From contig DASVTZ010000248.1 in assembly GCA_036387335.1 (NCBI GenBank), positions 1 to 39,514 on the forward strand: a stretch of 39,514 nucleotides of DNA, written 5' to 3'. The notes below the pieces were generated by a model. That model was not told the origin of the DNA. It did no database searches and was given only the letters and a program-made list of their open reading frames with translations. Numbering within the stretch: the first letter of the stretch is position 1; each line of letters opens with the position of its first letter. The stretch is from Longimicrobium sp. (GTDB lineage Bacteria; Gemmatimonadota; Gemmatimonadetes; Longimicrobiales; Longimicrobiaceae). A program made the position numbers and the translations under genes. Below, piece by piece: positions 1-39,514 of the stretch.

Positions 1-446
1 TAGGGCGTGAGGCGGATCGGCTCCGAGCGGAACGAGGGGATGACCTGCACCCATCCGCGCGCCACGGGTCCGGAGTGGAAGAAGTAGTACGCCGTCGCGC
101 CCCTCTCGCCGCCGTGGCTGATGACGAGCACTGGCAGGCGCCGCCCCTCCGCCCCGTTCGGCACCCTCACCGCGCCGTAGTGGCGGATCCCACCTACGGT
201 GTGCGACACCACCATCGTCCGCCCGGTGCGCCCTTCACGCTTCGTGGATTCCACGCGGTAGCCGTGCGCCCCGGTGTCGCGCCCGGCCCAATCCGCCTCC
301 ACCGCCGCGATCTCGGCGGCTGTCGGAGGCGCAAAGAGCGCGTCCAGCATCGGCCCCGACTGCGCCGGCGGCATCCCCTGCGCGCACCCGGCGAGCGCGG
401 CCAGCCCGGCGGCGAGTAGAGAGCGGAAACAGTGTCTGCGGATCAA
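1..446 (-). CDS. Partial lipoprotein, probable alpha/beta hydrolase (3' end outside window)
   Basis: The gene runs off the left edge, so only the first 148 codons are seen. The N-terminus has arginines, a hydrophobic stretch and a lipobox ending LAGC, so the product should be a lipoprotein. After about 85 residues comes LPVLVISHGG followed by a YYFF segment. This resembles the first core strand and oxyanion-hole HGG of alpha/beta hydrolases; the nucleophile elbow would lie outside the window. The start is taken as TTG at 446 because GGAG lies about 8 bases upstream and the signal peptide then has normal length. The frame stays open upstream to a GTG at 533, so a longer product is possible. 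The substrate cannot be told. Confidence 0.6.
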   Translation of the reverse strand, partial: MIRRHCFRSLLAAGLAALAGCAQGMPPAQSGPMLDALFAPPTAAEIAAVEADWAGRDTGAHGYRVESTKREGRTGRTMVVSHTVGGIRHYGAVRVPNGAEGRRLPVLVISHGGERGATAYYFFHSGPVARGWVQVIPSFRSEPIRLTP

Positions 447-539
447 AATCGTGCTCCGGAGTGGGATGATCGGATTCTCGTCAGCCCTTGCGAGGCTGCC
501 ACTCAGGAACGCGTGAAGGCGCCGTAGCCGCACGAAGGT

Positions 540-761
540 TCACGTTTCGCTATGGAAGGCGACGAAGTCGGGGAGGTCCTCGCGGTCGCTCCAGAGGCCG
601 CGGGCCTGCTGCATCTGAAAACAGCGCTCCGGCTCGGGCTGGGCGAGCATCGCGTCGATCGCCTCGCGGATCAGCTCGCTCCGGGACCGCCCGGTTCGGC
701 GAGAGAGCGCCTGGAGGGCACCCTGTTCCTCGGGCGTGAGATAAAGCTGGGTGCGGACCAC
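540..761 (-). CDS. CopG-type ribbon-helix-helix protein, likely antitoxin
   Basis: This 73-residue protein starts RTQLYLTPEE and continues with an SRSELIREAI helix, the classic ribbon-helix-helix arrangement of a DNA-contacting beta strand followed by two helices. Such proteins dimerise and bind operators, most often as the antitoxin of a type II pair. The start is GTG at 761: GGGAGAGG lies 4 bases upstream, and the long upstream extension of the frame is proline-rich and unlike the family. After the stop at 540 there is no toxin gene, only about 90 bases before the lipoprotein hydrolase, so this is an orphan or solitary regulator. The family call is firm; the role is inferred. Confidence 0.75.
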   Translation of the reverse strand: MVRTQLYLTPEEQGALQALSRRTGRSRSELIREAIDAMLAQPEPERCFQMQQARGLWSDREDLPDFVAFHSET

Positions 762-870
762 GAGACCTCTCCCGGCGTTGATGATCGGCGGAGTCGAGCT
801 GGACACGCGATCTGGCGGTGCACGTCGCGGGCCTTCCAGTCGGGATGTGCAGAACGGGTGCTTTCGGTAC

Positions 871-1308
871 TTATCCCAGCTCCGGTGGGGACAGCAGGCG
901 GCTGGCGAGGGCGTATTCGACGTCGGATGCGAGCTCCCGGGCATCGGTGCGGTCGCGGCGGCGGATGCGGAGTGAGACCTCGCCGGTGGCGGCGCGGGGG
1001 AAGCCTTCGAGGGCGCGCAGGTCGGCGGCGGCGATCTCCAGGCGCGGACGCCACCAGGGACCCGCCACCCGCACCGAACGCAGCGCGCGGAGCGGAACCA
1101 GCAGCTCGCGCACGCCGGACTCGTCGGTGCCCTGCTCGTGGCGCCCGCCGCGAAGCCGCTGGAACTCCTCGATGGTGCGGAACTGGAGGCGCAACGCCTT
1201 GTCGTCCAGCGACGCCACGCCCACGACCGACGTTTTGACGATGTGCATCTCGCTTCCCCCCGCGAGTTGCTCGCTGCGCGGCGGGAGGGTGAAGTGGACG
1301 GCGCTCAT
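871..1308 (-). CDS. Protein of unknown function
   Basis: This soluble protein of 145 residues is not a family I recognise. It has no signal peptide and no membrane segment. It starts with a short beta-rich part (MSAVHFTLPP) and ends in an arginine-rich segment with a final SPPELG. Its ATG overlaps the TGA of the upstream two-helix membrane protein (ATGA at 1305-1308), so the two are almost certainly translationally coupled and may work together. Third-position GC is high as in the neighbours, and the opposite-strand frame has no recognisable content, which supports this as the real gene. Confidence 0.6.
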   Translation of the reverse strand: MSAVHFTLPPRSEQLAGGSEMHIVKTSVVGVASLDDKALRLQFRTIEEFQRLRGGRHEQGTDESGVRELLVPLRALRSVRVAGPWWRPRLEIAAADLRALEGFPRAATGEVSLRIRRRDRTDARELASDVEYALASRLLSPPELG

Positions 1309-1562
1309 CCCTCCGCTTCGCGATGGAACGCAACGTCGCCGCCCACACGCGCGGATGCCCGTGCGAGCAGCGTCAGGACCACGACCGCGAGGACGGTGGC
1401 GAGGATCGCGTAGGTGTACAGGCCGGCGAGGCTCTCGGAGGTGCCGAACACCTGTTTGATCGTGGCCTTGATCGCCTCGTTCCAGGCCAGCGCCGCGACC
1501 AGGCCCAGCGAGGCCGAGGCGAGGGTGATCATCGTCTGGAGCATCACGCGCGGGTTGGTCAT
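1305..1562 (-). CDS. Small two-helix membrane protein, DUF5654-like
   Basis: The product has 85 residues when started at ATG 1562, which has GAGAAG just upstream. A GTG 18 bases further up is an alternative. It has two predicted membrane segments: one around MITLASASLGLVAALAWNEA, ending in an amphipathic WNEAIK stretch, and one around YAILATVLAVVVLTLL. The alanine-rich first helix followed by WNEAIK is what I remember of the DUF5654 family of small membrane proteins, whose function is unknown. It overlaps the next gene by 4 bases and starts 31 bases after the stop of an upstream lipoprotein gene, so the three may form one transcript. Confidence 0.6.
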   Translation of the reverse strand: MTNPRVMLQTMITLASASLGLVAALAWNEAIKATIKQVFGTSESLAGLYTYAILATVLAVVVLTLLARASARVGGDVAFHREAEG

Positions 1563-1593
1563 TGCGTCTTCTCGGCTCACGGATTCGGGTGGG

Positions 1594-2067
1594 TCAGCGG
1601 ACCTGGACCTGCTGCGTCATCGCGGTCTTCGTCTCCCAGCCGGTGCCGCCGTACGTGTGCACCACGCGCAGGGTGTAGCTCCCCGCCGGCACGCCGCGCA
1701 GCGTGGCGTCGAAGGCCAGCGTGCCGATACTCTGGACGCACATCTCCGCGGTGGAGCGCGCGCTGACGGTGAGGGTCAGCGTGCTCCCCTCGCGCGTCGC
1801 GGTGCCGCTGAGCGCGTAGCACGGATTGGGGGTGGAGATGGTGCCGCGCACGGCGACCGTCCCCGTGCCGCCGGTGGCGCCGTCGGGTTCGCCGCCGGGC
1901 TCGCGCTGCTTGAACTCGACGGTCACCGGTCCATTCGCCGCGGGCGACTGCGCGGGCGCCTGTCCGGTGGCGGGGGTGCCGCTGCCGGTTCCGGAATCGC
2001 CGGGTGCGTTCATCGAGCAGGCCAGGAGCGCGGGGACGAGGATCAGGGGAGCGAGCAGGCGTCGCAT
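1594..2067 (-). CDS. Hypothetical lipoprotein
   Basis: The 157-residue product begins MRRLLAPLIL and has a lipobox LLAC with the acylated cysteine near residue 17. A Pro/Gly/Ser/Thr-rich linker of about 35 residues follows, then a compact beta-rich domain of about 100 residues. Two cysteines (in NPCYAL and EMCVQS) probably form a disulfide. The domain ends in alternating hydrophobic strands (SYTLRVVHTY) typical of small Ig-like or beta-sandwich modules. The start was moved to ATG 2067 from an upstream in-frame ATG because the signal peptide begins there. No enzymatic motif is visible. The likely location is anchored in the inner or outer membrane, facing the periplasm. Confidence 0.65.
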   Translation of the reverse strand: MRRLLAPLILVPALLACSMNAPGDSGTGSGTPATGQAPAQSPAANGPVTVEFKQREPGGEPDGATGGTGTVAVRGTISTPNPCYALSGTATREGSTLTLTVSARSTAEMCVQSIGTLAFDATLRGVPAGSYTLRVVHTYGGTGWETKTAMTQQVQVR

Positions 2068-2136
2068 GGTTCGTTGGGGTTCGGGAGACTTCGGCGGCAA
2101 AGATCCGCCGCCACGCCCCGGGCCGCAAGGATCGGG

Positions 2137-4191
2137 CTACGCGTCCACCCCGAGCTGCCAGGCCAGGTCCTCCGGCGTCGTCACCGGCCGCTGGCAGGCG
2201 AAGCGCTCGCAGACGTACGCCGTCGCCTTTCCGTCCAGCGCCGTGCGGCCCCGCAGGAGCGGGATCAGCTCCGCCACCTCCTCGCCCTCCTCGGGGCGGC
2301 GCAGCGCGACGGCGGTGTTGGGAAGGTAGGCGCGGCGCACGACGGCGAGGAGCGCTTCCGTGTCCTCGGCACCGGGGCGACCGACGATCGCCACCTCCTG
2401 CGGAACGGCCAGGTAGCGGTCCAGCGCGGTCACCAGGTGGCTGAACGCGCCCGGGAAGCGCGCCAACTGGTCCGCGAAGCTCGCCAGGACCCGCTCCGCC
2501 ACGTTGCGGAAGCGCTCCTCTCCCGTCAGCTCGGCCAGGCGCAGGAGGGCGAGCGTCGCGGCGGAGTTGCCGGAGGGGGTGGCGCTGTCGTACAGGTTGC
2601 GGGGGCGCACCACCAGCGCCTCGGCGTCGCGCGCGGTGTCGAAGAAGATCCCCTGCTCGTCCTCCCAAAAGCGCTCCAGCATCCCCTGGCCGAGCGCGCG
2701 CGCCTCACGCAGCCAGCGCGGGTCGAAGGTGGTCTCGTAGAGCGACACCAGCGCGTCAGCGAGGAGGGCGTAGTCTTCCAGGAAGGCGCCGATCCTGGCG
2801 CGTCCGTCCTTGTAGGTGCGCAGCAGCACGCCCTCTGGACGCAGCGCGCGCAGGAGGAAGTCCGCGTTGCGCTCGGCCGCATGGCGGTAGTCGGCGCGGC
2901 CGAGGACGCGCGCCGCATCGGAGAAGGCGTGGAGCATCATGGCGTTCCACGAGGTCAGCACCTTGTCGTCGCGACCCGGCCACACGCGCCCGGCCCGCGC
3001 CGCGTACAGCTTCGGCCGCGCCCGCTCGATCGCCTCCATCAACTCATGCACGCTGATGCCGGCATCCGCCGCCACCTCCACCGGGTCGCGCGGGGTTTGG
3101 AGGATGTTGTGCCCCTCGAAGTTGCCCGCCTCCGTCACGCCGAAGTAGCTCCGCACGAGCGCGCCGTCCTCCGGCCCCACGACCGCGTCGATCTCTTCCC
3201 GCGTCCACACGTAGAACTTCCCCTCCTCGCCCTCGCTGTCCGCGTCGAACGCCGAGTAGAAGCCGCCTTCCGGCCCCGTCATCTCGCGGAGCACGAAACC
3301 GAGCGTTTCCTCAACCACCTGGCGGAACTCGGGATCGCCGGTGGCCTGGAAGGCGTGGACGTACGCCTGCGCCAGGAGGGCGTTGTCGTACAGCATCTTC
3401 TCAAAATGCGGAACGAGCCACTGCGCGTCCACGCTGTACCGCGCGAAACCGCCTCCGATGTGGTCGTACATCCCGCCCGCGTGCATGCGCCGCAGCGTAT
3501 GTGCGGCCATCTGCAGCGCCTCCGGTCCCCCGGTGCGCTTCCAGTGGCGGAGGAGCACCTCGATGGTCATCGGCTGCGGAAACTTGGGCGCGCCGCCGAA
3601 GCCGCCCCAGCGCGCGTCGAACCTCGTGGCCAGGTGATGCGCCGCGCGGTCCAGCACCGACCCGCTGAGCGCGCTCGCCGCTCCCTTTGGCACCGTGTGC
3701 TGCAGCGACTGGCGGATCTCGGCGGCGCTGCGGTCCACCTCGCCGCGGCGCGTGCTCCACGCATCGGCCAGCGCGGTCAGCACCTGCGTGAACGAGGGCA
3801 TTCCGTGGCGCGGCTCGGGCGGGTAGTAGGTGCCGCCGTAGAAGGGCGCGCCGTCGGGCGTCAGGAACACCGTCATCGGCCACCCGCCGTGCCCCGTCAT
3901 CCCCTGCACCGCCGCCATGTAGATGCTGTCGATGTCCGGCCGCTCCTCGCGGTCCACCTTGATGTTGACGAAGTGCTCGTTCATCAGCGCGGCCGTTTGG
4001 GGATCTTCGAACGACTCGTGCTCCATCACGTGGCACCAATGGCACGCCGAGTAGCCCACCGAGAGCAGGATCGGCCGGTCCTCGGCCCGCGCGCGCTCCA
4101 GCGCCTCGGGGCCCCAGGGGTACCAGTCCACCGGGTTGTCCTTGTGCTGCAGCAAGTACGGGCTGGTCTCGTCGGCGAGGCGGTTGGGCAT
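2137..4191 (-). CDS. Thioredoxin-domain protein of the DUF255 / YyaL (SSP411) family
   Basis: This large cytosolic protein has 684 residues, the usual family length. It opens with [20 protein letters not shown], the near-invariant start of the family, which is why ATG 4191 was chosen over an in-frame ATG at 4260. An N-terminal thioredoxin-like domain carries CHWC at about residues 50-53 and [13 protein letters not shown] further on. The rest is an alpha/alpha-toroid region like N-acylglucosamine 2-epimerases and family 9/88 glycosidases, with conserved [10 protein letters not shown] and [11 protein letters not shown] motifs. The biochemical role of the family is not established; mammalian SPATA20 is a relative. 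It is separated by about 70 bases from the downstream lipoprotein gene. Confidence 0.9.
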
Positions 4192-4333
4192 GGGCCGGAA
4201 CGTTTCAGGGAGATCGATGGAGTCTTGCGACGCGGCAAAGCGCGGGCCCGGACCACCCATCCCGCTGGACAGGAGTGCCCGTCAGCACTATCATGAAATC
4301 AACTGCGAATTTCCTGCTTAATGGAGCGCCACC

Positions 4334-4627
4334 ATGATCGACCTGAACGACATCTATTCTCTCAGTGATTTTCAGCGGAAGACTCGCGAACACATCGAGC
4401 GGCTCAAGCAAACCGGGAAACCAACCGTGCTTACCGTAAACGGAAAAGCGGAGCTCATCGTACAGGACGCCTCCGCGTACCAGGCGCTCCTCGATCTGGT
4501 GGAGCAGGCCGAGACGATCATTGGAATCCAGCGGGGATTGCGCGCCTTCGAGCGCGGTGATGCGCGCCCCGCGGAGGACGTGTTCGATGACCTTCTGGGT
4601 CAGGCGCCGGCACGCAAGTCGGCGTGA
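4334..4627 (+). CDS. Phd/YefM-type antitoxin
   Basis: The 97-residue product begins with an IYSLSDFQRKTREHIERLK stretch followed by PTVLTVNGKAELIVQD, the standard Phd/YefM fold whose N-terminal half dimerises and binds DNA. The C-terminal part (about 60-97) is acidic and helical, as expected for the segment that wraps the toxin. GGAGCG lies 8 bases before the ATG. Its TGA overlaps the GTG start of the next gene, so the pair is translationally coupled. By family rule it represses its own operon and neutralises the RelE/ParE protein encoded next. Confidence 0.88.
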   Translation: MIDLNDIYSLSDFQRKTREHIERLKQTGKPTVLTVNGKAELIVQDASAYQALLDLVEQAETIIGIQRGLRAFERGDARPAEDVFDDLLGQAPARKSA

Positions 4628-4932
4628 GATACCGGGTGGACGTGTCTTCTGTGGCGGAGGAGGAGCTTCGGGAGGCGAAACGATACCTGGAGAAGCACGC
4701 GCCAGAATACGTGTCCGAGTGGGGAGCGCGGATGCGGCGCGCGGTGCTGTCCCTCCGCGAGATGCCTCACCGCTGTGCTTCCGCTCCCGAGAAGGATCTG
4801 TTCGGGCTCGAGCTGCGCCATCTGTCGGTGGGATCGTACCGCATCGTCTTCCACGTCGAAGGAAAGACGGTGCGCGTTCTCTACATCCGGCATTCCGCCA
4901 TGCAGCCGCTCGATAAGGCCGACGAAGAGTGA
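4624..4932 (+). CDS. RelE/ParE-family toxin
   Basis: The 102-residue product has the order of elements seen in ParE/RelE toxins: an N-terminal strand (RYRVDVSSVA), two helices (AEEELREAKRYLEKHAP), a segment with LRHLSVGSYRIVFHVEG, and a C-terminal VRVLYIRHS strand. The central SYRIVFHV and final IRHS are the usual core strands. Targets in the family are either ribosome-bound mRNA (RelE) or gyrase (ParE), and the sequence alone does not separate them. It starts with GTG inside the antitoxin stop codon (GTGA). A DUF433 gene begins 2 bases after its stop, making a three-gene unit. Confidence 0.85.
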   Translation: MRYRVDVSSVAEEELREAKRYLEKHAPEYVSEWGARMRRAVLSLREMPHRCASAPEKDLFGLELRHLSVGSYRIVFHVEGKTVRVLYIRHSAMQPLDKADEE

Positions 4933-4934
4933 TC

Positions 4935-5162
4935 ATGGCGAGTATCAGCGCCGCGGTTCATTGTGACCCCGAGATCCTCGGTGGCGTACCCGTGTTCGTC
5001 GGCACCCGGGTGCCGGTTCAGAACCTGTTCGACTACCTCTCGGGCGGGGACAGTCTGGATGCCTTCCTGCGCTCCTTTCCCACGGTAAGCCGAGAGCAGG
5101 CGGTGTGCGCGCTGGAGCAGGCTGGAGAGGCTTTGAAGCGTATTGCTCACGCTGCTCACTAA
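4935..5162 (+). CDS. DUF433 (VapB45-like) protein, possible second antitoxin
   Basis: The 75-residue product carries DPEILGGVPVFVGTRVPVQN, the hallmark of DUF433, a winged-helix-like family usually found next to a DUF5615 PIN-like toxin. ATG 4935 is chosen because GAAGAG lies just upstream; the gap to the toxin stop is only 2 bases. No PIN-like gene follows: a strong hairpin at 5187 and a convergent gene come next. The protein may therefore be an extra regulator of the Phd-ParE pair, or the remnant of a second module whose toxin was lost. The family assignment is strong; the role is inference. Confidence 0.85.
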   Translation: MASISAAVHCDPEILGGVPVFVGTRVPVQNLFDYLSGGDSLDAFLRSFPTVSREQAVCALEQAGEALKRIAHAAH

Positions 5163-5186
5163 GTGCAGGAGAGTCAAAGGAGTGCA

Positions 5187-5221
5187 AAGCGCCCCGCGTC
5201 CAGCCTGGACGCGGGGCGCTT
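5187..5221. terminator. Hairpin terminator between convergent genes
   Basis: A GC-rich stem of about 15 pairs (AGCGCCCCGCGTCC with its complement) and a short loop sits between the DUF433 stop and the stop of the convergent metallo-beta-lactamase-fold gene. The T-tract is weak on both sides (TTCGGTTCT on plus), so it may act in both directions. Confidence 0.75.
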
Positions 5222-5241
5222 CGGTTCTGGATTGAGGTCGC

Positions 5242-6792
5242 CTAGTGCGCGCTTGCGCCCCTGCGGATCGCCTCGCGGAGGTCGTCCATCGTGCCGTTGA
5301 GGCCGTGCACGGCGCCGATGGTGCGCACGTCCAGGCGGAACCGGCGGATGAGGGATTCGAGGTCGCGGTTGGCGTCGGGCGAGACGACGGGGCCGCCTTG
5401 CTCGTTGATGCGCAGCAGGTCGCCCTGGAAGAGGAGCTTCTGCGCGGGGACGTACACGGCCAGCATCGCGGCCGCGTGCGAGGTGGGGCCCACGTTAAGT
5501 ACCTCCACCGCGCGCGCTCCCCGGCCGATGGTGCGGCGTCCGGACAGCGTCTCGAACACCGCTTCCGGGGCCGGCGCGCGCCGCGGCTGGCCGATGCGGC
5601 CGAGGGTGCGGGTGACGGAGATCATCCGCCGGATATACGCCTCGCTCCCCGGCGCAACCAGGATCGTGGCACCTCGCGCCGCGTACGCCGGGATGCCGCC
5701 GATGTGGTCGCCGTGGTGGTGCGTGATGACCACGTAGCGGATCGGACGGCCGGGGAACGTGTGCTCGATCAGCGCGATCGCGGCGCCGGTGGCTTCGGGG
5801 TTGAGTGGCGCGTCCACCACCACCAGTCCCTCGTCCGTGTCCACCACCAGCGAACGGTAGCCACCGCCGATCCGCTCCACGAAGTACACGCCCTCCGCCA
5901 CGCGCGTCATCGCGGGCGCGCCACCGGGCGCCGGGAACGCGTAGCCCGCCGGGACGCGGAAGAGGCTGTCCGGGAGCTCGGCGGCCGGGGCGAACGAGAC
6001 CAGGCGCTGCCGTCCCGTGAGCAGCCCGTTCCAGCGCAGCTCCAGCCGGCGCGGCACCGCGAAGCCCGCGACCTGCTCGTAGCCCGCGAAGTGCACCGCA
6101 TCCACCTCGTCGCCCAGCGAGCCGTTGCCCATCTCCTCGCGGCGGATGAGGAGGTGGGTGGCGGTGTCGAAGTAGAGGGTGACCGGGTCTCCCTCGGCGG
6201 TCGTGTACGAGATCGCCTCCTCCTGCCCGGTGCGGCCGAGATGTCGCAGCGTGTTGGAGCGATCGAGGGCCTGGCGGATCAAAAGGACCGGCATGTTTGC
6301 GCCAAGCGACGATAGTGCCCGCCGCTGCTGTGTCCCCGTGGTGTCGCGCTGGAAGGTGGTGCCGCCCATTCCGCGCTCCGGGCGATGGTTGTAGCTCAGG
6401 AACTCGCGGCCGCTTCCTGCCCACCGGAACGCGTTCAGGTAGCCGCCGCCGAAGCTGAACTCGCGGTCCCACGCGAAGCGGCCGCCCGCGAGGTCGACCC
6501 GCACGTCGCTCACCACCGCGCGCGCGTTCCCGGCCGTGTCCCACGACGCGGCGGGCACGCGGCCCTGCGTGGGCGCGTAGTCCTCGCCCTCCCAGCGGAA
6601 CGAGGCCGCCGTGAGCCCGCGGATCGCAGCCGCGCCGCCGTGCGCCTCCGCGCCCAGGCGCAGTACCTCGGCGGCGCGCGAGTAGGAGCTCCACAGCGGG
6701 CCTTGCGGGGCTTGCGCGGTGAGGGCGGCGGGGGTGGGGGCGAGCAGGAGGGCGGTGAGGAGGAGATGGCGGCGCTTGGTGTGGAGGGGCAT
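5242..6792 (-). CDS. Secreted metallo-beta-lactamase-fold hydrolase with long N-terminal domain
   Basis: The 516-residue product has a signal peptide (MPLHTKRRHLLLTALLL, cleavage probably near TAQA). Residues about 30-285 form a beta-rich N-terminal domain. The metallo-beta-lactamase fold follows from about 295, with HHHGDH (ligands H358, H360, D362, H363), a further histidine at 439 (GPTSHA), an aspartate at 458 (FQGDLL) and H496 (GAVHG). All di-zinc ligands therefore appear present. The architecture resembles secreted MBL-fold hydrolases rather than a classical lactamase; the substrate is unknown. CGGAGC lies a few bases before the ATG. A palindrome at 6824-6841 matches one in front of the blaI gene, so BlaI-type control is likely. 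Confidence 0.85.
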   Translation of the reverse strand: MPLHTKRRHLLLTALLLAPTPAALTAQAPQGPLWSSYSRAAEVLRLGAEAHGGAAAIRGLTAASFRWEGEDYAPTQGRVPAASWDTAGNARAVVSDVRVDLAGGRFAWDREFSFGGGYLNAFRWAGSGREFLSYNHRPERGMGGTTFQRDTTGTQQRRALSSLGANMPVLLIRQALDRSNTLRHLGRTGQEEAISYTTAEGDPVTLYFDTATHLLIRREEMGNGSLGDEVDAVHFAGYEQVAGFAVPRRLELRWNGLLTGRQRLVSFAPAAELPDSLFRVPAGYAFPAPGGAPAMTRVAEGVYFVERIGGGYRSLVVDTDEGLVVVDAPLNPEATGAAIALIEHTFPGRPIRYVVITHHHGDHIGGIPAYAARGATILVAPGSEAYIRRMISVTRTLGRIGQPRRAPAPEAVFETLSGRRTIGRGARAVEVLNVGPTSHAAAMLAVYVPAQKLLFQGDLLRINEQGGPVVSPDANRDLESLIRRFRLDVRTIGAVHGLNGTMDDLREAIRRGASAH

Positions 6793-6823
6793 GCGGGTGC
6801 TCCGGGTTTGTGGTGGTGGTGGT

Positions 6824-6841
6824 GTGCCAAATTTTTGGCTC
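6824..6841. promoter_or_regulatory. Palindrome, candidate BlaI operator
   Basis: GTGCCA-N6-TGGCTC lies 32-49 bases upstream of the ATG of the metallo-beta-lactamase-fold gene. It has the same half-site and the same 6-base A/T spacer as the site at 8706-8723 in front of blaI. I see it directly; the binding protein is inferred. Confidence 0.55.
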
Positions 6842-6882
6842 TTTGCTGCGCGGGGAGGGCCCTCACCCCCGTCTCGTTACAC

Positions 6883-6999
6883 TCGACTGCCCCCTCTCCC
6901 GATAACGGGAGAGGGCTGCGCCCTCGCCGTTATCTGGAGAGGGGGCTTAACTGCGGGCGCGGTACGGACATCTGTGGGGCGCGATTTATCGCGCCCGTG
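6883..6999. repeat. Intergenic palindromic repeats (CCCTCTCC type and family A)
   Basis: This gap holds an inverted repeat (CCCTCTCCCGATAACGGGAG followed by another GTTATCTGGAGAGGG arm). At 6974-6999 it has a palindrome GGGGCGCGATTTATCGCGCCC. The second is a lone member of family A, which otherwise occurs inside composite A-B-C elements in this window. Confidence 0.7.
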
Positions 7000-7044
7000 G
7001 CCGGCGACGCGCCGTCGTCTGGCGTGGCGTTCAGATAACGTGGT

Positions 7045-8280
7045 TCAGCCGCCGGGCCAGCCGAAGCGGATGACCATGCCCGCCCGTGTGCCAGGGCGGA
7101 GGCGGGCGCCGAAGCGGGCCATCGCGGGGACGGCGGGGTTGGGCTCGGTGCGCAGGGTGGCGTGCAGCGCCGCCACCGAGGCGGGGTCGCCGAAGCGGGC
7201 GATGCTCTCGGCGGCGAAGGCGCGGCGCGTCCAGTCGGGCGACGCGAGGGCGGTCCAGAGCACGTCCGGGCGCGGGCTCAGGCGCATGGAGCCGACGACG
7301 AGGACCAGCACGATGCACGCAGCGGCGGTCGCGAAGGAGATCGCGGGGGACGGCGCGGGGCGCGGGGACGGGGTCAGGATCGCGCGCAGCCTCAGGCGGA
7401 GCTGGCCGCGGCGGAGGAAGCCTGCGGCCACGATCGCCGGTCCGACGGCGCCGAAGCCGCGGGCGCCGTCCGCGATGCGCAGGAGGCACTCGGCGTAATC
7501 GGAGGGGCGGACGCCGGCGCGAAGGACGCGCTCGTCACAGGCCCGCTCCCGCTCGGTGGACAGGCGGTGCGCGGCCCACCACGCGCCCGGATGGAACCAC
7601 CAGAGCGCGCACGTCAGGTGCGCGAAGAGTTGGAGGAGGCAGTCCAGCCGCCGCACGTGGGCAAGCTCGTGCAGGAGCACGGCGCGGCGATGCGCATCCG
7701 GCCACTCGTCCGCGTCGGCGGGCAGGACGACAGCGGGGCGCAGCGTGCCCCACGTGAGCGGCGTGCCGATCCCCGCCGCGCGCAGCAGGCGCACGCGGCG
7801 CCGCACTCCCAGCGCGGCCGAGCACTCGGCGAGCAGCGCGAGCCAGCCCGCATCCTCCACCGGATGGGCACGGCGGGAGAGGAGCGCGACGGCCGTCCAT
7901 CCCCAGGCGAGGCGCCCCAGCACGAGCGCGGCGCCCGCCATCCAGGCTATCCCCAGCATCGTCGTCCAGGGCAGGGCGAGCGCGCCGGGCCAGCTCTGCG
8001 CCACCATCGTGGAGCCGATCGCCACCATCGGCTCGGCGAGGACGGAGGGGACCACGTGGGCGCTCCAGTGCAGCGGGAGCATGCGCAGCTCCGGCAGCGG
8101 GAGCAGGGCGACGAGGGCCGCGGCCCAGAGCTGCGCCCGTACGGAGGCGGGTGCGCGGCGGAGGAGGAGGGCCGCCGCGGCCAGGATCAGCAGCAGGAGG
8201 GTGGCGCGGAGGGAGGTGGCGTAGCGGAGCCAGGCCCACTCCGGACTCCACACCGGGTCCAGCGCCATCCACCCGTTCAC
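7045..8280 (-). CDS. BlaR1/MecR1-like M56 family membrane metallopeptidase
   Basis: The 411-residue product has membrane helices at about 22-40, 50-62 and 105-123, then a cytosolic gluzincin domain with HELAH (H204, E205, H208) and STERERACDE (about 241-250), the zinc-binding pattern of M56 peptidases. A fourth helix (about 314-331) follows. The C-terminal 80 residues look like one or two HEAT-type repeats (LWTALASPDWTRRAFAAESI) rather than the penicillin-binding sensor of true BlaR1. The GTG start overlaps the blaI stop (GTGA) and has GAGGAGGGG just before it. Known logic: a signal activates the protease, which leads to BlaI cleavage and derepression. The signal sensed here is unknown. Confidence 0.85.
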   Translation of the reverse strand: MNGWMALDPVWSPEWAWLRYATSLRATLLLLILAAAALLLRRAPASVRAQLWAAALVALLPLPELRMLPLHWSAHVVPSVLAEPMVAIGSTMVAQSWPGALALPWTTMLGIAWMAGAALVLGRLAWGWTAVALLSRRAHPVEDAGWLALLAECSAALGVRRRVRLLRAAGIGTPLTWGTLRPAVVLPADADEWPDAHRRAVLLHELAHVRRLDCLLQLFAHLTCALWWFHPGAWWAAHRLSTERERACDERVLRAGVRPSDYAECLLRIADGARGFGAVGPAIVAAGFLRRGQLRLRLRAILTPSPRPAPSPAISFATAAACIVLVLVVGSMRLSPRPDVLWTALASPDWTRRAFAAESIARFGDPASVAALHATLRTEPNPAVPAMARFGARLRPGTRAGMVIRFGWPGG

Positions 8281-8672
8281 CGCCCCTCCTCGCGCTCGCG
8301 GCGGATCATCTCGACCAGCTCGTCGCGCTCTTTCGGCGTCAGCGGGCGCTCGGAGAGGTCCAGGAGCGTCGCGACGGCGGCGCGGGGCGAGCCGCCGAAG
8401 AAGGTACGCAGCAGGTGCGCCGCAGCCGAGCGCTGCGCCGAGTCGCGCGGCACGGTGGGAAGGTAGATGTGGCGCGGGCCATCCTTTTCGTGCTTCAGGT
8501 GCCCCTTGTCCTCCAGAATGCGCAGCATGGTGCGCACGGCTGTGGCGCTGGGCGGGTCCGGAAGGCGCTCGTGGATCTCGGACGCGCTCGCCCGCCCCAG
8601 GCGGAAGACGACGTCCATGATCTGGCGCTCGCGGCGGCTCAGCTCGGAGTCGGGGGAGGTGTCGGAGGCCAT
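8277..8672 (-). CDS. blaI: BlaI/MecI/CopY-family repressor
   Basis: The 131-residue product has a winged helix at about 8-75: LSRRERQIMDVVFRLGRASA, then a VRTMLRILEDKGHLKHEKDG recognition-helix/wing segment close to BlaI and MecI. A C-terminal helical dimerisation part with an LLDLSERPLTPKERDELVEM-like stretch follows. ATG 8672 is used because the family begins about here; the upstream open frame is not conserved-looking. It is the first gene of a two-gene unit with the M56 peptidase. A palindrome overlapping its own -10 box suggests autoregulation. It is divergent from the kinase-RapZ gene, which it may also control. Confidence 0.88.
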   Translation of the reverse strand: MASDTSPDSELSRRERQIMDVVFRLGRASASEIHERLPDPPSATAVRTMLRILEDKGHLKHEKDGPRHIYLPTVPRDSAQRSAAAHLLRTFFGGSPRAAVATLLDLSERPLTPKERDELVEMIRREREEGR

Positions 8673-8705
8673 CGTCGAGGCGTGCGGGGGAGGTGGATCG
8701 CTCTG

Positions 8706-8723
8706 GTGCCAAAATAATGGCAC
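8706..8723. promoter_or_regulatory. Palindrome, candidate BlaI operator
   Basis: A perfect inverted repeat GTGCCA-N6-TGGCAC lies in the divergent region, 34-51 bases before the blaI ATG. It covers the predicted -10 box of blaI. The same arrangement is found at 6824-6841. MecI/BlaI operators are likewise short dyads overlapping promoters, though with a different sequence. Confidence 0.65.
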
Positions 8724-8739
8724 ACCTGGGCGAAGGCAA
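8711..8739 (-). promoter_or_regulatory. Predicted promoter of blaI-blaR1
   Basis: Read on the minus strand, TTGCCT (8739-8734) and TATTTT (8716-8711) are separated by 17 bases. The -10 lies inside the palindrome at 8706-8723, which fits repression by occlusion. Confidence 0.55.
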
Positions 8740-8834
8740 GGAAGTCGTTGCGGGCTCACCGTAGCGGCACCGGGGTTGCACGCTTATCCTGTTGGCAGCG
8801 AAGGCATTCAGGCATACCCAGGAAGACGGGCCCC

Positions 8835-10328
8835 GTGGAGCAGATTTTTATTCGTTTGTTCGAGGAGCGGTTCGGCAAGCCGCCGGCCTCCATCCTCCAG
8901 ATCGAGGGCGATGGCTCCAGCCGCGCCATGTACCGCTTGATCGGCGACGGGATGGAGACGGCGGTGGGCGTGGTGGGCCCCGACCGCGACGAGAACCGCG
9001 CCTTCCTCTCGTACTCGCGCGCCTTCCGCTCCATCGACCTTCCCGTGCCCGAAATCTACGCGGTGGACGAGGAGGCGGGGCTGTACCTGGAAGAGGACCT
9101 GGGCGAGACGACGCTCTTCGACGCCATCGTCGAGGCGCGCGCTGAGGACCCAGGGGCCGACTTCCCCGCCGCCATGATCCCCATCTACAAGCGGATCCTG
9201 GAGACCCTCCCCCGCTTCCAGGTGGAGGGAGGCAAGGTGATCGACTACTCGGTCGCGTACCCGCGCGCCGCGTTCGACCGCCAGTCGATCCTGTGGGACC
9301 TGAACTACTTCAAGTACCACTTCCTGAAGCTGGCGCACGTCGACTTCAACGAGGCGCGCCTCGAAAAAGACTTCCGCCGGCTGACGACGTTCCTGCTGGC
9401 GGCGGACACGCGCCACTTCCTGTACCGCGACTTCCAGAGCCGCAACGTGATGCTGCGCGACGGCGAGCCCTGGTTCATCGACTACCAGGGCGGCCGCCGC
9501 GGCGCGCTGCAGTACGACGTCGCGTCGCTGCTGTACGACCCCAAGGCGGGGATCCCGGAGGCGCTGCGCGAGGAGCTGCTGGAGCACTACCTGGACGCGC
9601 TGCACGAGCACCTTTCAAGGGTGGACCGCGAGCGCTTCCGCCAGCACTTCCGCGGGTACGTGCTCGTGCGCATCATGCAGGCGATGGGGGCGTACGGCTA
9701 CCGCGGCTTCTTTGAGCGCAAGCCGCGCTTCCTGCAGAGCGTGCCGGGCGCCATCCGCAACATCGAGCGGCTGCTGGAGACCGGCTTCGTGGCGCTGGAG
9801 CTCCCCGAGCTGCGCTCCGTCTTCGAGCGGATCTGCAACAACGCGGCGCTGCGGAAGTCGCAGCCCAAGCCGTTGCCCGGGCTCACGCTGTACGTGGGGA
9901 GCTTCTCGTACAAGGGCGGCTATCCGGACGACAGCGGCGGGCACGGTGGCGGCTTCGTCTTCGACTGCCGCGCGGTTCACAACCCCGGGCGCTATCCGGA
10001 GTATGCGCCGCTCTGCGGGTGCGACGAGCCCGTCAGCGAGTTCCTGGACACGCTCCCCGAGACGGCGGAGTTCTGGGAGAACGTGCGCGACCTGGTGGAG
10101 CGGCAGGTGGGGGTGTACCTCACCCGCGGATTCCAGTCGCTCAGCGTGTACTTCGGGTGCACGGGGGGGCAGCACCGCTCCGTCTACTTCGCGGAGAAGC
10201 TGGCGGCCCACCTGCGCACGTACTACCCCTCGGTGAACGTGGTGCTCAGCCACCGCGAAGAGGGGAAGTGGCCCGCGCGCCGCGCCGCCGCCGAAGCAGC
10301 CTCCCGGGCCCACCTCGCGGTGGTCTGA
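8835..10328 (+). CDS. AmgK-like sugar kinase fused to RapZ C-terminal domain
   Basis: The 497-residue product joins two domains. Residues about 1-335 are an aminoglycoside-phosphotransferase-fold kinase: GDGSSRAMYR near 26-34, catalytic YRDFQSRNVML (D199, N204) and metal-binding IDYQGG (D216). This pattern fits AmgK, the anomeric kinase for MurNAc/GlcNAc in cell-wall recycling. Residues about 350-497 match the RapZ C-terminal domain: SFSYKGGYP, FVFDCRAVHNP and GCTGGQHRSV. In E. coli that half of RapZ senses glucosamine-6-phosphate and binds the GlmZ RNA. The RapZ P-loop half is absent. The start is GTG 8835, with AGGAAG upstream. The next gene, MurU-like, begins 2 bases after the stop. Similar fusions are, as I recall, seen in Bacteroidota. 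Confidence 0.82.
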   Translation: MEQIFIRLFEERFGKPPASILQIEGDGSSRAMYRLIGDGMETAVGVVGPDRDENRAFLSYSRAFRSIDLPVPEIYAVDEEAGLYLEEDLGETTLFDAIVEARAEDPGADFPAAMIPIYKRILETLPRFQVEGGKVIDYSVAYPRAAFDRQSILWDLNYFKYHFLKLAHVDFNEARLEKDFRRLTTFLLAADTRHFLYRDFQSRNVMLRDGEPWFIDYQGGRRGALQYDVASLLYDPKAGIPEALREELLEHYLDALHEHLSRVDRERFRQHFRGYVLVRIMQAMGAYGYRGFFERKPRFLQSVPGAIRNIERLLETGFVALELPELRSVFERICNNAALRKSQPKPLPGLTLYVGSFSYKGGYPDDSGGHGGGFVFDCRAVHNPGRYPEYAPLCGCDEPVSEFLDTLPETAEFWENVRDLVERQVGVYLTRGFQSLSVYFGCTGGQHRSVYFAEKLAAHLRTYYPSVNVVLSHREEGKWPARRAAAEAASRAHLAVV

Positions 10329-10330
10329 GC

Positions 10331-11059
10331 GTGGACGCCCTGATCCTGGCGGCCGGGCTGGGTACGCGCCTCCGGCCGCTGACCGACCACACCCCCAAGG
10401 CGCTGATCGACGTGGGCGGCGTCCCCATGCTGGAGCGCGTCGCCCGCCGGCTGATCGAGGCGGGCGCGGACCGGCTGATCGTCAACACGCACCACCTGGG
10501 CGAGCAGATCGCGCGCTACGTGGAGGAGCGTGGCGGCTTCGGCGTGGAGACGGTCATCTCGCACGAAGAGGGCGAGCCGCTGGAGACGGGCGGCGCGCTC
10601 GTGGCCGCGACCGACCTCTTCCGCAAGGACGCGCCCTTTTTCGTCCACAACGCGGACATCCTCACCGACCTCCCGCTGGCCGAGATGTACGCGGCGCACG
10701 TGGAGGCCGGCGACCCGCTCGCCACGCTGGCGGTGATGGAGCGCCCCAGCACGCGCGGCTTCCTCTTCGACGACGCGGGGCTGCTGGGCCGTGTGGACCA
10801 CACGAAGAAGCTGGACATCCGCGTGCGCCCGGCCGTGGGCGAGGCGAGGGCGGTGCCGTTCGCGGGGGTGCACGTGATCTCGCCGCGCATCTTCGGGCTG
10901 CTGACGGAGCGGGGCGCCTTCTCGGTGCTCGACCCGTACCTGCGCCTGGCGGGCGTCGGCGAGCGCGTCCTCCCCTTTCGCGTGGACGGCCGCCTCTGGC
11001 TGGACATCGGGCGCCCGGAACAGCTCGAGGCGGCGCGGGCGGCGGTGGCGAAGGGGTGA
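10331..11059 (+). CDS. murU: MurU-like sugar-1-phosphate nucleotidyltransferase
   Basis: The 242-residue product has the nucleotidyltransferase signature LAAGLGTRLRPLT at about 6-18, then PKALIDVGGVPML, and HNADILTDL, whose D-x-D-like aspartate binds the metal. It ends with WLDIGRPEQL. The length and the absence of a left-handed beta-helix acyltransferase domain fit MurU (MurNAc-1-phosphate uridylyltransferase) better than GlmU. Its GTG start is 2 bases after the kinase stop, so the two are co-translated. Together they would turn MurNAc (and perhaps GlcNAc) into the UDP-sugar, bypassing de novo synthesis. Other sugar specificities (mannose-1-P, glucose-1-P) are possible. Confidence 0.8.
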   Translation: MDALILAAGLGTRLRPLTDHTPKALIDVGGVPMLERVARRLIEAGADRLIVNTHHLGEQIARYVEERGGFGVETVISHEEGEPLETGGALVAATDLFRKDAPFFVHNADILTDLPLAEMYAAHVEAGDPLATLAVMERPSTRGFLFDDAGLLGRVDHTKKLDIRVRPAVGEARAVPFAGVHVISPRIFGLLTERGAFSVLDPYLRLAGVGERVLPFRVDGRLWLDIGRPEQLEAARAAVAKG

Positions 11060-11127
11060 CCCGTGGCTGGAATGCCTCTTGCCCCGTCGCGGCGCCCACA
11101 CGTGACGCACGGGAAAGGGGGATACCG

Positions 11128-11730
11128 ATGAGAAGGACGATCCAGGTGGCGGCGGTGCTGGCGCTGGCGGCTTCGGCGGGGGCCTGCTCCCGCGGCGGGC
11201 GGGCGGTGGAGGACGGCGAGCCGGCCACGCAGGAGCACAAGGTGGGCGAGGCGCAGGACGAGCGTCAGTCGCACGAGGCGTCCGAGGCGGACCAGCACGA
11301 CCAGAACCCCGGCGCGCCGCGCAACGTGCGCGATCCGGTGAACGGAATGTCGCAGGCGGGCGCGCTGACGGCGCTCAACAACTCGGGGGTCACGGGCAAC
11401 TTCAGCATGATGCCCGCCGGCAACGGCACCACGGTCAACCTCTCGGTGAACGCGCCCACGGGCGGGTCGGGCGGCTTCCGGGTTTCGGTGAATCAGGGCC
11501 CGTGCAGCCAACTCGGCGCGCAGGTCGCGGAGGTCGGGCAGGTGCAGGTGGGCGGCGCCACGGTGGCGGGGCAGACGTTCACGCTCGCCCTCCCCACCAC
11601 GCAGGTGATGAACGGCGAGCACGCGCTGGTGGTGTACGGCGGCACGCAGCCGGTGGCGTGCGCCAGCATCCCGCGCAACACGCCCGTCCCCGGCACCACC
11701 GGCACCGCTCCCCCGCCGCCCGCGAGCTGA
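11128..11730 (+). CDS. Hypothetical lipoprotein with beta-rich C-terminal domain
   Basis: The 200-residue product starts MRRTIQVAAVLALAASAGAC, a clear lipoprotein signal with the cysteine at 20. A charged, low-complexity linker rich in E, D, H and Q (about 28-72) precedes a domain of about 110 residues. That domain has two cysteines (GPCSQLG and VACASIP) and the pattern VQVGGATVAGQTFTLALP and GEHALVVYGG. The pattern loosely recalls the C-terminal half of Cu/Zn superoxide dismutase, but the copper and zinc histidines are missing, so a catalytic dismutase is unlikely. AAAGGGGG lies before ATG 11128. It follows murU by about 70 bases and may be cotranscribed. Function unknown. Confidence 0.65.
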   Translation: MRRTIQVAAVLALAASAGACSRGGRAVEDGEPATQEHKVGEAQDERQSHEASEADQHDQNPGAPRNVRDPVNGMSQAGALTALNNSGVTGNFSMMPAGNGTTVNLSVNAPTGGSGGFRVSVNQGPCSQLGAQVAEVGQVQVGGATVAGQTFTLALPTTQVMNGEHALVVYGGTQPVACASIPRNTPVPGTTGTAPPPPAS

Positions 11731-11753
11731 CGGCGAAGGTCCCCAGAACAGGA

Positions 11754-11783
11754 GCGCCCCCGATGCATGAGCGTCGGGGGCGC
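11754..11783 (+). terminator. Hairpin terminator after lipoprotein gene
   Basis: A perfect 10-pair stem GCGCCCCCGA/TCGGGGGCGC with a 10-base loop lies 24 bases after the stop codon. It is followed only by a short mixed CATTCGTCGT stretch, so its strength is uncertain. Confidence 0.65.
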
Positions 11784-11815
11784 CATTCGTCGTACGCCTG
11801 ACATCCTAACTGCAG

Positions 11816-11968
11816 TCTCACGCGGAGACGCGGAGGCGCAGAGAGAACCGCAACAACAGGGCTCACACAGAGACACGGAGACACAGAGAAAGAACAGCAG
11901 GAGAGGTGCTTGGTGGGGTGAGCGCCCTTTCGCCCCTCCCCCGCGGTTTGGGGGAGGGGCCGCGAGGA
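11816..11968. repeat. Dispersed GCGGAGACGCGGAGGC repeats and a CCCTCCCCC inverted repeat
   Basis: The gap holds two related purine-rich units (CACGCGGAGACGCGGAGGC at about 11819, ACACAGAGACACGGAGACAC at about 11864). A palindrome follows: CCCCTCCCCCGCGG, then TTTGGGGGAGGGG. The first unit recurs at 28741-28770 in inverted form. No gene is visible here. Confidence 0.6.
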
Positions 11969-11992
11969 ACGAGCGGGGGAGGGGGCCCTCTC

Positions 11993-12874
11993 CTACCCCT
12001 GCGGGAACGCGGGCGGCTTGATGACCAGGCCGGAGCGGGCCAGCTTCCGCGACTGCGTCTCGTCCGCGGTGACTTCGGGGACGGTCCAGCGGAAGTAGAC
12101 GACGGTGATGGCGACCCATAGCATCAGACCGCCGGGAACCCACATGATCACCCCGCCCAGCCGCTGGTCGTCCAGCGGCGAGATGGGGAAGAGGCGCGGC
12201 GCCTCCACGTACCAGCGGTACAGCTCCGTCTCCGAAAAGGTGATCAGCGCCGCCGACACCATCATCGGAATGCCGAGCACGAAGAGGTAGACCATCTGCA
12301 GCGCCGGAGCGATGCGCGGAAGCTCCTTCATGGGGCTCATCACCGGCCACCACATGATGGTGCCCGTCACCATGATGGTGAGGTGCATGGCGACGTGCAC
12401 GCCGTGGTTGCGCATCATCAGGTCGTACGGACCCGGAAAGTGCCACGCCAAAAAGATGGTGTTGTTGAGCGCGAACGCCACGATGGGAAAGGTGAGCATC
12501 CGCGCCACGAAGGCCACCGGCCGCAGCCGCACCGCCGGGCGCAGCATCCAGTCCGGAATGCCGTACAGCAGAAACGGGGGCATCACCAGAATCAGCACCA
12601 GGTGCTGCACCATGTGCGCGCTGAACAGGAAATAGTCGCTCAGCTCGTGCAGCGGCCCCTGCAGCGACAGGAACATCGCCGCCATCGCGATCGAGAACGA
12701 GGCCACCTTCTTCGCCGGCACCGGCTCCGACCCCGGAAAGCGGCTCCGCAGCGGCCCGATCAGGAGGAAGTAGGCCGCCCCCAGCAGGAGCCACCCCACC
12801 ATGAACTGCGGATATACCTTCCACTCCTGCCAGGAAAACGACTCCTGGTGCAGGAGCGCGAGCGTCATCATCAT
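11993..12874 (-). CDS. ctaG: caa3-type cytochrome c oxidase assembly factor CtaG
   Basis: The 293-residue membrane protein has about seven predicted helices. It shows the CtaG_caa3 motifs FSAHMVQHLVLILVMPPFLL, ALNNTIFLAWHFP and a final GGVIMWVPGGLMLW segment. In Bacillus, CtaG of this type is needed to build the caa3 oxidase, probably in copper delivery to subunit I; the histidines in AHMVQH and AMHLTIM fit a metal role. The start is the first of three ATGs at 12874; no strong ribosome site is seen, so it may lie a few codons away. It is the last gene of the oxidase cluster, 137 bases after ctaF, the gap being partly filled with an 8-base tandem repeat. Confidence 0.85.
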   Translation of the reverse strand: MMMTLALLHQESFSWQEWKVYPQFMVGWLLLGAAYFLLIGPLRSRFPGSEPVPAKKVASFSIAMAAMFLSLQGPLHELSDYFLFSAHMVQHLVLILVMPPFLLYGIPDWMLRPAVRLRPVAFVARMLTFPIVAFALNNTIFLAWHFPGPYDLMMRNHGVHVAMHLTIMVTGTIMWWPVMSPMKELPRIAPALQMVYLFVLGIPMMVSAALITFSETELYRWYVEAPRLFPISPLDDQRLGGVIMWVPGGLMLWVAITVVYFRWTVPEVTADETQSRKLARSGLVIKPPAFPQG

Positions 12875-12984
12875 CCGGAGCACTGCCTGTTTGGGTTCCC
12901 GCCTGAAAAGCCGGAGCGGGGCAGGGCTCACTCCCCCGCCCCGCTCTGCCCTGCAAGAGACCAGGGACCAGGAATCATCAACGT

Positions 12985-13010
12985 CGATTCCCCATTCCCC
13001 ATTCCCCATC
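12985..13010. repeat. Tandem 8-base repeat (ATTCCCCA), about 3 copies
   Basis: The unit ATTCCCCA is repeated about three times, starting within a few bases of the ctaF stop codon at 13012. The same unit recurs just after the stop of the gene ending at 30836. Confidence 0.7.
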
Positions 13011-13011
13011 C

Positions 13012-13362
13012 CTAACTTCCCAGCGCCGCCCCCGCCCTCGGCAGCACCTGCTGCACGATGTACATCGCGCCGATCACCAGAATCGCGAGCGCCGCGGGGA
13101 AGATGAAGATCCCCGTGAAGATCTTGCTGTCGAACTTCAGGTGCATGTAGTACATCACCACCGTGATGAACTTGGCGGCCGAGAGGATGGCGATCACCGC
13201 CGCGGCGGAGCCGGCGTTCAGAATGCCCCACCGTTCCTCCGCGTAGTACGCCAGGATCTCGAACACCGTCATGACGGTGAGGATCACCCCGATCATGGCG
13301 TACTGCTTCGGCCCCGGATGCGTGTGCTGGTCGTGCGCGATCTCGCGCTGCTCGCTGCTCAT
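13012..13362 (-). CDS. ctaF: Cytochrome c oxidase subunit IV (prokaryotic type)
   Basis: The 116-residue product has a short hydrophilic, histidine-containing N-terminus (HDQHTHPGPKQY) and three membrane helices (about 23-40, 52-72 and 85-105). The motif SAAKFITVVMYYMHLKFDS is the core of the COX4_pro family. The subunit packs against subunit III and stabilises the oxidase rather than carrying redox centres. Its ATG lies 7 bases after the ctaE stop, so it belongs to the same transcript. Length and helix count are normal for the caa3/aa3 family. Confidence 0.88.
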   Translation of the reverse strand: MSSEQREIAHDQHTHPGPKQYAMIGVILTVMTVFEILAYYAEERWGILNAGSAAAVIAILSAAKFITVVMYYMHLKFDSKIFTGIFIFPAALAILVIGAMYIVQQVLPRAGAALGS

Positions 13363-13369
13363 CTTCGGT

Positions 13370-14011
13370 TCACTTGATCAGGTAAACGAGGGCAAAGATC
13401 ACGATCCAGATCACGTCCACGAAGTGCCAGTACAGGCCCGCGATCTCCACGCTCATGGAGCGCTCCGGGCCGAGCTGGTTCTTGATCGCCAGAATCCCCA
13501 GCGTGCTCAGGTAGATCACCCCCACGAAGACGTGGGCCCCGTGGAACCCCGTCAGCAGGAAGAAGGTGGACCCGAACTGGTTGGTCTGCAGCGTCAGCCC
13601 CTCGTGGACGAAGGTGGTGAACTCGTACGCCTGGAAGCCCAGGAAGACGAGCCCCAGCCCCGCCGTCAGGAAGAGCCACAGCATGGCGCCCTTGCGGTCG
13701 GCCCGCTGCACCGCGGCCAGCGCCAGCACCATCGCCAGCGAGCTCATCAGCAGCACGAAGGTGCTCAGCGACGTCAGCGGGATGTCCAGGATCCCGTGCG
13801 CCTCCTGCCCCGTGATCGTGCGGCCGGCGTGGGGGAGCGGGCCTACCAGGCTCCGCCCCTTGTACGCCAGGTAGGTGGCGATCAGCGACCCGAAGAGGAG
13901 GCACTCCGAACCGATGAAGGTCCAGAACGCCATCTTCCGGTTGTCCAGCCCGGTGCTGGTGTCCAGGTGCGCGGGGTTCGCGGCGTGGTCGGCCGCGTTC
14001 ACGATGCTCAC
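13370..14011 (-). CDS. ctaE: Cytochrome c oxidase subunit III
   Basis: The 213-residue product has five predicted helices, the short form of subunit III found in caa3 oxidases. Diagnostic stretches are KMAFWTFIGSECLLFGSLIA near the N-terminus, FLLTGFHGAHVFVGVIYL in the middle and GLYWHFVDVIWIVIF near the end. The subunit carries no metal but supports proton uptake and stability of subunit I. The start is GTG (GTG AGC ATC) with GGAGAG about 9 bases upstream. The gap to ctaD is 40 bases. Confidence 0.92.
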   Translation of the reverse strand: MSIVNAADHAANPAHLDTSTGLDNRKMAFWTFIGSECLLFGSLIATYLAYKGRSLVGPLPHAGRTITGQEAHGILDIPLTSLSTFVLLMSSLAMVLALAAVQRADRKGAMLWLFLTAGLGLVFLGFQAYEFTTFVHEGLTLQTNQFGSTFFLLTGFHGAHVFVGVIYLSTLGILAIKNQLGPERSMSVEIAGLYWHFVDVIWIVIFALVYLIK

Positions 14012-14051
14012 GTAGCGTATCTCTCCGTCCCGAGGCTCGGGGTCGTCAGGC

Positions 14052-15989
14052 TCAGTGCCCGGGCTCGAAGGCCCACTTGAAGATGGAAACCGCGACCAGC
14101 AGCACGCCCGCCACCGACAGGAACCACAGGTTGTGCAGCGTCCCTTCCAGGTTGCGGAAGATCAGCGACCCGAAGGTCATCAGGATGCCGAAGGCCAGGA
14201 TGATCGGCCAGTGCGACGGCGGCGGAAGGTGGATCCCCAGGTCGTGCGCGCTCATCTTGCTCTCGGCGTCCGGATACTCGATCTCCCCCACCTGCGTGCC
14301 GCCCACGGTGATGGAGTTCACGTCCTCGGCCACCTTGCCGTGCGGAATCCCCGGCTCCTTGCTGGCGTCCGCCTCCCACAGCGGCATGCGCGAGTGCACC
14401 AGGGGGATGTCGCGGAAGTTGTAGACCGGCGGCGGCGACGGGATCGACCACTCCAGCGTCGCGGCGCCCCACGGGTTGTCCCCCGCGACCGCGCCCCTGC
14501 GCGTGGAGCGGAGGATGTTCCACACGAACACCGCGGTGGCCAGCGCCAGCAGGTAGGCGCCCATGGTGGACATGAAGTTCATCAGGTTCCACCCGAGGTC
14601 GCCCGGGTAGGTGAAGGTACGGCGCGGCTGCCCGTACATCCCCAGGAAGTGCATCGGGAAGAACGCCAGGTTCATCCCCACCAGCGTCCCCAGGAAGTGG
14701 ATCTTCCCGAGCTTCTCGTCCATCAGCCGGCCGAAGATCTTGGGGAACCAGTAGTAGACCCCCGAGAACAGCCCCAGCACCGTGCCGCCGAAGAACACGT
14801 AGTGGATGTGCGCCACCACGAAGTACGTGTCCGTCTGCTGCAGGTCCGACGGCGCCACCGAGTGCATCACCCCCGAGATCCCGCCCAGCGTGAACATGGC
14901 GATGAACGCCACCGCGAAGAGCATGGAGGTGGTGAAGCGGATGGAGCCTCCCCACATCGTCCCGATCCAGTTGAAGATCTTGATCCCCGTGGGGATGGCG
15001 ATCAGCATGGTGGAGAGGGCGAAGAAGGCGTCGGCGATCGGCCCCAGACCCACGGCGAACATGTGGTGGCTCCACACGCCCCACCCCAGCCAGCCGATGA
15101 GCACCGAGGCGAACACCATCACGTTGTAGCCGAAGAGCGGCTTGCGGCTGAACGTGGGGATCACCTCGCTGATCATCCCGAAGATGGGGATGATCAGGAT
15201 GTACACCTCCGGGTGGCCGAACATCCAGAAAAGGTGCTGCCACACGAGCGGATCGCCGCCCTTGGCCGGGTTGAAGAACGTCGTGCCGAACATCCGGTCG
15301 AACATCAGCTGCGTGATGGCGATGGTGAACACCGCCATGGCCGTCACGATCAGCACCTGCGTGATCAGCACCATCCAGGTGAAGATGGGCATGCGCATCA
15401 GGCGCATCCCCGGGGCCCGCATGTTCAGGATGGTGACGATGAAGTTGATCCCCGCCAGGATCGACGAAAGGCCGACGATCTGCAGGCCCAGCACGTAGAA
15501 GTCGACGTTGGGGCCCGGGTTGTACTGCCGCTCCGTGATGGGCGCGTAGGCGAACCACCCCACGTTGGGCGCCATCTGCGTGACGGCCGCGAAGAGCAGC
15601 ATCAGCCCGCCGAAGAAGTACACCCAGTACGACAGCGCGTTGAGCCGCGGGAACGCCACGTCGCGCGCGCCGATCTGCAGGGGCACGATGTAGTTGAAGA
15701 AGGCCGCGGTCAGCGGCATCAGCGCCAGGAAGATCATCGTCAGCGCGTGCTGCGTGAACATCTGGTTGTACAGATCCGCGCTGATGAAGCTGTTCTCCGG
15801 CACGATGAGCTGCGTGCGGATGAACAGCGCCTCGATCCCCCCGACCAGGAAGTAGAAGATCGAGGAGAAGAAGTACAGGATCCCGATCCGCTTGTGGTCG
15901 ACGGTGGTGATCCAGCTCCACACCCCCGTTTCGGTGTGGGGTGCGGCTGCGTGGGCGTGCGGCGCAGCCACGGTCGCGGTCGATGCCAT
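14052..15989 (-). CDS. ctaD: Cytochrome c oxidase subunit I
   Basis: The 645-residue product is the catalytic heme-copper subunit in the inner membrane. Visible ligands: H81 (TQHALT) for low-spin heme; H259 and Y263 in GHPEVY, the cross-linked CuB His-Tyr; H308-H309 (SHHMF) for CuB; H394 and H396 (VAHIHY) for the hemes. E261 in GHPEV marks the A1-type D-channel subfamily. A C-terminal extension from about 590 adds two helices beyond the core twelve, as in caa3 oxidases. The N-terminus is alanine- and histidine-rich. ATG 15989 has GGAG 7 bases upstream. It lies 86 bases after the ctaC stop. Confidence 0.97.
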   Translation of the reverse strand: MASTATVAAPHAHAAAPHTETGVWSWITTVDHKRIGILYFFSSIFYFLVGGIEALFIRTQLIVPENSFISADLYNQMFTQHALTMIFLALMPLTAAFFNYIVPLQIGARDVAFPRLNALSYWVYFFGGLMLLFAAVTQMAPNVGWFAYAPITERQYNPGPNVDFYVLGLQIVGLSSILAGINFIVTILNMRAPGMRLMRMPIFTWMVLITQVLIVTAMAVFTIAITQLMFDRMFGTTFFNPAKGGDPLVWQHLFWMFGHPEVYILIIPIFGMISEVIPTFSRKPLFGYNVMVFASVLIGWLGWGVWSHHMFAVGLGPIADAFFALSTMLIAIPTGIKIFNWIGTMWGGSIRFTTSMLFAVAFIAMFTLGGISGVMHSVAPSDLQQTDTYFVVAHIHYVFFGGTVLGLFSGVYYWFPKIFGRLMDEKLGKIHFLGTLVGMNLAFFPMHFLGMYGQPRRTFTYPGDLGWNLMNFMSTMGAYLLALATAVFVWNILRSTRRGAVAGDNPWGAATLEWSIPSPPPVYNFRDIPLVHSRMPLWEADASKEPGIPHGKVAEDVNSITVGGTQVGEIEYPDAESKMSAHDLGIHLPPPSHWPIILAFGILMTFGSLIFRNLEGTLHNLWFLSVAGVLLVAVSIFKWAFEPGH

Positions 15990-16075
15990 TCCTACTCCAT
16001 CAGGTTGCGGCGCCGCGCGTGGCGCCGTGGATCACTGGATTCGCGGCCCCGCCGCGCGTGCGGCGGGCGCCCGTC

Positions 16076-17137
16076 TCACTGCAGCGTCTGCAGGTACGCC
16101 ACGATGTACCGGATTTCCTCGTCCTTGAGGTTGAGGTTCGGCATCTTGGAGCCCGGCTTTACCGCGGGCGGATCCCTGAGCCACTTGCTGAGGTTCTCCG
16201 CGTTGTTCTCCAGGATTCCGGCGGCCAGGTAGCGGCGGCGGCCGAAGTGCGTCAGGTTCGGGCCGGTGCGCCCCATGGTGGACGAGTCCCGCGCCGCGCC
16301 GTAGCGCAGGGTGTGGCACCCGGCGCACGCGCCCTTGGTCACCAGCTGCTTGCCGAGCATCACCGCCGAGTCCCGCGGGGCGGGGGCGGGCTGCGACTCG
16401 TTCTGCAGCCACTGCTGGAAGCCGCCGCGGTCGTGCGCCACCAGCCGCATCTTCATGAGCGCGTGAGAGTCGCCGCAGAACTCGGCGCACTGCCCCAGGT
16501 ACACCCCCGGCTCTTCGGGGGTGAACATGATGGTGTTCACCTTGTTGGGGATCAGGTCGCGCTTGCCGCCCATCTGCGGCACCCAGAAGGCGTGGAGCAC
16601 GTCGGCCGTGGTCATGCGGAGCTGCACGGGGGTGCCGACGGGGACGTGGATCTCGTTGGCGGTCACCACCGTGTCGCGCCCGCCGTTGACCGCGTAGCGG
16701 AACTCCCACCACCACTGGTACCCGCGCACCTGCACGATGAGCGCGTTGGCCGGGGCCTCGCGCTGCGTGTTGAAGATGCTGCGCACCGTGGGCACCGCGA
16801 TCGCCGCCAGGATGAGGGCGGGGATGAAGGTCCAGAGCAGCTCCAGGCGGGCGTTTCCGTGCACCTGCTCGGGCTCGGGGTGGCCGGGCTGGTAGCGGAA
16901 GCGCCACACGATGTACCCCAGCAGCGCGAACACGAAGAGGCCGACGAGCACGCCCAGCACCAGGGTGTACTTGAACAGCCAGTCCAGCTCCCGCGCGAAG
17001 TCGCTGGCGGGGGCGAAGGTCGTCTGCGGGTACGTCTTCAGGTGGTCTTCCCCGCACCCGGCCAGCAGGGTGAGGAGCGCGAGCCCGAAGGCCGGCTTCC
17101 AGGGGGAGTACCCGGAGCTTTTCGCTCGTGACTTCAT
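16076..17137 (-). CDS. ctaC: Cytochrome c oxidase subunit II with fused cytochrome c domain (lipoprotein)
   Basis: The 353-residue product is a lipoprotein (LLAGC, cysteine 28) with two membrane helices (about 56-78 and 98-118). A periplasmic cupredoxin domain carries the CuA ligands H182, C217, E219, C221, H225 and M228 (QCAEFCGDSHALM). From about 255 it continues as a class I cytochrome c with CAGCH (C271, C274, H275) and axial M332 (SKMPNL). This fusion defines caa3-type oxidases, in which electrons enter through the attached cytochrome. ATG 17137 was chosen because the signal peptide starts there. It is the first gene of the oxidase cluster, with a TATAAT box about 100 bases upstream. Confidence 0.96.
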   Translation of the reverse strand: MKSRAKSSGYSPWKPAFGLALLTLLAGCGEDHLKTYPQTTFAPASDFARELDWLFKYTLVLGVLVGLFVFALLGYIVWRFRYQPGHPEPEQVHGNARLELLWTFIPALILAAIAVPTVRSIFNTQREAPANALIVQVRGYQWWWEFRYAVNGGRDTVVTANEIHVPVGTPVQLRMTTADVLHAFWVPQMGGKRDLIPNKVNTIMFTPEEPGVYLGQCAEFCGDSHALMKMRLVAHDRGGFQQWLQNESQPAPAPRDSAVMLGKQLVTKGACAGCHTLRYGAARDSSTMGRTGPNLTHFGRRRYLAAGILENNAENLSKWLRDPPAVKPGSKMPNLNLKDEEIRYIVAYLQTLQ

Positions 17138-17237
17138 GGACGGTGGAGTCTCGGTGGTCGGATACGGCGTTCGCCCCCGGGGCGCGGGCACCTTCCCCGG
17201 CGGGCGTATTCGCGGCGCGCCCGCGCCGGAAAACGGC

Positions 17238-17243
17238 ATTATA
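17238..17243 (-). promoter_or_regulatory. Candidate -10 box for the cytochrome oxidase operon
   Basis: A perfect TATAAT on the minus strand lies about 100 bases before the ctaC start, in otherwise very GC-rich DNA. No good -35 hexamer sits 17 bases upstream (TAGCGG), so an activator or alternative sigma factor is possible. Confidence 0.45.
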
Positions 17244-17483
17244 GCCGGGGGGCATGCGAGCCGCTAGGCCCGCCATTTCCCCCCGCGCACACAGCCCCAC
17301 GGAACCGAAATCCTGTTTCGGCAGCGTGAATGTAGCGCCCCCCCGCGCCCTCGTCTGTAGGGAACCGCCCGACAGCCGTGTGGGGCGCCCCCTCCGGGCC
17401 CCCTCCCCCCGGCCCCCTCCCCCGCCTGCGGGGGCGCAGGGCGGGTGAGGGGGAGAACTACCCTCCGCCTCACACCGATCCCG

Positions 17484-17648
17484 TAGGGGCGCGATTCATC
17501 GCGCCCGTGCCCGCCTGCGCCCCGACCCTCTCTCTCGCACACCGACGCCGGTAGGGGCAGACCTGCGTGTCTGCCCACCCTCGCCCCTGCCCCGATCCCG
17601 CCTGACGCACACGATGCGCGTAGGGGCCGCCCCACGTGGCTGCCCGTG
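17484..17648 (+). repeat. Composite palindromic element A-B-C, copy 1
   Basis: Three different palindromes each begin with TAGGGGC: A at 17484-17510 (core GCGCGATTCATCGCGC), B at 17552-17578 (core GCAGACCTGCGTGTCTGC) and C at 17621-17648 (core CCCCACGTGGCTGCCC). The start-to-start spacing is 68 and 69 bases. The DNA between them is GC-rich and not palindromic. Confidence 0.8.
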
Positions 17649-17718
17649 CCATCCCGCGCGCCGTCCGCCGCGGCGCGACCCGTTCCCCGCCGTTGCCGCC
17701 GTCGTTACACTTCCCTGC

Positions 17719-19623
17719 ATGGCACCACCACGCACACTGAACGGCACGCGGCGCGGACGCGGCGGGGCCCCACCGAGCTGGGCAGACCGGCGGCGCGCCA
17801 TGCGCAACCTCCCGCCCTTTCTGCGCATGGTGTGGGAGACGCACCGCGGCTACACGGCCGCCATCGTGCTGCTGCGGCTGCTGCGCGCCTTCATCCCGCT
17901 CGCCAGCCTCTGGATCGGCAAGCTGATCATCGACACCGTGGTGCGCTCCGCTGAGTCCGGGAGGCCGGAGTGGCGGGCCGTGGCCACGCTGGTGGCGATG
18001 GAGCTCGGCGTGGTGACGCTGGGCGAGCTGCTGGCGCGCGCCGGGGCGCTCCTCGAATCGCTCCTGGGCGACCTCTTCTCCAACCGCATGAGCGTGCGGC
18101 TGATGGAGCACGCCGCCCTGCTGGACCTGCAGCACTTCGAGGATCCCACCTTTTACGACCGCCTGGAGCGCGCCCGCCGCCACACCGTGGGCCGCATCGC
18201 CCTGCTGAGCCAGCTCCTGGGGCTGGCGCAGAATACGCTGACGCTGGTCACTCTGATAGGAACGCTGCTGGCGTTCTCGCCGCTGCTCTTCGTGCTGCTG
18301 GTGGCGGCGGTGCTCCCGTCGTTCCTGGGCGAGACGCACTTCGCGGCGCTGGGCTACTCGCTCCTCTATTCGTGGACGCCGGAGCGGCGCAAGCTGGACT
18401 ACTACCGGCTGATCGCCGCGTCGGACAAGACGGCCAAGGAGGTGAAGCTCTTCGGCCTGTCGCGCTACCTGATCGACCAGTACCGCGCGCTGGCGGACGA
18501 CTTCTACCTCGCCAACCGCGCGCTGGCGATCCGGCGTGGGGTGGTGGGGATGGCGCTGTCGCTGGTCTCCACGTTGGGATACTATGCGGCGTACGGCACC
18601 ATCATCTACCGCGTGGTGCTGGGCCGCCTCACCATCGGTGACCTGACGCTGCTGGGCGGGACCTTTTCGCACTCCCGCACGCTGATCCAGGGGATGCTCC
18701 TCTCCACCTCGGAGCTGTACGAGCAGGCGCTCTTTTTGGAGGACCTCTTCGTCTTCCTGAGGATGCGCCCGAGCATCGCGGCCCCCGTCCAGCCGGCGCC
18801 CTTTCCGCGCCCGATCCGTGACGGTTTCGAGTTCCGCGACGTCTGGTTCAGGTACCCCGAAGCGTCGGAGGAGGGCGCACGAGCCACCGCCGAGGACGAC
18901 GAGTCCGCCTGGGTGCTGCGCGGCATCTCGTTCCGCGTGGCGCCGGGCGAGAGGCTCGCGCTGGTGGGGGAGAACGGCGCGGGAAAGACGACGCTCACCA
19001 AGCTGATCACCCGCCTGTACGATCCCACGCGCGGCGAGATCCTGCTGGACGGCGTTCCGCTGCGCGACTACGATCCGGCGGAGCTGCACGCCAACGTGGG
19101 TGTCATCTTTCAGGACTTCGTGCGTTACGACATGGCCGCGGAGGAGAACATCGCCGTGGGCCGCATCGCGCTGCTGGAGGCGGACCCGGAGGGATCGCGC
19201 GGCGCCATCGAGGACGCGGCGCACCGCTCGCTGGCGGCGGAGGTGATCGAGGCGCTTCCCGAGCGCTACCGCACCATGCTGGGCCGCCGCTTCGAGGGCG
19301 GGGTGGACCTGAGCGGCGGGCAATGGCAGAAAGTGGCCCTCGGCCGCGCCTACATGCGCGATGCCCAGCTCCTGATCCTCGACGAGCCCACCGCCGCCCT
19401 CGACGCGCGCGCCGAGTTCGTCGTCTTCGAGCGGTTCGCGGAGCTCACGGAGGGCAAGATGGCCATCCTCATCTCCCACCGCTTCTCCACCGTCCGCATG
19501 GCCGACCGCATCCTGGTACTGGAGCACGGCCAGGTGCTGGAGGAAGGCACGCACGACACCCTGGTGGCGGGCGGGGGGCGGTATGCGGAGCTGTTCGCGC
19601 TCCAGGCCGCGGGCTACAGGTGA
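17719..19623 (+). CDS. ABC exporter, fused permease and ATPase
   Basis: The 634-residue half-transporter has an N-terminal transmembrane domain (about 30-340, roughly six helices) followed by a nucleotide-binding domain. Walker A is GENGAGKT (417-424), the signature LSGGQ (531-535), Walker B LLILDEP (551-557), with the switch histidine at 587 (ISHRF). It should work as a dimer exporting a lipid, peptide or drug-like substrate; nothing in the sequence fixes the substrate. The start is set at ATG 17719, but no clear ribosome site precedes it and ATG 17800 (MRNLPPFLRM) is a good alternative. An 8-base tandem repeat begins 5 bases after the stop. Confidence 0.88.
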   Translation: MAPPRTLNGTRRGRGGAPPSWADRRRAMRNLPPFLRMVWETHRGYTAAIVLLRLLRAFIPLASLWIGKLIIDTVVRSAESGRPEWRAVATLVAMELGVVTLGELLARAGALLESLLGDLFSNRMSVRLMEHAALLDLQHFEDPTFYDRLERARRHTVGRIALLSQLLGLAQNTLTLVTLIGTLLAFSPLLFVLLVAAVLPSFLGETHFAALGYSLLYSWTPERRKLDYYRLIAASDKTAKEVKLFGLSRYLIDQYRALADDFYLANRALAIRRGVVGMALSLVSTLGYYAAYGTIIYRVVLGRLTIGDLTLLGGTFSHSRTLIQGMLLSTSELYEQALFLEDLFVFLRMRPSIAAPVQPAPFPRPIRDGFEFRDVWFRYPEASEEGARATAEDDESAWVLRGISFRVAPGERLALVGENGAGKTTLTKLITRLYDPTRGEILLDGVPLRDYDPAELHANVGVIFQDFVRYDMAAEENIAVGRIALLEADPEGSRGAIEDAAHRSLAAEVIEALPERYRTMLGRRFEGGVDLSGGQWQKVALGRAYMRDAQLLILDEPTAALDARAEFVVFERFAELTEGKMAILISHRFSTVRMADRILVLEHGQVLEEGTHDTLVAGGGRYAELFALQAAGYR

Positions 19624-19628
19624 GGAAA

Positions 19629-19660
19629 AGTGCGTGAGTGCGTTAGTGCGTGAGTGCGTT
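19629..19660 (+). repeat. Tandem 8-base repeat GTGCGTGA/GTGCGTTA, about 4 copies
   Basis: Four near-identical 8-base units start 5 bases after the ABC exporter stop. An inverted set of the same unit lies at 19913-19944, so the pair brackets a segment of about 250 bases. Confidence 0.75.
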
Positions 19661-19661
19661 T

Positions 19662-19912
19662 TCTACAGGACGCCTCGTCGCCCATTTTGTCATCCTGAAG
19701 GAGCCGCATCACCGTCCTCTGCTCGGACACCAAAGATGGGCGGCGACTGAAGGATCTAGCCCGCGTGGCACGAGGGCGGCGCAATGGAACAACTCCTCGC
19801 TCCGCATAGTAAATCCTCAGCCATGCGCGACTGCGCGCACGTGGCTGAGGGCACGCCGCGCTAGAATGCGTTTTGACATAAATGGCGGGGACCGTTCGTT
19901 ATCCAGCGCACC
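19662..19912. repeat. Non-coding segment bracketed by inverted tandem repeats
   Basis: It holds a dispersed TTTGTCATCCTGA...GGCGACTGAAGGATCTA repeat (19686-19757) that has a counterpart at 35308-35452. A 9-pair hairpin follows (CCTCAGCCA at 19815 with TGGCTGAGG at 19842). A TTGACA at 19873-19878 could be the -35 box of the AAA ATPase gene, with a poor CGTTAT 18 bases on. No gene is visible. Confidence 0.55.
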
Positions 19913-19944
19913 AACGCACTAACGCACTAACGCACTAACGCACT
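19913..19944 (-). repeat. Tandem 8-base repeat, inverted set (AACGCACT)
   Basis: About four units of AACGCACT, the reverse complement of the set at 19629-19660, end 10 bases before the ATG of the AAA ATPase. They occupy the place where a ribosome-binding site would be. Confidence 0.75.
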
Positions 19945-19954
19945 CCGCCGTCCC

Positions 19955-20707
19955 ATGCCGCTCCCCCACCTACGCCTGGAACGCGAATGGGTGCCGTCCT
20001 TCGACGTGTACCCGTTCAGCCTTCCCGCCGTACGCGGCCTGGACACGATGCCCCTCCACCCCGCGGTCACCTTTCTCGCCGGCGAGAACGGATCGGGAAA
20101 GAGCACGCTGCTGGAGGCGGCGGCGATCGCGCTGGGGCTGAATGCGGAGGGCGGAGGGCGCAACATCCGCTTCGTGACGCGGCCGTCGCACTCCGTGCTG
20201 CACGGGTATCTGGACCTGGGGCTGGCGGGGCGCCGGCCGCCCGACGGATTCTTTTTGAGGGCGGAGAGCTTCTTCAACCTCGCCACCGAGGTGGAGCGGC
20301 TCGACCGGGCCAAAGCGTTCGGCGGCGCGCTCGCGAAGGCGTACGGAGACCGCCCGCTCCACGAGATGTCGCATGGCGAGGCCTTTCTCGCGCTCTTTGA
20401 AAACCGGATGAGCCGGCCCGGCGTATACCTCCTCGACGAGCCTGAGGCCGCCCTCTCGCCCGCCCGGCAGCTCTCGCTGCTGGGGCTCGTGCACCGCATG
20501 GTGGCGCGCGGATCGCAACTGATATTTGCCACCCACTCGCCTCTCCTCCTGGCCTACCCGAACGCCTGGATCTATGCGCTGGGAGCGGAGGGGATCGAGC
20601 GCACGCCGTACGAACGGACCGAGGCGTATCGAGTGACGAGCGAGTTCCTGGCCCACCGCGGCCGCGTGCTCGACGCGCTTCTTGCCACGCCCGACACGCA
20701 ATCTTAA
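19955..20707 (+). CDS. AAA-family ATPase (ABC/SMC-like, COG3910 type)
   Basis: The 250-residue soluble protein has Walker A GENGSGKS (43-50), a signature-like MSHGEAFLALF and Walker B GVYLLDEPEAALS. A late LIFATHSP with the switch histidine follows. This order, in a compact single domain with no membrane part, matches the small predicted ATPases of COG3910, related to RecF/SMC heads and ABC domains. The function is unknown; some relatives occur in defence or DNA-maintenance loci, but no partner nuclease is visible here. There is no recognisable ribosome site, because tandem repeats run almost to the ATG. The TPR gene follows after 109 bases. Confidence 0.8.
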   Translation: MPLPHLRLEREWVPSFDVYPFSLPAVRGLDTMPLHPAVTFLAGENGSGKSTLLEAAAIALGLNAEGGGRNIRFVTRPSHSVLHGYLDLGLAGRRPPDGFFLRAESFFNLATEVERLDRAKAFGGALAKAYGDRPLHEMSHGEAFLALFENRMSRPGVYLLDEPEAALSPARQLSLLGLVHRMVARGSQLIFATHSPLLLAYPNAWIYALGAEGIERTPYERTEAYRVTSEFLAHRGRVLDALLATPDTQS

Positions 20708-20816
20708 TCGTCGCCCGAAATCGGAACCCTGTTCCGCGGAGCGAAACCTTCTTACTTTCTGGCCGGAAACACCGCAGCACGCGTTCCGTTTCCGATTTCC
20801 TACCCCTCCGGAGCCC

Positions 20817-22121
20817 ATGATGAAGCTCTCGCCTCCACGCTCCACGCGCGCGCGCACCGGCCGCTGCTACGTCCCGACCGTTCCGCTCACGCGGCGCGGA
20901 AGCGGGCCGGAAGGGGCCGAGATCCTACAGGAGATCCCCGGCGAGCTGGGGGTGCTGCTGTGGGCCACGCTGCGCGACGTGATGCTCTACCTGGGCGCGC
21001 CCGCGGCGGAGCGGGGTGGGCTCTTTCCGGCGGACGCGGGCGAGGAGCGCCGGGCGGAGATCCGGGCGTGCGGGGCGGATCCGTCGCTCTGGGCGCCCCT
21101 GCTGGTGGTGGCGGAGATGATGGGAGCGCCGGAGGAGGCGAGCCGGGCGCGGGTGGCGCACGCCTGCCGCGCCATCGCCCGCTGGGCCGAGGGCGATGCG
21201 CCCGCCACGCGCCTGGCCTTTTCGCAGGCGGCGGCGCTGGCCCGCCCAGGCGATCCGCGGCTGGCGCTGGCCACCGCGCGCCTCGCCCGCGACGCCGCGG
21301 ACCACGCACGCGCGGAAACGTGGTTCCGCCGCGCCGTGAAGCTGGCGCGCGGCAAGGACTGGGAGTCGTACGGCTGGGCCTTCGTGGGGCTGGGGGTGCT
21401 CTACCACCGCGGCGGCAACTACCCCGCCGCGCGCGCCGTGGTGGGGCGCGCGCTGCGCACCGCGCGCCGCCGCCGCATGCGCGGGCTGGCGGGGGCCGCG
21501 CACCACGAGCTCTTCGTGTTCGCGCTGGACGCGCACCGCGTGGACGAGGCGTACGCGCACGCGGAGTCCGCGGTGCAGGCGTATGGGCCGGCGCACCCGC
21601 GTCTCCCGGCGCTGGCGCACGACGTGGGCTGCTTCTGGTCGCAGCAGGGCTACTTCGGCCGCGCGCTCCCCGTGTTCGAGCAGATCCTGCCCTGCTTCAC
21701 CGAGCCCACGGCGCAGGCGCTGGTGGTGGCCAACGCCGCGCGCGCGGCTGCGGGCGCCGGCGACCGGGCGCGCTACGAGGAGAACCGCGCGGCCACCCTC
21801 GCGCTGCTGGATCGCGGCTCCGCGTGCGCCCCCGTCGCCGCCGAATCGCTCCTGCTGCTGGCGCGCGCGGACAACACGATGGCGGAGTGGGCGCGCGCGG
21901 AAGAGACGGCCTCGCGCGCCGCCGGCATGGCGGCCGCGCGAAACGAGAGCCACACGCGCATGCTGGCCGAGGGGCAGCTCGACTCCGCGCGCCGCCGCCT
22001 CGCGGTGCGCACACCCGCGGCGGAGGAGCCGGCCGAGATCGCGCGGGACGCGGAGCGGCTGGCCGGCGAGTTCGGCCGTTTCCTGCGGCGGCGTTCGGAG
22101 CTGCAGTCCGCTCCGGCGTAG
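20817..22121 (+). CDS. Tetratricopeptide-repeat protein of unknown role
   Basis: The 434-residue soluble protein has no signal peptide. Its first 140 residues are helical with no recognised motif. From about 140 to 400 it shows successive TPR-like helical pairs, for example AFSQAAALARPGDPRLALAT, AETWFRRAVKLARGKDWES, GGNYPAARAVVGRALRTA and YFGRALPVFEQILPCF. Such arrays bind other proteins. ATG 20817 is chosen (a second ATG follows directly); CCGGAG lies before it. It is followed by a convergent 50-residue lipoprotein gene and, beyond that, a plus-strand AraC-like regulator. I infer a regulatory or scaffold role, without direct evidence. Confidence 0.7.
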   Translation: MMKLSPPRSTRARTGRCYVPTVPLTRRGSGPEGAEILQEIPGELGVLLWATLRDVMLYLGAPAAERGGLFPADAGEERRAEIRACGADPSLWAPLLVVAEMMGAPEEASRARVAHACRAIARWAEGDAPATRLAFSQAAALARPGDPRLALATARLARDAADHARAETWFRRAVKLARGKDWESYGWAFVGLGVLYHRGGNYPAARAVVGRALRTARRRRMRGLAGAAHHELFVFALDAHRVDEAYAHAESAVQAYGPAHPRLPALAHDVGCFWSQQGYFGRALPVFEQILPCFTEPTAQALVVANAARAAAGAGDRARYEENRAATLALLDRGSACAPVAAESLLLLARADNTMAEWARAEETASRAAGMAAARNESHTRMLAEGQLDSARRRLAVRTPAAEEPAEIARDAERLAGEFGRFLRRRSELQSAPA

Positions 22122-22133
22122 GCGCGGCGCGGC

Positions 22134-22286
22134 TCAGCCGCCGCTCCCCATCGTGCCGTTCCCGAGCTCCTGGGCTTTCGCGGGCGGCGCGACGCTGTCG
22201 ACGTCGGGCCCGGTGATGCTGTCGGAGCCGCAGGCGGTCAGCAGACAGATGAGGCAGGCGAGTGGAAGGATGCGCACGATCTTCAT
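22134..22286 (-). CDS. 50-residue lipoprotein with Gly/Ser-rich C-terminus
   Basis: A short gene encodes MKIVRILPLACLICLLTACG and then 30 more residues. The signal peptide ends in a lipobox LTAC (cysteine 19), so nearly the whole mature protein is a 32-residue tail that starts SDSITGPDVD and ends NGTMGSGG. CGGAGC lies 6 bases before ATG 22286. It is divergent from the AraC-like regulator (start 22398) and convergent with the TPR gene, whose stop is 12 bases away. The GPDV and terminal GSGG pattern looks like a family of very small secreted proteins, but I cannot name it. Function unknown. Confidence 0.7.
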   Translation of the reverse strand: MKIVRILPLACLICLLTACGSDSITGPDVDSVAPPAKAQELGNGTMGSGG

Positions 22287-22397
22287 CGTTCGGCTCCGGT
22301 GTGGGAATGGGGTGTGAGCGGGAAGCTGCGGAAAGGTGCGCCCGTAAGTGGTGGCAGGTCAAGACGCGTCGTAAAACCTACGCTATCGGGACAGCAG

Positions 22398-23222
22398 ATG
22401 CAGACGGTGATCCGACCGGTGTTCCTGCTCCACGAGGACCCGGATCTGAAGTCGCGGTTGTGCGGCGTCCTGAGCGACGCCGAGGAGCTGGTGCGGGTGC
22501 CGGACTGGGACTCGCTGCGCGCCTCGCTGCGCCGCGCGCCGGCCACGGCCATCAGCGTGGTGGACCCCCGGCACGAGCCGCCCGGCGAGCTGCGCGTGCT
22601 GCTGGAGGAGTTCCCCTCGGCCACGGTGCTCGCGGTGGTGAGCCCCGCCCTGGGCCGCGGCGACACGCTGCGCGAGCTCTTTGCCTGGGGGGTGGCGGAC
22701 GTGATCGTGCGCGGCCGCGAGGATACCGTTCCCGCGCTGGCCCGCCGCGTGGACGGGGTGCGGGCGCGCACGGTGCACCGCCTGCTGGAGCGTGCCCTTC
22801 CCCGCACGGTCCCCAGCCGCTCGCGCGCGCTGCTGGCCGCGGCGGCGGAGACGGTGGCCGCGGGGGGGCTCGCGGCGGAGCTGGCGGCGGCGCTGGGGGT
22901 GAACGAGCGCACCGTCCTCCGCTGGTGCGAGCGCGCCGACCTCCCGCCCCCGCGCCGGCTCCTCGCCTGGCTGCGCCTCCTGCTGGCCGCCGAGATGCTG
23001 GACGACCCCGGGCGCACCGTGGGCGCCATCGCCGGGGTGAGCGGGTACGCCAGCGCGGTGAGCCTCAAGGCGGCGTTCAGGCAGTTCGTGGGGATGACGC
23101 CCCGCGACGCGCGTGAACGGGGTGCGTTCGACACCGTGGCCGCGGGATTCGCGGGCGAGCTCTTCCGGCTGCGCGAGGCGGCGCGGGAGCAGGGAAGGCC
23201 GGAGAAGACCTGGTTGAACTGA
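22398..23222 (+). CDS. AraC-like helix-turn-helix regulator with receiver-like N-terminus
   Basis: The 274-residue product has an N-terminal part (about 1-130) with the alternating strand/helix pattern of a response-regulator receiver (PVFLLHEDPDLKSRL, TAISVVDPR, VLAVVSPALGRGD). The phospho-acceptor geometry is not clear, so it may be a pseudo-receiver. The C-terminal part (about 160-250) has two helix-turn-helix units; the second, TVGAIAGVSGYASAVSLKAA with FRQFVGMTPRDAR, is typical of AraC/XylS proteins. It is divergent from the 50-residue lipoprotein gene and may regulate it. ATG 22398 is chosen because the receiver-like fold begins there. Confidence 0.75.
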   Translation: MQTVIRPVFLLHEDPDLKSRLCGVLSDAEELVRVPDWDSLRASLRRAPATAISVVDPRHEPPGELRVLLEEFPSATVLAVVSPALGRGDTLRELFAWGVADVIVRGREDTVPALARRVDGVRARTVHRLLERALPRTVPSRSRALLAAAAETVAAGGLAAELAAALGVNERTVLRWCERADLPPPRRLLAWLRLLLAAEMLDDPGRTVGAIAGVSGYASAVSLKAAFRQFVGMTPRDARERGAFDTVAAGFAGELFRLREAAREQGRPEKTWLN

Positions 23223-23761
23223 TGAGGTCGGGCCCGGCGCGGGGCGGGAGGAGGGCGCGCGGGGTGGTGTTGGAGGGCCGCACTGGGAGGGTGCGGCCCG
23301 CCGCGTTTTCGGGCGCGGGAAAGGCGGGCCGGCGCGGGCGGCGCGGATCTGGGGGGAGGTGGCGGCGCCCGTGGGCCAGGATCAGCGCGGGGGGATGATG
23401 GCATGATAGTCGGGCGGGGGTGTTGTGACAATATTGACGGTTTGGATGCGGGGGCTGAGGGTGGGCAGACACGCAGGTCTGCCCCTACGGATTTCGTGTG
23501 CGGGGGGCGGGGGGTGGGGAGGGGGCGGGCACGGGCAGCCACGTGGGGCGGCCCCTACGGGATATGCGCGTGCGTCGGCGGGGCCGGGCACGGGCGGGCC
23601 CACCGGGTCTGCGCGGGCATACCGGGAGGCGACACTGTTCGTGGAGGGGCGGGCGGGCGACGGGCGGGGGGATGGGGTGGTGGCACGCGCGTTGCTCCCC
23701 TGCACGGCTTCCGCGGCGGGTTGCCGCACGTCACAGTTTTCGAGCGAACCCAGACCCTTCG
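23223..23761. other. Gap of about 540 bases without a gene
   Basis: The first 230 bases are extremely GC-rich and show no motif I can name. 23461-23558 holds an incomplete composite palindromic element (B and C in inverted orientation). The last 200 bases lead into the zinc-ribbon gene and contain no clear promoter. Open frames here derive from the repeats. Confidence 0.5.
23461..23558 (-). repeat. Composite palindromic element, copy 2 (B and C only, inverted)
   Basis: B at 23461-23489 (GGGCAGACACGCAGGTCTGC) and C at 23531-23558 (GGGCAGCCACGTGGGGCGGC), 70 bases apart, each ending CCCCTAC. Read on the minus strand the order is C then B, so relative to copy 1 the pair is reordered and A is missing. 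Confidence 0.75.
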
Positions 23762-24235
23762 ATGGCTTTGCACCTCTTCTCCACCCCCGTGCAGTGCACC
23801 AACTGCAACACGGTGGTGGATGACCCCACGCTGGAGCGCTGCCCCAACTGCGGCAACCTCCTCAAGGAGCGCCGCGCGCCCCGCCGCCTCGCAGGGCTGG
23901 AGGAACGCTACGGGAGCATCCGCATCCTGCTGGGGGTGCTCCGCTTCCTCGCCGTGATCATCCTGGTGGTCGGCGGCGTTGCCTTCTTCGGCGCGCTCGG
24001 CGGCAACCGGACGGATGGGATGGAGGGGGTCGGCATCCTCCTCTCCAGCGTGCTGGGCGCGGTGGCGATGTTCTCCATCGCCGCCTTCTTCGAGCTCACC
24101 ATGGACATCGAGGAGAACACGCGGGCCTCGTTCAGGCTCCAGCAGCAGATCCTGGAAGAGCTGGGCGAGACGCGGCGCGGCGCCGGGGCCACGGTGGAAC
24201 CCGCGGGCCCGGAAGGGCAGACGGCCGCACGATGA
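23762..24235 (+). CDS. Zinc-ribbon membrane protein
   Basis: The 157-residue product has an N-terminal zinc ribbon with CTNC (12, 15) and CPNC (27, 30). Two membrane helices follow (about 56-79 and 90-111), then a C-terminal helical tail with IEENTRASFRLQQQILEELG that could form a coiled coil. The ribbon is probably cytosolic. The family is not one I can name. Its TGA overlaps the ATG of the PBP4-type gene (ATGA), which argues for co-expression and perhaps a link with envelope metabolism. Confidence 0.75.
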   Translation: MALHLFSTPVQCTNCNTVVDDPTLERCPNCGNLLKERRAPRRLAGLEERYGSIRILLGVLRFLAVIILVVGGVAFFGALGGNRTDGMEGVGILLSSVLGAVAMFSIAAFFELTMDIEENTRASFRLQQQILEELGETRRGAGATVEPAGPEGQTAAR

Positions 24236-25656
24236 CGAGGGGGAGGATGTGGGCCGCGGCCATCGCCGCGGCGCTGGGCGGGGCGGCGGCCACGGTGGGC
24301 TCGGCGGGTACGCAGGGCGCGGCGGGGCCCCTCCAGGCCCAGGCCGACGCCGTCGTGCCCAACAAGAGCGAGTGGACCATCATGGCCTACTCGCTGGACC
24401 GCAACCAGACGCTGTTCGCCATCAACGCGGAGCAGCCCAAGGTCCCCGCGTCCAACAACAAGGTCTACTCCTCCATCTGGGCGCTGGGGGTGCTGGGGCC
24501 GGACTACCGCTTCCCCACCGACCTGCTGATCAACGGCAACATCCAGAACGGCGTGCTGCAGGGCGACGTGATCATCCGCGGCTCGGGCGACCCCGGCTTC
24601 GGCTATCCGTCGTACGAAAAGGACAACCTCGACCCGCTGCGCACCATGGCGCGGCGTCTCAAGGCGCTGGGGATCAACCAGGTGACCGGCAGCGTCATCG
24701 GCGACGCGACGATCCACGACCGGCAGAACTTCGGGCCCGCATGGCCGCTGGACACGGGGATGGGCGCCGCCCACTACGCGCCCACGGTGAGCGGCCTCCC
24801 CTACCAGCGCAACATGCTGTGGGTGGAGCCGAACGGGCAGGGGCCGAACGGCTTCGTGCTGCACCCGGACGTGCCGGAGATCCCCGTCGTCTGGCAGAGC
24901 CGCGGCGGGCGCGGATACGCGGTGCGCAGGCCGGAGCAGGACACGGTGCGGCTGCGCGGCGGCATCGGGCGGCCGGGGACGCGCTTTCCGGTGGGCGCGT
25001 TCGAGCCGGCGCTGCTCGCCCCCGCCGCGCTGCGCCAGGCCATGCGCGAGGCGGGGATCCAGGTGAACGGCGCGGTCAAGCTGCAGCGCACGCCGCGCGG
25101 GGCGAAGCTGGCGCACCGCCACCTCTCGCTGACGCTCGCCGAGATGGTGCCGCAGCTCAACCAGCACTCGGACAACTTCTTCGCCGAGCACTTCTGGAAG
25201 GCAGCGGTGGCCAAGACCACCGGCCAGGGAAGCTACACGCGGGGCGGCCCGGCGTCGGCCAACTTCTTCCACCGCAACGCCGGGGTGCCGTACGGGCAGC
25301 TCTGGCAGGCGGACGGGTCGGGACTCTCGGCCAACAACCGCACCAGCGCCAACTCGATGGTGATGACGCTGAAGTTCGCGGACAAGGCGCCGTACTCGCG
25401 GGTGTTCCACGAGTCGCTGGCCGTGGCCGGCGACCCGGGCGGCACCATGAAGCGGATGTTCGTGGGGACGGCGGCCGCGGGGAACCTGCACGCCAAGACG
25501 GGCTACATCCGCCAGGTGCGCTCGCTCTCCGGCTACGTGAAGACGGCGAGCGGCGAGCGCGTGGCGTTCTCCTTCATCTACAACGGCCGCAACACCTCCG
25601 GGGCCCGCGGCGTGCAGGTGGCGCTGGGGAACCTGCTGGCGACGTATCGCAGGTAG
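24232..25656 (+). CDS. dacB: D-alanyl-D-alanine carboxypeptidase/endopeptidase, PBP4 (S13) family
   Basis: The 474-residue product has a signal peptide (about 1-38, ending near LQAQA) and the three active-site motifs of S13 peptidases. SxxK is SNNK (74-77) within PKVPASNNKVYSS; SxN is SDN (313-315) within NQHSDNFFAEH; KTG is at 422-424 in HAKTGYI. DGSGLS (361-366) is also typical. The enzyme trims or cleaves peptidoglycan cross-links in the periplasm. Length agrees with the family. The usual SxTK is SNNK here, so the Thr is replaced by Asn while the catalytic Ser and Lys remain. It is coupled to the zinc-ribbon membrane protein by a 4-base overlap. Confidence 0.92.
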   Translation: MTRGRMWAAAIAAALGGAAATVGSAGTQGAAGPLQAQADAVVPNKSEWTIMAYSLDRNQTLFAINAEQPKVPASNNKVYSSIWALGVLGPDYRFPTDLLINGNIQNGVLQGDVIIRGSGDPGFGYPSYEKDNLDPLRTMARRLKALGINQVTGSVIGDATIHDRQNFGPAWPLDTGMGAAHYAPTVSGLPYQRNMLWVEPNGQGPNGFVLHPDVPEIPVVWQSRGGRGYAVRRPEQDTVRLRGGIGRPGTRFPVGAFEPALLAPAALRQAMREAGIQVNGAVKLQRTPRGAKLAHRHLSLTLAEMVPQLNQHSDNFFAEHFWKAAVAKTTGQGSYTRGGPASANFFHRNAGVPYGQLWQADGSGLSANNRTSANSMVMTLKFADKAPYSRVFHESLAVAGDPGGTMKRMFVGTAAAGNLHAKTGYIRQVRSLSGYVKTASGERVAFSFIYNGRNTSGARGVQVALGNLLATYRR

Positions 25657-25789
25657 CTGGTCTCAATCGCACTGTGGGGAACCGGGGTCCGGCGCGGGTT
25701 GGCCGGGCCCCAATCGTTTGCGCCCCGCACCGGCCGCGGGGTAGCTTGTGCGCCGTTTCCAGCGACACCCCGGCTACCAGGAGGCGGCA

Positions 25790-26317
25790 TTGGAGCAGAA
25801 CGACCCGCGGTTCCCCATCGGCAAGTTCCGGCTGGAGGGCGAGGTCACGCCCGAGCGGCGGCGCGAGTGGATCGCGCGCATCGAGGCGGCGCCGGCACGC
25901 TTCCGCGCGGTGGTGGCGGCGCTGGGCCCGGATCACCTGGACACGCCCTACCGCGAGGGCGGATGGACGGTGCGGCAGCTCGTGCACCACCTTCCGGACA
26001 GCCACATGAACGCGTACGTGCGCTTCAAGCTGGCCCTCACGGAAGACAACCCCGCCATCAAGACGTACGACGAGGCGCTCTGGGCGAACCTCCCCGACAC
26101 GCGCGACACGCCGCCTGAGGTGTCGCTGGCGCTGCTCGACGCACTTCACCTGCGCTGGGTCACCCTCCTCAGCTCGGTGCAGGATGCCGAGTGGAGCCGC
26201 ACGCTCAAGCACCCGGAGTGGGGCGACATGCCGCTGAATTCCGTGCTGGCGCTGTACGCCTGGCACGGGGATCATCACACGGCGCACCTCACGGGTCTGC
26301 GCGAGCGGCTAGGGTGA
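25790..26317 (+). CDS. DinB/YfiT-family protein (putative metal-dependent thiol transferase)
   Basis: The 175-residue product is taken from TTG 25790, because AGGAGG lies 5 bases upstream and the protein then begins EQNDPRFPIGKF like its family. It is a four-helix DinB-type fold with the metal triad visible as the histidine in LVHHLPDSHMNAY and two in WHGDHHTAHL. The Bacillus homologue YfiT/BstA is a bacillithiol S-transferase or hydrolase; whether this organism uses bacillithiol is unknown. It lies 7 bases before mqnD and may be cotranscribed with it. Confidence 0.85.
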   Translation: MEQNDPRFPIGKFRLEGEVTPERRREWIARIEAAPARFRAVVAALGPDHLDTPYREGGWTVRQLVHHLPDSHMNAYVRFKLALTEDNPAIKTYDEALWANLPDTRDTPPEVSLALLDALHLRWVTLLSSVQDAEWSRTLKHPEWGDMPLNSVLALYAWHGDHHTAHLTGLRERLG

Positions 26318-26324
26318 CCGGGGA

Positions 26325-27158
26325 ATGAGCGACGTGCTGACGCTGGGGTATTCGCCGTGCCCGAACGACACCTTCATCTTCGACGCGCTCGTGCATGGGC
26401 GGATCGAGGTGGATGGGCTTCGCTTCGAGGAGCGGCTGGAGGACGTGGAGACGCTGAACCGGCTGGCGGCGGAGGCGGCGCTCGACGTCACCAAGATCTC
26501 GTACGGGGCCATCCCCGGGCTGCTGCGCGACTACGTGCTCCTGCGCAGCGGCGGGGCGCTGGGGCGCGGGTGCGGGCCGCTCGTCGTGGCGCGCCGCGAG
26601 ATGGATGCGGCGGAGCTGGCGAATGCGCGCATCGCCATCCCCGGGCGCAACACGACGGCGAACCTCCTCCTACGCCTCTTCGCGCCCGATGCGGCGCCGG
26701 GAGTGGAGCGGGTGTACAGCGACATCATGCCAGCCGTCGCGCGCGGCGAGTTCGATGCGGGGCTCATCATCCACGAGTCGCGCTTCACCTACCCGCAGCA
26801 CGGGCTGGTGCGCGTCGTGGACCTGGGCGAATGGTGGGAAGCGACCACCGGCCTCCCGATCCCCCTCGGCGGCATCCTGGCGCGCCGCGCGCTGGGCGAG
26901 GACGCGATCCGCGCGGTGGAGGACGGCATCCGGCGCTCGGTCGAGTTCGCGTTCGCCGATCCCGAGGCGTCGCGCCCGTACGTGCGTGCCCACGCGCAGG
27001 AGATGGACGACGTCGTGACGCAGCAGCACATCGACCTGTACGTGAACCGCTTCTCGGTTGATGTGGAGGAGGAGGGCGCGCGCGCGATCGAGGCCCTCTT
27101 CGCGCGTGCCCGCCAGGCCGGCGTCATCGACGCAGAGGTGCCGTCGCCTTTCCTCTGA
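26325..27158 (+). CDS. mqnD: 1,4-dihydroxy-6-naphthoate synthase of the futalosine pathway
   Basis: The 277-residue product has a periplasmic-binding-protein-like fold with LGYSPCPNDTFIF near the start, the MqnD hallmark. H150 in LIIHESRFTYPQHGL corresponds to the catalytic histidine described for the Thermus enzyme. MqnD turns cyclic dehypoxanthinyl futalosine into dihydroxynaphthoate, a menaquinone precursor, in the cytosol. Its presence indicates the futalosine route rather than the classical Men route. No other mqn gene is in the window. The ATG follows the DinB stop by 7 bases. Confidence 0.92.
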   Translation: MSDVLTLGYSPCPNDTFIFDALVHGRIEVDGLRFEERLEDVETLNRLAAEAALDVTKISYGAIPGLLRDYVLLRSGGALGRGCGPLVVARREMDAAELANARIAIPGRNTTANLLLRLFAPDAAPGVERVYSDIMPAVARGEFDAGLIIHESRFTYPQHGLVRVVDLGEWWEATTGLPIPLGGILARRALGEDAIRAVEDGIRRSVEFAFADPEASRPYVRAHAQEMDDVVTQQHIDLYVNRFSVDVEEEGARAIEALFARARQAGVIDAEVPSPFL

Positions 27159-27178
27159 GCCGTTCGCGGCGTGCGGGG

Positions 27179-27207
27179 TTGACCGCGATCTTAAATGTTA
27201 CTATCAT
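27179..27207 (+). promoter_or_regulatory. Promoter of the Rrf2 regulator gene
   Basis: TTGACC (27179-27184) and TATCAT (27202-27207) are separated by exactly 17 bases, a near-consensus housekeeping promoter, in a local AT-rich pocket. The -10 box overlaps TATC-N3-GATA (27202-27212), a likely operator. Confidence 0.75.
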
Positions 27208-27212
27208 GGATA
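27202..27212. promoter_or_regulatory. TATC-N3-GATA dyad overlapping the -10 box
   Basis: A short inverted repeat TATC-ATG-GATA followed by CACAC overlaps the -10 box of the Rrf2 gene. A TGTATC-N7-GATACA dyad before the downstream reductase gene shares the half-site, suggesting one regulator for both. Confidence 0.45.
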
Positions 27213-27230
27213 CACACAACGGAGGCGCTG

Positions 27231-27665
27231 ATGAACAGCCGATTCACCGTCGCGGTCCACATCCTGACGCTGATCGCCCGCAGCGAGGGGACGCCGGTCA
27301 CCTCGGAGTACATCGCGGGGAGCGTGAACACGAACCCGTCGCTGGTGCGGCGGCTCCTGTCGCAGATGACGCGGGCGGGGCTGACCACGTCGCGGATGGG
27401 CGCCGGCGGGGGCGCGCTGCTGGCCCGCCCCGCGGAGCAGATCACGCTGCGCGACGTGTATCGCGCGGTGGATGAGGGCGAGCTCTTCGGCCTCCATCGC
27501 GAGCAGCCGAACGCGCGCTGCCCCGTGGGCCGCAACATCCAGCCGATGCTGGAGGCGCGCTTCGATGCCGCCCGGCAGGCGCTGGAGTCGGAGCTCGACC
27601 GCACCACCATCGCGGACACCGCCGCGGAGATCGGCGCGCGGGAGGAGCAGGGCGCGGCACGCTGA
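27231..27665 (+). CDS. Rrf2-family transcription regulator (YwnA-like)
   Basis: The 144-residue product starts MNSRFTVAVHILTLIA, the usual Rrf2 opening, followed by a winged helix with NTNPSLVRRLLSQMTRAGL and a glycine-rich wing (MGAGGG). Iron-sulfur members have three clustered cysteines. Here only one cysteine is present, in RCPVGRNIQ (C97), as in YwnA/HypR-type members that sense oxidants or electrophiles through a thiol. GGAGG precedes the ATG by about 5 bases. The adjacent gene is a QorB-like quinone reductase, a typical target. Autoregulation is suggested by the dyad over its promoter. Confidence 0.87.
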   Translation: MNSRFTVAVHILTLIARSEGTPVTSEYIAGSVNTNPSLVRRLLSQMTRAGLTTSRMGAGGGALLARPAEQITLRDVYRAVDEGELFGLHREQPNARCPVGRNIQPMLEARFDAARQALESELDRTTIADTAAEIGAREEQGAAR

Positions 27666-27683
27666 CCCAGCCGCGCCGGTATG

Positions 27684-27702
27684 TGTATCAACCACAGATA
27701 CA
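27684..27702. promoter_or_regulatory. TGTATC-N7-GATACA palindrome before the quinone reductase gene
   Basis: A perfect 6-base inverted repeat with a 7-base spacer lies 41 bases before the reductase ATG and 19 bases after the regulator stop. It shares GTATC/GATAC half-sites with the regulator's own promoter region. It is a candidate Rrf2 operator. Confidence 0.55.
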
Positions 27703-27742
27703 AACCGAACCACAACTCGCCCGGCCACGGGCAGGAGCCAAC

Positions 27743-28597
27743 ATGATCGCAGTCACCGGAGCCACCGGCCACCTCGGCCGCCTCGTAATCGAGAACCTGC
27801 TGGAGCGCGGCGTCGCGGCCGGCGAGATCGTCGCGCTGGCGCGCAGCCCGGAGAAGGCGCGGGACCTCGCCGCGTGCGGCGTGCAGGTGCGCGCGGCGGA
27901 CTACACGCAGCCCGACACCCTGGCCACGGCGCTGCAGGGCGTGGAGAAGCTGCTCCTGGTCTCGGGCAACGAGCTGGGGCAGCGCGCGGCGCAGCATCGC
28001 AACGTGGTGAATGCGGCTCGCGACGCGGGCGTCCGGCTGCTGGCGTACACCAGCATCCTGAACGCGGACACGGGCAGGATGCAGCTCGCCGTGGAGCACA
28101 GTGCGTCGGAGGAGATCATTCGCGCGTCGGGGATCCCGTTCGTCTTCCTGCGCAACGGCTGGTACCTGGAGAACTACACGGGCAGCCTCGCCTCGACGGT
28201 GGAGCACGGCGCGCTTCTCGGCAGCGCCGACGACGGCGGGGTCAGCGCGGCGTCTCGTGCGGACTTCGCGGCCGCGGCGGCGGCGGTGATCACCGGGAGC
28301 GGGCACGAGAACCAGACGTACGAGCTCGGCGGCGACCCGTTCACGCTCCCGGAGCTCGCCGCGATCATCGCGCGCGAGAGCGGCCGCCCGGTCGAATACA
28401 GGAACCTCTCCGAGGATGCCTACACCGGGGTGCTGGCGAGCTTCGGGCTGCCGGAGCCGCTCGCCCGCATGCTGGCCGACTCCGACCGTGGCATCGCGCG
28501 CGGCGAGCTCACCACCGACCGCGACGACCTCCGCCGCCTGATCGGCCGTGCCCCGACCACCCCCAGCGAAGCGGTTGCCGCCGCCCTGCGCGGGTAA
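27743..28597 (+). CDS. qorB: NmrA-like NAD(P)H:quinone oxidoreductase (QorB/YtfG type)
   Basis: The 284-residue atypical short-chain dehydrogenase starts MIAVTGATGHLGRLVIENLL with the GATGHLG dinucleotide-binding loop. It has the family's LLLVSGNELGQRAAQHRNVV, LAYTSILNADTGRMQLA and FLRNGWYLENYT motifs, close to E. coli QorB. QorB-type enzymes reduce quinones with NADPH and protect against electrophile stress. GCAGGAG lies 6 bases before the ATG. The preceding Rrf2 gene and the palindrome between them suggest redox-controlled expression. A 16-pair hairpin after the stop may end the transcript. Confidence 0.88.
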   Translation: MIAVTGATGHLGRLVIENLLERGVAAGEIVALARSPEKARDLAACGVQVRAADYTQPDTLATALQGVEKLLLVSGNELGQRAAQHRNVVNAARDAGVRLLAYTSILNADTGRMQLAVEHSASEEIIRASGIPFVFLRNGWYLENYTGSLASTVEHGALLGSADDGGVSAASRADFAAAAAAVITGSGHENQTYELGGDPFTLPELAAIIARESGRPVEYRNLSEDAYTGVLASFGLPEPLARMLADSDRGIARGELTTDRDDLRRLIGRAPTTPSEAVAAALRG

Positions 28598-28620
28598 TAG
28601 GGAATAGTCTCACGCAAAGG

Positions 28621-28678
28621 CGCGAAGGCGCAAAGAACGAAATTCGTGTCTTTCCCTTGGCGTCTTTGCGCCTTCGCG
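28621..28678. repeat. Long inverted repeat after qorB
   Basis: CGCGAAGGCGCAAAGA (28621-28636) pairs perfectly with 28663-28678, giving a 16-pair stem and a 26-base loop 23 bases after the stop codon. It looks like a dispersed repeat unit present in both orientations and could end the qorB transcript. Confidence 0.7.
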
Positions 28679-28712
28679 TGACATCTTGATCCTCTGGGTG
28701 AAGGAATAGCAA

Positions 28713-28743
28713 AGAGGCGCGGGGGAAACTCCCCCGCGCCTCT
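28713..28743 (-). terminator. Terminator of the DEAD-box helicase gene
   Basis: A perfect 13-pair stem (AGAGGCGCGGGGG and complement) with a 5-base loop lies 37 bases after the helicase stop. On the minus strand it is followed by TTTGCTATT, so it fits intrinsic termination of that gene. Confidence 0.8.
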
Positions 28744-28770
28744 CTCCGCGTCTCCGCGCCTCCGCGTGAG
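28741..28770 (-). repeat. Dispersed CACGCGGAGGCGCGGAGACG repeat
   Basis: In inverted form this matches the repeat at 11816-11845, with the same CGCGGAG units, and it touches the terminator stem. Confidence 0.55.
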
Positions 28771-28779
28771 CCCCGCGGT

Positions 28780-30480
28780 TCAGTCGTGCGAGCGGCGGAT
28801 GGAGACGGGGCGGCCCTTGATGGCGGCGCGCGACATGGTGCGGATCACGTGGTCCGCGTGCTCCTCGGCCACCTCCACCAGGGTGAACTGGTCGGCGATC
28901 TCGATGGAGCCGATCCCCTCTGCGGGAATCTTGGCCTCGCCGACGATGGCGCCCACGATGTCGCCCGGGCGGATGCCGCGGCGGCGGCCCACTCCGATGA
29001 AGAGGCGCGTCATGTCCGCGCGCGGACGGCGCCCGCGCGGGGGGCCGTCACGGCCCGGACCGTCGAAGCTGTCGCGCCGGCCGCGGGGGCCGCGGGTGTC
29101 GTCGTGCGGGCGCTGGGGCCGGTTTTCCCACTGCGGGATCTCCACCTCGTTCTCCGGCTCCTCGCCGCGCGTGGCGTCGGCCGCCAGCTTGGCCGCGGCT
29201 GCCGCGATGTCCAGCGGATCGTAGCCGTCCTCCGCAAGCGACGCCGCGATCTCGCGGTAGCCGTCGAACTCGTCCTCCTCGATCGTCTCGCGAATGGCGG
29301 AGCGGAGCAGTTCCACGCGCCGCGCGCGCAGGTCGGCGACGGTGGGGACGCGGGCGACCTCGATGGGGCGGCCCACCACCCGCTCGATCCCGCGCAGCAG
29401 CCCCTGCTCGCGCGGCTGCACCAGGGTGATGGCCGTCCCCTCGCGCCCGGCACGGCCCGTGCGCCCGATGCGGTGGACGTACACCTCGGGCGTCTGCGGG
29501 ATGTCGTAGTTGATGACGTGGCTCACGTGCTCCACGTCCAGCCCGCGCGCAGCCACGTCGGTGGCAATCAGCAGGTCCGCGGTGCCGTCGCGGAAGCGCT
29601 TCATCACGCGGTCGCGCTGCGCCTGGTTGAGGCCGCCGTGCAGCGCCTCCGGCCTGTAGCCGCGCACCGAGAGCGCCTCGTTCAGCTCGTCCACTTCGTT
29701 GCGGGTGCGGCAGAAGAGGATGGCGGAGGTGGGCGCCTCCAGGTCGAGCACGCGGGCCAGCGCCTCCAGCTTGTACGGCCGCGGCACCACGTACGCCGCC
29801 TGCCTCACCAGCGGCGTCTCCAGCTTCGGCGCGCGCACGGTCACGCGCACCGGGTCGCTCATGTGGCGCGCGGCGAGCTGCGCGATGCGGGGCGGGAAGG
29901 TGGCGGAGAAGAGCGCCGTCTGCCGTCCCGCCGGGGTCTCGGTGAGGATCGTCTCGATGTCCTCGATGAACCCCATGTCCAGCATCTCGTCCGCCTCGTC
30001 CAGCACCACGTAGCCGACGGCGGAAAGGTCCAGCGAGCCGCGGCGGATGTGGTCCAGGATGCGCCCCGGGGTGCCCACCACGACGTTGACGCCGCGGCGC
30101 AGCTCGCGGAGCTGGCGGTCGATGGGCTGGCCGCCGTACACGGCCAGCACGCTCACGCCGCGCTTGGCGCCGTAGCGGTGCGTGGCCTCGGCCACCTGCA
30201 CGGCCAGCTCGCGCGTGGGCGCCAGAACCAGCGCCTGCACTCCGCGCAGGTTCGCGTCGATGCGCTGCACCAGCGGCAGAGCGAACGCGGCGGTCTTGCC
30301 GGTGCCGGTGGCGGCCTGCCCCAGCACGTCGCGCCCGGCCAGGAGGGTCGGGATCGCCTCCACCTGGATGGGGGTGGGCTCTTCGTACCCTAATGCTTCA
30401 AGCGTCGCCAGCACGTCGGGCTCCAGCCCGAGCTCGGTGAAGAGCGGTGCGGCGGCGGCTTCGGTGTTCGTATCGGTCAA
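28780..30480 (-). CDS. deaD: DEAD-box RNA helicase with DbpA-type RNA-binding domain
   Basis: The 566-residue product contains the full set of helicase motifs: Q-motif PTPIQVEAIP, Walker A ATGTGKT (57-63), PTREL, TPGR, DEAD (161-164), SAT (192-194), ATDVAARGLD and HRIGRTGRAG. A charged, Arg/Gly-rich linker (about 455-490) leads into a C-terminal DbpA-type RNA-binding domain (TRLFIGVGRRRGIRPGDIVG). CsdA/DeaD proteins of this layout act in ribosome assembly and cold adaptation. The start is TTG, with AGGAGAG 6 bases upstream; no ATG fits better. It is a single-gene unit with its own terminator. Confidence 0.95.
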   Translation of the reverse strand: MTDTNTEAAAAPLFTELGLEPDVLATLEALGYEEPTPIQVEAIPTLLAGRDVLGQAATGTGKTAAFALPLVQRIDANLRGVQALVLAPTRELAVQVAEATHRYGAKRGVSVLAVYGGQPIDRQLRELRRGVNVVVGTPGRILDHIRRGSLDLSAVGYVVLDEADEMLDMGFIEDIETILTETPAGRQTALFSATFPPRIAQLAARHMSDPVRVTVRAPKLETPLVRQAAYVVPRPYKLEALARVLDLEAPTSAILFCRTRNEVDELNEALSVRGYRPEALHGGLNQAQRDRVMKRFRDGTADLLIATDVAARGLDVEHVSHVINYDIPQTPEVYVHRIGRTGRAGREGTAITLVQPREQGLLRGIERVVGRPIEVARVPTVADLRARRVELLRSAIRETIEEDEFDGYREIAASLAEDGYDPLDIAAAAAKLAADATRGEEPENEVEIPQWENRPQRPHDDTRGPRGRRDSFDGPGRDGPPRGRRPRADMTRLFIGVGRRRGIRPGDIVGAIVGEAKIPAEGIGSIEIADQFTLVEVAEEHADHVIRTMSRAAIKGRPVSIRRSHD

Positions 30481-30555
30481 CGGGTACTCTCCTGCGATCG
30501 GCGGTTTGGTTCACAATCCTGCAATCTCGCGGAAAGGGCGGCGCGGGGCAACGGA

Positions 30556-30579
30556 AGTGCGTTAGTGCGTGAGTGCGTT
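30556..30579 (+). repeat. Tandem 8-base repeat GTGCGTTA/GTGCGTGA, 3 copies
   Basis: Three units of the same repeat as at 19629-19660 lie about 75 bases upstream of the helicase start. Confidence 0.7.
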
Positions 30580-30634
30580 CTCGCCCACCCCGCGTTCCCG
30601 CTGGCTGGGGCACCGGCACCGCGCGGCTGCGGGC

Positions 30635-30799
30635 ACGGGCAGCCACATGGGGCAGCCCCTACGAAACCCCGGCCCTGCAGCGAGAATGGCGGCGCGGGCA
30701 GGGGCGGGCAGACACGCAGGTCTGCCCCTACAGGAATCGCGCGGTCATGCAGGGCGCGGGGCGGCGTCAGGCACGGGCGCGATAAATCGCGCCCCTACA
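30635..30799 (-). repeat. Composite palindromic element A-B-C, copy 3 (inverted)
   Basis: C at 30635-30662, B at 30705-30731 and A at 30773-30799, with spacings of 70 and 68 bases and each palindrome ending CCCCTAC. Read on the minus strand this is A, B, C in the same order and spacing as copy 1. Confidence 0.8.
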
Positions 30800-30809
30800 A
30801 CATCTGTGT

Positions 30810-30836
30810 CCCCCATTCCCCATTCCCCATTCCCCT
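30810..30836. repeat. Tandem 8-base repeat (CCCCATTC), 3 copies
   Basis: Three units directly abut the TGA of the minus-strand gene ending at 30836, as at 12985-13010 after ctaF. Confidence 0.7.
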
Positions 30837-31375
30837 CAATACCCGTACGCACCCACGTCCGGCTCGCGGGCGAAGGCGCGGAAGGCGTCGTCGGGGTCGG
30901 GGTGCGCTTCCAGGAGGCCGCGGACGCGGCGGAAGGAGAGGCGCAGCATCCGCTCGCGAAGCATGTCGTCGGTCGGGGTGGGCGGCTGGATCAGCCATCC
31001 GGGCGTGTACTTGTCCGTGGTCGGCTGCGAGGGGGCGTTGTCGAGGCCCTCCTCGGGGGGCGCCACACCCAGGCCGCTGCGCACCAGCTCGAAGGCCAGC
31101 ATGGGGTCGAGCCCCTCTTCCAGGGCGATGTCGTACATCATATCCGCCAGCTCGGGCGACATGCCGACCGCGCGGGCGTCGCCCATCAGCTCGGCGCGGC
31201 GGCGCACGCCGTCCGGCGAATCGGAGGGCTCGCCGCTCCCCAGAAGGAGGCTCTCGCTTCCGAAAAAGGTGTCGTCCGCCCGGCGGCGGCGGCGGCGCTC
31301 GCGGTACGCCTCCAGCACGTGCCCCGCGTGCGTCTCGTTGTCCATCTCCCCCGCCGGTCCTTGCGGCTCCGTCAC
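30836..31375 (-). CDS. Hypothetical soluble protein
   Basis: The 179-residue product has no signal peptide or membrane segment and no family I recognise. An Arg-rich patch near residue 25-33 (YRERRRRRRADD) precedes a helical, acidic middle (MSPELADMMYDIALEEGLDP) that is UBA-like or tether-like in pattern. A C-terminal helix RERMLRLSFRRVRGLLEAHP ends near GAYGY. The start is GTG 31375, because GGGAGG lies 6 bases upstream; ATG 31345 is possible. It is isolated between repeat clusters. Confidence 0.65.
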   Translation of the reverse strand: MTEPQGPAGEMDNETHAGHVLEAYRERRRRRRADDTFFGSESLLLGSGEPSDSPDGVRRRAELMGDARAVGMSPELADMMYDIALEEGLDPMLAFELVRSGLGVAPPEEGLDNAPSQPTTDKYTPGWLIQPPTPTDDMLRERMLRLSFRRVRGLLEAHPDPDDAFRAFAREPDVGAYGY

Positions 31376-31466
31376 GTATCCTCCCGGTCATCCGTTGTCT
31401 GTGCGGCACTCGCCCGCCGGCCCACCCCGCGCGCAAGGGACGGACCACCGGGGAACGGAACGGCAA

Positions 31467-31520
31467 CTGCGTGAGTGCGCTCGGTCCGAACGCACTTACG
31501 CACTCACGCACTAACGCACT
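31467..31520. repeat. Tandem 8-base repeats facing each other (hairpin)
   Basis: TGCGTGAGTGCG and then, after a 10-base centre, CGCACTTACGCACTCACGCACTAACGCACT. The two arms are inverted copies of the GTGCGTTA unit and can fold. The right arm ends 6 bases before the ATG of the 56-residue membrane protein. Confidence 0.7.
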
Positions 31521-31526
31521 CCCCCC

Positions 31527-31697
31527 ATGGCCGAAATCCGTGTAGAACGCACGCGCAAGCTTGGAAAATGGCCCTGGCTCGTCGGGCTGCTGGTGCTGGC
31601 GCTCGCCATCTGGGGGCTCGCGGAGATCCTGGGCGAGGACGACGGCGGCGACGTGGTGGAGCAGCTCGACCAGGGTGCCGCGACTGGACCGCGCTGA
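31527..31697 (+). CDS. Small single-span membrane protein (56 residues)
   Basis: A short open frame encodes MAEIRVERTRKLGKWPWLVG, then a hydrophobic helix (about 17-35) and an acidic tail rich in D/E (LGEDDGGDVVEQLDQ). The basic N-terminus should stay in the cytosol and the acidic tail outside. Codon use matches the neighbours and the start lies just after a repeat cluster. I recall similar tiny proteins with MAEIRVER-like starts in other bacteria, but their function is unknown. It precedes the large protease/barrel gene by 146 bases. Confidence 0.6.
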   Translation: MAEIRVERTRKLGKWPWLVGLLVLALAIWGLAEILGEDDGGDVVEQLDQGAATGPR

Positions 31698-31843
31698 GGC
31701 ACAACTTTTCGCGGGTGCGCGGGGTACGGTAGATGCATTGCACAACGCACAGGCGCGGGAGCCTGGCGGCGCGGCAAGATGCCGCGCTCCCGCCGCGCAT
31801 GCACGACGGTCGTCCCCCCCATGGCCGGGTAGAGGAGATCCCC

Positions 31844-34800
31844 ATGTCCGTTCCATTCCGACGCGCCACGCGCTGGGCCGTTGCCCTCTGCGTGGGCGCG
31901 GTATCCGCGGCGGCGTACGCCACACCCGCGTCCGCGCAGTACTTCGGGCGCAACCAGGTGCAGTACCGCGAGTTCGACTTCCGCATCCTGCGGACGACGC
32001 ACTTCGACGTGTACTTCTACCCGGAAGAGGAAGCCGCGGCCCGCAACGCCGCCCGCCACGTGGAGCGGTGGTACTCGCGGCTGTCGCGCGTGCTGGACTA
32101 CGAGTTCGAGAACCGCCAGCCGCTGATCCTGTACGCCAGCGCCCCGCACTTCCAGCAGAACGCCATCACCGGCAACCTGGGCGAGGGCACGGGCGGCGTT
32201 ACGGAGGTGTTCAAGCAGCGCATCATCCAGCCGTTCGGCGGCACCGTCCAGGAGACGGACCACGTGCTGGGCCACGAGCTGGTGCACGCCTTCCAGTACG
32301 ACATCACCGGCGCCGGGCGCGCCGGGGCAGGGCTGGAGCAGGCGGCGCAGCGGCTCAACAACCCCCTCTGGTTCACCGAGGGGATGGCCGAGTACCTGTC
32401 CGTGGGCCCGGTGGACCCGCACACCGCCATGTGGCTGCGCGACGCCGCGCTCACCGGAAAGGTCCCCACGCTGAGGCAGCTTACCTACGACCCGCAGTTC
32501 TTCCCCTACCGCTGGGGGCAGGCGCTCTGGTCGTACGTCGGCGGGCGCTGGGGCGACGCGGCGGTGGGGCAGATCCTGAAGCAGGTGGGCCAGGGGGTTC
32601 CGTACGACGAGGCGTTCGAGCGCATCCTGAACGCCGACCTGGAGACGATCGTCGAAGACTGGCAGACCTCCATCCGCCGCACCTACCTGCCGCTGCTCAC
32701 CAACCGGCGCGAGGCGCGCGAAGAGGCGCGTCCGCTGATCACGCAACGCGGCAAGGGCGGGCGGTACAACGTGGGCCCGGCGCTCTCGCCGGACGGGCGC
32801 CAGGTCGTCTTCCTATCCGATCTGGACGGGCTGGACGTGGAGCTCTTTTTGGCCAACGCGGAAACGGGCACTATCGTGCGGCGGCTGGTGAAGGGGCCGG
32901 CGTTCGACGCGCACTTCAGCTCGCTGCGCTTCATCAACTCGGCCGGGGCGTGGGCGCCGGACAACCGCCGCTTCGTGCTCTCCGCCCAGCGGACGGGGAG
33001 CGACGTGCTGGTGACGCTGGACACGCGCAACGCCAGCATCATCAGGGAGTACCGCATCCCGGGGGTCAGCGAGATCTCTTCGCCTACTTGGTCGGCGGAC
33101 GGCAACACCATCGCGTTTTCGGGGAACAGGGGCGGGATCACGGACATCTGGACGGTGGACGTGCGCACCGGGCAGGCGCGGCAGCTGACGGACGACCTGT
33201 ACGGCGACCTGCAGCCCGCCTTCTCGCCGGACGGGCGGACGATCGCCTTCGCCACGGAGCGCGGGGTGTCGCTGGACTCGCTGCGCTACCAGCGTGACGT
33301 GCGCGTGGGGCTGCTGGACGTCGCCACGGGGGCGGTGCGGATCGCGCCGGCGCAGGACCGCAGCAAGAACATCAACCCGCAGTGGTCGCGGGACGGCGCG
33401 GCGGTCTACTTCATCTCGGACCGCACGGGGATCCCCAACGTGTACCGGGTGGATCTCGCCGGCGGGCGGCTGACGCAGGTGACGAACCTGTTCACCGGCG
33501 TGAGCGGCGTCACGGCGCTCTCGCCCGCGCTGAGCTCGGCGACGCAGGCGGACCGGGTGGTCTTCTCGGCGTACGAGCGCAGCAACTTCAACCTGTACTC
33601 CATCGCCAATCCCACGGAGCTGGCGGGCACCGATCCGCAGGCACCGCAGATGGCGAGCGGGGTGCTGCTGCCGGCGCTCCTTCCGCCGTCGCCGCGGCCC
33701 ACGGAGCCGGCGTTCAACCGGGTGTCGGCCACCATCAACGACGTCGCCACGGGGCTTCCCACCGAGGCCGAGGTGGCCCAGTACGCGGTGGTGCACTACA
33801 GCCCGCGCCTGTCGCTGGACTACCTGGGGCAGCCGCAGGTGGGCGTGTCCGGGAGCTCCGGGGTCGGCGGGCAGCGCGGCGGGCTGTACGGCGGCATCGG
33901 CGGCATCTTCAGCGACGTGCTGGCGCGCCACACCATCTACGCCACCATACAGGCGCAGGGGCGCATCGAGGAGATCGGCGGGAGCGCGGCGTACATCAAC
34001 CGCGAGCACCGCTGGAACCTGGGCATCGCGGCGCAGCGCATTCCGTACGTGGCCGGCGGATACCGCCAGGGCGTCGATCAATCGACGGGCCAGCTCATCA
34101 CGCAGCGGATCACGTACCGCCTCTTCGACACGAACGTCAGCGGGATCGCGCAGTACCCGTTCTCGCAGGTGCAGCGGCTGGAGTTCTCGGCCGGGGCGCG
34201 GCGGATCGCGCAGGACCTGCGGACGGAGGAGTTCACTTCGGGCGGCGCGTTCAACGAGGAGCTGGAGTCGCTTCCGGGCTACAACCTGGGCGAGGGCTCG
34301 GCGGCGCTGGTGTACGACAACTCGCTCTTCGGCTACACCTCGCCCTTCGCGGGGATGCGGTACCGGTTCGAGGTGGCGCCCACCATCGGGACGCTCCGCT
34401 TCACGCAGGTCACCACGGACTTCCGGAAGTACTTCTTCCTCCGCCCGCTGACTTTCGCAGTGCGCGGCTGGCACTTCGGCCGCTACGGGCGCGACGAGGC
34501 GCGGCTGAGCCCCATCTACCTGGGCTATCCGCAGATCATGCGCGGCTACTCGCAGGGGAGCGTCACCAACGCCTGCATCGACCAGCTCAACGCGGGCATC
34601 CCGCAGGGGAGCGCGGTGGAGTGCCGTGCGCTGGAGCAGCTGCGCGGAAGCCGGTTCGCCGTCGCGAACGCGGAGCTGCGCTTCCCGCTGATCCGGCAGG
34701 TGGTGGTGGGAGGCGGGCTGGGGCTGCCGCCGATCGAGGGGATCGCCTTCTTCGACGCCGGCACTTCGTACGGCGACGTGCTGACGGTGAACAACGAGGT

Positions 34801-34990
34801 GCTGGAGACGCGCCCCAACTTCCGCCGCGGCCCCGCCCCCGAGGCGAACGACCGCGGGCTCTTCACCAGCGCCGGGGTCGGTGCGCGGGTGAACCTGTTT
34901 GGATACGCGGTGCTGGAGGGTGTGTACGTGAACGCGCTCGACCGGCCGACGGGGTGGCACTGGCAGTTTTCGCTGCAGCCGGGGTTCTAG
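31844..34990 (+). CDS. Secreted metalloprotease / beta-propeller / outer-membrane barrel protein
   Basis: The 1048-residue product begins with a signal peptide (to about ASAQ, residue 32). Residues about 45-250 hold a peptidase-MA-like gluzincin domain with HELVH (H144, E145, H148) and a downstream WFTEGMAEYLS (E179), the third zinc ligand. From about 310 to 610 there are TolB/WD40-like repeats marked by SPDGRQVVFLSD, SADGNTIAFSGN and SPDGRTIAFATE. About 690-1048 is rich in amphipathic strands and ends in WHWQFSLQPGF, like an Omp85/surface-antigen barrel with a terminal Phe. GAGGAG lies before the ATG. The three-part build suggests a protease held at the outer membrane; the substrate is unknown. 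Confidence 0.82.
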   Translation: MSVPFRRATRWAVALCVGAVSAAAYATPASAQYFGRNQVQYREFDFRILRTTHFDVYFYPEEEAAARNAARHVERWYSRLSRVLDYEFENRQPLILYASAPHFQQNAITGNLGEGTGGVTEVFKQRIIQPFGGTVQETDHVLGHELVHAFQYDITGAGRAGAGLEQAAQRLNNPLWFTEGMAEYLSVGPVDPHTAMWLRDAALTGKVPTLRQLTYDPQFFPYRWGQALWSYVGGRWGDAAVGQILKQVGQGVPYDEAFERILNADLETIVEDWQTSIRRTYLPLLTNRREAREEARPLITQRGKGGRYNVGPALSPDGRQVVFLSDLDGLDVELFLANAETGTIVRRLVKGPAFDAHFSSLRFINSAGAWAPDNRRFVLSAQRTGSDVLVTLDTRNASIIREYRIPGVSEISSPTWSADGNTIAFSGNRGGITDIWTVDVRTGQARQLTDDLYGDLQPAFSPDGRTIAFATERGVSLDSLRYQRDVRVGLLDVATGAVRIAPAQDRSKNINPQWSRDGAAVYFISDRTGIPNVYRVDLAGGRLTQVTNLFTGVSGVTALSPALSSATQADRVVFSAYERSNFNLYSIANPTELAGTDPQAPQMASGVLLPALLPPSPRPTEPAFNRVSATINDVATGLPTEAEVAQYAVVHYSPRLSLDYLGQPQVGVSGSSGVGGQRGGLYGGIGGIFSDVLARHTIYATIQAQGRIEEIGGSAAYINREHRWNLGIAAQRIPYVAGGYRQGVDQSTGQLITQRITYRLFDTNVSGIAQYPFSQVQRLEFSAGARRIAQDLRTEEFTSGGAFNEELESLPGYNLGEGSAALVYDNSLFGYTSPFAGMRYRFEVAPTIGTLRFTQVTTDFRKYFFLRPLTFAVRGWHFGRYGRDEARLSPIYLGYPQIMRGYSQGSVTNACIDQLNAGIPQGSAVECRALEQLRGSRFAVANAELRFPLIRQVVVGGGLGLPPIEGIAFFDAGTSYGDVLTVNNEVLETRPNFRRGPAPEANDRGLFTSAGVGARVNLFGYAVLEGVYVNALDRPTGWHWQFSLQPGF

Positions 34991-34998
34991 CGACGGAA

Positions 34999-35096
34999 GT
35001 GCCTAGTGCCTAGTGCCTAGTGCCTAGTGCCTAGTGCCTAGTGCCTAGTGCCTAGTGCCTAGTGCCTAGTGCCTAGTGCTAAGTGCTAAGTGCTAA
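34999..35096 (+). repeat. Tandem 7-base repeat: 11 GTGCCTA plus 3 GTGCTAA
   Basis: Fourteen perfect 7-base units in two blocks start 9 bases after the stop of the protease/barrel gene. The unit resembles the 8-base GTGCGTTA repeats elsewhere in the window (GTGC plus a short TA-containing tail). Confidence 0.9.
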
Positions 35097-35109
35097 GTTA
35101 GGTGAGCAA

Positions 35110-35136
35110 GAGGGCCGGGGCGATTCCCCGGCCCTC
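35110..35136 (+). terminator. Terminator after the protease/barrel gene
   Basis: An 11-pair perfect stem GAGGGCCGGGG/CCCCGGCCCTC with a 5-base loop is followed by GTGCGTTGTTGCGTTCTTG, a T-rich stretch. It lies beyond the 7-base tandem array, so the array is probably transcribed. Confidence 0.75.
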
Positions 35137-35192
35137 GTGCGTTGTTGCGTTCTTGCGTCGCGCGGGTGGTGCCGTGTGGCCGGCGGCGGCGG

Positions 35193-35290
35193 CGGGGGAT
35201 GCGTCGCCGGGGGGATGCGTCGCCCGGGGTATGCGTCGCCGGGGGATGAATCCCCCGGCTGGAACCACGCGAAGCCGGCTGAAGCCGGCT
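35193..35290. repeat. Degenerate 16-base tandem repeat and hairpins
   Basis: GGGGGATGCGTCGCC-type units occur about 3.5 times. They are followed by a CCGGGGGAT-GA-ATCCCCCGG palindrome and AGCCGGCT-GA-AGCCGGCT. No gene is visible. Confidence 0.65.
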
Positions 35291-35307
35291 CGTGCGGCAC
35301 GTAAACT

Positions 35308-35452
35308 TTGTCATCCTGAGCGACGCGCGGCTCAGGCCTCGCCGCGGCTCCAAGCTTTCGCGCGGAGCGAAGGATCTACTGCGCGTGTAGCGAGAACCGC
35401 GGTGTTAAGCGATTGCCGGCCCGGCGTGCGGTAGATCCTTTAGTCGCCGCAG
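35308..35452. repeat. Dispersed TTTGTCATCCTGA...GGATCTAC repeat
   Basis: It begins TTTGTCATCCTGAGCGA and contains GAAGGATCTACTGCG, then an inverted GTAGATCCTTTAGTCGCC at about 35434-35451. It corresponds to the element at 19686-19757. I recall related intergenic repeats in Acidobacteriota and relatives. Confidence 0.6.
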
Positions 35453-35604
35453 AAGCCCGGACGGTGCGCCGAGGGCGGGCTCCCCAGGATCACGCGCATG
35501 GGCGGGAATGCGAGTCCGCGAAGGCGTCGCGAAGGCGGACTTTGCGTGGGTCCAGCGGCGAATTCATTCGCTTCTGGATGCGGGCCTCCGCGTATGCACG
35601 GGGT

Positions 35605-35795
35605 ACGGGCAGCCACGTGGGGCAGCCCCTTCGGGATCGGTGCCGGGGGGCGAAGGGTGGGGCCAGGGCGAGGGTGGGCAGACACGCAGGTCTGCCCCTA
35701 CGAAATTTGCGGCGCACGGAGAAGATCCAGGGGATTGTGCGCGAGGAGCAGGTCGAGGTGGGGGCGGGCACGGGCGCGTTGAATCGCGCCCGTAG
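35605..35795 (-). repeat. Composite palindromic element A-B-C, copy 4 (inverted)
   Basis: C at 35605-35633, B at 35673-35701 and A at 35769-35795. The C-B spacing is 68 bases as elsewhere, but B-A is 96, so about 28 bases have been added. The order is the same as in copies 1 and 3. Confidence 0.78.
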
Positions 35796-35861
35796 GAAGG
35801 TTTATCGTGGGCACCCGGTGCAAACCTTTCGCGCCTTGGGACGGGGGCGTAACTTCCGCGC

Positions 35862-36467
35862 ATGAGCGACCGCCCACTTCCCGAGAACCGCGAAGCACGC
35901 CGACGCGCGATCCTGGAGTCGGCGGTGCGCGTGTTCGCGGAGAATGGTTTCTTTGCCGCGCGCATTCGCGACATCGCGGCGGGGGCGGGGGTGGCGGAGG
36001 GGACGATCTACCTCTACTTCGACGGCAAGGACGACCTCCTCCTCACCGCGTTCCGCGACAAGGTGGCGGAGTTCTGCGCGTCGGTGCGGGACGTGCTCTC
36101 GTCTTCGCTGCCCTTCCAGGAGAGGCTCTCCAGGTTCGTGGCGCACCAGTTCGAGAGCATCGAGGCCGATCCGCCGCTGGCCACCGTGCTCCTGCTGGAG
36201 AGCCGGCAGTCGAGCAAGTTCTACGGCGGGGCGGTGCGCGACGTGCTGCGCTCGTACGCGCAGGCCATCGACGAGCTGCTGGCGAGCGGTCAGCACTCCG
36301 GCGAGCTGCGGCCCGACGCGGACGTGCCCCTCGCCCGGCGCATGCTGATCGGCGCGCTGGAGGAGATCGAGCTGGAGTGGCTGCTGGGCGACCGCACCCG
36401 CCCGTTGGTGGCGATGGCGCCGCGCGTGGCCGCCACCTTCTTCCGCGGCCTAGCCACCGTCGGCTGA
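35862..36467 (+). CDS. TetR/AcrR-family repressor
   Basis: The 201-residue product has a typical TetR DNA-binding domain at about 12-60: ARRRAILESAVRVFAENGFF, then RIRDIAAGAGVAEGTIYLYF and a DGKDDLL turn. The C-terminal helical domain has FVAHQFESIEADPPLATVLLLESRQ-type helices (split here by family memory, not by a search) and resembles the FadR/YsiA-like group that binds fatty acyl-CoA. This is an inference from pattern only. It is followed by a separate promoter and a 50-residue membrane protein; no obvious target operon lies next to it. Confidence 0.88.
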   Translation: MSDRPLPENREARRRAILESAVRVFAENGFFAARIRDIAAGAGVAEGTIYLYFDGKDDLLLTAFRDKVAEFCASVRDVLSSSLPFQERLSRFVAHQFESIEADPPLATVLLLESRQSSKFYGGAVRDVLRSYAQAIDELLASGQHSGELRPDADVPLARRMLIGALEEIELEWLLGDRTRPLVAMAPRVAATFFRGLATVG

Positions 36468-36473
36468 GGCTTC

Positions 36474-36502
36474 TGGACATCGGGGCGGGGGGGCGATAGA
36501 AT
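36474..36502 (+). promoter_or_regulatory. Promoter of the 50-residue membrane protein gene
   Basis: TGGACA (36474-36479) and TAGAAT (36497-36502) are separated by 17 bases, a good housekeeping promoter just after the TetR stop. The TAGAAT lies in otherwise G-rich DNA and stands out. Confidence 0.6.
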
Positions 36503-36564
36503 ACGCCGTCGCCTCATCAGGGAACCAACCGCGGACCCGGTCCGCGCAGCGAAACGAGCGAGCC

Positions 36565-36717
36565 ATGGCCGATCTGAACGTCCGCACGGAAGCCCAGCCG
36601 GTGGTCGAGGACGACTACACGATGGTGGAAGTGATCCTCTGGGTCCTGGGGATCCTGATGATTCCGCTCGTCCCCATCCTCATGGTGGCGTTCCTGACCC
36701 CGTTCAGCGGGATGTAG
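36565..36717 (+). CDS. Small single-span membrane protein (50 residues)
   Basis: The open frame encodes MADLNVRTEAQPVVEDDYTM and then one long hydrophobic helix (about 21-46) with two prolines (IPLVPIL). It ends in PFSGM. The N-terminal 20 residues are acidic and polar. It has its own promoter at 36474-36502 and a strong terminator at 36738, so it is a single-gene unit and very likely real. No family is recognised. Function unknown. Confidence 0.68.
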   Translation: MADLNVRTEAQPVVEDDYTMVEVILWVLGILMIPLVPILMVAFLTPFSGM

Positions 36718-36737
36718 ACGGAGCACGGCTCCGTACC

Positions 36738-36775
36738 AAAAGGCCCCGGCCCGCAGTGCGAGCCGGGGCCTTTTT
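36738..36775. terminator. Strong bidirectional terminator
   Basis: The stem AAAAGGCCCCGGC pairs perfectly with GCCGGGGCCTTTT, followed by a fifth T on plus and flanked by A on the other side. It ends both the 50-residue membrane protein gene (plus) and the COG3014-like gene (minus). Confidence 0.92.
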
Positions 36776-36787
36776 GCGTGCGGTCGC

Positions 36788-38599
36788 TTACTCCGGCCGC
36801 GGTCGGGGGGCGGCGCCCGGCACGCTCGCCTCGCCCGGCGCGCGGGTGCGGCCGAAGTCGGGGACGCGCGCGGCGGGGATCGCGGCGGGACGATCTCCCT
36901 CGCGGCGCGTGGAAGGGCGGGCCGCGGTCCGCTCGCCCGCGGGCTTGTCGCGCGGCCGCACTTCGGCGGCGGGCACGGAGGGCTCACCCATCAGCGGCGC
37001 CAGCTCGTCGGCGGTGGCGACGGGGCCGGCGTGGGCGAGGCGCTCGTAATCGCCGCTTTCCGCGCCCCACACGCGCCGGTGGACGATGCGCGTGGCGCCC
37101 GCCTCCAGCGACACGCGCCCCAAGTCGAGTGTCTGCGCGACGCTGCCGTCGGCGGCGAGCACCTGAATCTGGACGTCGTGCTCGCCCGGCGGCAGGGTGA
37201 GGCGCGCCACCGAGATGCGGTCCGGGAGGAGCGACCAGCTTCGCGTGTCCGCGCGCTCCATCACGTTGCCGGCCAGGTTCACGGCGCGAGCGGCCAGCCA
37301 GCCGAGCGCCTCGCTCTCCTTGTTCCCCTTCTTCTCCGCCTCGCGCGCGGCCAGGTACTTGGCGACTCCGCGCGTCACCATGCGGGCCACCATCGCGGGG
37401 CGCTGCGCATCCCACCGCCGCGTCACCGCGGACGACAGGTCGGAGGCGGCGACGGGGACGCCGGCCGTGTCGCCGTCCAGCACCAGGCGCAGGGCGGAGG
37501 GGGCGCACGCCTCCAGCCGCGGGACCGCCCACGCCAGCTTGAGGATGTGGGCGCCATCCAGCGCGTCCGCGAGCAGGAAGCGCTCGTCCCAGGTGGCGCC
37601 CCAGCGCGCCTTCTCCGCCAGGTTCGACAGGAGGTGCGCCGCCACACGCGCGGTGGACTGGGTGATGCGCGCCGCGTCGCCGCTCTGCAGCGCCTCCACC
37701 TCGTCCGGCGGTATGGGGACGTGGATGTCCGCGGCGCCGCGGTGCGCCACCCATCCCTCCTCCACCAGCACCACCAGCTCCGCGTCGTCCGTGCCGCCGT
37801 TGAGCGCGGGACCGGCCACCTTGTAGCGCACCGCGGCCGATTCGGCCACCTCGCGAACACCGGCGGCGCGGGCCGCGCGGTAAAGCTCGATCCCCAGCGT
37901 GGCCGGCGGCGCCGCGTCGTCCCGCGAGCAGGCGTCGTAGCCGCGCTCCGCCTGGCGGTAGGAGACGAGCGCATCGCGCCGCTCCCCCGCCCCGTCGTAC
38001 ACGAGACCCGTGAGGTACTGCACGAAGCCCTCGCCCACGCAGGGCTCCTTGCTCCCCTGGCGGATGCGCTCCAGGTATGCGTTGGCCTTGCGCGCCTCCA
38101 CCAGCGTCCCTTCACCGCCACCGAGCGCCAGGTAGTTCAGCATTCGGTAGTAGGGGATCATCGCCATCTCGGCGGGGGGCGGGGTGTACGCCGCGACGGC
38201 GTCGTTCACCAGCACCATCGCCGCCTGCCGCGTGACGGAGCGGGTGAAGCGCCGCTCCGCCTCTTCCTCGGCCCACTGGAAGGCGGCGTTGCTCTCCTCC
38301 CACTTGCCCGCGTGGTGCAGAACGACGCCGAGCTGCAGGTGGCGGAGGAGCTCGTCGCGCGGGGCGACCCTGCTGCGCTCCTGCAGCATCTGGAGCGCGG
38401 AGTCGGCGCGCCCCTCCATCAGGTAGTGGCGAAGCCAGGCATCCGTCTCGCCAAGCGTGGAGCTGAGGAGCGGGGAGTTGGCGGGGAGCGCCTCGGGGGC
38501 GGGACGGGCGGGGTAACGCGCCCCACCGGCGCACCCGGCGACCGCCGCCGCCACGAGGGCGGCGGCGATCGCGCGCAGGGCGGCGGGGACGGGTCTCAT
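36788..38599 (-). CDS. TPR lipoprotein of the COG3014 type
   Basis: The 603-residue lipoprotein (VAGC, cysteine 23) has a TPR-rich N-terminal half: helical pairs from about 45 to 130 (WLRHYLMEGRADSALQMLQE; LQLGVVLHHAGKWEESNAAF) and again near 190-215. YYRMLNYLALGGGEGTLVEARKANAYLER-type segments (given in parts: YYRMLNYLAL and EARKANAYLERI) match COG3014 as I remember it. A beta-rich C-terminal domain follows, then a proline/arginine-rich tail of about 65 residues (AEVRPRDKPAGERTAARPST). In Vibrio and Shewanella, COG3014 genes sit with LpoB-like peptidoglycan-synthase activators. Its ATG overlaps the stop of the upstream lipoprotein gene. Confidence 0.75.
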   Translation of the reverse strand: MRPVPAALRAIAAALVAAAVAGCAGGARYPARPAPEALPANSPLLSSTLGETDAWLRHYLMEGRADSALQMLQERSRVAPRDELLRHLQLGVVLHHAGKWEESNAAFQWAEEEAERRFTRSVTRQAAMVLVNDAVAAYTPPPAEMAMIPYYRMLNYLALGGGEGTLVEARKANAYLERIRQGSKEPCVGEGFVQYLTGLVYDGAGERRDALVSYRQAERGYDACSRDDAAPPATLGIELYRAARAAGVREVAESAAVRYKVAGPALNGGTDDAELVVLVEEGWVAHRGAADIHVPIPPDEVEALQSGDAARITQSTARVAAHLLSNLAEKARWGATWDERFLLADALDGAHILKLAWAVPRLEACAPSALRLVLDGDTAGVPVAASDLSSAVTRRWDAQRPAMVARMVTRGVAKYLAAREAEKKGNKESEALGWLAARAVNLAGNVMERADTRSWSLLPDRISVARLTLPPGEHDVQIQVLAADGSVAQTLDLGRVSLEAGATRIVHRRVWGAESGDYERLAHAGPVATADELAPLMGEPSVPAAEVRPRDKPAGERTAARPSTRREGDRPAAIPAARVPDFGRTRAPGEASVPGAAPRPRPE

Positions 38600-39408
38600 C
38601 GTCCGCCGCGCTGCAGGACGATGATGCGCTGCTGCGCCACGATGGCCGCCTGGTACAGGTGCGCGTAGGCGTCGCCATGCGCGCGGATCTTCTCCAGCTC
38701 CAGCTGGTGGAGGAAGAGCTGGTAGCGGATGGTGGCCTCGTAGGGCCGCAGCTGCTTGTCAAGCGCCCGCGCGATGCGGAGCGTCGTCTCCGGGTTGCCG
38801 GCGTCGATCACGTCGGCGCGGTCGTAGCGGTCCAGCGCCGCGCGGAAGTCGCCGCGCGCCGCGAAGTCGTCGCCTTCGCGAAGGAGCGCGGCGGCGCGCG
38901 CACGCGAGCGCCCGGCCTGCGACGCGTCGCCGGCATTGGCCACCAGCCGCACGCCCTCGGGCTCCTGGTAGGCGATGGAGCGAACGCGTCCCTCTTCCAT
39001 CGTCACGTACGCCACCGGCGCCACGCGGTCCGCGGGAAGGTGCGCTTCGTCGCGGGCGACAAGCGTGGTGGTGCGCCCGTCGCCGCGCGTCTCCCAGGCG
39101 GCGGCGCCGCTGCGGGTGGCGGCCAGCACCTGCGCCTGCGTCATCCCCAGCGCCAGCTCGCCGCGGGCGATGGCCTCGCAGGTGGCGCCGGCGCACGACG
39201 CCAGCGCGGCTGCCTCGTTGCGGTTGCGCTCCCCGGCCAGCCGCACGCGCTCGGACTCGCCCTCGGCGCGCGCCCGCTCCACCGTCTCGTCCGCATGCGA
39301 AGGAACGATGGCGCCGTTCGCCTGGATGGGCCGCACCGGCTGCATCCGCGGACCGCACGCCGCGGCCGCCGTGAGCAGCGCCAGCGCCGCCAAGTTGAGG
39401 TGCTTCAT
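38596..39408 (-). CDS. Lipoprotein with SmpA-like and TPR segments
   Basis: The 270-residue lipoprotein (AAAC, cysteine 18) has a charged coiled-coil-like stretch at about 40-68 (ETVERARAEGESERVRLAGE). A GELALGMTQAQVLAA segment with following strands recalls the SmpA/OmlA or BamE-like GMTxxxV fold. A C-terminal TPR hairpin follows (ARAAALLREGDDFAARGDFR, AALDRYDRADVIDAGNPETT). GCAGGAG lies about 10 bases before the ATG. It overlaps the COG3014-like gene by 4 bases, so the two should be made together and probably form a periplasmic complex. The assignment is by pattern only. Confidence 0.68.
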   Translation of the reverse strand: MKHLNLAALALLTAAAACGPRMQPVRPIQANGAIVPSHADETVERARAEGESERVRLAGERNRNEAAALASCAGATCEAIARGELALGMTQAQVLAATRSGAAAWETRGDGRTTTLVARDEAHLPADRVAPVAYVTMEEGRVRSIAYQEPEGVRLVANAGDASQAGRSRARAAALLREGDDFAARGDFRAALDRYDRADVIDAGNPETTLRIARALDKQLRPYEATIRYQLFLHQLELEKIRAHGDAYAHLYQAAIVAQQRIIVLQRGGR

Positions 39409-39465
39409 GGTGATCGTGCTCCTGCAGGGGTGGGGAGAGTGGTTCGGTCGCCGGCGTGGACAGCT

Positions 39466-39504
39466 TGGTGCGTGAGTGCGTTAGTGCGTTAGTGCGTGAG
39501 TGCG
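39466..39504 (+). repeat. Tandem 8-base repeat GTGCGTTA/GTGCGTGA, about 5 copies
   Basis: The same unit as at 19629 and 30556 lies upstream of the lipoprotein gene at the right edge of the window. Confidence 0.72.
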
Positions 39505-39514
39505 CGCGTCACCT

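Follow-up and report, generated by a model that had tools for sequence, protein, structure and literature searches.

Two short inverted repeats in a 39,514-nucleotide stretch of Longimicrobium DNA (the window) are very probably the operators of the BlaI repressor encoded beside them, rewired from a TGCTA-N6-TAGCA site and governing both the blaI-M56 operon and the gene of a secreted hydrolase. Through them BlaI probably switches off its own operon and this secreted, metal-dependent hydrolase gene. The wider result is an operator common to a BlaI subfamily, together with a variant of it that is linked to the recognition helix. The features concerned are as follows.

8706-8723, strand not assigned: predicted BlaI operator 1, GTGCCAAAATAATGGCAC, 5' of blaI-M56 and over the predicted -10 box
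6824-6841, strand not assigned: predicted BlaI operator 2, GTGCCAAATTTTTGGCTC, 5' of the secreted metallo-beta-lactamase-fold gene
8734-8739, minus strand: candidate -35 element TTGCCT of the blaI promoter, from sequence, kept in the sister species
8711-8716, minus strand: candidate -10 element of the blaI promoter, TATTTT, lying within operator 1 (TATCTT in the sister species)
8277-8672, minus strand: blaI, whose product is a Penicillinase_R repressor of 131 aa (recognition helix SATAVR; PF03965, 1e-27)
7045-8280, minus strand: M56 (BlaR1-type) membrane metalloprotease, 411 aa (PF05569, 7.3e-32, 111 bits; HELAH)
5242-6792, minus strand: secreted 516-aa metallo-beta-lactamase-fold hydrolase, the putative second target (PF00753, 5.4e-18, residues 314-492)
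8835-10328, plus strand: fusion of an AmgK-like sugar kinase and a RapZ C-terminal domain, divergent from blaI, also in the sister species
About 10325-11059, plus strand: MurU-like nucleotidyltransferase following the AmgK-like kinase, a reading of the sequence, also in the sister species

The window BlaI has a Penicillinase_R winged-helix domain (97 bits for PF03965 against a cut-off of 22.6), aligns to the BlaI/MecI/CopY-family structures 1sd4, 1sd6 and 2k4b, and is the product of one of 15 BlaI-family genes in the genome. The M56 gene, whose GTG start overlaps the blaI stop, lies between the two dyads. Of the classical BlaR1-BlaI traits, the adjacent M56 zinc metalloprotease is present and the C-terminal penicillin-binding sensor domain is not recognisable: profile searches with the M56 protein returned no PBP/transpeptidase or penicillin-binding domain match, its C terminus gave a weak HEAT match only, and blaR1_generic was matched at profile positions 104-272 only, with 85 bits against a cut-off of 400. 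Since a protease of 411 aa has no penicillin-binding domain match, classical binding of a beta-lactam is probably not the signal. The hydrolase carries an N-terminal signal-like sequence and an HHHGDH motif, and falls under the curated beta-lactamase cut-offs (bla_subclass_B1, 46.6 bits against 200; bla_class_B_core, 48 against 100); its scores place it in the metallo-beta-lactamase superfamily by fold only, and not among the class B metallo-beta-lactamases. A beta-lactam signal, which the original prediction had entertained, is thus left unsupported by either protein.

Both dyads fit GTGCCA-N6-TGGC(A/T)C, with equal half-site spacing and at the positions originally predicted, and both lie upstream of minus-strand genes. 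The distances to the start codons, 33 bases between operator 1 and the blaI ATG (8672) and 31 bases between operator 2 and the ATG of the metallo-beta-lactamase-fold gene (6792), agree with the 32-34 bases that had been proposed, and the proposed blaI promoter, TTGCCT and TATTTT separated by a 17-bp spacer with the dyad over the -10 box, is likewise present. The promoter pair matches the consensus at 8 of 12 positions, which is under the threshold of the promoter scanner, and reads TTGCCT/TATCTT in the sister species; for the hydrolase no good -35/-10 pair was found. Each of these two promoters has one dyad. Operator 2 is imperfect, with one half-site of the form (G/A)AGCCA (GAGCCA in the window, AAGCCA in the sister species). 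This degenerate half-site and the lack of a clear promoter overlap would suit an arrangement in which operator 1 is a true autoregulatory site and operator 2 either arose by chance or serves a different regulator, possibly one of the 14 other BlaI paralogues. Such an arrangement would also fit the observation that most BlaI loci have operators at blaI only, 669 kb of loci having yielded a single exact site elsewhere than at a blaI promoter. It is nonetheless improbable in view of the distribution of the motif, its conservation, and the recurrence of second operators in relatives.

Pattern scans of the 5.82 Mb genome gave 10 matches to GTGCCA-N6-TGGC(A/T)C with one mismatch allowed, against 11 for the reversed control, and no information came from the broader GTGCY-N8-RGCAC, which had 78 sites to the 86 of its control. 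The bare pattern is not discriminating, and it is the A/T core that makes the difference. GCCA-WWWWWW-TGGC occurs exactly twice in 5,823,891 bases, at the two window dyads 1.9 kb apart, with no occurrence of the control, and among the copies of the full pattern in the genome these two only have an A/T core. A motif confined to two places in the window, with a control count of zero, is far beyond chance. The original prediction had held that chance was unlikely and had named a random occurrence of the motif at similar frequency as the outcome that would count against it; the claim stands for the A/T-core version, whereas the count for the bare pattern comes near to that very outcome.

The sister species (genome G013), whose BlaI is 98% and whose hydrolase is 92% identical, has both dyads. 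Operator 1 reads GTGCCAAGATAATGGCAC there (L064, 6246-6263), and the core of operator 2 is AAGCCAAAAAATTGGCAC, its dyad kept while the bases immediately to either side have diverged, which again argues against a chance origin of operator 2.

Because the half-site is not the canonical TACA core of BlaI/CopY operators, the palindrome might instead belong to another transcription factor that co-regulates these genes, a proposal made very improbable by comparison with BlaI genes elsewhere. BlaI upstream regions were taken from the window genome, from 40 relatives and from 80 named loci (Gemmatimonadota, Acidobacteriota, Planctomycetota, Bacteroidota, Myxococcota, Verrucomicrobiota and others), and the comparison set comprised 121 non-redundant regions, 101 of them belonging to BlaIs with an (S/G/T)Y(S/N)xVR helix and 20 to BlaIs with other helices. 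Within about 200 bp upstream, TGCTA-N6-TAGCA is found exactly in 74 of the 101 and with at most one mismatch in 88, as against none of the 20 other-helix regions even with the mismatch; Fisher values for this contrast are not to be taken literally because the sequences are related, but the controls on arm and gap were run on that same set. When every one of the 1024 possible 5-bp arms is counted, TGCTA leads with the same 74, followed by TGCTG (7/101) and then by a count of 2, and matches appear with a 6-bp gap only. In most promoters of the subfamily the operator is present twice in tandem, commonly at a spacing of 18-19 bp. The window dyad keeps the same 16/18-bp register as TGCCA-N6-TGGCA, T being replaced by C in each half-site (two mismatches in total), and shares its length, gap and upstream position with dyads at about 100 BlaI homologues from many phyla. 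Judged by this register, the window dyads are a local variant of the BlaI site that stands upstream of BlaI genes in many phyla.

The TGCCA form was found only at two SATAVR BlaIs among those examined, and its absence from every other BlaI is a further point against operator 2 being a chance site or the site of another protein. Over 395 genomes of the phylum, TGCCA-WWNNWW-TGGCA was present in 16 genomes against 12 for the control (a table count); the variant is therefore not widespread, and a pattern about as rare as its control is not the site of a widespread regulator. No BlaI or M56 relative lies within 1.5 kb on each side of 15 TGCCA-pattern loci from other genomes, including that of G135, which has the identical core. 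The open-access library searched yielded no earlier description of the TGCTA operator, which is a weak sign of novelty, publication or a supplement elsewhere being possible.

That the dyads act as RNA hairpins (an intrinsic terminator or a 5'-UTR element) rather than as protein-binding DNA is scarcely credible and was rejected: both can form stems of 5-6 bp, with folding z of -1.2 and -2.5 and one terminator-like call (6826-6839, plus strand), but operator 1 lies between divergent genes and over the -10 box, with nothing to terminate, the hydrolase gene and the T-run of operator 2 are on opposite strands and the sister species does not keep the run, and homologues preserve the DNA register and gap rather than a stem-loop-tail form.

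The recognition helix of MecI comprises Ser41-Asn56 (PMC5341023), and SATAVR of the window BlaI aligns to S-P-K-T-I-R at its start (1sd6). In the tree, the two SATAVR BlaIs and two HAAAVR BlaIs form one group (99/89) within the subfamily clade (100/99). The simplest reading of these sequences is that an ancestral TGCTA operator became TGCCA while the helix passed from SYSAVR to SATAVR, such that repressor and operator would have changed together; the TGCCA variant is found in two genomes only, and the co-change of helix and operator rests on a single lineage. Other helices have other sites: TDSAVR BlaIs have TGTTGA-N4-TCAACA-like sites (L045, L047), and an HAAAVR BlaI has the dyad GGGACAAGAAATTGTCTC (L129 only), with no metallo-beta-lactamase-fold homologue near the HAAAVR sister BlaIs L128 and L129. 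Some SYSAVR BlaIs have exceptional half-sites (TGGCA at L163 and L203, TGGTA at L194), and a one-residue code is therefore not claimed; individual helix residues may play a part. The broader proposal, that a BlaI subfamily of many phyla shares TGCTA-N6-TAGCA and that helix and operator co-vary within it (SATAVR/TGCCA, with TDSAVR/TGTTGA and HAAAVR/GGACAA as candidates), has about an even chance of being correct. The SATAVR/TGCCA pairing may insulate the window unit from the remaining BlaI paralogues of the 15. If the proposal is true, genomes with many BlaI-M56 units would gain insulated switches, several of which would control secreted hydrolases or envelope proteins and would answer to signals that are not beta-lactams.

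Further dyad types were seen at BlaI genes of the same genome. A second operator type, the dyad CTAC-N10-GTAG, is found a short way 5' of the starts of AYTxVL-helix BlaIs (L057, L058, L060), and two blaI paralogues (L052, L054) are preceded by the odd-centred dyads TGTACTGAC...GTCAATACA and TGCATTGACA-CTA-TGTCAATGCA, which differ from even-centred BlaI sites.

An operator-like site after the M56 gene and 5' of a long secreted-protein gene also occurs in G012, G011 and G014 (L225-L227), in another unit of the window genome (L230, G000:C195) and at L134. The downstream protein is CBM9-DUF5916 in four of these five loci (G011, G014, G000:C195, L134), and the long ORF after the second operator of G012, as read, had no family match. 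The layout of the window, with one operator at blaI and a second 5' of a secreted protein, is not isolated, though the downstream gene differs, and this recurrence counts against a chance origin of operator 2. In the 80 loci, additional one-mismatch TGCTA sites did not exceed the controls in number (5 against 1-23), and the second-site argument therefore rests on position and downstream gene. Sites of the SYSAVR type (TGCTR-N6-YAGCA) were also observed 5' of other genes in this genome or the sister genome:

L113, 1501-1516: SYSAVR-type site 5' of a secreted M16 peptidase gene, conserved in both genomes
L115, 1501-1516: SYSAVR-type site 5' of a metallophosphoesterase gene, conserved in both genomes
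L124, 1501-1516: SYSAVR-type site 5' of a DUF5117 protein gene
L224, 1286-1301: SYSAVR-type site 5' of an S41 peptidase gene

The AmgK-like and MurU-like genes divergent from blaI are, from their sequences, an apparent MurNAc-recycling pair, and as neighbours of blaI they hint at wall recycling, an adjacency found in the sister species only. The AmgK-like gene is not favoured as the main target of the operator, since, of the BlaI loci scanned, only that of the sister species has it beside blaI, and its GTG start is 111 bp from the dyad. Elsewhere in the window, a gene pair at 4334-4932 (plus strand) encodes a Phd/YefM-type antitoxin and a ParE-type toxin (PF02604, just under its cut-off, and PF05016), and a PADLOC search gave no relevant match. 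A palindromic element at 6889-6946 (TCTCCCGTTATCGGGAGAGGG...) lies between the M56 and hydrolase genes; a blastn comparison with the sister locus finds related pieces near window positions 17478-17513 and 30774-30799, and it is possibly a dispersed intergenic repeat.

The regulon originally proposed, an M56 protease, BlaI and a secreted hydrolase, found support in every comparative test, namely the uniqueness of the A/T core, the presence of both sites in the sister species, a register shared with the operators of about 100 BlaI homologues, and the recurring post-M56 operator. In the mechanism envisaged, a BlaI dimer would bind GTGCCA-W6-TGGCAC over the blaI-M56 promoter, resulting in autorepression, and would also occupy the near-identical site 5' of the secreted metallo-beta-lactamase-fold hydrolase. 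An envelope signal would activate the M56 protease and lead to inactivation of BlaI, by analogy with BlaR1 cleaving BlaI, and the blaI-M56 and hydrolase units would then be switched on together. Direct cleavage of BlaI by BlaR1 occurs in S. aureus, where the sensor domain of BlaR1 comprises residues 332-585 (PMC9834060). For B. licheniformis BlaI a peptidoglycan-fragment co-activator was shown (PMC3305447). By analogy, a co-activator of this kind may be an alternative input for the window BlaI.

Homology is the usual ground for labelling BlaI-M56 pairs as regulators of beta-lactam resistance. In the window unit, the operator, the missing sensor domain and the target gene point elsewhere, to envelope-linked proteolytic switches that control secreted enzymes. 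An operator that crosses phyla offers a direct route to predicting the targets of many BlaI paralogues of soil bacteria, and the window variant offers a minimal natural test of how the BlaI recognition helix reads DNA.

Compared with known systems, the mec-bla divergon of S. aureus and Macrococcus (BlaI/MecI, BlaR1/MecR1) is similar in its pair of repressor and M56 protease, and in a palindromic operator that covers the promoter and through which the repressor, by prediction in the window, governs a target gene as well as its own operon. The divergon differs in its half-site, TTACA as opposed to TGCCA (the MecI/BlaI operator consensus is [A/G]NATTACA[A/T]NTGTA[A/G][T/G]NT; PMC5341023), in a penicillin-binding sensor domain that is not recognisable in the window M56 protein, and in its targets, BlaZ or PBP2a as opposed to a metallo-beta-lactamase-fold hydrolase. 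The CopR/CopY operator, with a core TACANNTGTA extended to RNYKACANNTGTMRNY (PMC7253601), has the same dyad centre and length class, and TGCTA operators fit its Y at -6, K at -5 and A at -4. In contrast, the window site has a C that violates K at -5, lacks the central ACA/TGT and reads GCCAAAATAATGGC and GCCAAATTTTTGGC at the two dyads in place of the canonical TACANNTGTA, and the window BlaI is without CXC copper motifs. By these comparisons, the window site shares the dyad frame of BlaI operators and not the canonical core.

The C. thermocellum repressors BlaI_0696 and BlaI_1845, characterized by DAP-seq and EMSA, have regulons of three operons and one operon, self-regulation included, and bind short repeat probes in EMSA; their GTCTAT/GACTAT half-sites form inverted repeats 5 nt apart, and four-protomer sites are apparently required (PMC8457756). 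Autoregulation, which is predicted for the window BlaI, paired operators and a CTA core resembling GTGCTA are points of likeness, whereas the phylum, the 5-nt spacing and the four-protomer sites, as against one dyad per window promoter, are points of difference. Set against the TGCTA-N6-TAGCA subfamily, the window unit differs in having TGCCA for the TGCTA half-site, SATAVR for SYSAVR and a single rather than a tandem operator, and agrees with it in belonging to the same clade by tree, in the 18-bp register, and in the position of the operator 5' of blaI-M56.

Follow-up and report, generated by a model that had tools for sequence, protein, structure and literature searches.

An AmgK-like kinase fused to the RapZ C-terminal domain and paired with a MurU-like gene: a candidate phosphosugar step in cell-wall recycling

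The Fusion Gene, Its Partner and Its Neighbors

The window, i.e., the whole analyzed stretch of 39,514 nucleotides from Longimicrobium sp., carries on its forward strand a gene for a protein of 497 aa (8835..10328), in which an AmgK-like kinase is fused to the C-terminal domain of RapZ (RapZ-C). The open reading frame starts with GTG at 8835 and ends with TGA at 10326-10328. The APH/AmgK-like kinase domain covers aa 22-260 (8898..9614, +) according to Pfam PF01636 (35.8 bits, cut-off 23.2), and its helical part reaches past the Pfam end to about aa 335. The RapZ C-terminal domain follows at aa 351-475 (9885..10259, +; PF22740, 104.2 bits, cut-off 27), with the motif GCTGGQHRSV beginning at aa 441. 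No match to RapZ's P-loop half (PF03668) was found in the fusion protein or in the whole source genome, which is 95.65% complete. An initial annotation, made from the letters of the sequence, had described just this composition, a kinase of APH/AmgK character joined to RapZ-C with the P-loop half missing, and it is borne out on all three counts.

The kinase half contains the loop RDFQSRN (9426..9446, +; aa 198-204) and an aspartate at aa 216 (9480-9482, +). R198, D199, N204, and D216 are identical in 81 of 81 aligned fusions; by analogy with the APH family we take RDFQSRN to be the catalytic loop and D216 the metal-site Asp. The AmgK models of NCBIfam are the best kinase models for this half (52.5 and 46.2 bits) and stay below their equivalog cut-offs of 550 and 500 bits, as do two unfused kinases adjoining MurU-like genes (107 and 114 bits). 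Structure prediction from the window protein together with 63 relatives, a check that the initial annotation had proposed, gave confident models, with pLDDT values of 93.3 at full length and 92.7 for RapZ-C alone. The modeled RapZ-C superimposes on E. coli RapZ (5o5s/5o5o) with a Z of 20, and the solved structure closest to the kinase half is 3csv, by its annotation a putative aminoglycoside phosphotransferase.

Two bases past the stop codon of the fusion, a second gene starts with GTG at 10331 (10331..11059, +). It encodes a MurU-like sugar-1-phosphate nucleotidyltransferase of 242 aa (PF00483, 81.6 bits) that reaches 131 bits with the MurU model NF045761, below the cut-off of 250. MurU is the top NCBIfam model for all five partners tested (those of the window, L111, L094, L063, and L114), which supports the MurU-like partner of the initial annotation. 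Because the curated AmgK and MurU cut-offs are missed, we speak of AmgK-like and MurU-like proteins throughout.

On the reverse strand, a gene for a BlaR1-type M56 peptidase (PF05569, 7048-8781) and one for a BlaI/MecI-type repressor (PF03965, 8277-8684) lie divergent from the fusion gene, so that a regulator of the beta-lactam/cell-wall-damage type adjoins a wall-recycling operon. Beyond them, also on the reverse strand, 5245-6792 encodes a protein of the metallo-beta-lactamase fold whose N-terminal part is long.

Distribution and Origin of the Fusion

A scan of genome contigs revealed at least 583 stretches that encode a relative of the fusion. Among the matches listed, 80 loci from other genomes with a match across both domains were retained; their proteins share 46-65% identity with the window protein. 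According to their titles, which may err where metagenome-assembled genomes (MAGs) are concerned, these loci belong to Gemmatimonadota, Bacteroidota, Elusimicrobia, Verrucomicrobia, Calditrichaeota, Neomarinimicrobiota, Latescibacterota, KSB1, Acidobacteria, Ignavibacteria, and others. With 80 two-domain loci and the signature C-x-G-G-x-H-R-S in 84 of 84 fusions, the occurrence is far beyond chance. In evenly drawn samples, the fusion was found in 16 of 121 Gemmatimonadota genomes (the window's own included) and, in the phylum to which Draconibacterium belongs, in 14 of 118; unfused kinases were found in 6 of 121 and 25 of 118, respectively. No genome of these two samples (121 + 118) holds both. 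A single drawn genome, G177, has a fusion-type kinase without RapZ-C. Parabacteroides distasonis and Bacteroides finegoldii encode the fusion followed by a nucleotidyltransferase, and their fusions are annotated as 'RNase adapter RapZ'.

In a kinase tree, all 29 fusions tested fall into one clade that includes G177 (support 100/98, with a long-branch warning); the unfused kinases of Bacteroidota fall together with AmgK of proteobacteria (97/94). Judged by this tree, the fusion is therefore old and of single origin. The family is one clade spread over about ten phyla and no local oddity, which answers the survey of Gemmatimonadota and Bacteroidota that the initial annotation had called for. Within this clade, RapZ-C has been lost at least once, namely in G177. 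There (L111 1590-3301), the kinase stops near the domain border and overlaps the MurU-like gene by 4 nt; no RapZ-C was found in the locus or the genome, and neither AnmK nor MurQ was found in the genome. The idea that the fusion is a decayed RapZ was rejected, as a second RapZ_C protein is encoded besides the fusion in 8 of 49 fusion genomes and the 29 fusions form one clade. A third architecture, lacking both the kinase and the P-loop half, is given by Streptomyces plasmids, which encode a stand-alone RapZ-C of 160 aa with the motif CTGGRHRSV that is named RNase adapter RapZ (L100 2001-2483).

The MurU-like gene is the sole neighbor common to more than half of the loci (54 loci, window included). 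It starts at most 400 nt downstream in 52 of the 80 loci, 4 of the 80 leaving no room for it, and overlaps the fusion gene by 4 nt in 16. Of 12 fusion genomes without an adjacent copy, 11 have an unlinked MurU-like gene (275-324 bits). In kinase-less genomes the best MurU match reaches 109 bits, and a MurU-like gene is present in 0 of 14. A search across the fusion loci for a conserved neighborhood beyond MurU found none, and no glycan gene is conserved adjoining the fusion; further neighbors, among them YebC, a TonB receptor, and a Na+/H+ antiporter, are clade-specific. In Xanthomonas, an unfused phosphotransferase precedes a gene named murU, and RapZ is encoded separately. Apparent three-domain fusions with MurU at L014, L037, and L039 turned out to be artefacts of extension past the true stop. 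In Parabacteroides (L094 6160-7191), a gene of the endonuclease/exonuclease/phosphatase family lies 15 nt past the MurU-like gene in the same direction.

Conserved and Rebuilt Residues of the RapZ-C Pocket

Alignment columns were counted over 84 fusions and 17 RapZ proteins, nine of them from named bacteria and eight from fusion genomes, and are given in E. coli numbering. Alignments A1 and A2 leave out 17 of the 80 loci to limit near-duplicates. The counts exclude two Streptomyces plasmid proteins: L101, whose loop could not be located, was omitted, and L100 was aligned and not counted.

The phosphate-binding CX5R(S) loop CTGGQHRS (10158..10181, +; aa 442-449) lies between a strand and a helix: in the full-length model, strand 435-442 leads into the loop, and helix 448-463 begins at R448. 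C247, G249, G250, H252, R253, S254, D182, R184, N188, P189, and H276 are invariant in all 84 fusions and 17 RapZ proteins, and T248 is replaced by Ser once among the fusions. Other positions are fixed differently in the fusions. The position of H190 is taken by Gly in all 84, where the 17 RapZ proteins have His (7), Tyr (5), Asn (3), or Phe (2); that of W191 is Arg or Lys, and that of R238 Phe or Trp, again in 84 of 84 fusions. Relative to E. coli RapZ, the fusions also carry a Gly-rich insertion of five residues. In the window protein, insert and pocket wall read GGHGGGFVFDCRAVHNPGR (9936..9992, +; aa 368-386), with G385 at the H190 position. With H190 and W191 replaced and a loop inserted, the fusions have a remodeled sugar side of the pocket.

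These residues bear on the proposal of the initial annotation that RapZ-C reads glucosamine-6-phosphate (GlcN6P), against which a loss of the binding residues was to be counted. Four of the five published pocket residues, T248, G249, H252, and R253, are kept and the fifth, H190, is not; together with the Arg/Lys at W191 and the Gly-rich insert, this argues against GlcN6P itself as the ligand. The presumed absence of the RNA route fared better. The fusion has no RapZ N-domain, and the basic RNA-binding residues (E. coli R238, 270, and 281-283) are not kept, which speaks against a GlmY/GlmZ-like route. Of the 17 RapZ proteins, 6 also have a gap at position 282 and 9 at position 283, and the RNA-binding tail is thus not a family-wide feature of RapZ.

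In passages of the literature, the function of E. coli RapZ is reported to be abolished by each of H190A, G249W, R253A, C247A, and C247S (H190A: PMC9841335), and the RapZ pocket is likened to the loop of cysteine-dependent tyrosine phosphatases (PMC7199280). The RapZ homologue YvcJ is stated to possess phosphatase activity in a passage of PMC7525490, beside which a paper is cited that claims such activity for HpaP in its title; none of the literature passages on the activity of YvcJ locates it in the CX5R loop. The phosphatase-loop idea for RapZ is thus already in print, and its bearing on the fusion is new as far as searched, no paper having been found that treats both RapZ and AmgK. Like PTP/DSP cysteine-dependent phosphatases, RapZ-C combines strand, CX5R(S) loop, and helix (84 of 84), but its overall likeness to their fold is weak. 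Foldseek retrieved only RapZ at E 0.001 or better, and VIA-align placed the dual-specificity phosphatases 7ncy (Z 5.3, 84 residues, rmsd 3.5) and 7y4e (Z 4.9) at a level shared with unrelated folds and below phosphofructokinases (Z 6.7).

AnmK, MurQ, and MupP across Genomes

In Pseudomonas, as described in passages of PMC5371407, AnmK produces MurNAc-6P, from which MupP removes the phosphate before AmgK and MurU act; MurQ represents a competing catabolic route. Among the drawn genomes, AnmK is present in 19 of 22 that carry the fusion and 22 of 26 that lack the kinase, but in 0 of 31 whose kinase is unfused and not in G177 (0 of 1). MurQ (E<=1e-40) is present in 12 of 22 fusion genomes and 26 of 26 kinase-less ones, and again in 0 of 31 and 0 of 1. 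The kinase-less set consists of the first 26 genomes listed (20 of 78 and 6 of 99) and is no random draw. Genomes include MAGs and are therefore in part incomplete, and the tests covered 8 of the 16 Gemmatimonadota fusion genomes. AnmK without MurQ occurs in 7 of the 19 AnmK-bearing fusion genomes vs. 0 of 22 kinase-less ones (Fisher 0.002, not corrected for kinship), and such genomes therefore need a MurNAc-6P phosphatase or some other exit. RapZ-C is absent in all three kinase lineages without AnmK. As the RapZ_C-less kinases amount to only these three lineages, two clades and G177, the AnmK contrast carries much less weight than its raw p-value suggests.

A further 49 fusion genomes, the window's own and 48 hand-chosen for spread from the 80 loci, overlap with the 22 drawn ones in G023 and apparently in G145 (same coordinates as G002). 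Here, AnmK and MurQ occur together in 30, AnmK only in 6, MurQ only in 5, and neither in 8. MurQ is thus present in 35 of 49, the window's genome among them. RapZ-C is kept with neither AnmK nor MurQ in 3 of the 22 drawn and 8 of the 49 hand-picked fusion genomes.

MupP did not exceed its model cut-off in any of 68 genomes, among these 12 of the 31 with an unfused kinase. Matches below the cut-off (E<=1e-25) were found in 2 of 13 fusion genomes with AnmK and without MurQ and in 5 of 12 genomes whose kinase is unfused; there were none in fusion genomes with both (0 of 13) or neither (0 of 3), in G177 (0 of 1), or in kinase-less genomes (0 of 26).

In the window's genome, another contig (C203; L112 3586-9357) encodes a MurQ-like etherase, AnmK, and a GH3 glycosidase, possibly NagZ, in one island. 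This island is a catabolic route beside the fusion.

A Possible Phosphatase Fused to the Kinase

The gene pair would constitute an anabolic module of cell-wall sugar recycling of the AmgK-MurU kind, for which we infer the following substrates, catalysis, and direction of flow. The kinase half would convert MurNAc (or GlcNAc) to its 1-phosphate, and the MurU-like partner would turn the sugar 1-phosphate into a UDP-sugar. Since RapZ-C tracks AnmK, retains a loop of phosphatase type, and shows a remodeled sugar side, the fused domain would act on a 6-phosphorylated sugar upstream of the kinase. As a cysteine-dependent (CX5R) phosphatase, it would dephosphorylate the AnmK product MurNAc-6P and pass MurNAc to the kinase, thereby taking the role of MupP. 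The identity of the module as AmgK/MurU-type is much firmer than any assignment of RapZ-C, and that the domain is a MurNAc-6P phosphatase feeding the fused kinase is put forward tentatively, as a reading that falls somewhat short of an even chance.

Like AmgK-MurU-MupP of Pseudomonas (PMC5371407), the module places an AmgK-type kinase before a MurU-type uridylyltransferase, AnmK is common, and some genomes are without MurQ; unlike there, the kinase carries RapZ-C and MupP is missing above its cut-off in the 68 genomes searched. Beta- and gammaproteobacteria have either MurQ or AmgK-MurU, according to passages of the same source, whereas the fusion genomes keep MurQ as well in 12 of 22 cases. 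With RapZ/YvcJ, the RNase adapter and GlcN6P sensor, the fusion shares the C-terminal domain and its invariant CX5R pocket; it differs in the missing P-loop N-domain and basic RNA-binding tail, the Gly-rich insertion, and the three replacements at H190, W191, and R238.

Several findings speak against a phosphatase. It is not needed where MurQ is present, i.e., in 12 of 22 and 35 of 49 fusion genomes, and the genomes that have neither AnmK nor MurQ nevertheless keep RapZ-C. HAD phosphatases are ubiquitous, a divergent MupP may be present in fusion genomes, and the structural likeness of the modeled domain to dual-specificity phosphatases is weak.

The closest competitor, possible but somewhat less probable, regards RapZ-C as an allosteric sensor: an amino-sugar 6-phosphate (GlcN6P, GlcNAc-6P, or MurNAc-6P) in the CX5R pocket would switch the kinase on or off, and salvage would follow the supply of precursors with no small RNA involved. 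E. coli RapZ-CTD alone is reported to bind GlcN6P (KD 10 nM by SPR) and to respond (a passage of PMC7073468), the fusions keep the anion-binding residues and have lost the RNA-binding tail, RapZ-C occurs nowhere but in the fusion in 41 of 49 fusion genomes, and in one lineage, G177, the kinase-MurU pair is kept without the domain. GlcN6P itself is an unlikely ligand, though, given the pocket changes in all 84 fusions. An invariant Cys moreover exceeds the needs of an anion pocket, and C247S is reported as dead in E. coli; a pure sensor also leaves unexplained that AnmK without MurQ is restricted to fusion genomes. The proposal of the initial annotation that amino-sugar level tunes recycling directly thus retains its phosphate-binding loop and its independence of an RNA route, but not its ligand, and a phosphosugar step fits the context at least as well. 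The phosphatase is the best account of AnmK link, loop, and rebuilt pocket, most of which a sensor of the same sugar would also cover, and we therefore favor it, with the same reserve as above.

Two other explanations seem improbable. The pair might serve another sugar: instead of recycling MurNAc or GlcNAc, its anomeric kinase and its nucleotidyltransferase would provide a surface glycan with an NDP-sugar; the missed AmgK (52.5 of 550 bits) and MurU (131 of 250) cut-offs and the breadth of the nucleotidyltransferase superfamily leave room for this. However, each of the five partners tested has MurU as its best model, the unfused Xanthomonas pair with its named murU has the same gene order, AnmK accompanies the fusion, and it is the MurU-like gene, not any glycan gene, that recurs beside it in more than half of the loci. 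Slightly less probable still, RapZ-C could be a structural part that holds a kinase dimer or tetramer together or docks MurU or AnmK, its pocket being a relic. E. coli RapZ-CTD is indeed described as dimerizing alone (in a passage of PMC7073468), but 11 pocket and loop positions are fixed in 84 of 84 fusions despite 46-65% identity, where a relic would drift.

The phosphatase reading can be extended to the family as a whole, a step we regard as possible yet doubtful, about on a par with the sensor. RapZ-C would then be at root a cysteine-dependent phosphosugar phosphatase. Joined to AmgK in about ten phyla, it would make up a bifunctional enzyme, a single chain on which two successive reactions shift MurNAc's phosphate from C6 to C1. 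In these bacteria it would represent the missing MupP and a branch point against MurQ, and E. coli RapZ would be an RNA-binding offshoot.

Implications for Cell-Wall Recycling

The family is widespread, gut Bacteroidales included, and a kinase of cell-wall recycling is concealed under the label 'RNase adapter RapZ'. In Pseudomonas, the AmgK-MurU recycling pathway confers intrinsic fosfomycin resistance. For comparisons within the family, G177 offers a natural deletion of RapZ-C. If RapZ-C is a sensor, the fusion would tie salvage to amino-sugar supply within one protein. If it is catalytic, this would explain three reported observations that so far lack a place, the phosphatase activity of YvcJ, the dead C247S variant of RapZ, and the transformed GlcN6P in the crystal, and it would provide the missing MurNAc-6P phosphatase of the fusion-bearing phyla.
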